NCBI GenBank assembly: GCA_903903635.1 | Contig: CAIUZK010000087.1 | Coordinates: forward strand, 1-42,542 | DNA from: an uncultured Bacteroidota bacterium | Lineage (GTDB): Bacteria > Bacteroidota > Bacteroidia > Chitinophagales > Chitinophagaceae | DNA: 42,542 nt | Direction of reading: 5' to 3' | Shown: one piece after another, positions 1-42,542 of the stretch | Numbering within the stretch: the stretch's first letter is position 1 | Layout of the letters: the number at the start of each line of letters is the position of its first letter | Notes under the pieces: model-generated | Databases searched by the model: none | Seen by the model: only the letters and a program-made list of their open reading frames with translations | Told to the model about the DNA's origin: nothing | Made by a program: the position numbers and the translations under genes

Positions 1-71
1 GAAGGGATTACATGTTTATAGAAACAACCAAAGACCCTACACCGATGCCGGAGGTATCGCATGTCCTGAAG
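1..71 (+). repeat. Two adjacent copies of a dispersed palindrome-plus-tail repeat
   Basis: The window opens inside one copy: the end of a palindromic head followed by the tail ACATGTTTATAGAAAC (about 10-25). A second head, CGATGCC-gga-GGTATCG (43-59, one wobble pair), is followed by a shortened CATGTCCTGAAG tail. The same layout, a GC-rich palindrome then a tail resembling GTTTGTAGnAA, recurs at 6734-6808 and 9011-9080. I read them as REP-like intergenic elements; the mobilising enzyme is not in the window. Confidence 0.55.
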
Positions 72-142
72 CTCAACCGAATATCTGGATCTAATATTTT
101 GATAATCAATTATTAATACTCCGAACTGACGTTAAAATAGTA

Positions 143-199
143 CTTCACTACAGGAAATCCAAATCCTGTAGTGAGGTCATATTTTCGGAAAATATTTTT
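143..199. terminator. Two consecutive hairpins, possible terminator of an upstream gene
   Basis: The arms CACTACAGGA (146-155) and TCCTGTAGTG (164-173) are perfectly complementary around an 8-base loop. The stem extends to 143-176 with one G-U pair. It is followed at once by an AT-rich palindrome ATATTTTC-g-GAAAATAT (179-195) and a short T run. The pair could end transcription of a gene left of the window. There is no strong U tract after the first stem, so this is tentative. From 200 to 386 I see no gene or other structure. Confidence 0.35.
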
Positions 200-386
200 G
201 AAGAAGTAAACTTTTAAAATAAAAGGTGTACAGTAGGTACAGAAAGGTGATTAGGGCAACCATATTTTTTGGAACCACCACATGAAGTTATCAGCGTTAT
301 GGCTAAAATGGCTATAATTGAGGCAAGACGCCTGTATTTTGAAAATAGCTGCATACGTTAAAATTATGAATAGTAAAAAGCTCGTT

Positions 387-394
387 TAACTTTG
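387..394 (+). promoter_or_regulatory. Bacteroidota-type -7 element upstream of mpl
   Basis: TAACTTTG matches the Bacteroidota -7 consensus TAnnTTTG and lies 20 bases before the ATG at 415. No convincing -33 TTTG was found at the usual spacing, so the call rests on the -7 box and its position. Confidence 0.45.
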
Positions 395-414
395 TACGAA
401 GATAGGGAAAATTT

Positions 415-1773
415 ATGAGAAACATTCATTTTATTGCCATAGGGGGTGCAATTATGCATCAACTGGCTATAGCGCTTCAAAGGCAGGGTTATAATGTTAC
501 AGGGAGTGATGATGAAATAACAGATCCTGCTAAAAGCAACCTTGAAAAAGCAGGCCTGTTACCTGTGGAATTTGGCTGGCATCCTGCCAAAATAAACAGC
601 AGTCTTGATGCGATAGTTTTGGGCATGCATGCCCGTGCCGATAATCCGGAATTAATCGCTGCTAAACAAGCCGGAATACCAATCTATTCCTTCCCTCAGT
701 ATGTATATGAAGTAAGTAAGGATAAAAAGAGAGTTGTTGTTGCCGGCAGTCATGGAAAAACAACGATTACCTCGATGATCATGCACATACTGAAGCATAG
801 GGGTATGGACTTCGATTACCTGGTAGGGGCCCGTGTGGAGGGTTTTGCTCAATCGGTAAAACTTTCGGATGTACCTGTAATTATTCTTGAAGGCGATGAA
901 TACCCCGCCTCTGTGGAAGAAAAAAGACCCAAGATATTTTTTTACCACCCCCATATCAGTGTGCTCAGTGGCATAGCCTGGGACCATATCAATGTTTTCC
1001 CAACCTATGAAAATTACTTCAGTCAGTTTGAACAATACCTGAAAGGGATTGAAGCCGGAAACAGAGTTTATTACAACAACGAGGACAGTGAAGTAATAAG
1101 GGCTATTCAAACCTCTGCCGGGCATCTGAATACAAAACCCTATGCTACTCCACCTTTTCATTACGAAAATGGGTTTCCGGTAATGGATACAGCTAATGGG
1201 CCGGTTAAGGTATCAGTATTCGGCAGGCACAATCTGCTAAATATGCAGGCCGCAATTGATGTTTGCATGGAACTAGGTGTTAGTGAAATTGATTGTTACG
1301 AGGCAATTGCCACTTTTACCGGCGCTGCCCGCAGATTGGAAAAAGTAAAAGAAGAACCAGGACTGTTAATATATAGAGATTTCGCGCATGCTCCCAGCAA
1401 ATTGAAGGCTACGCTAAATGCTGTAAGAGAGGCCTATTCCGGCCACCATCTGGTAGCCTGTTTTGAATTGCATACATTCAGCAGCCTTAATGAACAGTTT
1501 TTATCAGAATATGCGCATAGCATGGATTCGGCTGATGACGCTGTTGTATTCTTCAGTCATCATGCACTCAACCTGAAAGGATTACCGCCGCTGGATCCTT
1601 CAATAGTAAAGAAATACTTTGCCAGAAACGATATTCACGTGCTGGATGATAAGCAATCGCTGCAACAGGAAGTAACCTCTATGATAGCCCAAAAAGGCAA
1701 ACCTGTGTTTTTATTATTAATGAGTTCCGGAACATTCGATGGAATTGACTGGAATGCTGTAAGTTCGCATTGA
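415..1773 (+). CDS. mpl: UDP-N-acetylmuramate:L-Ala-gamma-D-Glu-meso-DAP ligase-like Mur ligase
   Basis: Mpl reattaches recycled murein tripeptide to UDP-MurNAc in the cytoplasm, using ATP, and so feeds peptidoglycan recycling. The 452-residue length fits the family. The N-terminal nucleotide-binding stretch (about residues 3-14, IHFIAIGGAIMHQL) is the Mpl/MurC type. The Mur-ligase P-loop GSHGKTT is at 111-117. The central ATPase segment contains LEGDEYPAS, and the C-terminal ligase domain has a FTGAARRLE motif near 300. The start is the first ATG after a TAACTTTG promoter box. A DnaQ-like exonuclease follows 16 bases downstream, probably in the same transcript. MurC is the main alternative, but the N-terminal sequence and short linker favour Mpl. 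Ligand specificity is inferred. Confidence 0.85.
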   Translation: MRNIHFIAIGGAIMHQLAIALQRQGYNVTGSDDEITDPAKSNLEKAGLLPVEFGWHPAKINSSLDAIVLGMHARADNPELIAAKQAGIPIYSFPQYVYEVSKDKKRVVVAGSHGKTTITSMIMHILKHRGMDFDYLVGARVEGFAQSVKLSDVPVIILEGDEYPASVEEKRPKIFFYHPHISVLSGIAWDHINVFPTYENYFSQFEQYLKGIEAGNRVYYNNEDSEVIRAIQTSAGHLNTKPYATPPFHYENGFPVMDTANGPVKVSVFGRHNLLNMQAAIDVCMELGVSEIDCYEAIATFTGAARRLEKVKEEPGLLIYRDFAHAPSKLKATLNAVREAYSGHHLVACFELHTFSSLNEQFLSEYAHSMDSADDAVVFFSHHALNLKGLPPLDPSIVKKYFARNDIHVLDDKQSLQQEVTSMIAQKGKPVFLLLMSSGTFDGIDWNAVSSH

Positions 1774-1789
1774 ATTTCATAAACGACAG

Positions 1790-2575
1790 ATGCCACAACT
1801 TACTTTAAAAAGGCCTATAATTTTTTTCGATCTGGAAACCACAGGTACAGACAACAGCAAAGACCGCATTGTTGAACTGGCTATGGTAAAAATCATGCCT
1901 GATGGAAAAAGGGAAAGATATACCAAGAGAATTAATCCCGGGATTCCTATCCCGCCTGAAGTAACTTTAATACATGGCATCAGCGATGAGGATGTAAAGG
2001 ATTGTCAGACATTTAAGCAAATTGCTCACACCCTATACGATTGGATGAAAGGCTGCGATCTTGGTGGTTATAATTCAAGCAAATTCGACTTACCCTTGAT
2101 TGCCGAAGAGTTTTTGAGGGTTGGTATCAATGTCGATTTTACAGAAAGGCATATGGTAGATGTGCAGCAGATATTTTTTAAAATGGAGGCCCGTACTTTA
2201 AGTGCCGCATATAATTTCTATTGCAATAAAGACCTGGTAAATGCCCACAGCGCCGATGCGGACATAAATGCTACAATAGAAGTTCTGGAAGCACAATTGG
2301 AACGATATACCCAGATGGGACATGATGTACCCAGCCTGCACCAGTTTACCCATACTGAAGAGTATGTAGACTATGCCCGCAGAATTATCATGAAGGACGG
2401 TCATCCGGTATTTAATTTCGGAAAGTATAAGGGAAGAAAAGTGGAGGATGTGTTCACCAGTGAGCCTCAGTATTACGATTGGATGATGCAGGCCGATTTC
2501 TCACTGCATACCAAGCAAAAAATATCTGAAATACTCAACAGGATGAAACTGAAAAAATCAGGACTTAAGCCTTGA
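1790..2575 (+). CDS. DnaQ-like 3'-5' exonuclease with exonuclease X-type C-terminal domain
   Basis: This is a DEDDh-family exonuclease of 261 residues. Exo I is FFDLETTG, giving metal ligands D14 and E16. Exo II is the NSSKFDLPL segment near residue 105, and Exo III is the HSADAD segment near 155, whose histidine marks the DEDDh subtype. The C-terminal 60 residues (FNFGKYKGRKVEDV onward) resemble the small domain that follows the nuclease core in exonuclease X and related proteins. It lacks polymerase or helicase domains, so it is a stand-alone nuclease probably used in repair or DNA/RNA turnover rather than the replicative proofreading subunit. It begins 16 bases after mpl, suggesting co-transcription. 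The exact substrate cannot be read from sequence. Confidence 0.85.
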   Translation: MPQLTLKRPIIFFDLETTGTDNSKDRIVELAMVKIMPDGKRERYTKRINPGIPIPPEVTLIHGISDEDVKDCQTFKQIAHTLYDWMKGCDLGGYNSSKFDLPLIAEEFLRVGINVDFTERHMVDVQQIFFKMEARTLSAAYNFYCNKDLVNAHSADADINATIEVLEAQLERYTQMGHDVPSLHQFTHTEEYVDYARRIIMKDGHPVFNFGKYKGRKVEDVFTSEPQYYDWMMQADFSLHTKQKISEILNRMKLKKSGLKP

Positions 2576-2714
2576 TGAACTATTTTTTTATTGGTTATGA
2601 CCGCTAATTGCTACATTTTTTCAGCTATTTGGTAACAACTGCGTACTTTTTACCCACAATTTTCACATAAATCATTGCATAATCATTATTTTGCCGTCTA
2701 ATTTTTGAGCCTGA

Positions 2715-3416
2715 TTGAGTAAACTAGTAATTATACCGACCTATAACGAAAAGGAGAACATCGAAAAGATTGCCCGTAAGGTATTTTCTTTGCCCGGCGG
2801 ATTTCATCTGCTTGTAGTTGACGATGGGTCTCCCGATGGAACTGCCGCGATCATTAAAGGATTACAGAATGAATTTTCGGGTCGTTTGTTTTTGCTGGAA
2901 CGCAGTGGAAAACTGGGTTTAGGCACAGCTTATATTGCAGGCTTCAAATGGGCTTTGCAACGGGATTACGAATACATCTTTGAAATGGATGCAGATTTTT
3001 CGCATGATCCCGAAGATCTTATCCGATTGCATGAAGCCTGCAGCAAAGGAGCTGATGTGGTTGTTGGTTCCAGGTATACAACCGGCGGAAAGGTTGTTAA
3101 CTGGCCATGGGACCGTATTTTCATTTCAAAAGGCGGCGCTCTTTATACCAAACTTATTCTATGGATGCCGGTAAACGATCCTACCGCAGGTTTTGTATGT
3201 TACAATCGTAAAGTTCTGGCTACTATACCACTCGACGAAGTTCATTTTATAGGTTATGCATTTCAGATTGAAATGAAGTACCGTGCATGGCGGCTTGGGT
3301 TTAAAATAGCAGAAGTGCCTATTACCTTTAAAGACCGTAAAGAAGGCGTTTCAAAAATGAGCAGCGGCATTGTAAAGGAAGCCATGCTTGGGGTATGGAA
3401 AATGAGAAGTTTCTGA
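2715..3416 (+). CDS. Polyprenol monophosphomannose synthase-like glycosyltransferase (GT2)
   Basis: This GT2 enzyme of 233 residues is the soluble DPM1 type that transfers mannose from GDP-mannose to a polyprenyl phosphate at the cytoplasmic membrane face. The nucleotide-binding segment IIPTYNE (6-12), the acidic pair in VVDDGSPDGT (D36-D37) and the DxD motif MDADFSHDPEDL (D92, D94) are present. No membrane segment follows the catalytic domain, which distinguishes it from the longer GtrB/DpmA types. The start is TTG at 2715: no ATG lies in frame upstream of the conserved LVIIPTYNE, and only three residues precede it. The gene stands alone, 139 bases after the exonuclease, and converges with the SanA-like gene. 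The donor sugar is inferred from the family. Confidence 0.82.
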   Translation: MSKLVIIPTYNEKENIEKIARKVFSLPGGFHLLVVDDGSPDGTAAIIKGLQNEFSGRLFLLERSGKLGLGTAYIAGFKWALQRDYEYIFEMDADFSHDPEDLIRLHEACSKGADVVVGSRYTTGGKVVNWPWDRIFISKGGALYTKLILWMPVNDPTAGFVCYNRKVLATIPLDEVHFIGYAFQIEMKYRAWRLGFKIAEVPITFKDRKEGVSKMSSGIVKEAMLGVWKMRSF

Positions 3417-3441
3417 ACAATCTTACAGTAGTCTGTTATTT

Positions 3442-4077
3442 TCAGGGTATCTCTACCCTGTCGCCATAATGCTTTGCCTGGGTATTGAAGATCAGATCTT
3501 TCACCATTTTTACCCTGGCGAATTTCTCCCTGAGTATTGCATCCCAAAAAGAATTTCCATCAGCTGCATTGAAGGCAACAGCCTTAATATTCTTGTAATT
3601 GGCAATAAACACGGCACGCTGATTATGGAAAGTTTGAGAAATTATAGTCAGATGATCCTGTCCATAAATATCTCTGGCGCGTAAAATACTATCCAGTGTA
3701 CGGAAGCCGGAATTATCCATGATTATCTTTTTTTCCGGGATACCCCTGGCTATCAGGTCGGCTTTCATCAATTTAGGTTCATCATAATATGGGCTGTTGT
3801 CTCCACTAACAATAATGTAGTCGATCTTTCCGGCCATATAAAGCGCTACAGTTGCATCAATACGGTTCTGGTAATAAGCATTGATCAGTTTTCTGGCTTT
3901 GTCCTGGAATTTTGCAGTACCAAGCAGTAGGCCAACTTTGTTTTTAGGTATTGCATTCAAATCAGAATAAAGCTGGCCGGAGGTGCTCCTGATTACATAA
4001 AAATTGATTCCTCCGATTATCAAAATAAGGAGTATTGCCAGAACTATCGCAGTATTTCGAAAGAAGAGGTATGTCAT
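3442..4077 (-). CDS. SanA/YdcF-like DUF218 (ElyC/SanA/YdcF) membrane protein
   Basis: This 211-residue protein has one N-terminal membrane segment (about 8-27, rich in I/L/V) and then a DUF218 fold. Recognisable parts are VGLLLGTAKF near 50, IIVSGDNSPYYDEP near 90 and the TLDSILRARDI region that follows. Family members such as SanA affect envelope permeability and vancomycin tolerance in enteric bacteria; the biochemical role is unknown. I start at the ATG at 4077. A longer frame opens at 4218, but its extra 47 residues precede the membrane segment and overlap the promoter region of the divergent pyrophosphatase gene. The distance to the divergent gene is 153 bases. Confidence 0.78.
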   Translation of the reverse strand: MTYLFFRNTAIVLAILLILIIGGINFYVIRSTSGQLYSDLNAIPKNKVGLLLGTAKFQDKARKLINAYYQNRIDATVALYMAGKIDYIIVSGDNSPYYDEPKLMKADLIARGIPEKKIIMDNSGFRTLDSILRARDIYGQDHLTIISQTFHNQRAVFIANYKNIKAVAFNAADGNSFWDAILREKFARVKMVKDLIFNTQAKHYGDRVEIP

Positions 4078-4190
4078 AAATGAAATGCTAATATAGTCAA
4101 TCTGGATTAAAGGTTTATTAACTAAATCGAAGTTGAGAATAAAAGATAGGAATCCATGAATTTGTTGTATGATTTTATCAATCAAAGGCC

Positions 4191-4198
4191 TATCTTTG
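4191..4198 (+). promoter_or_regulatory. Bacteroidota-type -7 element upstream of hppA
   Basis: TATCTTTG is a full match to TAnnTTTG, 32 bases before the ATG at 4231 in the divergent intergenic space. Its position supports 4231 rather than an in-frame ATG at 4156 as the translation start. Confidence 0.5.
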
Positions 4199-4230
4199 CA
4201 CACTTTCAATTTAAACAATACATAACAGTT

Positions 4231-6456
4231 ATGAATCTTTTTTACCTCGTACCGGCTTTTGGTATTCTGGCATTATTGTACACCTTTATTAAGAGCGCCT
4301 GGGTAACCAGGCAAGAAGCCGGCAATGACCGGATGAAAGAAATTGCCCAGTACATTGCAGAAGGCGCAATGGCATTTCTGAAAGCAGAGTACAAAGTACT
4401 TGCTTATTTCGTTGTAATTGCTGCAATACTGCTGGCTGTTATGGGTTACAGCAGTTCCAACTGGCTAATCGCTGTTGCATTTGTTATAGGCGCATTTTTT
4501 AGTGCATTGGCCGGATTTATTGGTATGCGGATTGCAACAAAGGCTAATGTTCGTACCGCACATGCGGCAAGAACCAGCCTCAGTAAGGCACTTGCTGTTT
4601 CATTTGGCGGTGGCTCGGTTATGGGGCTTGGTGTTGCAGGGCTTGCTGTACTTGGTTTGGGAGGTTTGTTTATTGTATTGTTGATGCGTTTTGCACCCGG
4701 TGTATTTCACCTGATGCCGGGTGTTATGTATGGTTCCGACCATACACTTGCAGACAATGTAAAGTTAGCCATTGAGGTACTGACCGGATTTTCGCTTGGA
4801 GCTGAGAGTATCGCACTTTTTGCCCGTGTAGGCGGCGGTATCTATACCAAGGCTGCCGATGTAGGCGCCGACCTGGTAGGTAAAGTTGAAGCAGGCATTC
4901 CGGAAGATGATCCCCGCAACCCTGCAACTATTGCCGATAACGTAGGCGATAACGTAGGTGATGTAGCAGGTATGGGAGCCGACCTTTTTGGCTCTTATGT
5001 TGCAACGGTTTTAGCAACAATGGTACTAGGACAGGAAACTGTTTCTCTTGATAACTTTAACGGCTTTGCACCGATATTATTGCCGATGCTCATTGCTGGT
5101 ACAGGTATTTTATTGTCTATTATCGGAACATTGTTTGTAAGGATATCTGAGAGCGCAGGGCTGAGTACCAAAGCCGTGCAGAATGCATTGAACATGGGCA
5201 ACTGGGGATCGATTGTTCTTACTGCCATTGTAGCTTTTTTCCTGGTTAATTATCTGCTTCCCGACACAATGTCGCTAAGAGAGATTTCATTTACTAAAAA
5301 CGGTGTTATAGGCGCTATTATGGTTGGCCTTGGTGTTGGAACTTTAATGAGTATGATTACCGAATACTATACTGCAATGGGCAAACGCCCGGTGCTCAGC
5401 ATTATTCGCCAGTCATCTACAGGTAGCGCTACCAATATTATCGGCGGACTCGCGGTGGGTATGGAAAGCACCTTCTTGCCTATTTTAGTTTTGGCTGCCG
5501 GTATCTATGGCGCTCATGCATGTGCAGGATTGTATGGTGTGGCCATAGCCGCTGCGGGTATGATGGCTACCACAGCTATGCAGCTTGCTATTGATGCCTT
5601 TGGCCCTATTGCCGACAATGCAGGTGGTATTGCAGAGATGAGTGAACTGCCCAAAGAAGTGCGTGAGAAAACGGATATCCTTGATGCCGTTGGTAACACT
5701 ACCGCTGCTACAGGTAAAGGTTTTGCGATTGCATCTGCAGCGCTGACTTCGTTGGCTCTGTTTGCAGCTTATGTAGGTGTGGTTGAAAAGAATGGTTTTG
5801 ATTTGCATAACGCAATTAACATCTATCATGCTGATGTGCTTGCAGGCTTGTTTGTGGGCGCTATGATTCCGTTTATCTTTTCATCGCTTGCTATACGCGC
5901 AGTAGGTGAAGCAGCTATGGCGATGGTAGAAGAAGTTCGCCGCCAGTTCCGTACTATTCCCGGAATTATGGAAGGTACCGGAAAACCAGAGTATGATAAA
6001 TGCGTTGCTATTTCCACAAATGCATCGCTGAAGAAAATGGTTCTTCCCGGCGCTATTACTATTATATCTCCGCTGTTGGTTGGATTTATATTGGGCCCTG
6101 AAGTATTAGGCGGTTTCCTTGCCGGTGCAACCGTAAGCGGTGTATTGATGGGTATGTTCCAGAACAATGCCGGTGGTGCATGGGATAATGCCAAGAAATC
6201 ATTTGAAAAGGGTGTTGAGATCAATGGCGAAATGTACTTTAAGAAATCTGAACCACATAAAGCTTCCGTTACCGGTGATACCGTTGGCGATCCGTTTAAA
6301 GATACATCTGGTCCATCAATGAATATCCTGATCAAGCTTATGTCAATTGTGGCACTTGTAATAGCGCCAACCATTGCACATTTGCATAGTGGTGATGTTC
6401 GCCAGGGCAATCCACCTGCAAAAGTGGAAGCACCTGCTGCAACGCCTGCACACTAA
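4231..6456 (+). CDS. hppA: K+-dependent membrane-bound pyrophosphatase (H+ and/or Na+ pump)
   Basis: This integral membrane pyrophosphatase of 741 residues couples PPi hydrolysis to ion export across the cytoplasmic membrane. The PPi/Mg-binding loop is intact: [12 protein letters not shown] from 209, followed by [20 protein letters not shown]. The K+-dependence position in [11 protein letters not shown] (488-498) is alanine (A492) with glycine at 495. In characterised enzymes these mark the K+-stimulated class, while the independent class has lysine at the first position. Whether it pumps Na+, H+ or both cannot be decided here. The chosen ATG at 4231 places the first membrane helix at the very N-terminus, as in homologues. 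The C-terminus carries a short Pro/Ala-rich tail. A strong terminator follows. Confidence 0.95.
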
Positions 6457-6478
6457 TTCTGCTATTCCAAAATACTTT

Positions 6479-6510
6479 GCCCCGGACTGATTTGTTCCGG
6501 GGCTTTTTTT
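6479..6510 (+). terminator. Intrinsic terminator of hppA
   Basis: A perfect 8-bp GC-rich stem, GCCCCGGA (6479-6486) with TCCGGGGC (6496-6503), has a 9-base loop and is followed directly by seven T residues, 22 bases after the hppA stop. This is a textbook Rho-independent terminator. Confidence 0.85.
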
Positions 6511-6838
6511 ATGCAGTAAGGAAGGTTTTGTTGTCCCGGCTTAAGTGGTACTATATGGCTTCAGTGGCCATGGCACGCTTGTACATCATATCTTTATTGA
6601 GCATACAGTCAATAAAAATTATCAGGATATATGTAGAACGGACTCTCAACCTTTTCAAGGAGTGGTGGCGAAGCCGGGGTGGCGTTAAGCCAAGATAGGG
6701 GTGATCGAATCACAACCATCCGGAAACACTACTATGCCCCGTTAGTGGGCAACCGCTTTGTAGCAACACGTCCCCCGCCACACGCGCCCCGTAGGGTCGC
6801 AACAATTCGCTGATGGCAAATTATTCGAATGAGGAGGA
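6511..6838. repeat. Gene-free left border of the accessory island with palindromic repeats
   Basis: I see no gene here. At about 6640-6690 there is a CCTT-ttc-AAGG mini-hairpin followed by a G-rich stretch. Two copies of the palindrome-plus-tail repeat follow. The first is GCCCC-gttagt-GGGC with tail AACCGCTTTGTAGCAAC (6736-6767). The second is degenerate: GCGCCCCGTAGGGTCGCAAC (6784-6803). The helicase stop codon lies just to the right, so these elements sit at the 3' end of the leftward operon and may also act as transcript ends. Confidence 0.5.
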
Positions 6839-8968
6839 TTATTCACCTCCTGCAATCCTGACAGTATTTAAAAACTCTTCCGTCCCGGCAATATCAAAAT
6901 AAGTTTCAAGAATGTACGATTTTTTTAGATCAGCAGGCAAAAATTCCCCCCATTTACTGAAAGGAAATTGTTTAGGTGTTTCTTTGATCACCTTCTCTAC
7001 AAATTGCTCAATGTTTACAATCGCCTTATGCAAAGCATCAATTATACTATCCGCTCCTTTTAAAGGCGATGTAATTTCGATAAAACACTCCTTATCAAAC
7101 AGCTTATTACTTATCCCAACATTATTCAAAAGAAAACTGATTGTTTTATTGATCTGAGTTCCTGAAAAGGTATAAAACTCAATTGAATTTTCTTTGATGA
7201 TTAACGGTCTGTCTTTATTAAAATCTATTATTGGGAATGGCTGAAAAAATAATTGCATTTCATGAATAATTGCAGCGGCGCTTTCTTCATATTCAGTGCT
7301 GTTTTCAAAAGGGCTGTATATGATTTCAAGCATTTTTTTCCTGATACTTGAATGTACGTTTCCTCCTTCACCAAAAAACAGGGGCTTGTTGCCATCATGA
7401 GCGGGAACAACATATATTTTCTGAGCATCCACATCCACATCCATTATCTTCCAGATTCTTGCAGCCAGCAAAATATTTTCATCTTCCATCACCATTGGCG
7501 AAAAAGGTATATCCCCTATCGGCTTGCCGCTATGAATAACTTTAAAAGTTGGCAGTGTTTCAAAAACAGAATAAAACTCCTTAGAGTTAACAAGTTTCTC
7601 ACCCTCATACCCAACTATCAGTTCCCTTTTCAAATCTTCAACGTAATCCATACTGATCATATATTGGATTAGATTTTCTGCTTCTGCAGCCGATATGTTG
7701 GTAAATGCAGCGTTTTGTTTAATTCCGTTTACAAATAATTGCCTGCTACATCCCGAAGTCGCTTTTAGTATTGATAATATCTGGTGAAAGAGTATATCAA
7801 ACGGCTTTTTTTGAGAATAAATCGGCTCTATAAAATTTTCTTTATAGAGTTGCCAGCAGGCTATTGATTGTAACAATTGCCATTGTTCTGTTGCATAAAG
7901 TAATAGATTGCTTTTAATGTTTTCCTTCCTGCCGCTTCGCCCCACTCTTTGAATTAAAGATGCAACCGAATACGTAGAGTCTATTTGAACAACCATATCA
8001 ACTGAGCCAATATCAATACCTAATTCAAGAGTAGAAGTGCAGGCTATACAGAAATACTGGCGTTCATTGTTCTTAGCAAAATACTCAATATGTTCTCTCA
8101 ATTCTTTATCTACCGATGAGTGGTGGCTGAAATAAAAATGATGCCCGTTATTGCGCTCGGCGGTTTTCTTTAGCTTCACGGCAACCTCCTCGGCTTTCCC
8201 TCTGCTATTGGGGAAAATCAAAACTTTCTTGTCTTTCGTTTGTTCATACAAGTCATCAATTAGATCAACAGAGTAATTACCCAGTTCACTTTTCATATAC
8301 CTGAACTTGGCGTTCAAATCCTTTGGCGTTTTATCAACCAATACCTTTGTTCTTTCCTCCTCACCGGTAAATCTTTTAGCTTCATCATAGTCTCCAATAG
8401 TGGCCGACAACCCAATCGTTCTAACCTGATTCGAAACCAGTATTTTTATTCTTGACAACAACGATTTTAATTGAATTCCCCTGCTGCTGCCAATAAATGA
8501 GTGTATTTCATCAATTACAATGAATTTGAGATTAGGAAATAACGCTTTGATATAGTAAGGATGATTTACAAACATCGCTTCTATTGATTCAGGAGTTATA
8601 AGTAATATTCCAGTGGGTGATTTTACCAACTTATCTTTTAATGATTTGCTTGCTTCACCATGCCATTTTGTAACAGTAACATCCATATGCTTACATAAAC
8701 CTTCTACCCTTTGAAACTGGTCGTTTATCAAAGCGATAAGTGGAGAAACGTATAGTACTTGTATACCCCGTTCCCTGAAATCAACCTTAGTAAGAATTGG
8801 TAAAAATGCTGCTTCCGTTTTTCCGGATGCTGTTCTTGAAGCAAGAATATAATTATCGTCTGTTGAAAGTATCCTAGAAATTGCAGCAGCCTGTATGGGT
8901 CGCAAAGCATCCCATTGTTTGTCTCTTATATATCTGCGTACTGGCTCCGATAATAGTTCATATGACAT
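6839..8968 (-). CDS. brxHI-like: BrxHI/Lhr-like SF2 DNA helicase (third gene of the putative defence operon)
   Basis: This 709-residue superfamily 2 helicase has an Lhr-type core. The Q-type motif LRPIQ is at 22-26, Walker A TASGKT at 46-51, DEIH at 153-156, SAT at 188-190 and motif VI QRVGRSGR at 340-347. About 350 residues follow the core, shorter than in long Lhr proteins but similar to the BrxHI helicases of type 2 BREX. All catalytic motifs are intact, so ATP-driven unwinding or translocation on DNA is expected. It is the last gene of a leftward operon after the BrxD-like ATPase, separated by 137 bases that contain two palindromic repeats. The tail contains no recognisable nuclease motif. 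I am confident of the helicase family; assignment to BrxHI rather than generic Lhr rests on the adjacent BrxD-like gene. Confidence 0.82.
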   Translation of the reverse strand: MSYELLSEPVRRYIRDKQWDALRPIQAAAISRILSTDDNYILASRTASGKTEAAFLPILTKVDFRERGIQVLYVSPLIALINDQFQRVEGLCKHMDVTVTKWHGEASKSLKDKLVKSPTGILLITPESIEAMFVNHPYYIKALFPNLKFIVIDEIHSFIGSSRGIQLKSLLSRIKILVSNQVRTIGLSATIGDYDEAKRFTGEEERTKVLVDKTPKDLNAKFRYMKSELGNYSVDLIDDLYEQTKDKKVLIFPNSRGKAEEVAVKLKKTAERNNGHHFYFSHHSSVDKELREHIEYFAKNNERQYFCIACTSTLELGIDIGSVDMVVQIDSTYSVASLIQRVGRSGRKENIKSNLLLYATEQWQLLQSIACWQLYKENFIEPIYSQKKPFDILFHQILSILKATSGCSRQLFVNGIKQNAAFTNISAAEAENLIQYMISMDYVEDLKRELIVGYEGEKLVNSKEFYSVFETLPTFKVIHSGKPIGDIPFSPMVMEDENILLAARIWKIMDVDVDAQKIYVVPAHDGNKPLFFGEGGNVHSSIRKKMLEIIYSPFENSTEYEESAAAIIHEMQLFFQPFPIIDFNKDRPLIIKENSIEFYTFSGTQINKTISFLLNNVGISNKLFDKECFIEITSPLKGADSIIDALHKAIVNIEQFVEKVIKETPKQFPFSKWGEFLPADLKKSYILETYFDIAGTEEFLNTVRIAGGE

Positions 8969-9010
8969 GGGCTAAAGCTTAATTTTTTACCTGATAATTG
9001 TTGTACTAGC

Positions 9011-9080
9011 ATGCCCCAAAGGGGCTATCTGTTTGTAGTATAACATGAAAAAATTATCATTTGCCCCTTAAGGGCTATCC
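9011..9080. repeat. Two palindrome-plus-tail repeats between the ATPase and helicase genes
   Basis: The first is a perfect GCCCC-aaa-GGGGC palindrome (9013-9025) with tail TATCTGTTTGTAGTATAAC. The second is GCCCCTTAAGGGC (9063-9075) followed by TATCC. Both lie in the 137-base gap inside the putative operon, where they would form RNA hairpins. No T run follows in the direction of transcription that would make either a clear terminator, so read-through or altered mRNA stability is possible. Confidence 0.6.
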
Positions 9081-9105
9081 AATGATTAATAATATGGGTA
9101 CGTTC

Positions 9106-10416
9106 TTATAATTCCTCTACCATTTCAGGTAAATCTACTGGACGCTCATCTTTAATAACTATAGATTTCAGCATATCACTTTTATCAAGTGCAGGGTTTT
9201 GACGCATAATGCTGAGTATGTTCAGAAATTCTCTTATTATTTCACGAGGTGTCAGAAATTCACTCGCTCCTGGCTTGTTGAGGATTTCTTCCATAAAAAG
9301 CTGAATATCATTATCATCAACAGTCATTTCAACACCGTAATTGATGTTGAAAATCATCATTAATTTTTGCAGCAACACAAAAATTTCGGTATGGTTCAAT
9401 GGTTTCAGTTTGATCACTGGCTGAGCGAAATCACGAACTTCCAGTGTCTCAAATTTATTTAAAGCCAACCTTGATTTTAAAGCATCATAACTGAACAAAC
9501 CCTTACGCTCGTTTTCAAGAAATTCTTTCGTTCCGGCAAAATTGATAAAAAGGTTCGATATTTTCCCTTGGAAACAGTCATTATATATACTTAGTATCTT
9601 TTCATAGTTTTTCTCTCTTGCTGGACCTGTCGAAATTTTGTATAGGTTTATTGCCTCGTCCAAGTTCACCATAAATCCGCTGTAGCCCATGCTCACAAAT
9701 AGCTTGCAGAAATTCTTAAGCATGTTATAGTAGTTCAAATCATTTATTATTTCCCTTACGCCAAGATCTGCCCGTGCTTCGGTTTTTGTTTTGTATTCGC
9801 CTTTTAGCCACTTTAGCGCATTTTTACGCAATTGTTCATTGTCATTAATATACCCTGCATAATACTTCAACACCACAAATCCGAGATCAAATCCACCTAC
9901 GTCCGAAAGTTCATTTATTGCCTTCATGATGTTCTTTTCTATGAGCATGAAATATTTATCAGCCCTTATGTCCATCATCGAAATATTGTTTTCTTCTGCC
10001 GTTTTTGTAATCATCTGGTCAATCCACTTCTCAAGCAAAATGGGTAATGCGCCACCCTCTGGTTTGGTTTGAATAGCAATATTATCCATAATTGCCGCAT
10101 ACAGTGCAACGGCCTTTCCGTCATTTGAGTATAGCCTGTTTTCCGGCGTAAAGTCGGCATTGGCAACAACAAATTTCTGCTTCATGGCCACCGTATTAAG
10201 CAAGTGCAGCATAAACGATTTGCCCGAACCAAAATCCCCTATCCAGAACTTCACTAAGCTATGCCCGTTTTTGACATCTTCAAGCGATTTTAAAACGGCA
10301 TTTATTTCTGCCGAGCGTCCTACGGTTATATGCTGTACACCTATTTTTGGCACTACGCCTCCTAACAATGAATTGATAATTGATGTTGCTTCTTTGGGTT
10401 TGATTTGCTCTGCCAT
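9106..10416 (-). CDS. brxD-like: BrxD-like DUF2791 P-loop ATPase (second gene of the putative defence operon)
   Basis: This 436-residue AAA-type ATPase belongs to the DUF2791 (BrxC/BrxD) family of BREX-associated ATP-binding proteins. The N-terminus IINSLLGGVVPKIG (13-26) and ITVGRSAEI are typical of the family. Walker A GDFGSGKS is at 60-67 and Walker B ends in the LDE at 252-254, with DIRADKY at 149-155 between them. Both nucleotide-binding motifs are intact. In type 2 BREX, BrxD is encoded beside BrxHI, and the same order is seen here. The upstream gene ends 74 bases away and carries, at its own C-terminus, a second diverged copy of this very domain. The protein probably acts on DNA or assembles with its pseudo-ATPase paralogue; that is inference. 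Confidence 0.85.
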   Translation of the reverse strand: MAEQIKPKEATSIINSLLGGVVPKIGVQHITVGRSAEINAVLKSLEDVKNGHSLVKFWIGDFGSGKSFMLHLLNTVAMKQKFVVANADFTPENRLYSNDGKAVALYAAIMDNIAIQTKPEGGALPILLEKWIDQMITKTAEENNISMMDIRADKYFMLIEKNIMKAINELSDVGGFDLGFVVLKYYAGYINDNEQLRKNALKWLKGEYKTKTEARADLGVREIINDLNYYNMLKNFCKLFVSMGYSGFMVNLDEAINLYKISTGPAREKNYEKILSIYNDCFQGKISNLFINFAGTKEFLENERKGLFSYDALKSRLALNKFETLEVRDFAQPVIKLKPLNHTEIFVLLQKLMMIFNINYGVEMTVDDNDIQLFMEEILNKPGASEFLTPREIIREFLNILSIMRQNPALDKSDMLKSIVIKDERPVDLPEMVEEL

Positions 10417-10490
10417 GGTGCAATATTTTTAAAAGCTTTCTTTCTTTACCAAACAATTATTTCTTTAGCTTTCGGCTATGAATATAAATA

Positions 10491-13400
10491 TTAGCTAAAA
10501 ACATCTCTATTTTTTTCTAAGACAAGTAATTTTTCAACCAACTCTTTTACGTTTTCTATATCCCGACTTCCAGTTAAAGGAATTACTTTATGAAATGCCT
10601 CAACTTGAGAATTATTAAACAAAATAAAGAGATTTGATGTTATATCGTCAAAATTATCATTCTTAAAAGACATTAGTTTCTGGAAATTAGCTTCTCTTGT
10701 AAATACGGTAGATAATTTATACGAACTTGATGGTATTCGATACAAACTTACTCTATCTTCAAAGTTAATCATGAAACCACTATAATCAATGATTGCAAAT
10801 AATTTGCAATAGCATTTGAGAATCTTATTCTGATTAATTTCATCAATTATTTCACTGACTCCTAGATCTGTCCATGCTTGGCTATTAGAGGAGTATTCTC
10901 CTTGAAGCCATTTAAGTGATTTGTTAATCAATATTCCATTTTCATCCATGTAACCTTCAAAATATTTTAGCAAAACCAGTCCAAAATTGTTTACTAATTC
11001 ATTGGATATTTCATTAACTACCTTGACAATGTTGTTTTGAATAAAGGTTTGATACTTATCCGCTCGGATGTCTAATAATGAAATGCAATTTTCTTCCGCT
11101 GTTTTTGCAATTACTACTTCAAATAATTTTTCTAGTATAGTACATATTACATTGCGACTTTCGGTTGGGTTGAAAGATCTACGATGATCTGTTAGGGCAG
11201 AGTATAAACTTATAGCTTTCTCATCTAATGAAATTCTGTTTTCAGTTATGAAATCTGTCCTAGCTAAACGGTATAGCAATACTGATTTTTCAGTAGTGTG
11301 ATCGTAGATCAGGAAATTCATAAAACTTGTGTGACTTTTTCTATTATTGTGTGAGGGTAATTGTCCCTTTATTTCAGATAAATTAGAGTTAGTAATTGAG
11401 GTTAACTTTGTTGTATCAATAAAATCAATAGTAGATTTTTCTTGAGTATCTTCAGTTAATTTCGGTTCACAATAAAGGGTCTGAATTTCATATTTAAGAT
11501 TTGTTGTTGAACTAGATCTGATTACATCATCAATTCGCACGAAATTTTTTATTTTATTAAAATAGTCAGCTGCTATAGAATAATCATGTCCATCCTCTTC
11601 AATTAAAACATCATCAATGATTTCGTAACAGTTTTCATTTATACTATCAATTAATTGTCTTCTAAAAATATTTCGGCTTTTTGCATAACTCTCAATTTCT
11701 TGCCCCGACATCTTTAGTTCTTTTTCCTGGAAAATAAAAAGTAATGCTATTTGGTTTTCACTTAAAATTGGCAATAAATTATGAGTGGTATCCGTTGCTA
11801 TTGGTACTTCTATTTGAGTTACATTTATTGTCAGAGATGCTTCATTTGGTGAATCTTCCTCATCTGCAAGTAATTGCCCTAAAATGTCAACCGTTTCTGA
11901 ATGTTGTGCTTTTACTTCATCGATATGATCCAAGTCTATTAGTACCTTCTTTTTCCCTTTCACATACATTTTGCTAACCAAATCTATTGCACCAGCCAAG
12001 TCTTTGTTTAATTTTAAATCAGCCGCTATCTTTTGAAATTCTTCTGCATCATTTTTAGTAATAAACAAAGTGTTCTGAACTGCTTTAGGTAAAGCTTTAC
12101 CTTCTATTTTCGCCAAAACAGAGTTATAATAAATGTATTGTAGATATAGCTTCAATGCCTCCGATTTATCGTGCTTCGCAATTTCCTTCGCTGCCTCAAA
12201 AAATATATTTTCTATCGCAAGGTTTTTAATATTTTCCTCTCCTAACCTATATATTTTACTAACCGCATCCTCATGGCCGTTTGCTATGCTTAAAATTATT
12301 TGTTCTAACTCCTCTTTCCATCGCTGCGTATTTTGGGCGTTAAGCTCTATCAGTGTTTCTTTATCAGGCAATAATATAAACTGTTTTTGCTGCGCCAGAA
12401 TTTCATATACATATCTACCTAAAGCCGATTCAAATTGATTTTCAAATCCTCTGTTGTGAAAGTCTTCACTAAGTTTTCTTTTGTGCAGGTAGTTAGTCCG
12501 TACAACATTTTCTACCCTTTTAAAAATCGTGTAAAATACATCTGCTTCTATTCCTTCAGGGTAATATATTTGCGGAACATTTATCATTGCGGCTTTCAGC
12601 TTGCCTACTTCCTGTATAATTGTAGTATTGTTTTTCTTAAGTATTTTATTTAACTCTTTTAACGCAGTAAGATATAACCTTATGGTTGCTATACAACAAC
12701 CTTCAATAGACAAAAAAACATTATCAGGAATGTAAAATTTATTCAGCCATGATATCTCCTGTGGGTTCAGCCCCAGTTTCGTTTTATACTTTGTTCCTAA
12801 CTTATAGTTTTCTTCATAAGAACTTTCAAAAGTGGTATTAGTAATATCTTGTTTAGCGGATATTATAGACTGTTTCTTTTCCTCTAACCCTTCCCATGAT
12901 GTAATATTTAGCGATACATTGGGGTGAATTATTTTTTCTCCTTGACCTGTAATATCTATGATTGTGTTATCGGCGATTTGTTCCAGGTTGGGTATTGCTT
13001 GTATTTTATTTACACTAAGTTCACGAAGACAGACACGGTTGTTAACTCTGTCTAAATTAATATTAAGAAACTGATTTCTATTTGTCCTGAGTGCAACAAT
13101 ATATTGTTTTATTTTCTTTTCAGTCCCAGGATCATTGATCTCGATAAAACCATTAAATAAAACATTATCAATCGCTCTTGATACATCGATAGCGAATATT
13201 TCATAAAGTACTCGTAGGGTAATGTTGAAAATTAAGTTTTGATGCAATTCCTTTATTTCATTTTGCTTTCGTAATTTTTCACCAATTTCATCATTTGTTT
13301 TCTTATATACGTAGTCTTCGACAGTTGGTATTATATCGTCAGATGGCAACAGACATTCAACAATTAGCTCCTTGGAAGGTGAATTAAATTCCACTTCAAA

Positions 13401-14099
13401 AAAGTCCATACATCCTTCTGGTAAAACTAAATTTTCGAGACCCGCTTCCAAATAAGCGCATACACTTTCCTCAATACCTCGCTTATATCCTTTTATTACC
13501 TCATCAATTAGTTTGTTTTTATCATTGACAATGTTTCGTTCATCATTACATTTTAAAATAAATTTTTGCCTTTCCACCTCTATTTTTTTCGCTCGCTCAA
13601 TCATTAATATTTCATAAGCAGTAAATGCTTTTTTATATAATTGTTCACCATTTCGAATGTTTTCATCATGTGCTTTTCGTTTACCAGCAAATAATCTGAA
13701 AAATAGCGGTAATGGTTTAGGCATGTATTGTTGCAAAATTGGTTTTTCAGGCAATCCGCGTAATTCAGATGGAGTTACGAATTCAGGTTGGACGTATTTT
13801 TCTTTTAGTTTTTCTATATCGAAAGCGGCATATTTGTTTCGATTAATTAAAACGTTTTTTTGTTGATTAATTAAATCGCCCAATTCTGTATTTTCCTTTG
13901 CAACAGCATTAATTCGAGACTGTACATATGCTGCTTTCTGTTCTTTAGCAATTGTTTTTTGAGTTCTTTCACGTAGTTTTTGTTGCTGTAATGCAAAACG
14001 CTCCCTCCGCTTCTGATCAGCAATCATAGCGTTGTTCATCCTGTTTATTACTCTGGCTGTACTAACAACAGCACCAAGGAAACTACTTCTTCTTGCCAT
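10491..14099 (-). CDS. TerB-C multidomain protein with C-terminal BrxD-like pseudo-ATPase
   Basis: The 1202 residues divide into three parts. Residues 1-430 begin with a basic stretch and coiled coil (about 25-70), then a domain with CMDFFEVEFN, SKELIVECLLPS and RVLYEIFAI segments. I recall this arrangement from restriction system proteins, where it precedes an Mrr nuclease. Residues 435-850 resemble TerB-C: LGLNPQEISWLNKFY from 442, and a terminal RRQLIDSINENCYEIIDD block. Residues 920-1202 align collinearly with the neighbouring BrxD-like ATPase (KTAEEN, DIRADKY at 1010, SNLFI). There Walker A is destroyed (YDHTTEKS at 932-939, GDFGSGKS in the paralogue) and Walker B LDE has become FED (1113-1115), so it is a predicted pseudo-ATPase. 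I see no TerB-N or nuclease domain. It is first in the operon, and the start follows a TATATTTG box by 16 bases. Domain calls come from memory of the families. Confidence 0.75.
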   Translation of the reverse strand: MARRSSFLGAVVSTARVINRMNNAMIADQKRRERFALQQQKLRERTQKTIAKEQKAAYVQSRINAVAKENTELGDLINQQKNVLINRNKYAAFDIEKLKEKYVQPEFVTPSELRGLPEKPILQQYMPKPLPLFFRLFAGKRKAHDENIRNGEQLYKKAFTAYEILMIERAKKIEVERQKFILKCNDERNIVNDKNKLIDEVIKGYKRGIEESVCAYLEAGLENLVLPEGCMDFFEVEFNSPSKELIVECLLPSDDIIPTVEDYVYKKTNDEIGEKLRKQNEIKELHQNLIFNITLRVLYEIFAIDVSRAIDNVLFNGFIEINDPGTEKKIKQYIVALRTNRNQFLNINLDRVNNRVCLRELSVNKIQAIPNLEQIADNTIIDITGQGEKIIHPNVSLNITSWEGLEEKKQSIISAKQDITNTTFESSYEENYKLGTKYKTKLGLNPQEISWLNKFYIPDNVFLSIEGCCIATIRLYLTALKELNKILKKNNTTIIQEVGKLKAAMINVPQIYYPEGIEADVFYTIFKRVENVVRTNYLHKRKLSEDFHNRGFENQFESALGRYVYEILAQQKQFILLPDKETLIELNAQNTQRWKEELEQIILSIANGHEDAVSKIYRLGEENIKNLAIENIFFEAAKEIAKHDKSEALKLYLQYIYYNSVLAKIEGKALPKAVQNTLFITKNDAEEFQKIAADLKLNKDLAGAIDLVSKMYVKGKKKVLIDLDHIDEVKAQHSETVDILGQLLADEEDSPNEASLTINVTQIEVPIATDTTHNLLPILSENQIALLFIFQEKELKMSGQEIESYAKSRNIFRRQLIDSINENCYEIIDDVLIEEDGHDYSIAADYFNKIKNFVRIDDVIRSSSTTNLKYEIQTLYCEPKLTEDTQEKSTIDFIDTTKLTSITNSNLSEIKGQLPSHNNRKSHTSFMNFLIYDHTTEKSVLLYRLARTDFITENRISLDEKAISLYSALTDHRRSFNPTESRNVICTILEKLFEVVIAKTAEENCISLLDIRADKYQTFIQNNIVKVVNEISNELVNNFGLVLLKYFEGYMDENGILINKSLKWLQGEYSSNSQAWTDLGVSEIIDEINQNKILKCYCKLFAIIDYSGFMINFEDRVSLYRIPSSSYKLSTVFTREANFQKLMSFKNDNFDDITSNLFILFNNSQVEAFHKVIPLTGSRDIENVKELVEKLLVLEKNRDVFS

Positions 14100-14115
14100 T
14101 ATCTAAACTACAATG

Positions 14116-14123
14116 CAAATATA
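14116..14123 (-). promoter_or_regulatory. Bacteroidota-type -7 element for the TerB-C/BrxD/BrxHI operon
   Basis: Read on the minus strand, TATATTTG matches TAnnTTTG and lies 16 bases before the start codon at 14099. No second promoter is evident in the 74-base gap before the BrxD-like gene, consistent with one operon. No -33 TTTG at standard spacing was seen. Confidence 0.45.
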
Positions 14124-14933
14124 TAAACTGATAACAATGATTTATAATTCTTGGATAGAATTCCATTGATTAGCAAAACAATGCAGTGTTGCTTTAAACC
14201 CAGAATATTCCATTTATTAGCACTTGCGACACGAGTGCTTTCTCGTTCCCTAATGAAAAGGGAATGTACCGCCAGTGCGTTTGTAAAGCACTTATTTTTT
14301 CCTATTAACTCCGCCTTAGTCTGGCGCAGGTCTGTAGCATAGCCCCGTGCAAAGCAGCTGTGTCTGAACAATTTAGCCAGTTTTAAACTGGCGTTTCCAA
14401 CCCAATAAATAAATATGCTAAATAATTAGGAAATTCCAATTATTAATTCTACCTTTGGCGTAAATTTAACCCAAAACATCGACACACCTAACTATGTATA
14501 AATCTAAATTCCAATTTATTTGCCAAGAATTAGCTTTCGGATTGCCAAAACATAATTCCGAAAATCCTTCTTCGTGCGCCATAGCTTTTTCAGTGAAGGA
14601 GCATTAATCCTGCGAATTCTGATCAAAAAAATATAACACACTAAAAATCAACAAGTTGCAATTTTAAAAACTTCCGTTTTCCGGAAACTTCCGGAAGCAA
14701 ACCAGAAGTTTTTCACCCAAAACCAGAAGTAAAACCAGAAGTTTTATGAAGCAAAACCAGAAGTTTCATGATGCAAACCGGAAGTTTTCTAATGCCAAAA
14801 ACCTCAATTATACGGCTCGGGATAAAAACTGACATTTAAAAAATGTATAAAAAGTACGCATCGCGAAGAATATCTCCTATTGATTGTCAAAAGACAAATT
14901 ATGCTCTGACATAGAATTATTTCAGGAGAACCC
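14124..14933. repeat. Gene-free right border of the accessory island, rich in hairpins and short repeats
   Basis: No gene is supported in these 810 bases. The left part holds a chain of short hairpins: GCACT/AGTGC near 14220-14240, TTCCCT/AGGGAA near 14247-14265, and a 17-base palindrome GCCAGTTT-t-AAACTGGC (14376-14392). The stretch looks like a relic of an intergenic repeat rather than protein-coding sequence. From 14400 to 14660 nothing is recognised. From 14669 to 14788 there are repeated AAACCRGAAGTTT motifs (separate entry). From 14789 to the desaturase stop nothing further is seen. Confidence 0.5.
14669..14788. repeat. Cluster of AAACCRGAAGTTT direct repeats
   Basis: Five direct copies of AAACC(A/G)GAAGTTT begin at 14699, 14719, 14731, 14753 and 14775, with some ends trimmed. 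Just before them, at 14669-14697, the same motif appears inverted (AAACTTCCG and TCCGGAAACTTCCGGAAG). Spacing is irregular (10 to 22 bases). The cluster lies downstream of the leftward desaturase gene. Its origin is unknown: slippage, protein-binding sites and repeat-element debris are all possible. Confidence 0.65.
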
Positions 14934-16028
14934 CTACCCCCTTCCCATTTTTCGCAGCATTCTTCCATGCTCTGCCAGAGCAACCAGAAAATTAGGCATA
15001 ACTTGATATGGCAGTCCGAATTGCTCTGCAGTGCGCTTAACTATCTTGGAAATCTGAGGATAATGCACATGAGAAATATGTGGAAACAAATGGTGCTCAA
15101 CCTGGTAATTTAATCCACCTATGAACCAATACATAATACGGCTGCGTGGTGAAAAATCAGCAGTATTTAACAACTGATGCACAGCCCAGTTATTTTCAAT
15201 TTTTCTATCTTCGGTAGGCAACGGAAATTCTGATGATTCCAATACATGAGCCAATTGAAAAATGCAGGAAAGTCCAAGACCTGCTACTGCATGTAGAATA
15301 AGGAAACCAAGGATAACTGATTGCCAGGGCATACCAGAAAATATTATTGGAAGCACCAATACATAACCATAGTAAATCACTTTGTAAATACTCAATTCAA
15401 TAAGAGCGCCTCTCAGGCTTATTTTTTCTTTTTTAAGCAACCCTTTCTTTTCATACAAAAACAGTAATCTGTAATCCTTATAGGTAACCCATTGCAACGT
15501 CAGCAAACAATATAGAAACCATGCATAAATATGCTGAAACCTGTGAAGTGTATGCTTCTTTGCATGAGGCGAAAAACGCATCAGGCCACCTACTTCAATA
15601 TCTTCATCCAGCCCTTCAATATTGGTGTAGGTATGGTGCAGAATATTATGCTGAATACGCCAGGTGACATCATATCCACCAACGAGGTTTACCAGATCGC
15701 CAACAATCGTATTTACAGTCTTGTTGCCTGAATAGGACCCATGGTTGGAATCATGATGCACTGAACAGCCTATGCCCACCATACCAAGACCCATCATGAA
15801 CCATAAACCAAAAAACAATGCAGGATGCATAGCGCCTACACAGGTAATAATCAGAATATTAGGAACAAAAAACAGAGCTAACATGGCTACAGTTTTCCAC
15901 CTTAGACCACTATTACCATGAACTTCTATTTTATTTTCCTTGAAAAATTCATCTATATTTTTCTTCAGCGTATCATAAAAGCCATCCTCATCTTTATGTG
16001 CGAAACGCACTATATTCAATTTACTCAC
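14934..16028 (-). CDS. Membrane fatty acid desaturase (front-end/linoleoyl-CoA desaturase-like)
   Basis: This 364-residue di-iron membrane desaturase introduces a double bond into lipid acyl chains, using O2 and an external electron donor. The three histidine boxes are intact: HDSNH at 92-96, HNILHH at 127-132 and QVEHH at 309-313. Glutamine replacing the first histidine of box III is typical of front-end (delta-5/6-type) enzymes, but regiochemistry cannot be predicted reliably. There is no fused cytochrome b5 domain. Membrane segments are evident around 46-66, 70-90, 190-205 and 232-265. The start codon lies shortly before the conserved NIVRFAHKDEDGFY segment. It is monocistronic and sits between the accessory island and lipA. 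Confidence 0.9.
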   Translation of the reverse strand: MSKLNIVRFAHKDEDGFYDTLKKNIDEFFKENKIEVHGNSGLRWKTVAMLALFFVPNILIITCVGAMHPALFFGLWFMMGLGMVGIGCSVHHDSNHGSYSGNKTVNTIVGDLVNLVGGYDVTWRIQHNILHHTYTNIEGLDEDIEVGGLMRFSPHAKKHTLHRFQHIYAWFLYCLLTLQWVTYKDYRLLFLYEKKGLLKKEKISLRGALIELSIYKVIYYGYVLVLPIIFSGMPWQSVILGFLILHAVAGLGLSCIFQLAHVLESSEFPLPTEDRKIENNWAVHQLLNTADFSPRSRIMYWFIGGLNYQVEHHLFPHISHVHYPQISKIVKRTAEQFGLPYQVMPNFLVALAEHGRMLRKMGRG

Positions 16029-16591
16029 TCTGTAATTATTTAAAAAAAATCCCCGCGAAGATAAGGAATTAAAGACAGCATAGTGTTATTTCATTGAAAT
16101 AATAGGAATATGGTACCAGAATTAACCTTCTGTTGCAAGAATTGTATATGAAGCAGACTGAACCTGCGGCTTAACTCAAATACTTTTGGGCCACCTACTG
16201 TATTTATAAGCCCTATAAAAAATGGTGATCATGATCAGCGTAGGAATGAGAAAAACAGTATGCGTTGCTACCCTCGGCCAGAACCGGGTATCCGACAAAT
16301 AAAATGTTCTGAAGGTTTATCCATCGCCCGGAACTTCCTGAGCTGAAATTGAGCAGGTACTTTTAAAATTCAAGCGCAACCAGAATCGCAACACCCATTT
16401 GCAGGACAAAATAGAGGAGTCTGTGGAAAAATATAAGTATACGAAAGAACTATGCTCAGGACGCATAAAAATATGGCTTGCTCAAAACGCTGAGGGGCAA
16501 GCCTGTTTTATCCAGTTCATCGAAAATACTTTCCAAATGAAATTAGTTTTGAGCACTAACAAACTTATCAGAATCGAAAAGGAAATTGCTG
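16029..16591. other. Gene-free stretch with a possible membrane-protein remnant
   Basis: No complete gene is supported here. On the minus strand, 16316 down to a stop at 16176-16178 is open for 46 codons and encodes a hydrophobic segment (VFLIPTLIMITIFYRAYKY) with no ATG start. It could be the tail of a decayed membrane protein. A plus-strand frame from 16399 runs on into lipA on the opposite strand and shows no family resemblance. The rest holds nothing I recognise. Confidence 0.3.
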
Positions 16592-17521
16592 CTAAGACCG
16601 CGATTCAGCCAGCCATTTCTGCCTGCCCTCGCCCGCAAAAACATGCCGCTCGCTATGATAGGACGAACGTACCAATGGACCACTTTCCACATAGTCAAGG
16701 CCCATTTTATATCCTTCTTCCCGGTAAAAAGCAAATTCATCAGGATGCACAAACCGCACCACAGGAAGGTGTTTTTGGGTTGGCTGCAGATACTGGCCAA
16801 TGGTTACTACATCGCAGCCATTATCTGCCAGGTCGCGCAATGACTGAAGTACTTCTTCTTTTTCCTCACCCAGCCCCAGCATTAAGCCGCTCTTAGTGCG
16901 CATGCCACCGTCCTTCAGTCTTCTTATCACTTCAAGGCTTCTGTGGTAGCGTGCCTGTATGCGCACTTGCCTGGTCAGCCTTTCTACTGTTTCCAGGTTA
17001 TGAGATACCACTTCTGGAGCAACATCTATAATGCGTTGCAGGTTTTCCCATTCACCCTTAAAGTCAGGAATTAGTGTTTCAAGAGTAGTTCCCGGATTGA
17101 GCGCCCTGACTGCTTTAATAGTATTGGCCCAAATGGCAGACCCTCCATCTTCCAGTTCGTCACGATCAACAGAAGTAATAACTGCATGTTTTACTTTCAT
17201 CAGAAACATGGCTTCTGCCACCCTCTGCGGCTCGTCCCAATCAACAGGCTCAGGCCTGCCGGTGGCCACATTACAGAAACCGCATGAGCGGGTACAAACA
17301 TTGCCCAGTATCATAAAAGTGGCTGTGCCTTCACCCCAGCATTCCCCCATATTCGGGCAATTGCCACTCTCACAAATAGTATGCAATTTATTTTTATCTA
17401 CAAGCCCGCGCACATGCCTGTAATTTTCACCCATTGGCAACTTTACCCTAAGCCAATCAGGCTTTTTTAAGCGCTTTTCCGTATTAATTTCTGATGAACT
17501 GATTACCGGCAACTCTTGCAT
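16592..17521 (-). CDS. lipA: Lipoyl synthase (radical SAM)
   Basis: LipA inserts two sulfur atoms into protein-bound octanoyl groups, completing the lipoyl cofactor of the pyruvate and 2-oxoglutarate dehydrogenases and the glycine cleavage system. The protein has 309 residues. The auxiliary cluster cysteines are C50, C55 and C61 ([12 protein letters not shown]), and the radical-SAM cluster is C76, C80, C83 (CTRSCGFC). The auxiliary-cluster serine lies in RSSYHS at 285-290. I start at the ATG at 17521. A longer frame begins at 17563 but adds a hydrophobic stretch foreign to the family and would span the TATCTTTG promoter box at 17526-17533. The beta-barrel gene upstream ends 60 bases away. Confidence 0.95.
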
Positions 17522-17525
17522 GGAA

Positions 17526-17533
17526 CAAAGATA
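17526..17533 (-). promoter_or_regulatory. -7 element immediately before lipA (leaderless candidate)
   Basis: TATCTTTG on the minus strand ends 4 bases before the lipA ATG. Transcription normally begins about 5-7 bases after this element, so the mRNA would start at or beside the start codon. mutS shows the same spacing. Confidence 0.45.
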
Positions 17534-17581
17534 GGGAAAAGAGCAAATCAATAAGAAGAACAAGTATACCTGACGCTAATT

Positions 17582-18394
17582 TTACCACCTGCGTCCAAAC
17601 TGGATGGCAATAAAAAGATCGGCAAAAAAAGCAGTAGCCGGCCGATTAGCCATTAGTTGAACCTGTTGGGAATAATATTCCAGGTTAAAACCTGTTTCAA
17701 CTCCGATCACATCCTTTTTGTTTGCCGAAAAATCGAAATGCACTGAAGATTTATAATGACCTCCTGGAATAATCTTTACTTCACTTAAACCCTTACTAAA
17801 TCCGGCGCTACCCTCTATATAAGCCTGATTAAGGAAATCTACTTTGTTGCCATCTGAATATTTGATAGCATTTGGATCGCTAACCGTATTCAGATAGTAT
17901 GGTTTTAAAAAGCCTACCGACAACCCTAGTGCATTAGCCCAATGAATAGAAACACTGCCCGGATCGGGTTTGCCTACCAACAACCTGCGGTATCCCCAAC
18001 CCAGCTTCAGCGCATAAAGATTATTTATCTTTCCGTAGATATAGGTATTTGTTCCCCCTCCGTTATCACTGGTACTCTTATATTCCTTTGGGTCCTTCTT
18101 TTCAGTTACTTCAATTTGCCAGAAGCGCACATTATGAAACATATCGCTGTGCCTTGGGTCTTTGGCCTTTACCTTACCTATATCAGAAAAAATACTCCAG
18201 CCATCAGTATTCAATCTGAAACCGACACTAAGCTCATGAGATATGGGTTTCGGACCCTTAACCGGCTGGACAATAACTAAAGGATTGGGGTGGCTAACAG
18301 TATCAGTAGAACGCGACTTTACCTGGGCATCCGCATTTGGGCATGTTAACAATAACACCTGAAACGAAAATATTGCTTTAAGTATATGCCTCAT
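17582..18394 (-). CDS. Predicted outer-membrane beta-barrel protein, conserved hypothetical
   Basis: This 270-residue protein has a signal peptide (about residues 1-23, cleavage after CPNADA). The rest is rich in alternating polar and aromatic strands such as ISHELSVGFRLNTDGWSIF, YALKLGWGYRRLL and ADLFIAIQFGRRW. It ends in an aromatic residue, as expected for a beta-barrel recognised by the Bam machinery. No enzyme motif was recognised. It lies upstream of lipA in the same direction, but lipA appears to have its own promoter. A transporter, receptor or structural role cannot be distinguished. The barrel prediction is inference from sequence pattern. Confidence 0.65.
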   Translation of the reverse strand: MRHILKAIFSFQVLLLTCPNADAQVKSRSTDTVSHPNPLVIVQPVKGPKPISHELSVGFRLNTDGWSIFSDIGKVKAKDPRHSDMFHNVRFWQIEVTEKKDPKEYKSTSDNGGGTNTYIYGKINNLYALKLGWGYRRLLVGKPDPGSVSIHWANALGLSVGFLKPYYLNTVSDPNAIKYSDGNKVDFLNQAYIEGSAGFSKGLSEVKIIPGGHYKSSVHFDFSANKKDVIGVETGFNLEYYSQQVQLMANRPATAFFADLFIAIQFGRRW

Positions 18395-18472
18395 ATCTAT
18401 TACAGACTGTAATTTACTAATAATATTTCATTCCTTATTCAACCTGTTTTATGTTTAACAAATTTCCCATCG

Positions 18473-18480
18473 TATTTTTG
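18473..18480 (+). promoter_or_regulatory. Bacteroidota-type -7 element upstream of the OsmC-family gene
   Basis: TATTTTTG fits TAnnTTTG and lies 13 bases before the ATG at 18494, in the 99-base space between divergent genes. Confidence 0.45.
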
Positions 18481-18493
18481 CAAAAACATAACA

Positions 18494-18895
18494 ATGACCT
18501 CAAAAGTTGTTTATAACGGTGACCTGAGAACAACAGCCACTCACCTGCGTTCAGGAAATTCAATAGAAACAGATGCCCCGGTAGACAACCATGGTAAAGG
18601 CGAGCGTTTCTCGCCTACCGACCTGGTAGCTACAGCCCTTGCTTCCTGCATTGTAACCACTATGGCTATTCTTGCTCCATCCATAAATATTATTGGCACT
18701 GAGTGTGAAATTGAAAAGATCATGGTACCCGATCCCCGCCGCATAGGAGAAATCGTGGTTAATATCACCTTCCCGAAAAATGTTCAATATTCTGATCAGG
18801 ATAAAAACAGGCTGATCCACATTGCCAATACCTGCCCGGTTCACCAATCATTGGCTCCGGATTGCAAGCGTACTATTAATTTTATCTGGCCTTAA
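18494..18895 (+). CDS. OsmC/Ohr-family peroxide-defence protein
   Basis: This cytoplasmic OsmC-superfamily protein of 133 residues would reduce organic hydroperoxides through a cysteine pair. The cysteines are C52 (ALASCIVTTM, at the head of the buried helix) and C114 (ANTCPVHQS). ERFSPTDLVATALASC is the family signature. Length and the second cysteine context resemble YhfA-like OsmC proteins more than classic Ohr, so the substrate is uncertain. It is monocistronic with its own promoter box and ends 12 bases from the convergent DUF2851 gene. Confidence 0.85.
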   Translation: MTSKVVYNGDLRTTATHLRSGNSIETDAPVDNHGKGERFSPTDLVATALASCIVTTMAILAPSINIIGTECEIEKIMVPDPRRIGEIVVNITFPKNVQYSDQDKNRLIHIANTCPVHQSLAPDCKRTINFIWP

Positions 18896-18907
18896 TAGGG
18901 GAAATAA

Positions 18908-20176
18908 CTAACTGGATTTGATAATATTCAGACCAATAGTGCATTCCAGGCAACGTTTTGAACTACAGTAGTTGTTGTATAATTGCAGTAACGCCTGCGA
19001 TTGTGCTGCATTGGCGGCATGCCATCCGTTTTCGTCCCATAGCCTGGTAATATTGTTTTTCTCGGCAGGCACTGCTTCAAGCAGTTGCAGCGCCTTTTCC
19101 TGAAGCTTATAGGTATCCTGCCTGGCTGCATACAGAAACTGAATAGGCGCTATGGTATTGATGATGATATTCTCCACCGAGGTTTTACCCAACGACTTTG
19201 GGGTTGCCCTGTCCTGCGCAGCATCAAACTGAAAATGGGTATCCCAATAACTGCTTGCCGTAACTTCCAGCAAGGGCTCCAATTCCTTCACCGAATGGGT
19301 TTCAATAATCTGGGAAAACAGGTGCACCGATTTATGGATCAATGCGGCAAATTGGGCTATCCTTAATGTCGGGAAATTAGCAGGCCGCATTCTCAGGAAT
19401 TTCCAAAGATGCCGTGCAATTGGTTTCAGCTTGTATTTCTTTTTCAGGTAGTCATATTCCCGCTGCAACTCCCGTGGATAATCATCCCTGAAATCATCGT
19501 CCAGCATACCAGCCTGCCCGAAAAGCAATGCCTCTGTCTGCATCAGGCTTTCCCTGTGTTTGGCGGGTATGTTCAATGGCAATGATTGTGCCAGCATGAG
19601 AAAAGGAGTGGCATTTGTCTTGAAACCAAAGTTGGCTGCCATGCGCCAGTAGAGCAGGTTCCGCCAGTCTTCTGCCGAGTTCTCCAATAGCACATTCCAG
19701 TCGCTGAGCTTCATCTCCCATCTTTCGGCCAGGAGCCTGCTCAGCCAGCCCTCCTTGGTAATATCGCGAATGCCCGAATGCAAATTGGCGCAGGGCAATT
19801 TCTCAGGTGTTTGCATGAGCCCCGAATAACGGGCAATAACGCCTTGTGGTATATGGTTTTTAAGCACTACTACCGGAGTATTTCCTGCAGCCCCTTCCAC
19901 ATCATTTTCTAGTACCACATGCAATATCAGGTGCTGGTAGGCCGCATCGTTCTGGTGGCCATGTCTCAGCCAGTCGCTGCTCTTAATATGCAGTTCTACA
20001 TTACCTACCAGCAAAGTATTCCCAATTTTCACTTTGGCTTCCAGAAAATCAGGACCGGCATCCCTGTTCAGTTTGCCACTGTGCACCACCGTCACCGACT
20101 CACCATCAGGGGTTTGCAATCCAAACGGATTGTACAGGCTATATTGCCATATAAATTGAAAGATGGCTTCGTTCAT
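18908..20176 (-). CDS. DUF2851 family protein
   Basis: This 422-residue protein belongs to DUF2851, a family of unknown function common in Bacteroidota. Characteristic parts are the start FQFIWQYSLYNPFGLQT, VVHSGKLNRDAGPDFLEA near residue 35, and GNVELHIKSSDWLRHGH near 60. Cysteines cluster near the C-terminus (CSSKRCLEC). The gene is complete. Upstream, two partial copies of its 5' end (20873-21127 and 21955-22010) alternate with unrelated small genes, so this locus has been rearranged repeatedly while the full-length copy was kept. It converges with the OsmC-family gene. No catalytic motif was recognised. Confidence 0.82.
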   Translation of the reverse strand: MNEAIFQFIWQYSLYNPFGLQTPDGESVTVVHSGKLNRDAGPDFLEAKVKIGNTLLVGNVELHIKSSDWLRHGHQNDAAYQHLILHVVLENDVEGAAGNTPVVVLKNHIPQGVIARYSGLMQTPEKLPCANLHSGIRDITKEGWLSRLLAERWEMKLSDWNVLLENSAEDWRNLLYWRMAANFGFKTNATPFLMLAQSLPLNIPAKHRESLMQTEALLFGQAGMLDDDFRDDYPRELQREYDYLKKKYKLKPIARHLWKFLRMRPANFPTLRIAQFAALIHKSVHLFSQIIETHSVKELEPLLEVTASSYWDTHFQFDAAQDRATPKSLGKTSVENIIINTIAPIQFLYAARQDTYKLQEKALQLLEAVPAEKNNITRLWDENGWHAANAAQSQALLQLYNNYCSSKRCLECTIGLNIIKSS

Positions 20177-20199
20177 TTTTGTTTTTTTAGATAATAAGA

Positions 20200-20217
20200 G
20201 GTTTCATAGTTAAAGTG
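20200..20217 (-). repeat. Inverted copy of the CACTTTAACTATGAAAC repeat
   Basis: The minus strand reads CACTTTAACTATGAAACC, just upstream of the intact DUF2851 start. Matching copies on the plus strand lie at 20838-20850 (TTAACTATGAAAC) and 21906-21922 (full 17 bases). The lipoprotein gene between 20217 and 20838 is therefore bracketed by inverted repeats. Confidence 0.6.
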
Positions 20218-20245
20218 GGTAAAAAAATATCAGTTTTCAACCCCA

Positions 20246-20716
20246 TCATTTAACAAGTACTAATTGAACATTCCCAACTTTCATACCAAAATCAAAAGTA
20301 AAATTGGTTTTCAAATGAAAATCTGCATCAATTTTATTTATTATTTCATTTTGTCCTTTTGGTAGATTTAAAAGTATAATTAGGTGTTTCCTGTTTAACT
20401 CTTTATCTTTTTTTAGTTTGGTATCGAGTATTCCATATACTTCAAAACCATTAAAATTTTTCGCTTTTTTAATTGCTGTTTCAATTAATAATGCATCACC
20501 AATTTTACCAGTAATTGTATTATCCTTTTTAATTTCAATTTCAAATGATACTAAGCCAAAATGTTGCAAATTCTTATCAAGAAACTTACCATTACCAACC
20601 CATTTTCCTATCAAATACTGGTTAGATGAAATTAAATCATTGTTTTGCTGACTTGAACAAGAAATTGTTGATATAATAATTAAAGACATAAATGGGAATA
20701 AAATGAAATTTTTCAT
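20246..20716 (-). CDS. Small predicted lipoprotein of unknown function
   Basis: This lipoprotein of about 156 residues has a signal peptide with hydrophobic core ILFPFMSLIIIS and a lipobox ending at the cysteine of TISCSS, so it should be lipid-anchored. The mature part is short and strand-rich (LIGKWVGNGKFLD, VSFEIEIKKD, FGMKVGNVQLVLVK), resembling small calycin- or lipocalin-like Bacteroidota lipoproteins, but I do not recognise a family. I start at the ATG at 20716; an in-frame ATG at 20737 adds seven residues. It is AT-rich compared with the flanking DUF2851 sequences and lies between an inverted-repeat pair, suggesting acquisition as a cassette. Confidence 0.6.
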   Translation of the reverse strand: MKNFILFPFMSLIIISTISCSSQQNNDLISSNQYLIGKWVGNGKFLDKNLQHFGLVSFEIEIKKDNTITGKIGDALLIETAIKKAKNFNGFEVYGILDTKLKKDKELNRKHLIILLNLPKGQNEIINKIDADFHLKTNFTFDFGMKVGNVQLVLVK

Positions 20717-20837
20717 ATTTATATGTTTTATATTCATAAATATAGTTTGTTTTGGAAAACTAAGTTATGATTAAAGTCATCACAACATAAGTCTTGATAT
20801 TATATAATTGAAGCAAGGCTGTTTTATTAGACATACC

Positions 20838-20872
20838 TTAACTATGAAACATCATATTCAAGTACTCCATAA
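20838..20872 (+). repeat. Direct repeat preceding the second DUF2851 fragment
   Basis: About 35 bases starting TTAACTATGAAACATCAT and ending ACTCCATAAAA immediately adjoin the DUF2851 5' fragment. The same block, with few changes, adjoins the third fragment at 21910-21946. The intact gene has only the first 17 bases of it, in inverse orientation at 20200-20217. Confidence 0.65.
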
Positions 20873-21125
20873 AATATCAGGTGCTGGTAGGCAGCATCGT
20901 TCTGGTGTCCAAGTCTCAGCCGGTTGCTGCTTTAATATGGGGTTATACATTACCTGTTAATAAAGAATTACCTATTTTTACTTTTGCTTCCGGAAAATCA
21001 GGACCGACATCCCTGTTCAGTTTGCCACTGTGCACCACCGTCACAGACTCACCATCAGGGGTTTGCAATCCAAATGGATTATACAGGCTATATTGCCATA
21101 TAAATTGAAAGAGGGCTTCGTTCAT
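20873..21125 (-). pseudogene. Partial duplicate of the DUF2851 gene 5' end
   Basis: These bases match 19923-20178 of the intact DUF2851 gene closely. By eye, most bases agree, and the first 60 codons encode nearly the same peptide (FQFIWQYSLYNPFGLQT, then VVHSGKLNRDVGPDF). The copy begins at the start codon. It carries a one-base deletion (CTGCTTTAATATG where the gene has CTGCTCTTAATATG) that shifts the frame, and it stops abruptly after about 85 codons. It cannot make a DUF2851 protein. The left edge joins the TTAACTATGAAAC direct repeat. Confidence 0.85.
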
Positions 21126-21320
21126 TTATCAAATGTAAAAAGTATAGTCATAAAAATACTTCCATTTTCTAAATAGTAAATACATCTTATAAATATGCGA
21201 TAAAATAAATCTGGCAGCTATCTTTTATAAATATTATTGAGTTATTCAGCTAAAATGTAGATGGTGTGCGGGTTGTCGCAACTTTTCTGATTTATACAAC
21301 TCAATAAGAATTCGAGATCG
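21126..21320. other. AT-rich spacer without recognisable gene
   Basis: This stretch separates the DUF2851 fragment from the next small gene. I see no coding frame, repeat or terminator in it. Confidence 0.4.
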
Positions 21321-21872
21321 TTATTTGTTTATGGGTTCCCATTTTCCTTTCGTAAAAAATACATTACCAAATTTAGGAGATTTAAAAACATAATAAAAAG
21401 TCCCACCTTTTCTGTAAAGCGTAGGCCAATCTTCGATAATGTGATGCCTTGGAGTATCAACATGTAAAACAATCCTTGGTCTATTATCAAATTCAAGAAA
21501 ATTCACTGTTCCATCATTGGTTTTTATGATCTTGTCTTTCTCGGTCTGATAGAATATAAATTTGTTTTGCTTTGTTATTTCAAATCTAAAATGGTCGTAC
21601 TGCCAATCTGCTTGTTTACCGGGAAATTTTGTTCTATCGATAATGTATGTTCCATAAATGTCTTCCCTTTTAACCTCTTTTTTTCCACTAAGCAAACGAG
21701 TAGAAGCTGCTAAAAAAATAAGTCCAACTATTCCAAGCCATATAAATCCAAGTGTGATTCCGAAAACCTTCTTTCTTGTAATTAGCCATATTATCAAAAG
21801 GACTCCGGTTAATGGAACCAATACTAAGGCGAACAATAAATTAAATCCAAACCCCATTTTCGAAATATTCAA
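21321..21872 (-). CDS. Small membrane protein of unknown function
   Basis: The 183 residues contain two N-terminal membrane helices (about 10-31 and 37-57) and then a soluble domain of about 120 residues, rich in aromatic and charged residues. Examples are DIYGTYIIDRTKFPG, QYDHFRFEITKQNKFIFY and KSPKFGNVFFTKGKW. I do not recognise the family; similar small two-helix proteins occur as single accessory genes in Bacteroidota. An internal ATG at 21857 is an alternative start. It sits between two partial DUF2851 copies, so it looks like the cargo of a second cassette in this rearranged locus. Confidence 0.6.
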   Translation of the reverse strand: MNISKMGFGFNLLFALVLVPLTGVLLIIWLITRKKVFGITLGFIWLGIVGLIFLAASTRLLSGKKEVKREDIYGTYIIDRTKFPGKQADWQYDHFRFEITKQNKFIFYQTEKDKIIKTNDGTVNFLEFDNRPRIVLHVDTPRHHIIEDWPTLYRKGGTFYYVFKSPKFGNVFFTKGKWEPINK

Positions 21873-21905
21873 TTTCCTACCTAAATAAACAAAATCACCT
21901 TAACT

Positions 21906-21946
21906 CACTTTAACTATGAAACATCATTTTTAAGTACTCCATAAAA
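21906..21946 (+). repeat. Direct repeat preceding the third DUF2851 fragment
   Basis: CACTTTAACTATGAAAC, then ATCATTTTTAAGTACTCC and ATAAAA, nearly repeats the block at 20838-20872. Each block stands just left of a DUF2851 fragment. Confidence 0.65.
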
Positions 21947-21954
21947 AGCTGATA

Positions 21955-22010
21955 AGGGGCATCCTTCTGGTGTCCATATCTCAGCCAGTTGCTGCTTTAA
22001 ATATGCAGTT
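21955..22010 (-). pseudogene. Short third copy of a DUF2851 internal segment
   Basis: About 56 bases (GCATCCTTCTGG through ATATGCAGTT) match 19944-20001 of the intact DUF2851 gene with a handful of differences. It also has the shortened CTGCTTTAA run seen in the second copy, so copies two and three probably share an ancestor. The match stops at the remnant of an antitoxin-like gene. Confidence 0.75.
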
Positions 22011-22165
22011 ATGTATTCTGTTCTGGTGAAACAGAATTATGATCGAGTTCATTTCGCTCATTTGATTTAACAAGTGCATAAACCATCCTGAGTATTTTTT
22101 TCATCAGCATTATCAAGGTTTTCGATAACTTCTTCCTTTAGTGCTTGCAATTTGGCATCACTCAT
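22009..22165 (-). pseudogene. Frameshifted antitoxin-like small gene
   Basis: From the ATG at 22165 the frame reads SDAKLQALKEEVIENLDNAD and then meets a run of seven A residues. Continuing in frame gives a stop soon after. Dropping one base instead restores LRMVYALVKSNERNELDHN and a stop at 22009-22011. The helical, charged make-up and the EK-LRMVYALVK pattern resemble small addiction-module antitoxins of Bacteroidota. No toxin gene lies downstream; that position is taken by the third DUF2851 fragment. From 22166 to 22341 I see nothing else. Confidence 0.5.
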
Positions 22166-22341
22166 ACATCCAGGATTTATTACAAATTTAATTGAATATA
22201 TTCAAAACACCCATTTGCTTTCACTGGAAATAACCAATGTATTTATCGCATAAGCCCACAATACAACTGTATTTATCCACACCCCATTCACACTCTACAC
22301 GCCTAATCTGTAATCCTTTCCTCGGGCTTGCTATTTTTCAT

Positions 22342-22349
22342 TAGGTTTG
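22342..22349 (+). promoter_or_regulatory. -7 element immediately before mutS (leaderless candidate)
   Basis: TAGGTTTG fits TAnnTTTG and ends 4 bases before the GTG start of mutS, the same spacing as at lipA. Confidence 0.4.
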
Positions 22350-22353
22350 TAGG

Positions 22354-24972
22354 GTGGCAAAGGAAAAGATCGCGGAAACCCCGCTCATGAAGCAACATAA
22401 GGATATTAAGAACAAATATCCTGATGCAGTGCTGCTATTTCGTGTAGGCGATTTTTACGAAACCTTTGGCGAAGATGCCCACGTTGCTTCACGTGTTTTA
22501 GGTATTACCCTTACCAAGCGTTCCAATGGTTCAGCCTCATCTGTAGACCTTGCCGGGTTCCCATATCATTCGCTGGATACTTATCTGCATAAGCTTGTTA
22601 AAGCCGGCTATAGGGTGGCTATTTGCGACCAGCTTGAGGATCCTAAACTTACCAAGGGTATCGTAAAGCGCGGTGTTACTGAACTGGTAACACCAGGCGT
22701 TGCTACCAGCGATAAACTGCTGGAGAACAGGACCAATAATTTCCTTGCTGCCCTGCACCTGGGTGAACATATTTGCGGCATAGCCTTTCTAGATATTACT
22801 ACCGGCGAGTTTTATGCAGCCGAAGGAAATATGGAATATATGGATAAGCTGATGCAGAGTTTTCAGCCTTCCGAGGTCATACTTTCCAAATCTCAGATCA
22901 AACGTTTTAAAGAACAGTTTGACACCAAGGTGTATACATTTCAGCTTGACGAATGGGTGTTTCGTGAGCAGTATTGCTATGACCTGATGCTGCAGCATTT
23001 TCAGACCCAGTCGCTGAAAGGCTTTGGCATTGAAGACCTGAAATCGGCTACCATAGCTTGTGGCGTGGCGCTGCATTATCTTAAAGATACCGAGCACGCC
23101 AATCTGCAGCATATCAATACCCTGCAGCGCATTGTTGCCACCGACTTCCTGTGGATGGACCGTTTTACCATCCGCAATCTGGAGCTGGTGCACAGCAGCT
23201 ATGAGCAGGGCACAAATTTATTGCAGGCCATAGACCATACCCATACGCCAATGGGCGCAAGGCTTATGAAACGTTGGCTGATCTTCCCGTTGTTCGACAT
23301 AAACCGCATAGAAGCCCGGCTTGACCTGGTGAGCCATTTTATACTGGCACAAGACCTCAACCATTCACTCACTCATCTGGTAAAACAGATTGGCGATGTG
23401 GAAAGGCTGATTGGTAAAATACCACTCAAGAAGATCAATCCGCGCGAGGTGTTGCAGTTGGCACGCAGCCTTAAGTTTATGGGCGAAATGAAAGAACTAT
23501 GCGCCTCAGCCGAGGATGCCGCCTTACGCCGCATAGTAGAGCCATTGCAACCGCTGGATGATTTGCGCGAGCGTATTCTTAAGTCTATAGTCGATGAACC
23601 TCCTGCTCTGGTCAACAAGGGCGGAATGATGCGTGAGGGCCTGAATGAAGAACTGGACCATCTGCGCACCATATCCCGCAGCGGCAAAGACTATCTGCTC
23701 AAAATACAGCAGGAGGAAAGCCAGCGCACCGGAATTTCATCGCTCAAAATATCTTACAACAATGTGTTTGGGTACTACCTCGAAGTAACCCATGCACACA
23801 AAGACAAAGTACCTCCCGACTGGATCCGCAAACAAACCCTGACCAATGCAGAGCGGTATATAACACCCGAACTGAAGGAATATGAAGAGAAGATACTGGG
23901 TGCTGAGGATAAGATACTGACCATTGAAATAGAGCTGTACCAGCAATTACTGGTAAGCATCGAGCCCTATATCTCCCCTATCCAGAACAATGCCCATATT
24001 ACAGCCCAACTGGACTGCCTGCTTTGCTTTGCCAATAATGCACATCGCTACAATTACCACCGCCCCACATTGGTAAACGATCCGATCCTCGAAATCAAAG
24101 AAGGCCGCCACCCGGTAATTGAACAGCAATTGCCGCCGGGCGAAAGCTACATTGCGAACGACATTAACCTCGATAAGAAAGAACAGCAGATCATTATACT
24201 TACCGGCCCCAATATGAGTGGTAAGTCGGCACTGCTGCGCCAGACAGCCATTATTACGCTTATGGCACACATGGGCAGCTTTGTACCGGCCGATGAAGCC
24301 ACCATCGGGCTGACAGATAAGATATTTACCCGCGTAGGCGCATCCGACAACCTGAGTGGTGGCGAAAGTACCTTTATGGTTGAGATGAACGAAACAGCCA
24401 GTATCATCAACAACATCAGCGAACGCAGCCTGGTACTGCTCGATGAGATAGGCCGCGGCACCAGCACCTACGATGGCATATCGCTGGCATGGAGCATTGT
24501 AGAGCACCTGCACAACAGCCCGGCAAAACCCAAGACCTTATTTGCCACCCACTACCACGAGCTCAACGAACTGGAACACCAGTTGCCCAGGGTGCGCAAT
24601 TACCACATTACGCATAAAGAAACCGGCAACAAGGTCATCTTCCTGCGCAAGCTGGCAACTGGCGGCAGCCGACACAGCTTTGGTATACAGGTAGCTCGCA
24701 TGGCTGGCATGCCTGTGAAACTGCTAGACCGGGCCAATGAGATACTGACCCAACTGGAAGAGAAACATGCCGCCACAGGAGATACGCTGCAGAAAGTAAA
24801 AAATATAAAGCCCGCCCCCAACTACCAGTTGAACATCTTCGACGGCGTTACCGATGATATGCGCCGCATACAGCAGTTGCTCGATGATACCGATATCAAT
24901 ACACTTACCCCTGTAGAAGCGCTCCTGAAGCTGAACGAAATGAAAGGGATCGTGAAACAGTATAGGAAGTAA
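22354..24972 (+). CDS. mutS: DNA mismatch repair ATPase MutS
   Basis: MutS recognises mismatches and small loops and recruits MutL. The 872 residues match bacterial MutS1. The mismatch-recognition F-x-E is F34-Y-E36 in GDFYETFG. The connector, lever and clamp regions follow. The ATPase has Walker A GPNMSGKS (618-625), Walker B LLDEIGRG (D697-E698), and ATHYHEL after it. A C-terminal helix-turn-helix and short tail are present. The start is GTG at 22354; homologues also begin a few residues before the TPLMKQ(H/Y) segment, and no ATG is available. GC content is higher than in the preceding cassette region. It stands alone, with the cassette region leftward and a dead transposase rightward. Confidence 0.97.
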   Translation: MAKEKIAETPLMKQHKDIKNKYPDAVLLFRVGDFYETFGEDAHVASRVLGITLTKRSNGSASSVDLAGFPYHSLDTYLHKLVKAGYRVAICDQLEDPKLTKGIVKRGVTELVTPGVATSDKLLENRTNNFLAALHLGEHICGIAFLDITTGEFYAAEGNMEYMDKLMQSFQPSEVILSKSQIKRFKEQFDTKVYTFQLDEWVFREQYCYDLMLQHFQTQSLKGFGIEDLKSATIACGVALHYLKDTEHANLQHINTLQRIVATDFLWMDRFTIRNLELVHSSYEQGTNLLQAIDHTHTPMGARLMKRWLIFPLFDINRIEARLDLVSHFILAQDLNHSLTHLVKQIGDVERLIGKIPLKKINPREVLQLARSLKFMGEMKELCASAEDAALRRIVEPLQPLDDLRERILKSIVDEPPALVNKGGMMREGLNEELDHLRTISRSGKDYLLKIQQEESQRTGISSLKISYNNVFGYYLEVTHAHKDKVPPDWIRKQTLTNAERYITPELKEYEEKILGAEDKILTIEIELYQQLLVSIEPYISPIQNNAHITAQLDCLLCFANNAHRYNYHRPTLVNDPILEIKEGRHPVIEQQLPPGESYIANDINLDKKEQQIIILTGPNMSGKSALLRQTAIITLMAHMGSFVPADEATIGLTDKIFTRVGASDNLSGGESTFMVEMNETASIINNISERSLVLLDEIGRGTSTYDGISLAWSIVEHLHNSPAKPKTLFATHYHELNELEHQLPRVRNYHITHKETGNKVIFLRKLATGGSRHSFGIQVARMAGMPVKLLDRANEILTQLEEKHAATGDTLQKVKNIKPAPNYQLNIFDGVTDDMRRIQQLLDDTDINTLTPVEALLKLNEMKGIVKQYRK

Positions 24973-25208
24973 TGGCGAATATGCCCGGCATTACTTCCAT
25001 GCCATCCAAATGAGCCCTCACCTCCGCAAAAAACCGGAACTGGTTAAGGATGATATGATTGAGGTATTGTGCATATCACTATTTCGTTATAAACGCACTG
25101 CCGGGGCATCCGATTTTCAAACGCAAGAGAGGCCCTCCCCACCCTACGTTGCCGACAACTTCTTTCAGGCATTCATTACGCTGGCATCTTTGAGGTGTAT
25201 ATTGAGGG
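24973..25208. other. Spacer between mutS and the transposase remnant
   Basis: A plus-strand open frame of about 70 codons from 25010 shows no family resemblance and probably is not a gene. It may include the decayed 5' part of the insertion element, but I cannot align it to one. Confidence 0.3.
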
Positions 25209-26000
25209 ATGCCCCCCCATAAGCCAATAGAAATAACAGATAATAAGCATCAGCCCATTACGCTTCAAAAGGTATCGGACGAAGGTTGCAGCGATACGTA
25301 CCTACATGTACTTAGCAAAGCCAAAGAACTAAAGGAAACAGGTATGAAAACCCGTTTTACAGATCGCTATGAACAAGGGCTGCAACAAATAAAAGATAGC
25401 CTGGGTAAGAAAAGCGGGATAAAAAAACTACCCCTGGTGTCGGAACGTATAGGACGGCTAAAAGCAAAATACTCAAGCACACACAGGTATTACGACATAC
25501 AACTCAAAACCGATATTAATGGCAATGTCAGCGAAATGACATAGGTTCAAAAGAAGGTGGAAAGCAAAGATGGTATGTACCTGCTTCGTACCAACCTCAA
25601 TGAAAAAGAGGAACAGACCCAATGGAAAATATACAATACAATAAGAGAGATAGAATATACCTTCCGTGTATTAAAAACAGGTCTCGACCTGCGCCCCATT
25701 TATCACAAAACCGATGTAGCATCTATGGCGCACCTGCATTTGGGGCTATTGGCATACTGGGTAGTCAATACGATCCGCTAACAGTTAAAACAGAAGGGGA
25801 TCAATAATGAGTGGAACGATATTGTACGAATCATGAACACACAAAAAATGGTAACAACAACCATGCAAAATAACCGCAATGAACAAATTTGCATCCGCCA
25901 ATGTTCTGAACCGGAAGAAAACGTACAAGCAATTTATAAAGCTATGAATTACAAACAAATCCCATTTAGTAAAAGAAAATTTGTAGTCCCCCCAGCGTGA
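25209..26000 (+). pseudogene. IS1634-type transposase remnant, 5'-truncated with two nonsense codons
   Basis: One frame carries about 261 codons of the C-terminal half of a DDE transposase. Recognisable parts are SERIGRLKAKYSSTHRYYDI, DGMYLLRTN, and the catalytic-glutamate block REIEYTFRVLKTGLDLRP followed by IYHKTD. These are typical of the IS1634 branch of the IS4-like elements. A TAG at 25542-25544 and a TAA at 25779-25781 interrupt it in the same frame. The final stop is at 25998-26000. Full-length relatives are roughly twice this size, so the N-terminal half with the first catalytic aspartates is missing. No intact terminal inverted repeats were found. It is inactive. Confidence 0.85.
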
Positions 26001-26066
26001 TTTTGAAAATCGCAACTCATTGATAATAACATACTTTTATCCTGAAACGCTGCAATGTGGGTTAAT

Positions 26067-26107
26067 AAACATGCCTTCGCTAAAGCTTTGGCAGTTAATA
26101 AAAGAAA
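26067..26107 (+). repeat. 41-bp intergenic repeat, left partner of an inverted pair
   Basis: The block starting AAACATGCCTTCGCTAAAG recurs in reverse orientation at 34572-34612 with a single mismatch. Both copies lie between convergent reading frames. Confidence 0.75.
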
Positions 26108-26169
26108 AATAATCAAGTCATAATTGTACTATTTATTTCTTAACAATGCCTAAACAACTACTAAAAAAT

Positions 26170-28101
26170 TTACATTTTGACGATTTTCTGAGGCTGGCTT
26201 TCTATTCCATTTATTGACAGGTTTACGAAGTAAACACCTGGCGCAAGATGGGCAATATTAACGCTCCGGCCTGATGCAACAGTCCCTTGCATTACAATAT
26301 GTCCCTGGCAATCTGATAGATTATAGTCCGATAACTGATCGCCTGCAAACTGAAATTTTATCATGTCGGTTGCCGGATTGGGCATTACCTGCCATGATGA
26401 TGAAGGTGATAAGATGTTGTTTGTATAACTTCCGGATGCCTGTTTTCCTATAATGGGTCGCATCATAATAGCCCCGCTTTTTTGAACAGGCTTCCATATA
26501 CCTTCAACATTATAAAATGCATGATTACTCCCTACCCTGTTTACATCAAAGCCATAATAAAGGCTATCGCTACCATCATTGGCTGTCTGAGAAGTACCGA
26601 CATAAAATGTTCCGGCAGGTAGTACCTGCGGCACATCGAAAATATAAGTCCAGAAATGGTTAACTTCATCTGCGTATGCGGGTAACAACTGGTCAGTTGA
26701 GTAGATAAGATTATCAGCAGGGGCGCCGTTAATACCTCCTATTGCAGCATAAAGATTAATTATAAAAGGCTTGCGATTAGCAAAAGGCACCTGCCTGCCA
26801 AAATAAATAGACATCCCCCTTATTGTATCGGGCTTATTAAGGTGATACTCAATAGCAATTTTACCAGGGGCCGAAGTTGCCAGATGGAGGTAATAACTTT
26901 TCTCAGCAGTACCGTCATCGTAAGCCAGATAATTATCAAATACCTGCTTCCTGACAACTGTATCATTTTCAGTTGGACCGGTAAACGCTGAGTTTTGCAG
27001 GTAATATCTGGCTTCATATATTACAGGTGTATTGGCAGGATGATTAGGATAGCCAAACACTATTAATGGCTCGGTTACCTCCGCTGTTTGATGGCCGGCC
27101 AGGAAGGTTGTATTAAATCCGGCACTACCACCCAATGTAAAACCTCCATCATTTATTCTGTAATTATAATTGACATTATGCCCGGCAGAAGAATCATTCC
27201 TGATACTATCGGTCAACATTGTAACTATTTCAGCGGTAGGATTTACCTTAAACTGAGAATAGGGCATTGACGTATAATCATTGAGTAAAAACGGAGGGTC
27301 AGAGGTAAAGGCAATATCTGCAATAACCGTGTCAGCCATTGTCCGATTACGGTCAAGTTTAATATAGTCCAGATTCCAAACAGCATCGGCCCATGCCAGG
27401 GATGCAATATTGATAAACCGGAACTGAAAACCCTCATGAAAATCTAATGAATCAGTTAACGGTATCATTACCTGCTGAAATGGTGTCAAAGCTGATCCCT
27501 GTACAGACCAAACCTTTATAAAATCTCCAAACTTGTTTTTAAAGAACAGCATCAACGAATCGCCAACGGTTGGGTAAAACCCATTTCCCTGGGGTTGGTA
27601 AAAGAAGCTTAGGTAGACACTATCCCCCACAGAATCCGCGCTTAGATTTATGGGCATCGAGGTAAGACTATCGGCATATTTTACCACAGAATTACTAAAC
27701 GAGTCGTAAGGAAGCCCTCTGTAGTCCAGATCATCGAAGGTAGCAACCCCACGGCTTATGGGACTGACAGCCATGGTGTTATTTATGTAAACCATAAAAT
27801 CCACCCACTTGGCGGAATCTGGAACCGGGCTGTTTCCTGTAAAATCTTCAAAGAATGGAAGAGGTAATGATATAGTTGTTTTTTTAGAAGCTTTCCGTGG
27901 AGTTGTTAATAAATCTGATCCGTTGTTAACAAAAGGATTCCACATAATCGGACCTATCTCTTCCTGAGCTGAAACTATAACAGCCGGGAAAACAGCAATA
28001 AAAATCGATATAATATATTTTACAGCTATGGTAAGTTTCACTTTTCTCAAAACTTTAATCTTAATTAACGGAAAAATGGTACGAAGTATTGTATCAGTCA
28101 C
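26170..28101 (-). CDS. Secreted protein with type IX secretion C-terminal sorting domain
   Basis: This 643-residue exported protein has an N-terminal signal segment (hydrophobic core VKYIISIFIAVFPAVIVSA, ending near residue 44 at AQEE). Jelly-roll-like segments follow, such as PFFEDFTG, VDFMVYINNT and FQFRFINIASLAW. The last 70 residues (from 574, PNPATDMIKFQF, then GVYFVNLSINGI and KIVKM) are a classical por/T9SS type A sorting domain. It should cross the outer membrane through T9SS and be surface-attached or released. The n-region before the hydrophobic core is long (about 25 residues), so the true start could be internal. No peptidase or glycosidase motif was found. It shares direction with the PASTA protein gene, whose end is 21 bases upstream. 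Confidence 0.8.
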   Translation of the reverse strand: MTDTILRTIFPLIKIKVLRKVKLTIAVKYIISIFIAVFPAVIVSAQEEIGPIMWNPFVNNGSDLLTTPRKASKKTTISLPLPFFEDFTGNSPVPDSAKWVDFMVYINNTMAVSPISRGVATFDDLDYRGLPYDSFSNSVVKYADSLTSMPINLSADSVGDSVYLSFFYQPQGNGFYPTVGDSLMLFFKNKFGDFIKVWSVQGSALTPFQQVMIPLTDSLDFHEGFQFRFINIASLAWADAVWNLDYIKLDRNRTMADTVIADIAFTSDPPFLLNDYTSMPYSQFKVNPTAEIVTMLTDSIRNDSSAGHNVNYNYRINDGGFTLGGSAGFNTTFLAGHQTAEVTEPLIVFGYPNHPANTPVIYEARYYLQNSAFTGPTENDTVVRKQVFDNYLAYDDGTAEKSYYLHLATSAPGKIAIEYHLNKPDTIRGMSIYFGRQVPFANRKPFIINLYAAIGGINGAPADNLIYSTDQLLPAYADEVNHFWTYIFDVPQVLPAGTFYVGTSQTANDGSDSLYYGFDVNRVGSNHAFYNVEGIWKPVQKSGAIMMRPIIGKQASGSYTNNILSPSSSWQVMPNPATDMIKFQFAGDQLSDYNLSDCQGHIVMQGTVASGRSVNIAHLAPGVYFVNLSINGIESQPQKIVKM

Positions 28102-28122
28102 CGTTTAAAAAATAGCAGGGCA

Positions 28123-28884
28123 TTATCTGATCTTCAAATCTACAATTGCACCTGCCTTTATTGTATTCCTTGTTCCATCGGCATTCATAGGCGTAGGAAA
28201 CTGGTCAACAACATTTGCACTCTCTGTATCTGCAATCTGTGTCTGAGCATCAAACGGCACCAGATTATATTGCAGATTCCAGTTGGTTAAAATAGTTATG
28301 GCATCTCCCACGCTTAATTCTGTCACTTCAGGCACCGGGAAAGTCGTATTACCAAACCCATCACCTATAATCAGGCTTATTTTGCTGCCCTGAGCAATTG
28401 TTTCACCCGGTTTTATTGGTTGTCCGTTATACAATTGCTCCAATACCGCGCCGGAAGCAAAATCAGGTTTGTAGGTCGTGTCACCAAGTTTTAATTTGTT
28501 ATTTTTCAACAACATTTCAGCACTACGGAATGACAGGTTAATTAAAGCCGGCATTGGAATATGTGGCGGAGTGATCATGTTTACTGTAAGAAAAACTGTT
28601 CTACCCTGCTTTACAATAGAGCCGGTATCCGGTACCTGCTTCAATACTGCCAATGGCTTTATTTCCGGCTCATAAGTCGAGTCCACAAACACATCAAAAT
28701 GCATACTTTTCAGCAGATTTATTGCTGTATTCATATCCTTCCCCCTTACATCCGGAATCTTCAATTCCTCACCATGCCTGGTAACGCAATGAAGTGTGGC
28801 AAAAAATGCGATATACAGAAGCAGGCATAACGTAAGAATTATGCCCAGATTCAATAAAAATGACCTCCTAATGTTTAGTTTCAT
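28123..28884 (-). CDS. PASTA domain membrane-anchored protein
   Basis: The 253 residues comprise one N-terminal membrane helix (about 11-33) and three tandem PASTA domains, roughly 41-105, 108-178 and 183-253. Each has the V/IPxLxxxxxxxA pattern and a ...VL(K/E)Q segment, for example KIPDVRGKDMNTAINLL and VPEVTELSVGDAITIL. PASTA domains bind peptidoglycan fragments or support penicillin-binding proteins and Ser/Thr kinases. No kinase or transpeptidase domain is attached here. Its neighbour ddl, 29 bases upstream in the same direction, supports a cell-wall role. Confidence 0.85.
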   Translation of the reverse strand: MKLNIRRSFLLNLGIILTLCLLLYIAFFATLHCVTRHGEELKIPDVRGKDMNTAINLLKSMHFDVFVDSTYEPEIKPLAVLKQVPDTGSIVKQGRTVFLTVNMITPPHIPMPALINLSFRSAEMLLKNNKLKLGDTTYKPDFASGAVLEQLYNGQPIKPGETIAQGSKISLIIGDGFGNTTFPVPEVTELSVGDAITILTNWNLQYNLVPFDAQTQIADTESANVVDQFPTPMNADGTRNTIKAGAIVDLKIR

Positions 28885-28913
28885 AAATTGGTGTTGCTAA
28901 TCAATTCAGGCAA

Positions 28914-29909
28914 TTATGAGTTATGAGATTTCATGCAATCCTCCAGAATTTCGCAATAAAAATCCTTTAGCGACCGACCTGAGGCCCTTACCTGTTGCGG
29001 CACAATACTGTTTTCACTTTGTCCAGGCATTGAATTTACTTCCAGGAAAAACAATTTATTTGTAGTGCGCTGCAAAATGAAATCCATTCTTACGATACCA
29101 CGGCAATTCAGATGCCTGTAAATATACATAGCCTTATTCTCAAGCTGCTCCCTAAGCTGGTTATCAATAGGGGCGGGAGTAATTTCGCTTGTTACGCCTG
29201 GAGTATACTTGGCCTCATAATCAAAAAACTCGTTCTTACTTACAATTTCTGTAGCCGGCAGCGCCCTCAGATAACCGCCTGCTTTATAAACGCCTATTGT
29301 CAGTTCCCTGCCTTCAATAAATTCTTCAATCAATACCTGAGTATCTTCCTTAAATGCTTTTTCAATTGCTGGAAGCAGATTCTCTACTGCTTTCACCTTA
29401 CTGATACCCAGGCTGCTGCCACTTTCATTGGGCTTTACAAAAACAGGCAACTTCAATTCATCAAGTACAGCCCCCATAGAATAGGGTTCTCCTTTAATCA
29501 GATGAACCGAATTGGCAATATTTACAACATTGAAAGCTTTGACTACTTTATTGCAATAGCTTTTATTAAATGTAAGTGCTGAGACAATTGAGTTGCATGT
29601 GGTATATGGTATATTTATCATGTCTAAATATCCCTGTATGCGACCATCCTCTCCTGGTGAACCATGTATTGCGATAAAGACACAGTCGAAGGTGATTTTC
29701 CCTGTTTCCAATGGTAATGAAAAATCATTTTTGTCTACCTGAACCTTGGTTGCCCCTTGTTCATAATACCATTCTGCCCTGGTAACAATAATCTTGTAAA
29801 CGTTATATAGGTCACTGTCAAGGCTATTTTGAATAGTTTCAGCAGTTTGTATGGAAATTACAAATTCCCCCGAATAGCCGCCTGCCAGCAAAGCAATATT
29901 TTTCTTCAT
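28914..29909 (-). CDS. ddl: D-alanine--D-alanine ligase
   Basis: Ddl is a cytoplasmic ATP-grasp enzyme that joins two D-alanines for the peptidoglycan stem peptide. The 331 residues include the N-terminal GGYSGE loop (10-15), the ATP-grasp lid region KPNESGSSLGISKV near 160-175, and the metal-binding LEVNSMPGQSENSIVP block (E290, N292). The residues around the active-site loop are of the Bacteroidota type and show no vancomycin-resistance D-Lac features that I can recognise. It is the first gene of the ddl-PASTA unit; the T9SS protein gene may be the third. Confidence 0.92.
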   Translation of the reverse strand: MKKNIALLAGGYSGEFVISIQTAETIQNSLDSDLYNVYKIIVTRAEWYYEQGATKVQVDKNDFSLPLETGKITFDCVFIAIHGSPGEDGRIQGYLDMINIPYTTCNSIVSALTFNKSYCNKVVKAFNVVNIANSVHLIKGEPYSMGAVLDELKLPVFVKPNESGSSLGISKVKAVENLLPAIEKAFKEDTQVLIEEFIEGRELTIGVYKAGGYLRALPATEIVSKNEFFDYEAKYTPGVTSEITPAPIDNQLREQLENKAMYIYRHLNCRGIVRMDFILQRTTNKLFFLEVNSMPGQSENSIVPQQVRASGRSLKDFYCEILEDCMKSHNS

Positions 29910-29997
29910 TGTATTTTACTGATAAAATGATGTAGCCAAAGGTAATGTTTTAGCAGAATGTTTGAAAAGAAAATCTGATGCGCTTAACCACAATTCA

Positions 29998-30213
29998 TCA
30001 TTTTCTATCCTTCACCGGAATTACCAGCTTTAATCCCGACCAGATTTCATCAACCGCACAAACTTTTATATCTACAAGACCTATACTTAATCTTAATGCC
30101 AATTCCCGGATCAGGTTCTCATTGACATCCGTAGGCACTTTAGAAGTTTTCCTGGGCCAGGACACCCATATCATTCCATCGGGAAGCAGCTCCTGCTTTA
30201 ACTTCGGAAGCAC
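29998..30213 (-). pseudogene. DUF3052-like C-terminal fragment
   Basis: The 71 codons read LPDGMIWVSWPRKTSKV then GLVDIKVCAVDEIWSGLK. These are the signature of the C-terminal half of DUF3052 family proteins, which are about 130-145 residues long. The only start available is GTG at 30213. Upstream in this frame a TGA follows within a few codons, and neither other frame carries the missing N-terminal half. It is therefore likely a truncated gene. A shortened functional form is possible but less likely. From 30214 to 30475 nothing else is recognised. Confidence 0.6.
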
Positions 30214-30475
30214 TACCGTCCGACTATTTCAAAAAAATAGTTTAATCTGTACAATCGGTCATTGATACGACTATCAAAAACTCTCAGAATGTTTTTCAGG
30301 CACTTGTAGCTTTAGAAAATTTATCCCTCTCCTGAGTAGTAACTAATTATCAAAATATTGATCAGCAATACATAGATTTTCACAACAAAGAGTATGAGGT
30401 GGAGTTTGAAAATTAAAAAACAATTACATGTCGACCTATAATTTACATACTCTAAAGCTTCCGTTCTTACATTAC

Positions 30476-31609
30476 TTATAAACCAAACCCAACACCCACT
30501 TCTCCATACTGAGCTACAATCTCATGGGTGAGCAGCATTGCCGACAAAAACAACTCTTTTACAGGTCCATGTTCCTGCCTCAGGATATAAAAATTGGTCC
30601 CTATTTTTTCATAAACCGGGTCAAACTTAAGGAAGGTCTGATGATAATATACACCTATCTGGCCCATAATACCGAAACGACCTACAATAAATTCGTTACC
30701 TGCAAAAAACGCTCCATCCCACGAATGCCCCATCTCATGACCGTAATCTACTCCATAATTTTTCAGGAAAGCATAAACATCACTATGATATGCATAGTCT
30801 ATCCCGAAGTACATTTTATTGATATTATGCCACCGCCTGCTGACATATAAAGAGGTGATGTAGCTGGGCATGACCATACTATCTTTTGCCCTGGCTTCAT
30901 TAAACGCAACACCTACCCTGCCCTGAACCAGCCAGCGGTTTTTGAGATCAGGAAGTTCTTTAATAATTGGTTTCGGTTTACACGTTTCCGGAAAGTACTG
31001 CACCCCAACATGTATACCGGCCATATTAATACCCAGATTAGGCTGATAAACATCGGTATTGGAAATATGGGTGAAATTGGCCCCGAACTGCATATGCCAG
31101 TGCTCATCAAGGTGCCAGCGGAGGTCTGTAACAAAAATAGCAAAGTCATTAATATTGGTACCAATAGCCGTATTAAGGGTATCTACCGGATAGGTTTTCC
31201 GGTATTTCCGGGTCACATAACTTATACCATTGCCCAAACGGAAAGTCCATTCCATTCGTTCCCGTTTCAGAAATGTAAACTGCAGGTTGGGATAAACGCC
31301 AAGGCAACGACCGAAAATAGTATTATTGCCATAATCGGTGTACGTGATACCAAAGCCAACTACAGGAAAATTGCAACGTTGGTGCCATTCTTTTTTACCG
31401 TATGTTTTCCAGGAAAAATTGGCATCAAAAGCATTGGAGAATGCAGGAATTGGTGCAGTAAACTTCCTGGAATGCCTGATAATCTTACCGGTCAGAAAAT
31501 TACCCTCAACGCCGAAACCTCCGGCATCAGGGTATGCTTCCTGTGCACCGGCTGTACAAAAGAACAGAAAATAAATAAACGGCAATAATAAAATACGGTA
31601 CGACAGCAT
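30476..31609 (-). CDS. Acyloxyacyl hydrolase (PagL-like lipid A 3-O-deacylase family) outer-membrane protein
   Basis: This 377-residue protein has a signal peptide (about 1-22, ending TAGAQE). Its beta-barrel contains the PagL-type catalytic signature HISN (H181, S183) followed by QPNLGIN. In PagL this His/Ser pair removes the 3-O acyl chain of lipid A in the outer membrane. Length is about twice that of proteobacterial PagL; the C-terminal part (about 215-377) repeats barrel-like features (IGQIGVYYHQTFL, GEVGVGFGL) and may be a larger or second barrel. Bacteroidota homologues are often this long. Activity is inferred from the motif only. The neighbouring coaBC gene is divergent. Confidence 0.72.
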   Translation of the reverse strand: MLSYRILLLPFIYFLFFCTAGAQEAYPDAGGFGVEGNFLTGKIIRHSRKFTAPIPAFSNAFDANFSWKTYGKKEWHQRCNFPVVGFGITYTDYGNNTIFGRCLGVYPNLQFTFLKRERMEWTFRLGNGISYVTRKYRKTYPVDTLNTAIGTNINDFAIFVTDLRWHLDEHWHMQFGANFTHISNTDVYQPNLGINMAGIHVGVQYFPETCKPKPIIKELPDLKNRWLVQGRVGVAFNEARAKDSMVMPSYITSLYVSRRWHNINKMYFGIDYAYHSDVYAFLKNYGVDYGHEMGHSWDGAFFAGNEFIVGRFGIMGQIGVYYHQTFLKFDPVYEKIGTNFYILRQEHGPVKELFLSAMLLTHEIVAQYGEVGVGFGL

Positions 31610-31774
31610 AGCGGGAGCGCAAATGTAATATCAATTTACCTTTTTGAAAATCATGCCTTGGATTATTGGTAATTGTTACCTGCAAATGATTCCTTCTTCG
31701 GTCGCAAGGTTTTTAACCTTTCTCCTGACCGCCATTTTAACTTTTATGCTTAATTTGCATTAGTTTTCAAAATC

Positions 31775-32989
31775 ATGTCTATTAAAGGAAAGAAAATAGT
31801 ACTGGGCATTACGGGCAGTATTGCCGCCTACAAAACACCCCACCTCGTGCGGTTGCTTATAAAAGCAGGCGCAGATGTCAGGGTAGTGATTACTGATGCC
31901 GCAGCTCATTTTGTTAGTGCTTTGTCTCTTTCTACTGTAAGCAAACACCCGGTTTTAGCCAGTGTAAGTGATGGAGCAAACTGGAATAATCATGTAGAAT
32001 TGGGACTGTGGGCCGATGCTATGGTTATTGCCCCATGTAGCGCCAATACACTTGCAAAACTGGCTGGCGGATTGTGCGATAATCTGTTAGCGGCTGTTTA
32101 CCTCTCAGCCAGGTGTCCGGTTTTTATTGCTCCTGCTATGGATGAGGACATGTGGATTCATCCGGCCACTAAGGCTAATATTGCTAAAGTAAAGTCTTAT
32201 AACAACAAAATTATCCCGGTTGCTCATGGAGAACTGGCCAGCGGATTGGTGGGAGAAGGAAGAATGGCCGAGCCCGAAGATATTATAAAATATTTATCTT
32301 CCTATTTCTCTGATGATCATAAACCACTTGCCGGAATAAATGCTCTTGTTACTGCCGGGCCAACCTTTGAACGAATAGATCCTGTAAGGTTTATTGGTAA
32401 TTTCTCTACCGGCAAAATGGGCATAGCAATAGCCGAAGCCCTTGCTGAAAAAGGAGCTTTGGTTACATTGGTACTTGGCCCGACACATGAACAAACCAGC
32501 CATAAAGGAATTACTACCATAAAGGTCGAAACCGGAGATGAGATGTATAATGCTTCTATGGCGGTATTTAATGATTGTCAGTTGGCTGTACTTACCGCTG
32601 CAGTGGCCGACTACAAGCCAGCCATGCGTTCGGAAGTGAAAATAAAAAAGCAGGATGGTGATTTAAACCTGCTACTCACAAAAAATAAAGATATACTGGC
32701 TGCTCTTGGTAAAATAAAAGTACCAGGACAAACGTTAGTAGGGTTTGCATTGGAAACAAATAATGAACTGGAAAATGCGCAGTTAAAACTAGAGTCAAAA
32801 AATGCAGATATGATTGTTTTGAATTCACTTTCTGATACAGGAGCGGGTTTCGGACATGATACCAATAAAGTAATATTGCTGATGCGGAACGGTGAAAAAA
32901 TACCATTCCCGCTGATGACCAAGAAAGAAGTTGCTGGAGCTATTACCGAACAAATAATAAAATTAAGATATGCTACGGAAACTGTTTAA
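31775..32989 (+). CDS. coaBC: Bifunctional phosphopantothenoylcysteine decarboxylase/phosphopantothenate--cysteine ligase
   Basis: This cytoplasmic enzyme catalyses two consecutive steps of coenzyme A synthesis. The 404 residues divide into an FMN-dependent CoaC half and a CoaB half. CoaC has the catalytic H73 in NHVELGLW, PCSANTLAKLAGGLCDNLL, and a PAMDEDMW substrate motif at 120-127, where aspartate replaces the more usual asparagine of PxMNxxMW. CoaB begins near 188 (VTAGPTFERIDPVRFIGN-FSTGK). The start is the ATG at 31775. Its last 20 bases overlap the start of the porD-like gene, indicating translational coupling. The coaBC-DUF4835 order is common in Bacteroidota. Confidence 0.95.
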   Translation: MSIKGKKIVLGITGSIAAYKTPHLVRLLIKAGADVRVVITDAAAHFVSALSLSTVSKHPVLASVSDGANWNNHVELGLWADAMVIAPCSANTLAKLAGGLCDNLLAAVYLSARCPVFIAPAMDEDMWIHPATKANIAKVKSYNNKIIPVAHGELASGLVGEGRMAEPEDIIKYLSSYFSDDHKPLAGINALVTAGPTFERIDPVRFIGNFSTGKMGIAIAEALAEKGALVTLVLGPTHEQTSHKGITTIKVETGDEMYNASMAVFNDCQLAVLTAAVADYKPAMRSEVKIKKQDGDLNLLLTKNKDILAALGKIKVPGQTLVGFALETNNELENAQLKLESKNADMIVLNSLSDTGAGFGHDTNKVILLMRNGEKIPFPLMTKKEVAGAITEQIIKLRYATETV

Positions 32990-33896
32990 TACAATAATTA
33001 CCCTATGTGCAGCCAGTTCCATTAGCCTGGCCCAGGAATTCAATGCCAAGATCACCCTGATGCATGATAAAATTGCAGGTATTGAGCCGACGGTATTTAC
33101 CACCATGCAGAAAGGGCTGAATGATTTTTTCAATAACAGGAAATGGACCACTGATGAATTTTCGCCTTCCGAAAGAATCGACATGAACATCCTGATAAAC
33201 CTGACAGGAAACAATGTGGGTGGAGACAAGGAAAGCTATAGTGCAACCATGAGCATTCAGGCCACAAGACCGGTATTTAATTCAGGGTATTCAAGCACAT
33301 TGGTGAATTATATAGATAAAGAAGTTGTTTTTCATTTTACAGAATTCAACACACTGCGTTTCGATGATAACCAGGTTTCCGGAACTGATGCCATGTCGGC
33401 AAATATTACAGCAGTTCTGGCCTATTATGCCTACATGGTACTGGGATTTGATTACGATAGTTTTGCACCCGAAGGAGGAACTGCTTACTTCAAAAAAGCC
33501 CAGAATGTTGTTTCCAATGCTCCTGAAGGCAAAAGCATCACCGGGTGGAAAGCAGTTGAAAATACCCGAAACCGCTACTGGATCGTTGACCAGGTTTTAA
33601 ATAACCGTTTCGACGAAGTGCGTAGTTTCTGGTATAATATGCATAGGGAGGGCCTGGATAGCATGTATATCAAACCTAACGAATCAAGGACCCGTATCCT
33701 GGTTAATCTGAAGAAATTGTACAACGTCAGCAGGGAAAACCCCAACTCCATTTTGTTGCAATTCTTATTCAATGCTAAATCAGACGAGATTTTGCATCTG
33801 CTTTCCCAGGCTCCAAAAAACGAACGCCCGCAGTATATTACCCTACTAACTGCTATGGATGTACCTAATGCGTCGAAGTATAATAGTTACAGGTAA
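32970..33896 (+). CDS. porD: DUF4835 family protein, PorD-like type IX secretion component
   Basis: This 308-residue protein has a signal peptide (about 1-21, ending ISLAQE). It is a DUF4835 protein; recognisable segments are EFNAKITLMHDKIAG, RIDMNILINLTG, ATRPVFNSGYSSTLVN and YYAYMVLGFDYDSF. In Porphyromonas gingivalis the family member PorD is needed for type IX secretion, probably in the periplasm or outer membrane. This fits a genome with a T9SS cargo protein at 26170-28101. It overlaps coaBC by 20 bases in another frame. recN, often the next gene in this neighbourhood, is absent; a DUF4296 lipoprotein follows instead. Confidence 0.85.
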   Translation: MLRKLFNTIITLCAASSISLAQEFNAKITLMHDKIAGIEPTVFTTMQKGLNDFFNNRKWTTDEFSPSERIDMNILINLTGNNVGGDKESYSATMSIQATRPVFNSGYSSTLVNYIDKEVVFHFTEFNTLRFDDNQVSGTDAMSANITAVLAYYAYMVLGFDYDSFAPEGGTAYFKKAQNVVSNAPEGKSITGWKAVENTRNRYWIVDQVLNNRFDEVRSFWYNMHREGLDSMYIKPNESRTRILVNLKKLYNVSRENPNSILLQFLFNAKSDEILHLLSQAPKNERPQYITLLTAMDVPNASKYNSYR

Positions 33897-33902
33897 TTTT
33901 TC

Positions 33903-33966
33903 AATGTGCTAATACGGCAATGCGATAATGTGGAAATGTAAAAATGCGACAATGTGGGGATGCGAG
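33903..33966 (+). repeat. Degenerate 8-bp tandem repeat (AATGnGnn) x8
   Basis: The sequence divides exactly into eight 8-base units: AATGTGCT, AATACGGC, AATGCGAT, AATGTGGA, AATGTAAA, AATGCGAC, AATGTGGG, GATGCGAG. The first four bases are nearly fixed and the last four vary. It lies just after the porD stop. Such degenerate AATGTG-rich strings occur between genes in other Bacteroidota; their role is unknown. Confidence 0.75.
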
Positions 33967-34065
33967 TGATTGAGAAAGTTTAATGAAAAACTGAGGCTTC
34001 GAAAATTAGAAGGCTGCTTAGAATAGCCAGGATTGAATAAAATTTAAAATATTGCATAATTATTA

Positions 34066-34539
34066 ATGAGGTTTTCAATTGCGTTTCTAGCCATAGTATT
34101 GTTTGTAGCCTGTAAAAACAAATCGGGTGTTTCGGGAGATCATTTGTCGCCCAAATTAATGGAACTGGTTCTGCAGGATGTAAATCTGGCAGAGTCATAC
34201 AGCACCATGCTGAAAGACTGTACACACAAGGTTGGCGCTAAAAATTACGACTCGCTTGCCGTTTATTATAAACTGATTTTTGAACACTACAATATTACTC
34301 CCGAACAGTTTTCCCAAAGCCTGAACTGGTATAAATCACATCCCGACAATCTGGATAGTGTTTATACAAAACTCACAACAACAGTTACCAAAATGCAGGC
34401 AGCATCATCGGTAAATACACCGATAAAACCTATGCCGAAAGCAGATACTGCCTTGATTAGAAAAGTGCAGCAGGCACACAACAGCATAATGCAGGTTCAG
34501 GAAACCCAAAAGCCTAAGATACCCGGTAAGGAACGTTGA
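34066..34539 (+). CDS. DUF4296 lipoprotein
   Basis: This 157-residue protein has a short lipoprotein signal with lipobox IVLFVACKN (cysteine at residue 16). The DUF4296 domain is largely helical and begins with the conserved SPKLMELVLQDVNLAES. It contains YKLIFEHYNITPEQFSQSLNWYKSHP and DSVYTKLT. Function is unknown; it is expected to be lipid-anchored in the cell envelope. An extended C-terminal tail (about 110-157) is Pro/Thr/Lys-rich and probably disordered. It follows porD in the same direction after a 169-base gap with tandem repeats. Confidence 0.8.
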   Translation: MRFSIAFLAIVLFVACKNKSGVSGDHLSPKLMELVLQDVNLAESYSTMLKDCTHKVGAKNYDSLAVYYKLIFEHYNITPEQFSQSLNWYKSHPDNLDSVYTKLTTTVTKMQAASSVNTPIKPMPKADTALIRKVQQAHNSIMQVQETQKPKIPGKER

Positions 34540-34571
34540 CGAAATAAATTCCACCATATTGCGAAGTTATA

Positions 34572-34612
34572 TTTCTTTTATTAACTGCCATAGCTTTAGC
34601 GAAGGCATGTTT
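34572..34612 (-). repeat. 41-bp intergenic repeat, right partner of an inverted pair
   Basis: This is the reverse complement of 26067-26107 with one mismatch (A versus T in the middle). It sits in the convergent space between the DUF4296 gene and the leftward lipoprotein gene. Confidence 0.75.
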
Positions 34613-34732
34613 TATGAGGCGTAAAATCTGAGAATAATGAATTATTTAAAGACTTTTGCAACGAAATAAAAATGGAATAGAACGAGTAAGATGGGGGAGT
34701 TATTTTGCCATCGTTCCTAAGCATTGAGTATG

Positions 34733-35296
34733 CTAATAGTGCTGCTCAGACTCTGTTAGTTCGTCATTAGATATTCTGTTTCTTATCTGAAATTTACGAA
34801 GGTCTTCATGTATGCTTTGAGACTCCTCAACCAGATTATTCATAATTGACAGATTTTCATGAGCCTCATCGTAGCTGGTACTTCTGCCACCGGATCTTAA
34901 ATAATGAGTAAGAATAGTTGTTTCATTTTTTATTACTGCGATGGTATGCTCAAAATATTTTTTGCATCTGTCTTTAAGTTCAAAAGAGCCATCGGCATCC
35001 ACCAATGTATCTATTATCCCAAGCCTTTCCTTTAAATACATAACAATATATCTGGACTTGTTTTTTAAGGAATCTGCCACTTTAGGGTTCACCACATCTT
35101 GCTTATTTTCAACATCATACATGGCACTACTTAATTGATCGGTAAAGTCGGTAAGCAGATGATCCAGTCCATTTATACCTGCACTTAAGAAAGAAAGAAA
35201 AGTCAGCTTCTGCTGAGGAGTAGCTTCAGGCGCCTTGCATGATATCCAGTTAATGATAATCAAGAAAAATGCAATACAGTATATGCGACCTGCCAT
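34733..35296 (-). CDS. Predicted helical lipoprotein of unknown function
   Basis: The 187 residues begin with a signal peptide and a lipobox ending at the cysteine of INWISCKA (residue 20). The mature part is predicted almost wholly helical, with heptad-like stretches (LLTDFTDQLSSAMYDVEN, KYFEHTIAVIKNETTIL, NNLVEESQSIHEDLRKFQ), suggesting a helical bundle. I do not recognise a named family with confidence. The gene faces away from the LolA-like gene and converges with the DUF4296 gene. Confidence 0.65.
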   Translation of the reverse strand: MAGRIYCIAFFLIIINWISCKAPEATPQQKLTFLSFLSAGINGLDHLLTDFTDQLSSAMYDVENKQDVVNPKVADSLKNKSRYIVMYLKERLGIIDTLVDADGSFELKDRCKKYFEHTIAVIKNETTILTHYLRSGGRSTSYDEAHENLSIMNNLVEESQSIHEDLRKFQIRNRISNDELTESEQHY

Positions 35297-35460
35297 AAAT
35301 CAAAATTATAAAACTCAGTTCAATTATCTGCCAGGTCTTTCCATTTTAAATATCACCCTCAAATCCCCTTTCTATGAATAGAATATTTTATAACTTGCAA
35401 CCTGATACAAAATAAATAACAACACCTAAATCAAACTATTAATCAATTAAACCAAACAGG

Positions 35461-36174
35461 ATGAAACAACTTAAAATTTCGATTCTTGCCATTGCAATGT
35501 TATTTGTTGGCGCTATAACCACGATAGCCCAAACAGCAGATGAAATAGTACAAAAACACGTTACTGCCATGGGCGGTATGGATGCATGGAAAAAGGTAAA
35601 CTCCCTGACCATGACTGCAGTAATGTCGGCAAACGGAGCTGAAATCCCAATCAATATGACCATAGTAACCGGCAAAGGTCTAAAAGTTGATTACACATTT
35701 AGCGGAATGACCGGCTGGTCAATTATTACTGATAAAGAAGGTTGGGTATTTACACCATTTGCCGGCCAGACAAAGCCCGAGGCAATGCCTGAAGAATCTG
35801 TAAAACAATCGCAGGACCAACTGGATGCCCAGGGGCCATTGATCGATTATCAGGCTAAAGGTATAAAACTAACTTTCCTTGGAAAGGATGAAGTAGAAGG
35901 ATCAGAATGCTTTAAATTGAAGGCTGTTTATAAATCAGGCAAGGAAGAAACCATATACATTGATGCCACTAATTACTACCATATCCGTTCGGTAACCAAG
36001 ATCAAAGCCGAAGGAAAAGAAATGGAAGTAACATCAAATATGGGCAATTTCCAGAAACTCCCTGAAGGGATTGTTTACCCTATGTCGATGGATAACGGCA
36101 ATGGCCCAATGACCATTAAGACAGTGGTTGTAAACAAACAAATACCTGAAGATTTCTTCAAACCCAAAATGTAA
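35461..36174 (+). CDS. LolA-like outer-membrane lipoprotein-sorting family protein
   Basis: This 237-residue periplasmic protein has a signal peptide (about 1-24, ending TIAQT) and a LolA/LolB-type open beta-barrel. Family features are the N-terminal helix DEIVQKHVTAMGGMDAWKKV, the paired strands INMTIVTGKGLKVDY, WSIITDKEGWVFTPFAG, and a late KEETIYIDATNYYHI strand. The start DEIVQKHVTAMGG is characteristic of a Bacteroidota subgroup that is often encoded beside metalloproteases or BNR proteins; it may bind lipid or a hydrophobic ligand rather than act as the housekeeping LolA. The BNR beta-propeller gene follows 51 bases downstream, probably co-transcribed. Confidence 0.75.
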   Translation: MKQLKISILAIAMLFVGAITTIAQTADEIVQKHVTAMGGMDAWKKVNSLTMTAVMSANGAEIPINMTIVTGKGLKVDYTFSGMTGWSIITDKEGWVFTPFAGQTKPEAMPEESVKQSQDQLDAQGPLIDYQAKGIKLTFLGKDEVEGSECFKLKAVYKSGKEETIYIDATNYYHIRSVTKIKAEGKEMEVTSNMGNFQKLPEGIVYPMSMDNGNGPMTIKTVVVNKQIPEDFFKPKM

Positions 36175-36225
36175 GTTAAGTAGTAACAGGCCCTCCATTT
36201 TTAATCTGGTTTTAATTACCAAGAA

Positions 36226-39200
36226 ATGAAAAAAACTATTTCGTTTTTTATCGCAATTCTATTGGCTGGTAATTTACCGGCACAAACGAAAGTTAACTCT
36301 TATACTTTTGGCGCATTGGAAGCCCGGTGGCTTGGGCCTGGAACCATGAGTGGCAGGATCACTGCTATTACAGGAGTAGTTAACGATAACAAGACTTTGT
36401 ATGTTGGCACTGCCGGTGGCGGTATATGGAAAAGCACCAATGCCGGGGCATCTTTCAAGCCTATATTCGACAAATACTGTATGAGCATTGGCGCCCTTGC
36501 GATAGACCAAACCAAACCTGAAGTAATATTTGCCGGAACCGGAGAGAGTAATATGCGCAATACTGTTTCCATAGGCGACGGTATGTATAAAAGCACAGAT
36601 GCCGGTGATAACTGGGTTAAAGTAGGGATGGATAGCACCGAGCATATTGCCAAAATCATCATTGACCCTAAGAATCCAGGTACTATTTATGCCGCAGCAC
36701 CTGGGCCACTCTGGCGCGATAGTAAACATCGTGGCGTTTACAAATCAACCGATGGCGGTGATACCTGGACCAACATTTTTTACATTAACGAGAAAACCGG
36801 TTGTGCAGACATTGCGGTTGACCTTACAGATCCCAATATAGTATATGCTACCATGTGGGAATTTCGTCGCCTACCTTATACGTTTAATTCGGGAGGCAAA
36901 AACAGTGGTATGTATAAAAGCCTTGATGGCGGAAAGACATGGAGGGAGCTAAAAAACGGACTACCCGAAAAACCTTTCGGACGTATTGCACTTACCCTGG
37001 CGCCTGGTTCTCCTAAAAACATGATTGCGATTGTTGAATCAAAAGAAACCGGCCTATATATTTCATCGGATGGCGGCGAAACCTGGAAGTCGCAAAGTGC
37101 CACTACCAATGTAGTATCCCGTCCGTTTTATTTCAGTTGCCTGGTTATTGATCCTAAAGAGCCAAAACGTGTTTACCGGCCAGGCTTCGGATTTTCCTAC
37201 TCTGATGATGGAGGCTATTCATTTACCGATGCATCTTATGATGGCGGATGGGTGCACAGCGACCATCATGCCCTATGGATCAACCCGAATTATACCAACC
37301 AGATGTACCTGGGTACCGATGGTGGTGTTTACTTCAGTCTGGACCGTGGCGTTACCTGGATGTTTGTATACAATCTGCCGGTTGGGCAGTTTTACCATGT
37401 GGCCTGCGATAACAATACCCCTTACCGCATGTATGGCGGTTTGCAGGACAATGGAAGTTGGGTAGCTCCATCCGCAGCTCCCGGAGGCGTTACCAATTCC
37501 AGTTGGCAGGATATGTTTGGCGGCGATGGTTTTTGGGTTCAGCCCGACCTTACCGATAACAATATTGCCTATGCCGAATCTCAGGGTGGCAATATGGGCC
37601 GCATAGATCTGACAACATTCAAATCAACTGATATTACACCCAAAGCCGGCAAAAATGATGAAAAGTTGCGCTGGAACTGGAATACACCAATAGTTACCGG
37701 TCAGGCCAATCACCATAATTTATATACTGCAGCCCAGTACCTGTATAAAACTACCGACCAGGGCAGAAACTGGCAGAAAATATCACCCGATCTGACTACC
37801 AATGATAAAAAGAAACAGCAACAGGAAGAATCCGGCGGACTGAGTGAAGACAATACTTCGGCAGAAAACCATTGCACCATATTCACCGTAGCTGAATCTC
37901 CTCTTGATGAAAATCTTATTTGGGCCGGAACCGACGATGGCAATCTGCAGGTAGTTACAGATGGTGGCAAATCATGGAATAATGTCTCGAAAAATTATGA
38001 AGCGGCTGGAATTCCTGCACAAACATGGGTAAGTAGTATTGAGCCATCTAAATTTGACAGGAATACAGTGTATGCCACTTTCGACAACCATATGTATGGT
38101 GATATGAACACCTACCTGGCCAAATCTACCGATCTGGGTAAATCCTGGACCAGGCTCAAAAGTGATGAATTTACCGGTTTTGCGCATAAAATAAAGGAGG
38201 ACCCAATAAATAAAAATCTGCTGTTCCTGGGTACTGAGCGAGGTATGTTTGCTTCAATCGATGGAGGAAATTCATGGTTCAGGATGAAAAACCACATTCC
38301 TGATTATTGCATGGTAAGGGATATAGCCATACAGCCACAAACAAACGACCTGGTTATTGCTACCCATGGCCGGGGTATCATGGTCATAAATGACATTTCG
38401 CCTATACGAAGCCTTTCAAAAGAGGTGGTGAATAATGAAGTAGTCTTGTTCGATAGCAAACCATTACCCATTACTACCGGAAAATATGGTGGCGGCGGTT
38501 CACCCGTGAGTGGCGGATGGTCTGGAGGCAATCCAGACGACATTCAACCTATTGAATACTACATGAAAGACCGGCCCACTAAGGATGTAAAAATGGAGAT
38601 TTATGATGCCGCGGGCAAATTGGTACAAAGTATACCCGGTAGCAAACGCAAAGGGATCAATAAAGTATACTGGAACCAGAGAATGACACCCCCTAAAACT
38701 GCCAGTGGCGGAACAAAGATGGATATTTCCGGGTTTGTTGCCCCATTGGTCATGCCGGGCACTTATACGGTTAAATTATTGGTTGGAGATAAAGTGTATA
38801 TCAATAAACTGGTGCTTGTGCACGATAATGACAATAAACTTTTTTCGGAGGATGATCGCAAAACTCAATACACAGCAGCTTTGCAATTGTACCATCTGCA
38901 TGAAGAACTGGCTGCTCTGGTAGATAAGATCAATGCGGAACAAAGAATGATAAAAGATAACCAGGATTCGGTGAAAAGACCCCAGACCAAAAAACTATTG
39001 AAAGACTACAATGTCAAACTGGAGGAATTAAGGAATACGCTTCTAGCCAGCAAGCACAAATCTATTTTTGCCGATGAAAAGAAACTGAGGGAAAATATTA
39101 CCGACGACTATGTTGCCATTTGCAGCCAGGAGTGCAAACCTACCAACCTGCAACTGGATATTATCCAGATATTGAATGATGATATCAAAAAAGCAGAACA

Positions 39201-39300
39201 GGCTTACGATAAGCTTTATGCCGATTATGGCGATAAAACCAAACAAACTGTAAAAGAAGATAAGTCGAAGAAAGTAACAGAGCCACGGAATAGCAATTAA
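36226..39300 (+). CDS. Secreted VPS10/sortilin-like BNR beta-propeller protein
   Basis: This 1024-residue exported protein has a signal peptide (about 1-20, ending NLPAQT). It has at least nine Asp-box (BNR) motifs, S-x-D-x-G-x-x-W, for example KSTDAGDNW, KSTDGGDTW, KSLDGGKTW, SSDGGETW, SLDRGVTW, TTDQGRNW, KSTDLGKSW and SIDGGNSW. They are spread over the first 700 residues and match a two-propeller VPS10-like architecture also seen in glycosidase-like proteins. Residues about 780-880 form a beta-sandwich with a KDVKMEIYDAAGKLV strand. The C-terminal 140 residues are highly charged and helical. There is no clear T9SS sorting domain. Catalytic residues cannot be assigned, so binding and hydrolase roles both remain possible. 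Confidence 0.82.
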   Translation: MKKTISFFIAILLAGNLPAQTKVNSYTFGALEARWLGPGTMSGRITAITGVVNDNKTLYVGTAGGGIWKSTNAGASFKPIFDKYCMSIGALAIDQTKPEVIFAGTGESNMRNTVSIGDGMYKSTDAGDNWVKVGMDSTEHIAKIIIDPKNPGTIYAAAPGPLWRDSKHRGVYKSTDGGDTWTNIFYINEKTGCADIAVDLTDPNIVYATMWEFRRLPYTFNSGGKNSGMYKSLDGGKTWRELKNGLPEKPFGRIALTLAPGSPKNMIAIVESKETGLYISSDGGETWKSQSATTNVVSRPFYFSCLVIDPKEPKRVYRPGFGFSYSDDGGYSFTDASYDGGWVHSDHHALWINPNYTNQMYLGTDGGVYFSLDRGVTWMFVYNLPVGQFYHVACDNNTPYRMYGGLQDNGSWVAPSAAPGGVTNSSWQDMFGGDGFWVQPDLTDNNIAYAESQGGNMGRIDLTTFKSTDITPKAGKNDEKLRWNWNTPIVTGQANHHNLYTAAQYLYKTTDQGRNWQKISPDLTTNDKKKQQQEESGGLSEDNTSAENHCTIFTVAESPLDENLIWAGTDDGNLQVVTDGGKSWNNVSKNYEAAGIPAQTWVSSIEPSKFDRNTVYATFDNHMYGDMNTYLAKSTDLGKSWTRLKSDEFTGFAHKIKEDPINKNLLFLGTERGMFASIDGGNSWFRMKNHIPDYCMVRDIAIQPQTNDLVIATHGRGIMVINDISPIRSLSKEVVNNEVVLFDSKPLPITTGKYGGGGSPVSGGWSGGNPDDIQPIEYYMKDRPTKDVKMEIYDAAGKLVQSIPGSKRKGINKVYWNQRMTPPKTASGGTKMDISGFVAPLVMPGTYTVKLLVGDKVYINKLVLVHDNDNKLFSEDDRKTQYTAALQLYHLHEELAALVDKINAEQRMIKDNQDSVKRPQTKKLLKDYNVKLEELRNTLLASKHKSIFADEKKLRENITDDYVAICSQECKPTNLQLDIIQILNDDIKKAEQAYDKLYADYGDKTKQTVKEDKSKKVTEPRNSN

Positions 39301-39497
39301 TCAATTGGCTGGTTTAATCAATGGTTTGTGTTCAATGGGCAATTTTCAAAATCTAAAAATATTTTTATTCATTCACTAACTGCTGAATAATAATAAAGTA
39401 TAGCATTTTAAATTTGGCATATTTTTTGTACGACAACAAGCACAACCAGAAAAGGAATACTTATTTTTGTATTCAATAAATACCCAATTGAACCTTT

Positions 39498-39977
39498 ATG
39501 AGAAACAGAACAATTTTAAGCTTTTTAGTTGCAATTGTATTGCTCGGATCATGCCGCCAAAAAACAATTACCTGCTCTGTACCACAGCTATATGTCTATG
39601 GCACTGGTTTTACTACAAGCGATTTCAGTGATACTACAGTTATCTATAAGTATGCCCCAAATGGTAATTTTGACACTGTACTGGATTCGGCATTTCAGAT
39701 GCATACTACAAAAACTAGTGGAGATACTTTTAATGTGGCACTAATGGATGGTCAAAACGATTTTAAAATTAAACTGGTTTCAACTGGAAAAACTTACAGT
39801 TTCTCCGGAATTAAATTAGCTGGGAATTATACCCAAACAATATCAACAGGGTTAAGTGACTTAAAATACTACATGTGTTATAATGCTATAGTTTCTGTAA
39901 ACGTAAATGGAACTGCGGTGCCTGCCACCCCGAGTAAAATGGATCAGGGTATTGATCAGATCTTTTTCTCGAAATAG
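39498..39977 (+). CDS. Small predicted lipoprotein, hypothetical
   Basis: The 159 residues begin with a lipoprotein signal whose lipobox is VLLGSCRQK (cysteine at 19). The mature domain is strand-rich, with alternating Thr/Asp and Tyr/Phe residues (LYVYGTGFTTSDFSDT, GNYTQTISTGLSDLKY), consistent with a small beta-sandwich. I do not recognise a family. A TATTTTTG box at 39462-39469 lies 28 bases upstream of the ATG and may be its promoter. It is a single gene between the BNR protein and the cystathionine beta-synthase gene; 39301-39461 holds nothing else. Confidence 0.6.
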   Translation: MRNRTILSFLVAIVLLGSCRQKTITCSVPQLYVYGTGFTTSDFSDTTVIYKYAPNGNFDTVLDSAFQMHTTKTSGDTFNVALMDGQNDFKIKLVSTGKTYSFSGIKLAGNYTQTISTGLSDLKYYMCYNAIVSVNVNGTAVPATPSKMDQGIDQIFFSK

Positions 39978-40145
39978 CAAATTAGTGATTTTGTCAACCA
40001 TTTATGGCAACATGTAATCTCCTGTTTTATCTGAATCGTAGCTGAAATTTGTTACCCGGTTCTTTTCTCCCGAATTAGATGAGCTTTGTCATAAGCTATG
40101 TGCCTATAATTTTTTACCTTCGCAGCCTCAAATAACAGGATATTT

Positions 40146-41513
40146 ATGGCTGATCGCGTTTATGATAATATACTTCAGACAATAGGCAATACTCCCCTTG
40201 TAAGATTGAACCGTGTTGTGGCAGATTTGCCATGTAAAGTATATGCAAAAGTTGAAACCTTTAATCCAGGCAACAGCATTAAGGACCGTATGGCGCTTAA
40301 AATGCTTGAGGTAGCTGAAAAGGAAGGAAAAATAAAGCCAGGCGGCACCATCATTGAAGGTACAAGTGGCAATACAGGCATGGGCCTTGCTCTGGCAGCT
40401 ATCATAAAGGGTTACAAATGTATTTTTGCCACTACCGACAAACAAAGTAAGGAAAAAGCCGATATACTTAAGGCTCATGGCGCCGAGGTTATTGTTTGCC
40501 CCACCAATGTAGACCCTGAAGATCCCCGCAGTTATTACCAGGTAGCCCGTCGCCTGCAAAGGGAGATTCCCAATAGCTGGTATGTGAATCAATATGATAA
40601 TCTGGCCAACCGTCAGGCGCATTATGAGCAAACAGGTCCTGAAATATGGGAACAAACTGAAGGTAAGATTACCCACCTGGTGGTGGCAGCCGGCACAGGT
40701 GGCACTATTGTAGGCACAGGCATGTACCTGAAAGAGAAGAATCCGAATATCCAGGTGTGGGCAATCGATACTTATGGCAGCCTCTTAAAAAAATGGTTTG
40801 ATACAGGTGAGCTGGACATGGGCGAGGTTCACCCTTATATTTCAGAGGGCTTTGGTGAAGATTTCCTTCCGCAAAATTACGTTCGTGAAGCGCTCGATCA
40901 TTTCGAAAAAGTAAGCGATAAGGACGGCGCCATTATGGCTCGCCGGATAACACGCGAAGAAGGCATTTTTGTTGGTTATTCTGGAGGATCGGTAGTTGCC
41001 GGATTGAGGCAGTTGAAAGATAAGTTGAAAAAAGACGACCTGGTGGTAGTGATTTTTCATGATCATGGCAGCCGTTATGTAGCCAAAATATATAATGACG
41101 AATGGATGCTGGACCGTGGCTTCCTTGAGGTAGATACTGTGCGTGACCTGATTGGCGGATTGGGCAGGCGCCGTTTGGTAACCATTGACGAGAACAGCAA
41201 GGTTATGGATGCATTGGCCCTCATGAAGAAATATGACATAGAGCATATTCCTGTAATGATGGATATGGAACTTACCGGCAGTGTATCTCAAGCCAGCCTG
41301 TTCAAAAAGCTGATTGAGGAAACTGATGTAAGAGACCAGTTGGTAGCTGATGTTATGGATAAACCATTGCCGGTTGTGGATATGGACACCCCGCTCGAAC
41401 GCCTTACACACTACATCAATAAAGACAATGGCGCGGTACTTACCAGGGATGAAAGCGGGCAATACAGTATTCTTACCAAGTATGATATCCTCAATGCTTT
41501 TAGCAAAGGGTAG
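40146..41513 (+). CDS. Cystathionine beta-synthase-type PLP enzyme with CBS domain pair
   Basis: This is a fold-type II PLP enzyme of 455 residues. The Schiff-base lysine is K46 in NSIKDRMA, the substrate loop is EGTSGNTGMGLA, and the phosphate-binding loop is the glycine-rich GTGGTIVGTG. Two CBS domains (about 335-455, DLIGGLGRRRLVTI and KYDIEHIPVMMD) form the C-terminal regulatory pair, as in eukaryotic and Bacteroidota cystathionine beta-synthases, which condense serine with homocysteine. O-acetylserine (cysteine synthase) activity is the alternative, but the CBS pair and length favour cystathionine beta-synthase. There is no N-terminal heme domain. A weak -7 box, TACCTTCG at 40115-40122, precedes the start. 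Confidence 0.88.
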   Translation: MADRVYDNILQTIGNTPLVRLNRVVADLPCKVYAKVETFNPGNSIKDRMALKMLEVAEKEGKIKPGGTIIEGTSGNTGMGLALAAIIKGYKCIFATTDKQSKEKADILKAHGAEVIVCPTNVDPEDPRSYYQVARRLQREIPNSWYVNQYDNLANRQAHYEQTGPEIWEQTEGKITHLVVAAGTGGTIVGTGMYLKEKNPNIQVWAIDTYGSLLKKWFDTGELDMGEVHPYISEGFGEDFLPQNYVREALDHFEKVSDKDGAIMARRITREEGIFVGYSGGSVVAGLRQLKDKLKKDDLVVVIFHDHGSRYVAKIYNDEWMLDRGFLEVDTVRDLIGGLGRRRLVTIDENSKVMDALALMKKYDIEHIPVMMDMELTGSVSQASLFKKLIEETDVRDQLVADVMDKPLPVVDMDTPLERLTHYINKDNGAVLTRDESGQYSILTKYDILNAFSKG

Positions 41514-41618
41514 TATTCATATATTATTTAGGAGTTATTTTCAAGGTAACATAGTTACTGCATATCGGCAATAGGTATAAGATTATTTAGAGTAAACAGG
41601 CTTAAAACATCCATTAAA

Positions 41619-41981
41619 TTGCGCAGTTTCAAGGAATTGGTTATAGATATTGTGCAGAAGCCCCCGGTATTGTTTCCACTGGTTGGCCTTTTTCATTTCC
41701 TTATGCTGGTATGGACCATCTGGTCCGACAGATACCTGCATTTTCCCGATGTGGCCTTGCTTGAAGTATTATGGATGATTGGTTATACTTTCTTCTGGAT
41801 TGCTGCTTGTGATTTCAGGAAATGGGGAGCATCCGGTTATTTTCTGCTTACCTTAATTGATACCTCCATTTACCTGGCTATTCGGAATGGTAAATTACCA
41901 GTAGAATACAGGAGCAATATGTTCCTGTTGGATGGGCTTTTTAGCTTCTTTTTGCTGGTGTACTATAAGCGTTTCAGGTAA
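41619..41981 (+). CDS. Small integral membrane protein, hypothetical
   Basis: The 120 residues contain three or four hydrophobic helices (about 17-35, 45-63, 70-85 and 101-114) with cytoplasmic-type basic ends (YYKRFR). I recognise no family. The start is TTG at 41619. No ATG lies in frame before the first helix, and the frame upstream is open, so the exact start is uncertain. It is 105 bases downstream of the cystathionine beta-synthase gene in the same direction, possibly in the same transcript. Confidence 0.65.
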   Translation: MRSFKELVIDIVQKPPVLFPLVGLFHFLMLVWTIWSDRYLHFPDVALLEVLWMIGYTFFWIAACDFRKWGASGYFLLTLIDTSIYLAIRNGKLPVEYRSNMFLLDGLFSFFLLVYYKRFR

Positions 41982-42030
41982 TCGAAGTGCAAAAACAATC
42001 TCAATTAGGAGTAGCAATAACTTTCAGGCC

Positions 42031-42414
42031 TTACTTTACAATTTTATAACGTTGCAATTGTAAAACCCTTAATTTACCAGTAGCTGTATGGCGTAAGGAT
42101 GCTTTTATTATTCCGCAACCGGAGCCCATGTAATAACAATCATTGTAAATATTATGCATTGCCATATCATTTTGCCTTAAAGGCATGTGAACAGAAACTG
42201 CAACATTACTAAAGTTGTTATTATTAATAGCAAATGTTGGTAATAGCTGTGCTACATTTCCGCTATCAGAAAAATCTGGTGTTAAGCAACCATGTGGCGC
42301 TATATTTATACCGAAATTCAGTGGGTATTGTAATAGTTGCATATAAAGCACCGATTCTAAACTGTCAGCAGCATTTGTCGCATGCAGAAACAAAGTATTT
42401 AAACTAGTGTCATG
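42031..42414 (-). pseudogene. 5'-truncated reading frame beside an IS630-type element
   Basis: From just after the transposase stop codon the same minus-strand frame stays open for 127 codons to a stop at 42031. The only start-like codon near the beginning is TTG at 42393. The encoded part (PLNFGINIAPHGCLTPDF, MPLRQNDMAMHN, LRVLQLQRYKIVK) shows no family I recognise. The simplest reading is the 3' end of a gene whose 5' part was removed or displaced by the insertion element. A short intact gene using TTG is the alternative. Confidence 0.4.
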
Positions 42415-42542
42415 TCACTCATAAATTGACGGATAAAGTCTCAAAAGTTTTATCCTGGCATCATCGCAAGTAAATTGCCAATTGATTTTGGCTTCCCTGT
42501 TGTTCCTATGATTTTGCCATGCCTCTGTTTCATTCTTCATTA
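42415..42542 (-). mobile_element. 3' end of an IS630-type transposase, running off the window
   Basis: The minus-strand frame encodes ETEAWQNHRNNREAKINWQF, then DDARIKLLRLYPSI and a stop at 42415-42417. The NWQFT-x-DDARIKL-x-RLYP ending is the recognisable C-terminus of IS630-family (Tc1/mariner-like) DDE transposases of Bacteroidota. Only about 41 codons are inside the window, so activity cannot be judged. The element's end should lie within some 15 bases left of the stop (around 42400-42414), where CTAGTGTCATGTCACTC is seen, but the inverted repeat cannot be confirmed without the other end. Confidence 0.75.

Follow-up and report, generated by a model that had tools for sequence, protein, structure and literature searches.

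Shango is a published anti-phage system of three proteins, SngA, SngB and SngC. Protection against phages has been demonstrated for the Shango operon of P. aeruginosa PA14, in a study that also cites an earlier report from E. coli (PMC10250203), and a 2026 review places the system under unknown mechanism (PMC12926258). For the BrxD-BrxHI pair of BREX a loader idea has been proposed, and degenerate ATPase domains have been described as the iSTAND domains of BrxB and PglW (both in PMC12839542). Neither a fused SngA nor a variable SngA front was met in the open-licence papers examined, a selection that leaves many papers out.

The window analyzed here is a stretch of 42,542 nucleotides that makes up an entire contig (C87) of an uncultured member of the Bacteroidota. 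The three minus-strand reading frames listed in a sequence-only reading of this DNA were recovered (Table 1), and each of the encoded proteins matches its own Shango model in PADLOC. The genes follow the A-B-C order on one strand, which is the Shango arrangement. SngB contains PF10923 (BrxC_BrxD, 1e-140) and the motifs GDFGSGKS (Walker A) and NLDEA (Walker B-like). SngC harbors PF00270 (DEAD) and PF00271 (Helicase_C) as well as the GKT, DEIH, SAT and C-terminal motifs of an SF2 helicase, whereas the Lhr winged-helix domain PF19306 remained below threshold (19.4 bits, cut-off 27). The ATPase and helicase calls of the sequence-only reading were thus borne out. Its naming of both proteins after BrxD and BrxHI holds as homology but not as the best match, as the SngB model scores 2.2e-162 and the BrxD model 3.2e-40, and the SngC model 3e-209 and the BrxHI model 1.7e-130. 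Judged by these sequence matches, the trio is Shango and not an undescribed system, and the suggestion of a new kind of three-protein system does not hold. What is new here is the architecture of SngA, with a restriction-enzyme front and a dead copy of SngB at its tail. The sequence-only reading had described SngA as a TerB-C protein; the domain is present, but both fusions that make the protein a chimera had been overlooked.

Table 1. Coordinates of the Shango genes, their spacers and the parts of SngA in the window.
Feature	Position	Strand	Description	Basis
sngA	10491..14099	-	1202 aa, three-part chimera	ORF and PADLOC matches
SngA aa 1-379	12963..14099	-	N-terminal half, lacking the nuclease, of a type IV restriction enzyme (Mrr class)	
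SngA aa 380-853	11541..12962	-	Conserved core, from IIDITG motif to end of TerB_C	PF15615, alignments of relatives
SngA aa 896-1202	10494..11414	-	Degenerate copy of SngB/BrxD-type ATPase	
sngA-sngB spacer	10417..10490		74 nt	
sngB	9106..10416	-	436 aa, BrxD-family ATPase, Walker A and B present	PADLOC, Pfam
sngB-sngC spacer	8969..9105		137 nt	
sngC	6839..8968	-	709 aa, SF2 helicase	PADLOC, Pfam

Homology of SngB and SngC to BrxD and BrxHI, together with BREX-type genes on another contig of the same genome (C192), could also mean that the operon is what is left of a type 2 BREX system. Within the window, PglZ and BrxC/D models found nothing beyond the operon, in agreement with the earlier observation that neither PglZ nor BrxC/PglY lies beside it, and a Pfam scan of 15 proteins of the window revealed neither PglX nor PglW. 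Genome-wide, PglZ matches occur only on contigs C246 and C192, and PF10923 matches are confined to the Shango operon. C192 encodes a BREX-type BrxA and a PglZ of 614 aa, but no BrxD-family match. Moreover, in 18 of the 19 Shango-bearing genomes searched, the PglZ domain is found at most in a single protein of 515-535 aa, so the proposed independence of the trio from BREX is supported by genomes without a PglZ of BREX length. A BREX leftover was rejected on these PglZ searches and on the far higher scores of the Shango models, and is regarded as highly improbable.

Related loci were collected in one scan of genome contigs with two peptide patterns, which yielded 77 loci with near-identical ones kept in and may have missed distant cases. 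The expectation that the trio is conserved as a unit was confirmed: the A-B-C order occurs in 74 of 80 related loci, five of the others being cut by record ends and one showing a 2-kb gap. According to inference by alignment, the gap between sngA and sngB ranges from -17 to +14 nt in 78 relatives, and that between sngB and sngC is at most 6 nt in 74 of 75. One locus from another genome, L015, is a remnant of the same front-core fusion, whose front is disrupted at a repeated element. Only one intact chimera was found, the one in the window. Outside the genome of the window itself, a whole-protein search of 195 family genomes revealed no chimera, nor was one seen in a front-half search of 396 order and 395 phylum genomes or among the best 40 of 80 plasmid records. 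The chimera search in phages gave no match, and no SngA relatives were found in viral contigs.

The surroundings of the operon match its first description only in part. The GC content of about 0.31-0.37 over 7-14 kb is below that of most of the window, as expected for the AT-rich island proposed earlier, but a region at 20-22 kb is equally low (0.30-0.34). Flanking by repeats is poorly borne out, since short repeats lie on one side only (14665-14800) and none were found at 6457-6840. No tRNA or Rfam matches were detected in the window. In an empty-site test, all 21 genus members gave a match to the desaturase; no other tested window gene stood beside it in ten regions, four of which end early at contig ends, and the insertion site is therefore not established.

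The core of SngA is recognized by the PADLOC SngA model (1.4e-26 over aa 432-852, profile positions 190-525 of 528) and by TerB_C (PF15615, 3.8e-19, aa 713-850), while profile positions 1-189 are unmatched. A model of aa 386-860 reached a mean pLDDT of 83.0. Comparison with PDB folds gave no match at E<=0.001, winged-helix matches having E above 1. The core begins with an IIDIT motif at aa 380. A motif of this type precedes the core in 69 of 77 relatives (2.8 expected after shuffling); these stretches were paired by motif and not by the aligner itself. At the position taken by the restriction-enzyme part in the window, 57 of 77 relatives show a hydrophobic, membrane-helix-like stretch, as defined by a simple hydropathy threshold with each frame read from its first Met, and other relatives carry SH3, TM2 or zinc-ribbon domains. 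The front of SngA thus looks like a swappable module. It is variable, and usually hydrophobic in these mostly Bacteroidota relatives. The stretch is missing in 20 of 77 relatives, L015 among them, which indicates that the family can do without an anchor.

In the window, this front corresponds to mREase_IV (PDLC03663, 2.1e-22), with aa 20-365 on profile positions 31-370 of 544. The similarity ends near residue 365, and the boundary of the part was set just before the IIDITG motif. Mrr_cat is C-terminal in all ten relatives scanned and is absent from the 1202 residues of SngA. Compared with L015, the front shows a pN of 0.39 and a pS of 0.74, which indicates constraint; the codon statistics point to a part kept as protein. 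The AlphaFold prediction for aa 1-391 (mean pLDDT 83.8) shows one long helix at aa 7-81, another at aa 138-207 and an alpha/beta domain at about 210-362. The preponderance of helices is consistent with a Shango system of the ordinary type, whose front merely serves as a coiled-coil dimerisation device or scaffold, whose tail is a tolerated extension and whose targets are chosen as in other Shango systems. The relatives lacking a hydrophobic stretch would, if functional, likewise work without an anchor. However, the residues that are invariant in the alignment of front halves fall in the alpha/beta part, and this explanation is considered possible rather than probable. Pfam finds nothing in the front half, and its best fold match in the PDB, a Listeria pheromone precursor (E 0.008, TM 0.15), misses the threshold of E<=0.001; recognition of DNA or modified bases is therefore only suggested, by the place of this half in type IV enzymes. 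Among viral models no fold match reached E<=0.001; the best, to an uncharacterized siphovirus protein, had an E of 0.0026 and a probability of 0.99. Sequence searches against solved structures yielded no convincing match.

The tail of SngA matches the PADLOC SngB model over aa 924-1162 (4.2e-28). GDFGSGKS is changed to YDHTTEKS and NLDEA to NFEDR, and both Walker motifs are ruined. The copy is absent from all 79 relatives examined. A decaying operon, with SngA as a chimeric wreck containing an SngB relic, would account for the opened spacers (near-zero in relatives), for the broken front of L015 and for the very long branch of the tail copy in a FastTree phylogeny (1.7, versus 0.04 for sngB). 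However, none of the three reading frames is interrupted, SngB shares 87% identity with that of L015 (pN 0.059, pS 0.81 over shared columns) and the SngA core is constrained (pN 0.21, pS 0.66). The tail itself was compared with simulated neutral decay that started from present-day sngB and continued throughout. It contains no stops in 299 codons, whereas the 2000 simulations averaged 14.8 and never fell below 5, and none remained stop-free. Conservative changes amount to 64/181 (0.354; simulated 0.257 +/- 0.034, largest 0.39), and differences by codon position are 0.43, 0.30 and 0.66 against a simulated 0.33, 0.32 and 0.33. A tail that was a neutral relic throughout was rejected on this simulation, and the codon statistics point to a copy kept as protein. 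Family-invariant positions are retained little better than others (65/166, 30/66, 17/49 and 6/18), and the tail may have passed through a long functional phase followed by recent loosening. Decay of the whole operon is regarded as unlikely.

The preferred reading, to which we assign a probability of roughly 0.4, is a Shango variant that would find its target by a restriction-enzyme recognition arm and not by a membrane anchor. SngB would load or activate SngC on invading DNA, and SngA would set where this pair acts. In most relatives SngA is seemingly held at the membrane by its N-terminal hydrophobic helix, and a system tied there would act at the site of phage DNA entry. In the window, the restriction-enzyme arm would replace the anchor and recruit the SngB-SngC machine to a recognised DNA feature, perhaps modified DNA, with the helicase as output in place of a nuclease. 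The dead SngB copy might join the SngB assembly as a subunit without catalytic activity and so give SngA a physical link to it. A broader proposal, which we hold to be rather doubtful, sees in Shango a platform whose target-finding front on SngA can be exchanged. Most systems would use a membrane anchor and some an envelope (SH3) or zinc-ribbon front; in the window, the recognition half of a type IV restriction enzyme would make Shango a modification-guided helicase system, with the dead loader copy as built-in docking subunit. The natural fusions suggest two roles for SngA, target finder and contact to SngB, which are testable through domain swaps.

With described Shango systems the window operon shares the three proteins, the gene order, TerB_C, the BrxD-like ATPase and the BrxHI-like helicase. 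It differs in its open gene spacers and in SngA, where a restriction-enzyme part takes the place of the hydrophobic helix or other front and a dead copy of SngB is joined to the tail. The BrxD-BrxHI pair of BREX type 2 is a homologous ATPase and helicase pair, but no PglZ lies near the window operon and the Shango models fit far better. Type IV Mrr-class restriction endonucleases resemble SngA over the mREase_IV segment, whereas the SngA core stands where their Mrr_cat nuclease would be. The BREX iSTAND domains of BrxB and PglW likewise represent a catalytically dead P-loop ATPase inside a defence protein (PMC12839542), but the dead copy in the window derives from SngB, a partner encoded in the same operon.

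The three genes are an instance of Shango, an already published three-gene anti-phage system. PADLOC models for this system match all three open reading frames (see table), and the BREX models fit the window proteins less well (BrxD, 3.2e-40; BrxHI, 1.7e-130). A passage of PMC10250203 describes Shango as an anti-phage system of three genes and cites work in E. coli. The defence operon that the sequence-only reading proposed as a BREX-independent TerB-C/BrxD/BrxHI candidate is real. Its novelty was overestimated, as the trio is known, and the part that is new, a chimeric SngA, went unnoticed.

Features of the window
Feature	Position (nt)	Strand	Evidence or description
sngA (1202 aa)	10491-14099	-	ORF; PADLOC SngA, 1.4e-26 over aa 432-852
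sngB (436 aa)	9106-10416	-	ORF; PADLOC SngB, 2.2e-162
sngC (709 aa)	6839-8968	-	ORF; PADLOC SngC, 3e-209
Short tandem array upstream of sngA	14699-14800		unit AAAACCAGAAGT.., period 22 or 34
Second low-GC stretch	20-22 kb		GC 0.30-0.34; ORFs short
ORF in this stretch	20246-20737		Pfam match not found

Conservation of the trio was assessed in 80 related loci (L012-L091), 77 from a scan of genome_contigs with an SngA alignment and three from plasmids. The order A-B-C on one strand with gaps below 200 nt is kept in 74 of them, which bears out the idea of a conserved unit. The remainder comprise three loci without C, one with a 2-kb gap before C, one without A and one with A only; in all five gene-lacking loci the record or contig ends on the side of the missing gene. 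The proposed independence from BREX also holds: in a genome-wide PglZ search of 19 genomes bearing related loci, the only protein with a PglZ domain in 18 is 515-535 aa long, presumably of the common PorX type, and the remaining genome has an extra one of 834 aa. The genome of the window itself contains two PglZ-domain proteins. One lies in a 526-aa frame on contig C246; the other, a 614-aa protein on contig C192 (locus L149, 5691-12657), matches PADLOC PglZ (5.9e-67) and adjoins a BrxA match (1.3e-8). Beside these, near the contig end, lie two ORFs judged by eye only, one helicase-like (933 aa) and one methylase-like (541 aa). The genes on C192 may represent type 3 BREX, but they are located away from the operon's contig, which is the entire window.

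The front of SngA (aa 1-379) corresponds to the non-nuclease half of a type IV Mrr-class restriction enzyme: residues 20-365 match positions 31-370 of the 544 in the PADLOC mREase_IV profile. Mrr_cat was not found in window SngA by Pfam; it ends all ten front-half relatives that were scanned in this way. Searches with the 391-aa front half gave matches in 5 of 396 order genomes and 11 of 395 phylum genomes, own genome included in both. The loci L007/L095, L008 and L096 resemble the Mrr_cat-ending relatives by eye, the nuclease part of L096 being degenerate. The exception is L106/L107 (genome G807), in which the restriction-enzyme front half is broken up into two frames and adjoins a transposase-like ORF. 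An Mrr-like end was seen by eye in 15 of 16 viral-contig loci with the front half, the other being L123. On this IMG/VR contig (2659-4017), a domain like the window front half follows a cysteine-rich stretch, with no Mrr nuclease part visible. One more piece in the own genome matches the mREase_IV profile, in its nuclease part only. An AlphaFold-type model of the front (mean pLDDT 83.8, 15 sequences) predicts long helices at 7-81 and 138-207 and an alpha/beta part; Foldseek against the PDB returned nothing at E<=0.001 (best 0.008).

The SngA core nearest to that of the window is from the metagenome-assembled locus L015 (clade support 1.0, FastTree; 65% shared over 421 residues). L015 keeps a piece of the front that is 46% identical to window aa 265-353, upstream of which the frame is closed by stops and adjoins a 22-nt motif. 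The L015 genome has this motif at three places, including this contig end, each time as a tandem pair, and no further front pieces were found in that genome. We interpret the element breaking the front as a repeat that has inserted there, probably an insertion sequence. As the piece is present but its frame is broken, the front fusion is common to both lineages and intact in only one.

The tail of window SngA (aa 896-1202) is a copy of SngB, with 39% identity to the window's own SngB over 299 aligned residues, in which GDFGSGKS has become YDHTTEKS and NLDEA has become NFEDR. No tail copy was found in L015 SngA, and none of 79 related SngA frames carries one; these stop 0-6 residues past the aligned core. 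In a midpoint-rooted FastTree tree the tail sits beside the SngB proteins of the window and L015, with weak supports (0.72, 0.43) and a very long branch of its own (1.7). Of the 24 states that set these two proteins apart from the others, the tail has 8, compared with 1 of 13 states restricted to the window and 2 of 20 restricted to L015, a pattern suggestive of a duplication close to the time when the two lineages parted. The tail contains no stops, whereas 2000 simulations of neutral decay down to its present identity produced 14.8 on average, a minimum of 5 and no stop-free case. Conservative changes amount to 0.354 against 0.257 +/- 0.034 in the simulations (largest 0.39). Yet identity at family-invariant positions (65/166) hardly exceeds that of the other classes (30/66, 17/49, 6/18), so that the copy apparently survived as a protein while losing its ATPase role. 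The sngA-sngB spacer is 74 nt in the window versus -17 to +14 nt in 78 relatives, and the sngB-sngC spacer 137 nt versus at most 6 nt in 74 of 75, the relatives' values being inferred from alignments with residue 1 of the window proteins. Such open spacers are consistent with sngB having been duplicated in tandem and rearranged.

Fronts were compared in 77 of the 79 frames, two with truncated cores being dropped. At least one hydrophobic stretch (19 residues, mean hydropathy >1.6), signal peptides possibly counted, precedes the core in 57. Pfam detected SH3_3 in four and TM2 in four (three proteins shared) of ten frames with unusual fronts, zinc ribbons in one and DUF4428 below the cut-off in one; three of the ten had none of these. 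Bacterial SH3 domains, mostly with a hydrophobic stretch, precede the core in L012, L016, L018 and L057 (Pfam) and in L017, L032 and L034 (pattern); these fronts look as if they served envelope sensing. A zinc-ribbon front is present in two Acidobacteria assemblies (L052, 7338-9329, by Pfam; L053, by eye). A short IIDVTG-like motif precedes the core in 69 of 77 relatives, versus 2.8 expected in shuffled stretches, and lies at aa 380 of window SngA. The swap point rests on this motif because MAFFT left the motifs unaligned in the first alignment. The core model (mean pLDDT 83.0, 61 sequences) is helical and ends in a winged-helix-like part; its best E-value against the PDB is 2.4.

Domain content, motifs lost and kept, and traces of selection in the coding frames are established for the window operon, and a mechanism may be proposed alongside them. 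SngA would be the target finder, with its front setting the place of action and its tail coupling it to SngB. Across the trio, Pfam matched no nuclease domain other than a ResIII hit overlapping the helicase and one to a Cas3-like helicase C-terminal domain; the system would thus act on phage DNA through its helicase, possibly with the help of host nucleases. SngB might load or activate SngC by analogy with BrxD and BrxHI, for which a passage of PMC12839542 proposes that BrxD is the loader or activator. The window operon is ordinary in kind and an unusual variant in architecture, and its helicase belongs to a type that the Hachiman paper (PMC12278908) groups as one potentially distinct clade of SngC, BrxHI, DruE and DpdJ.
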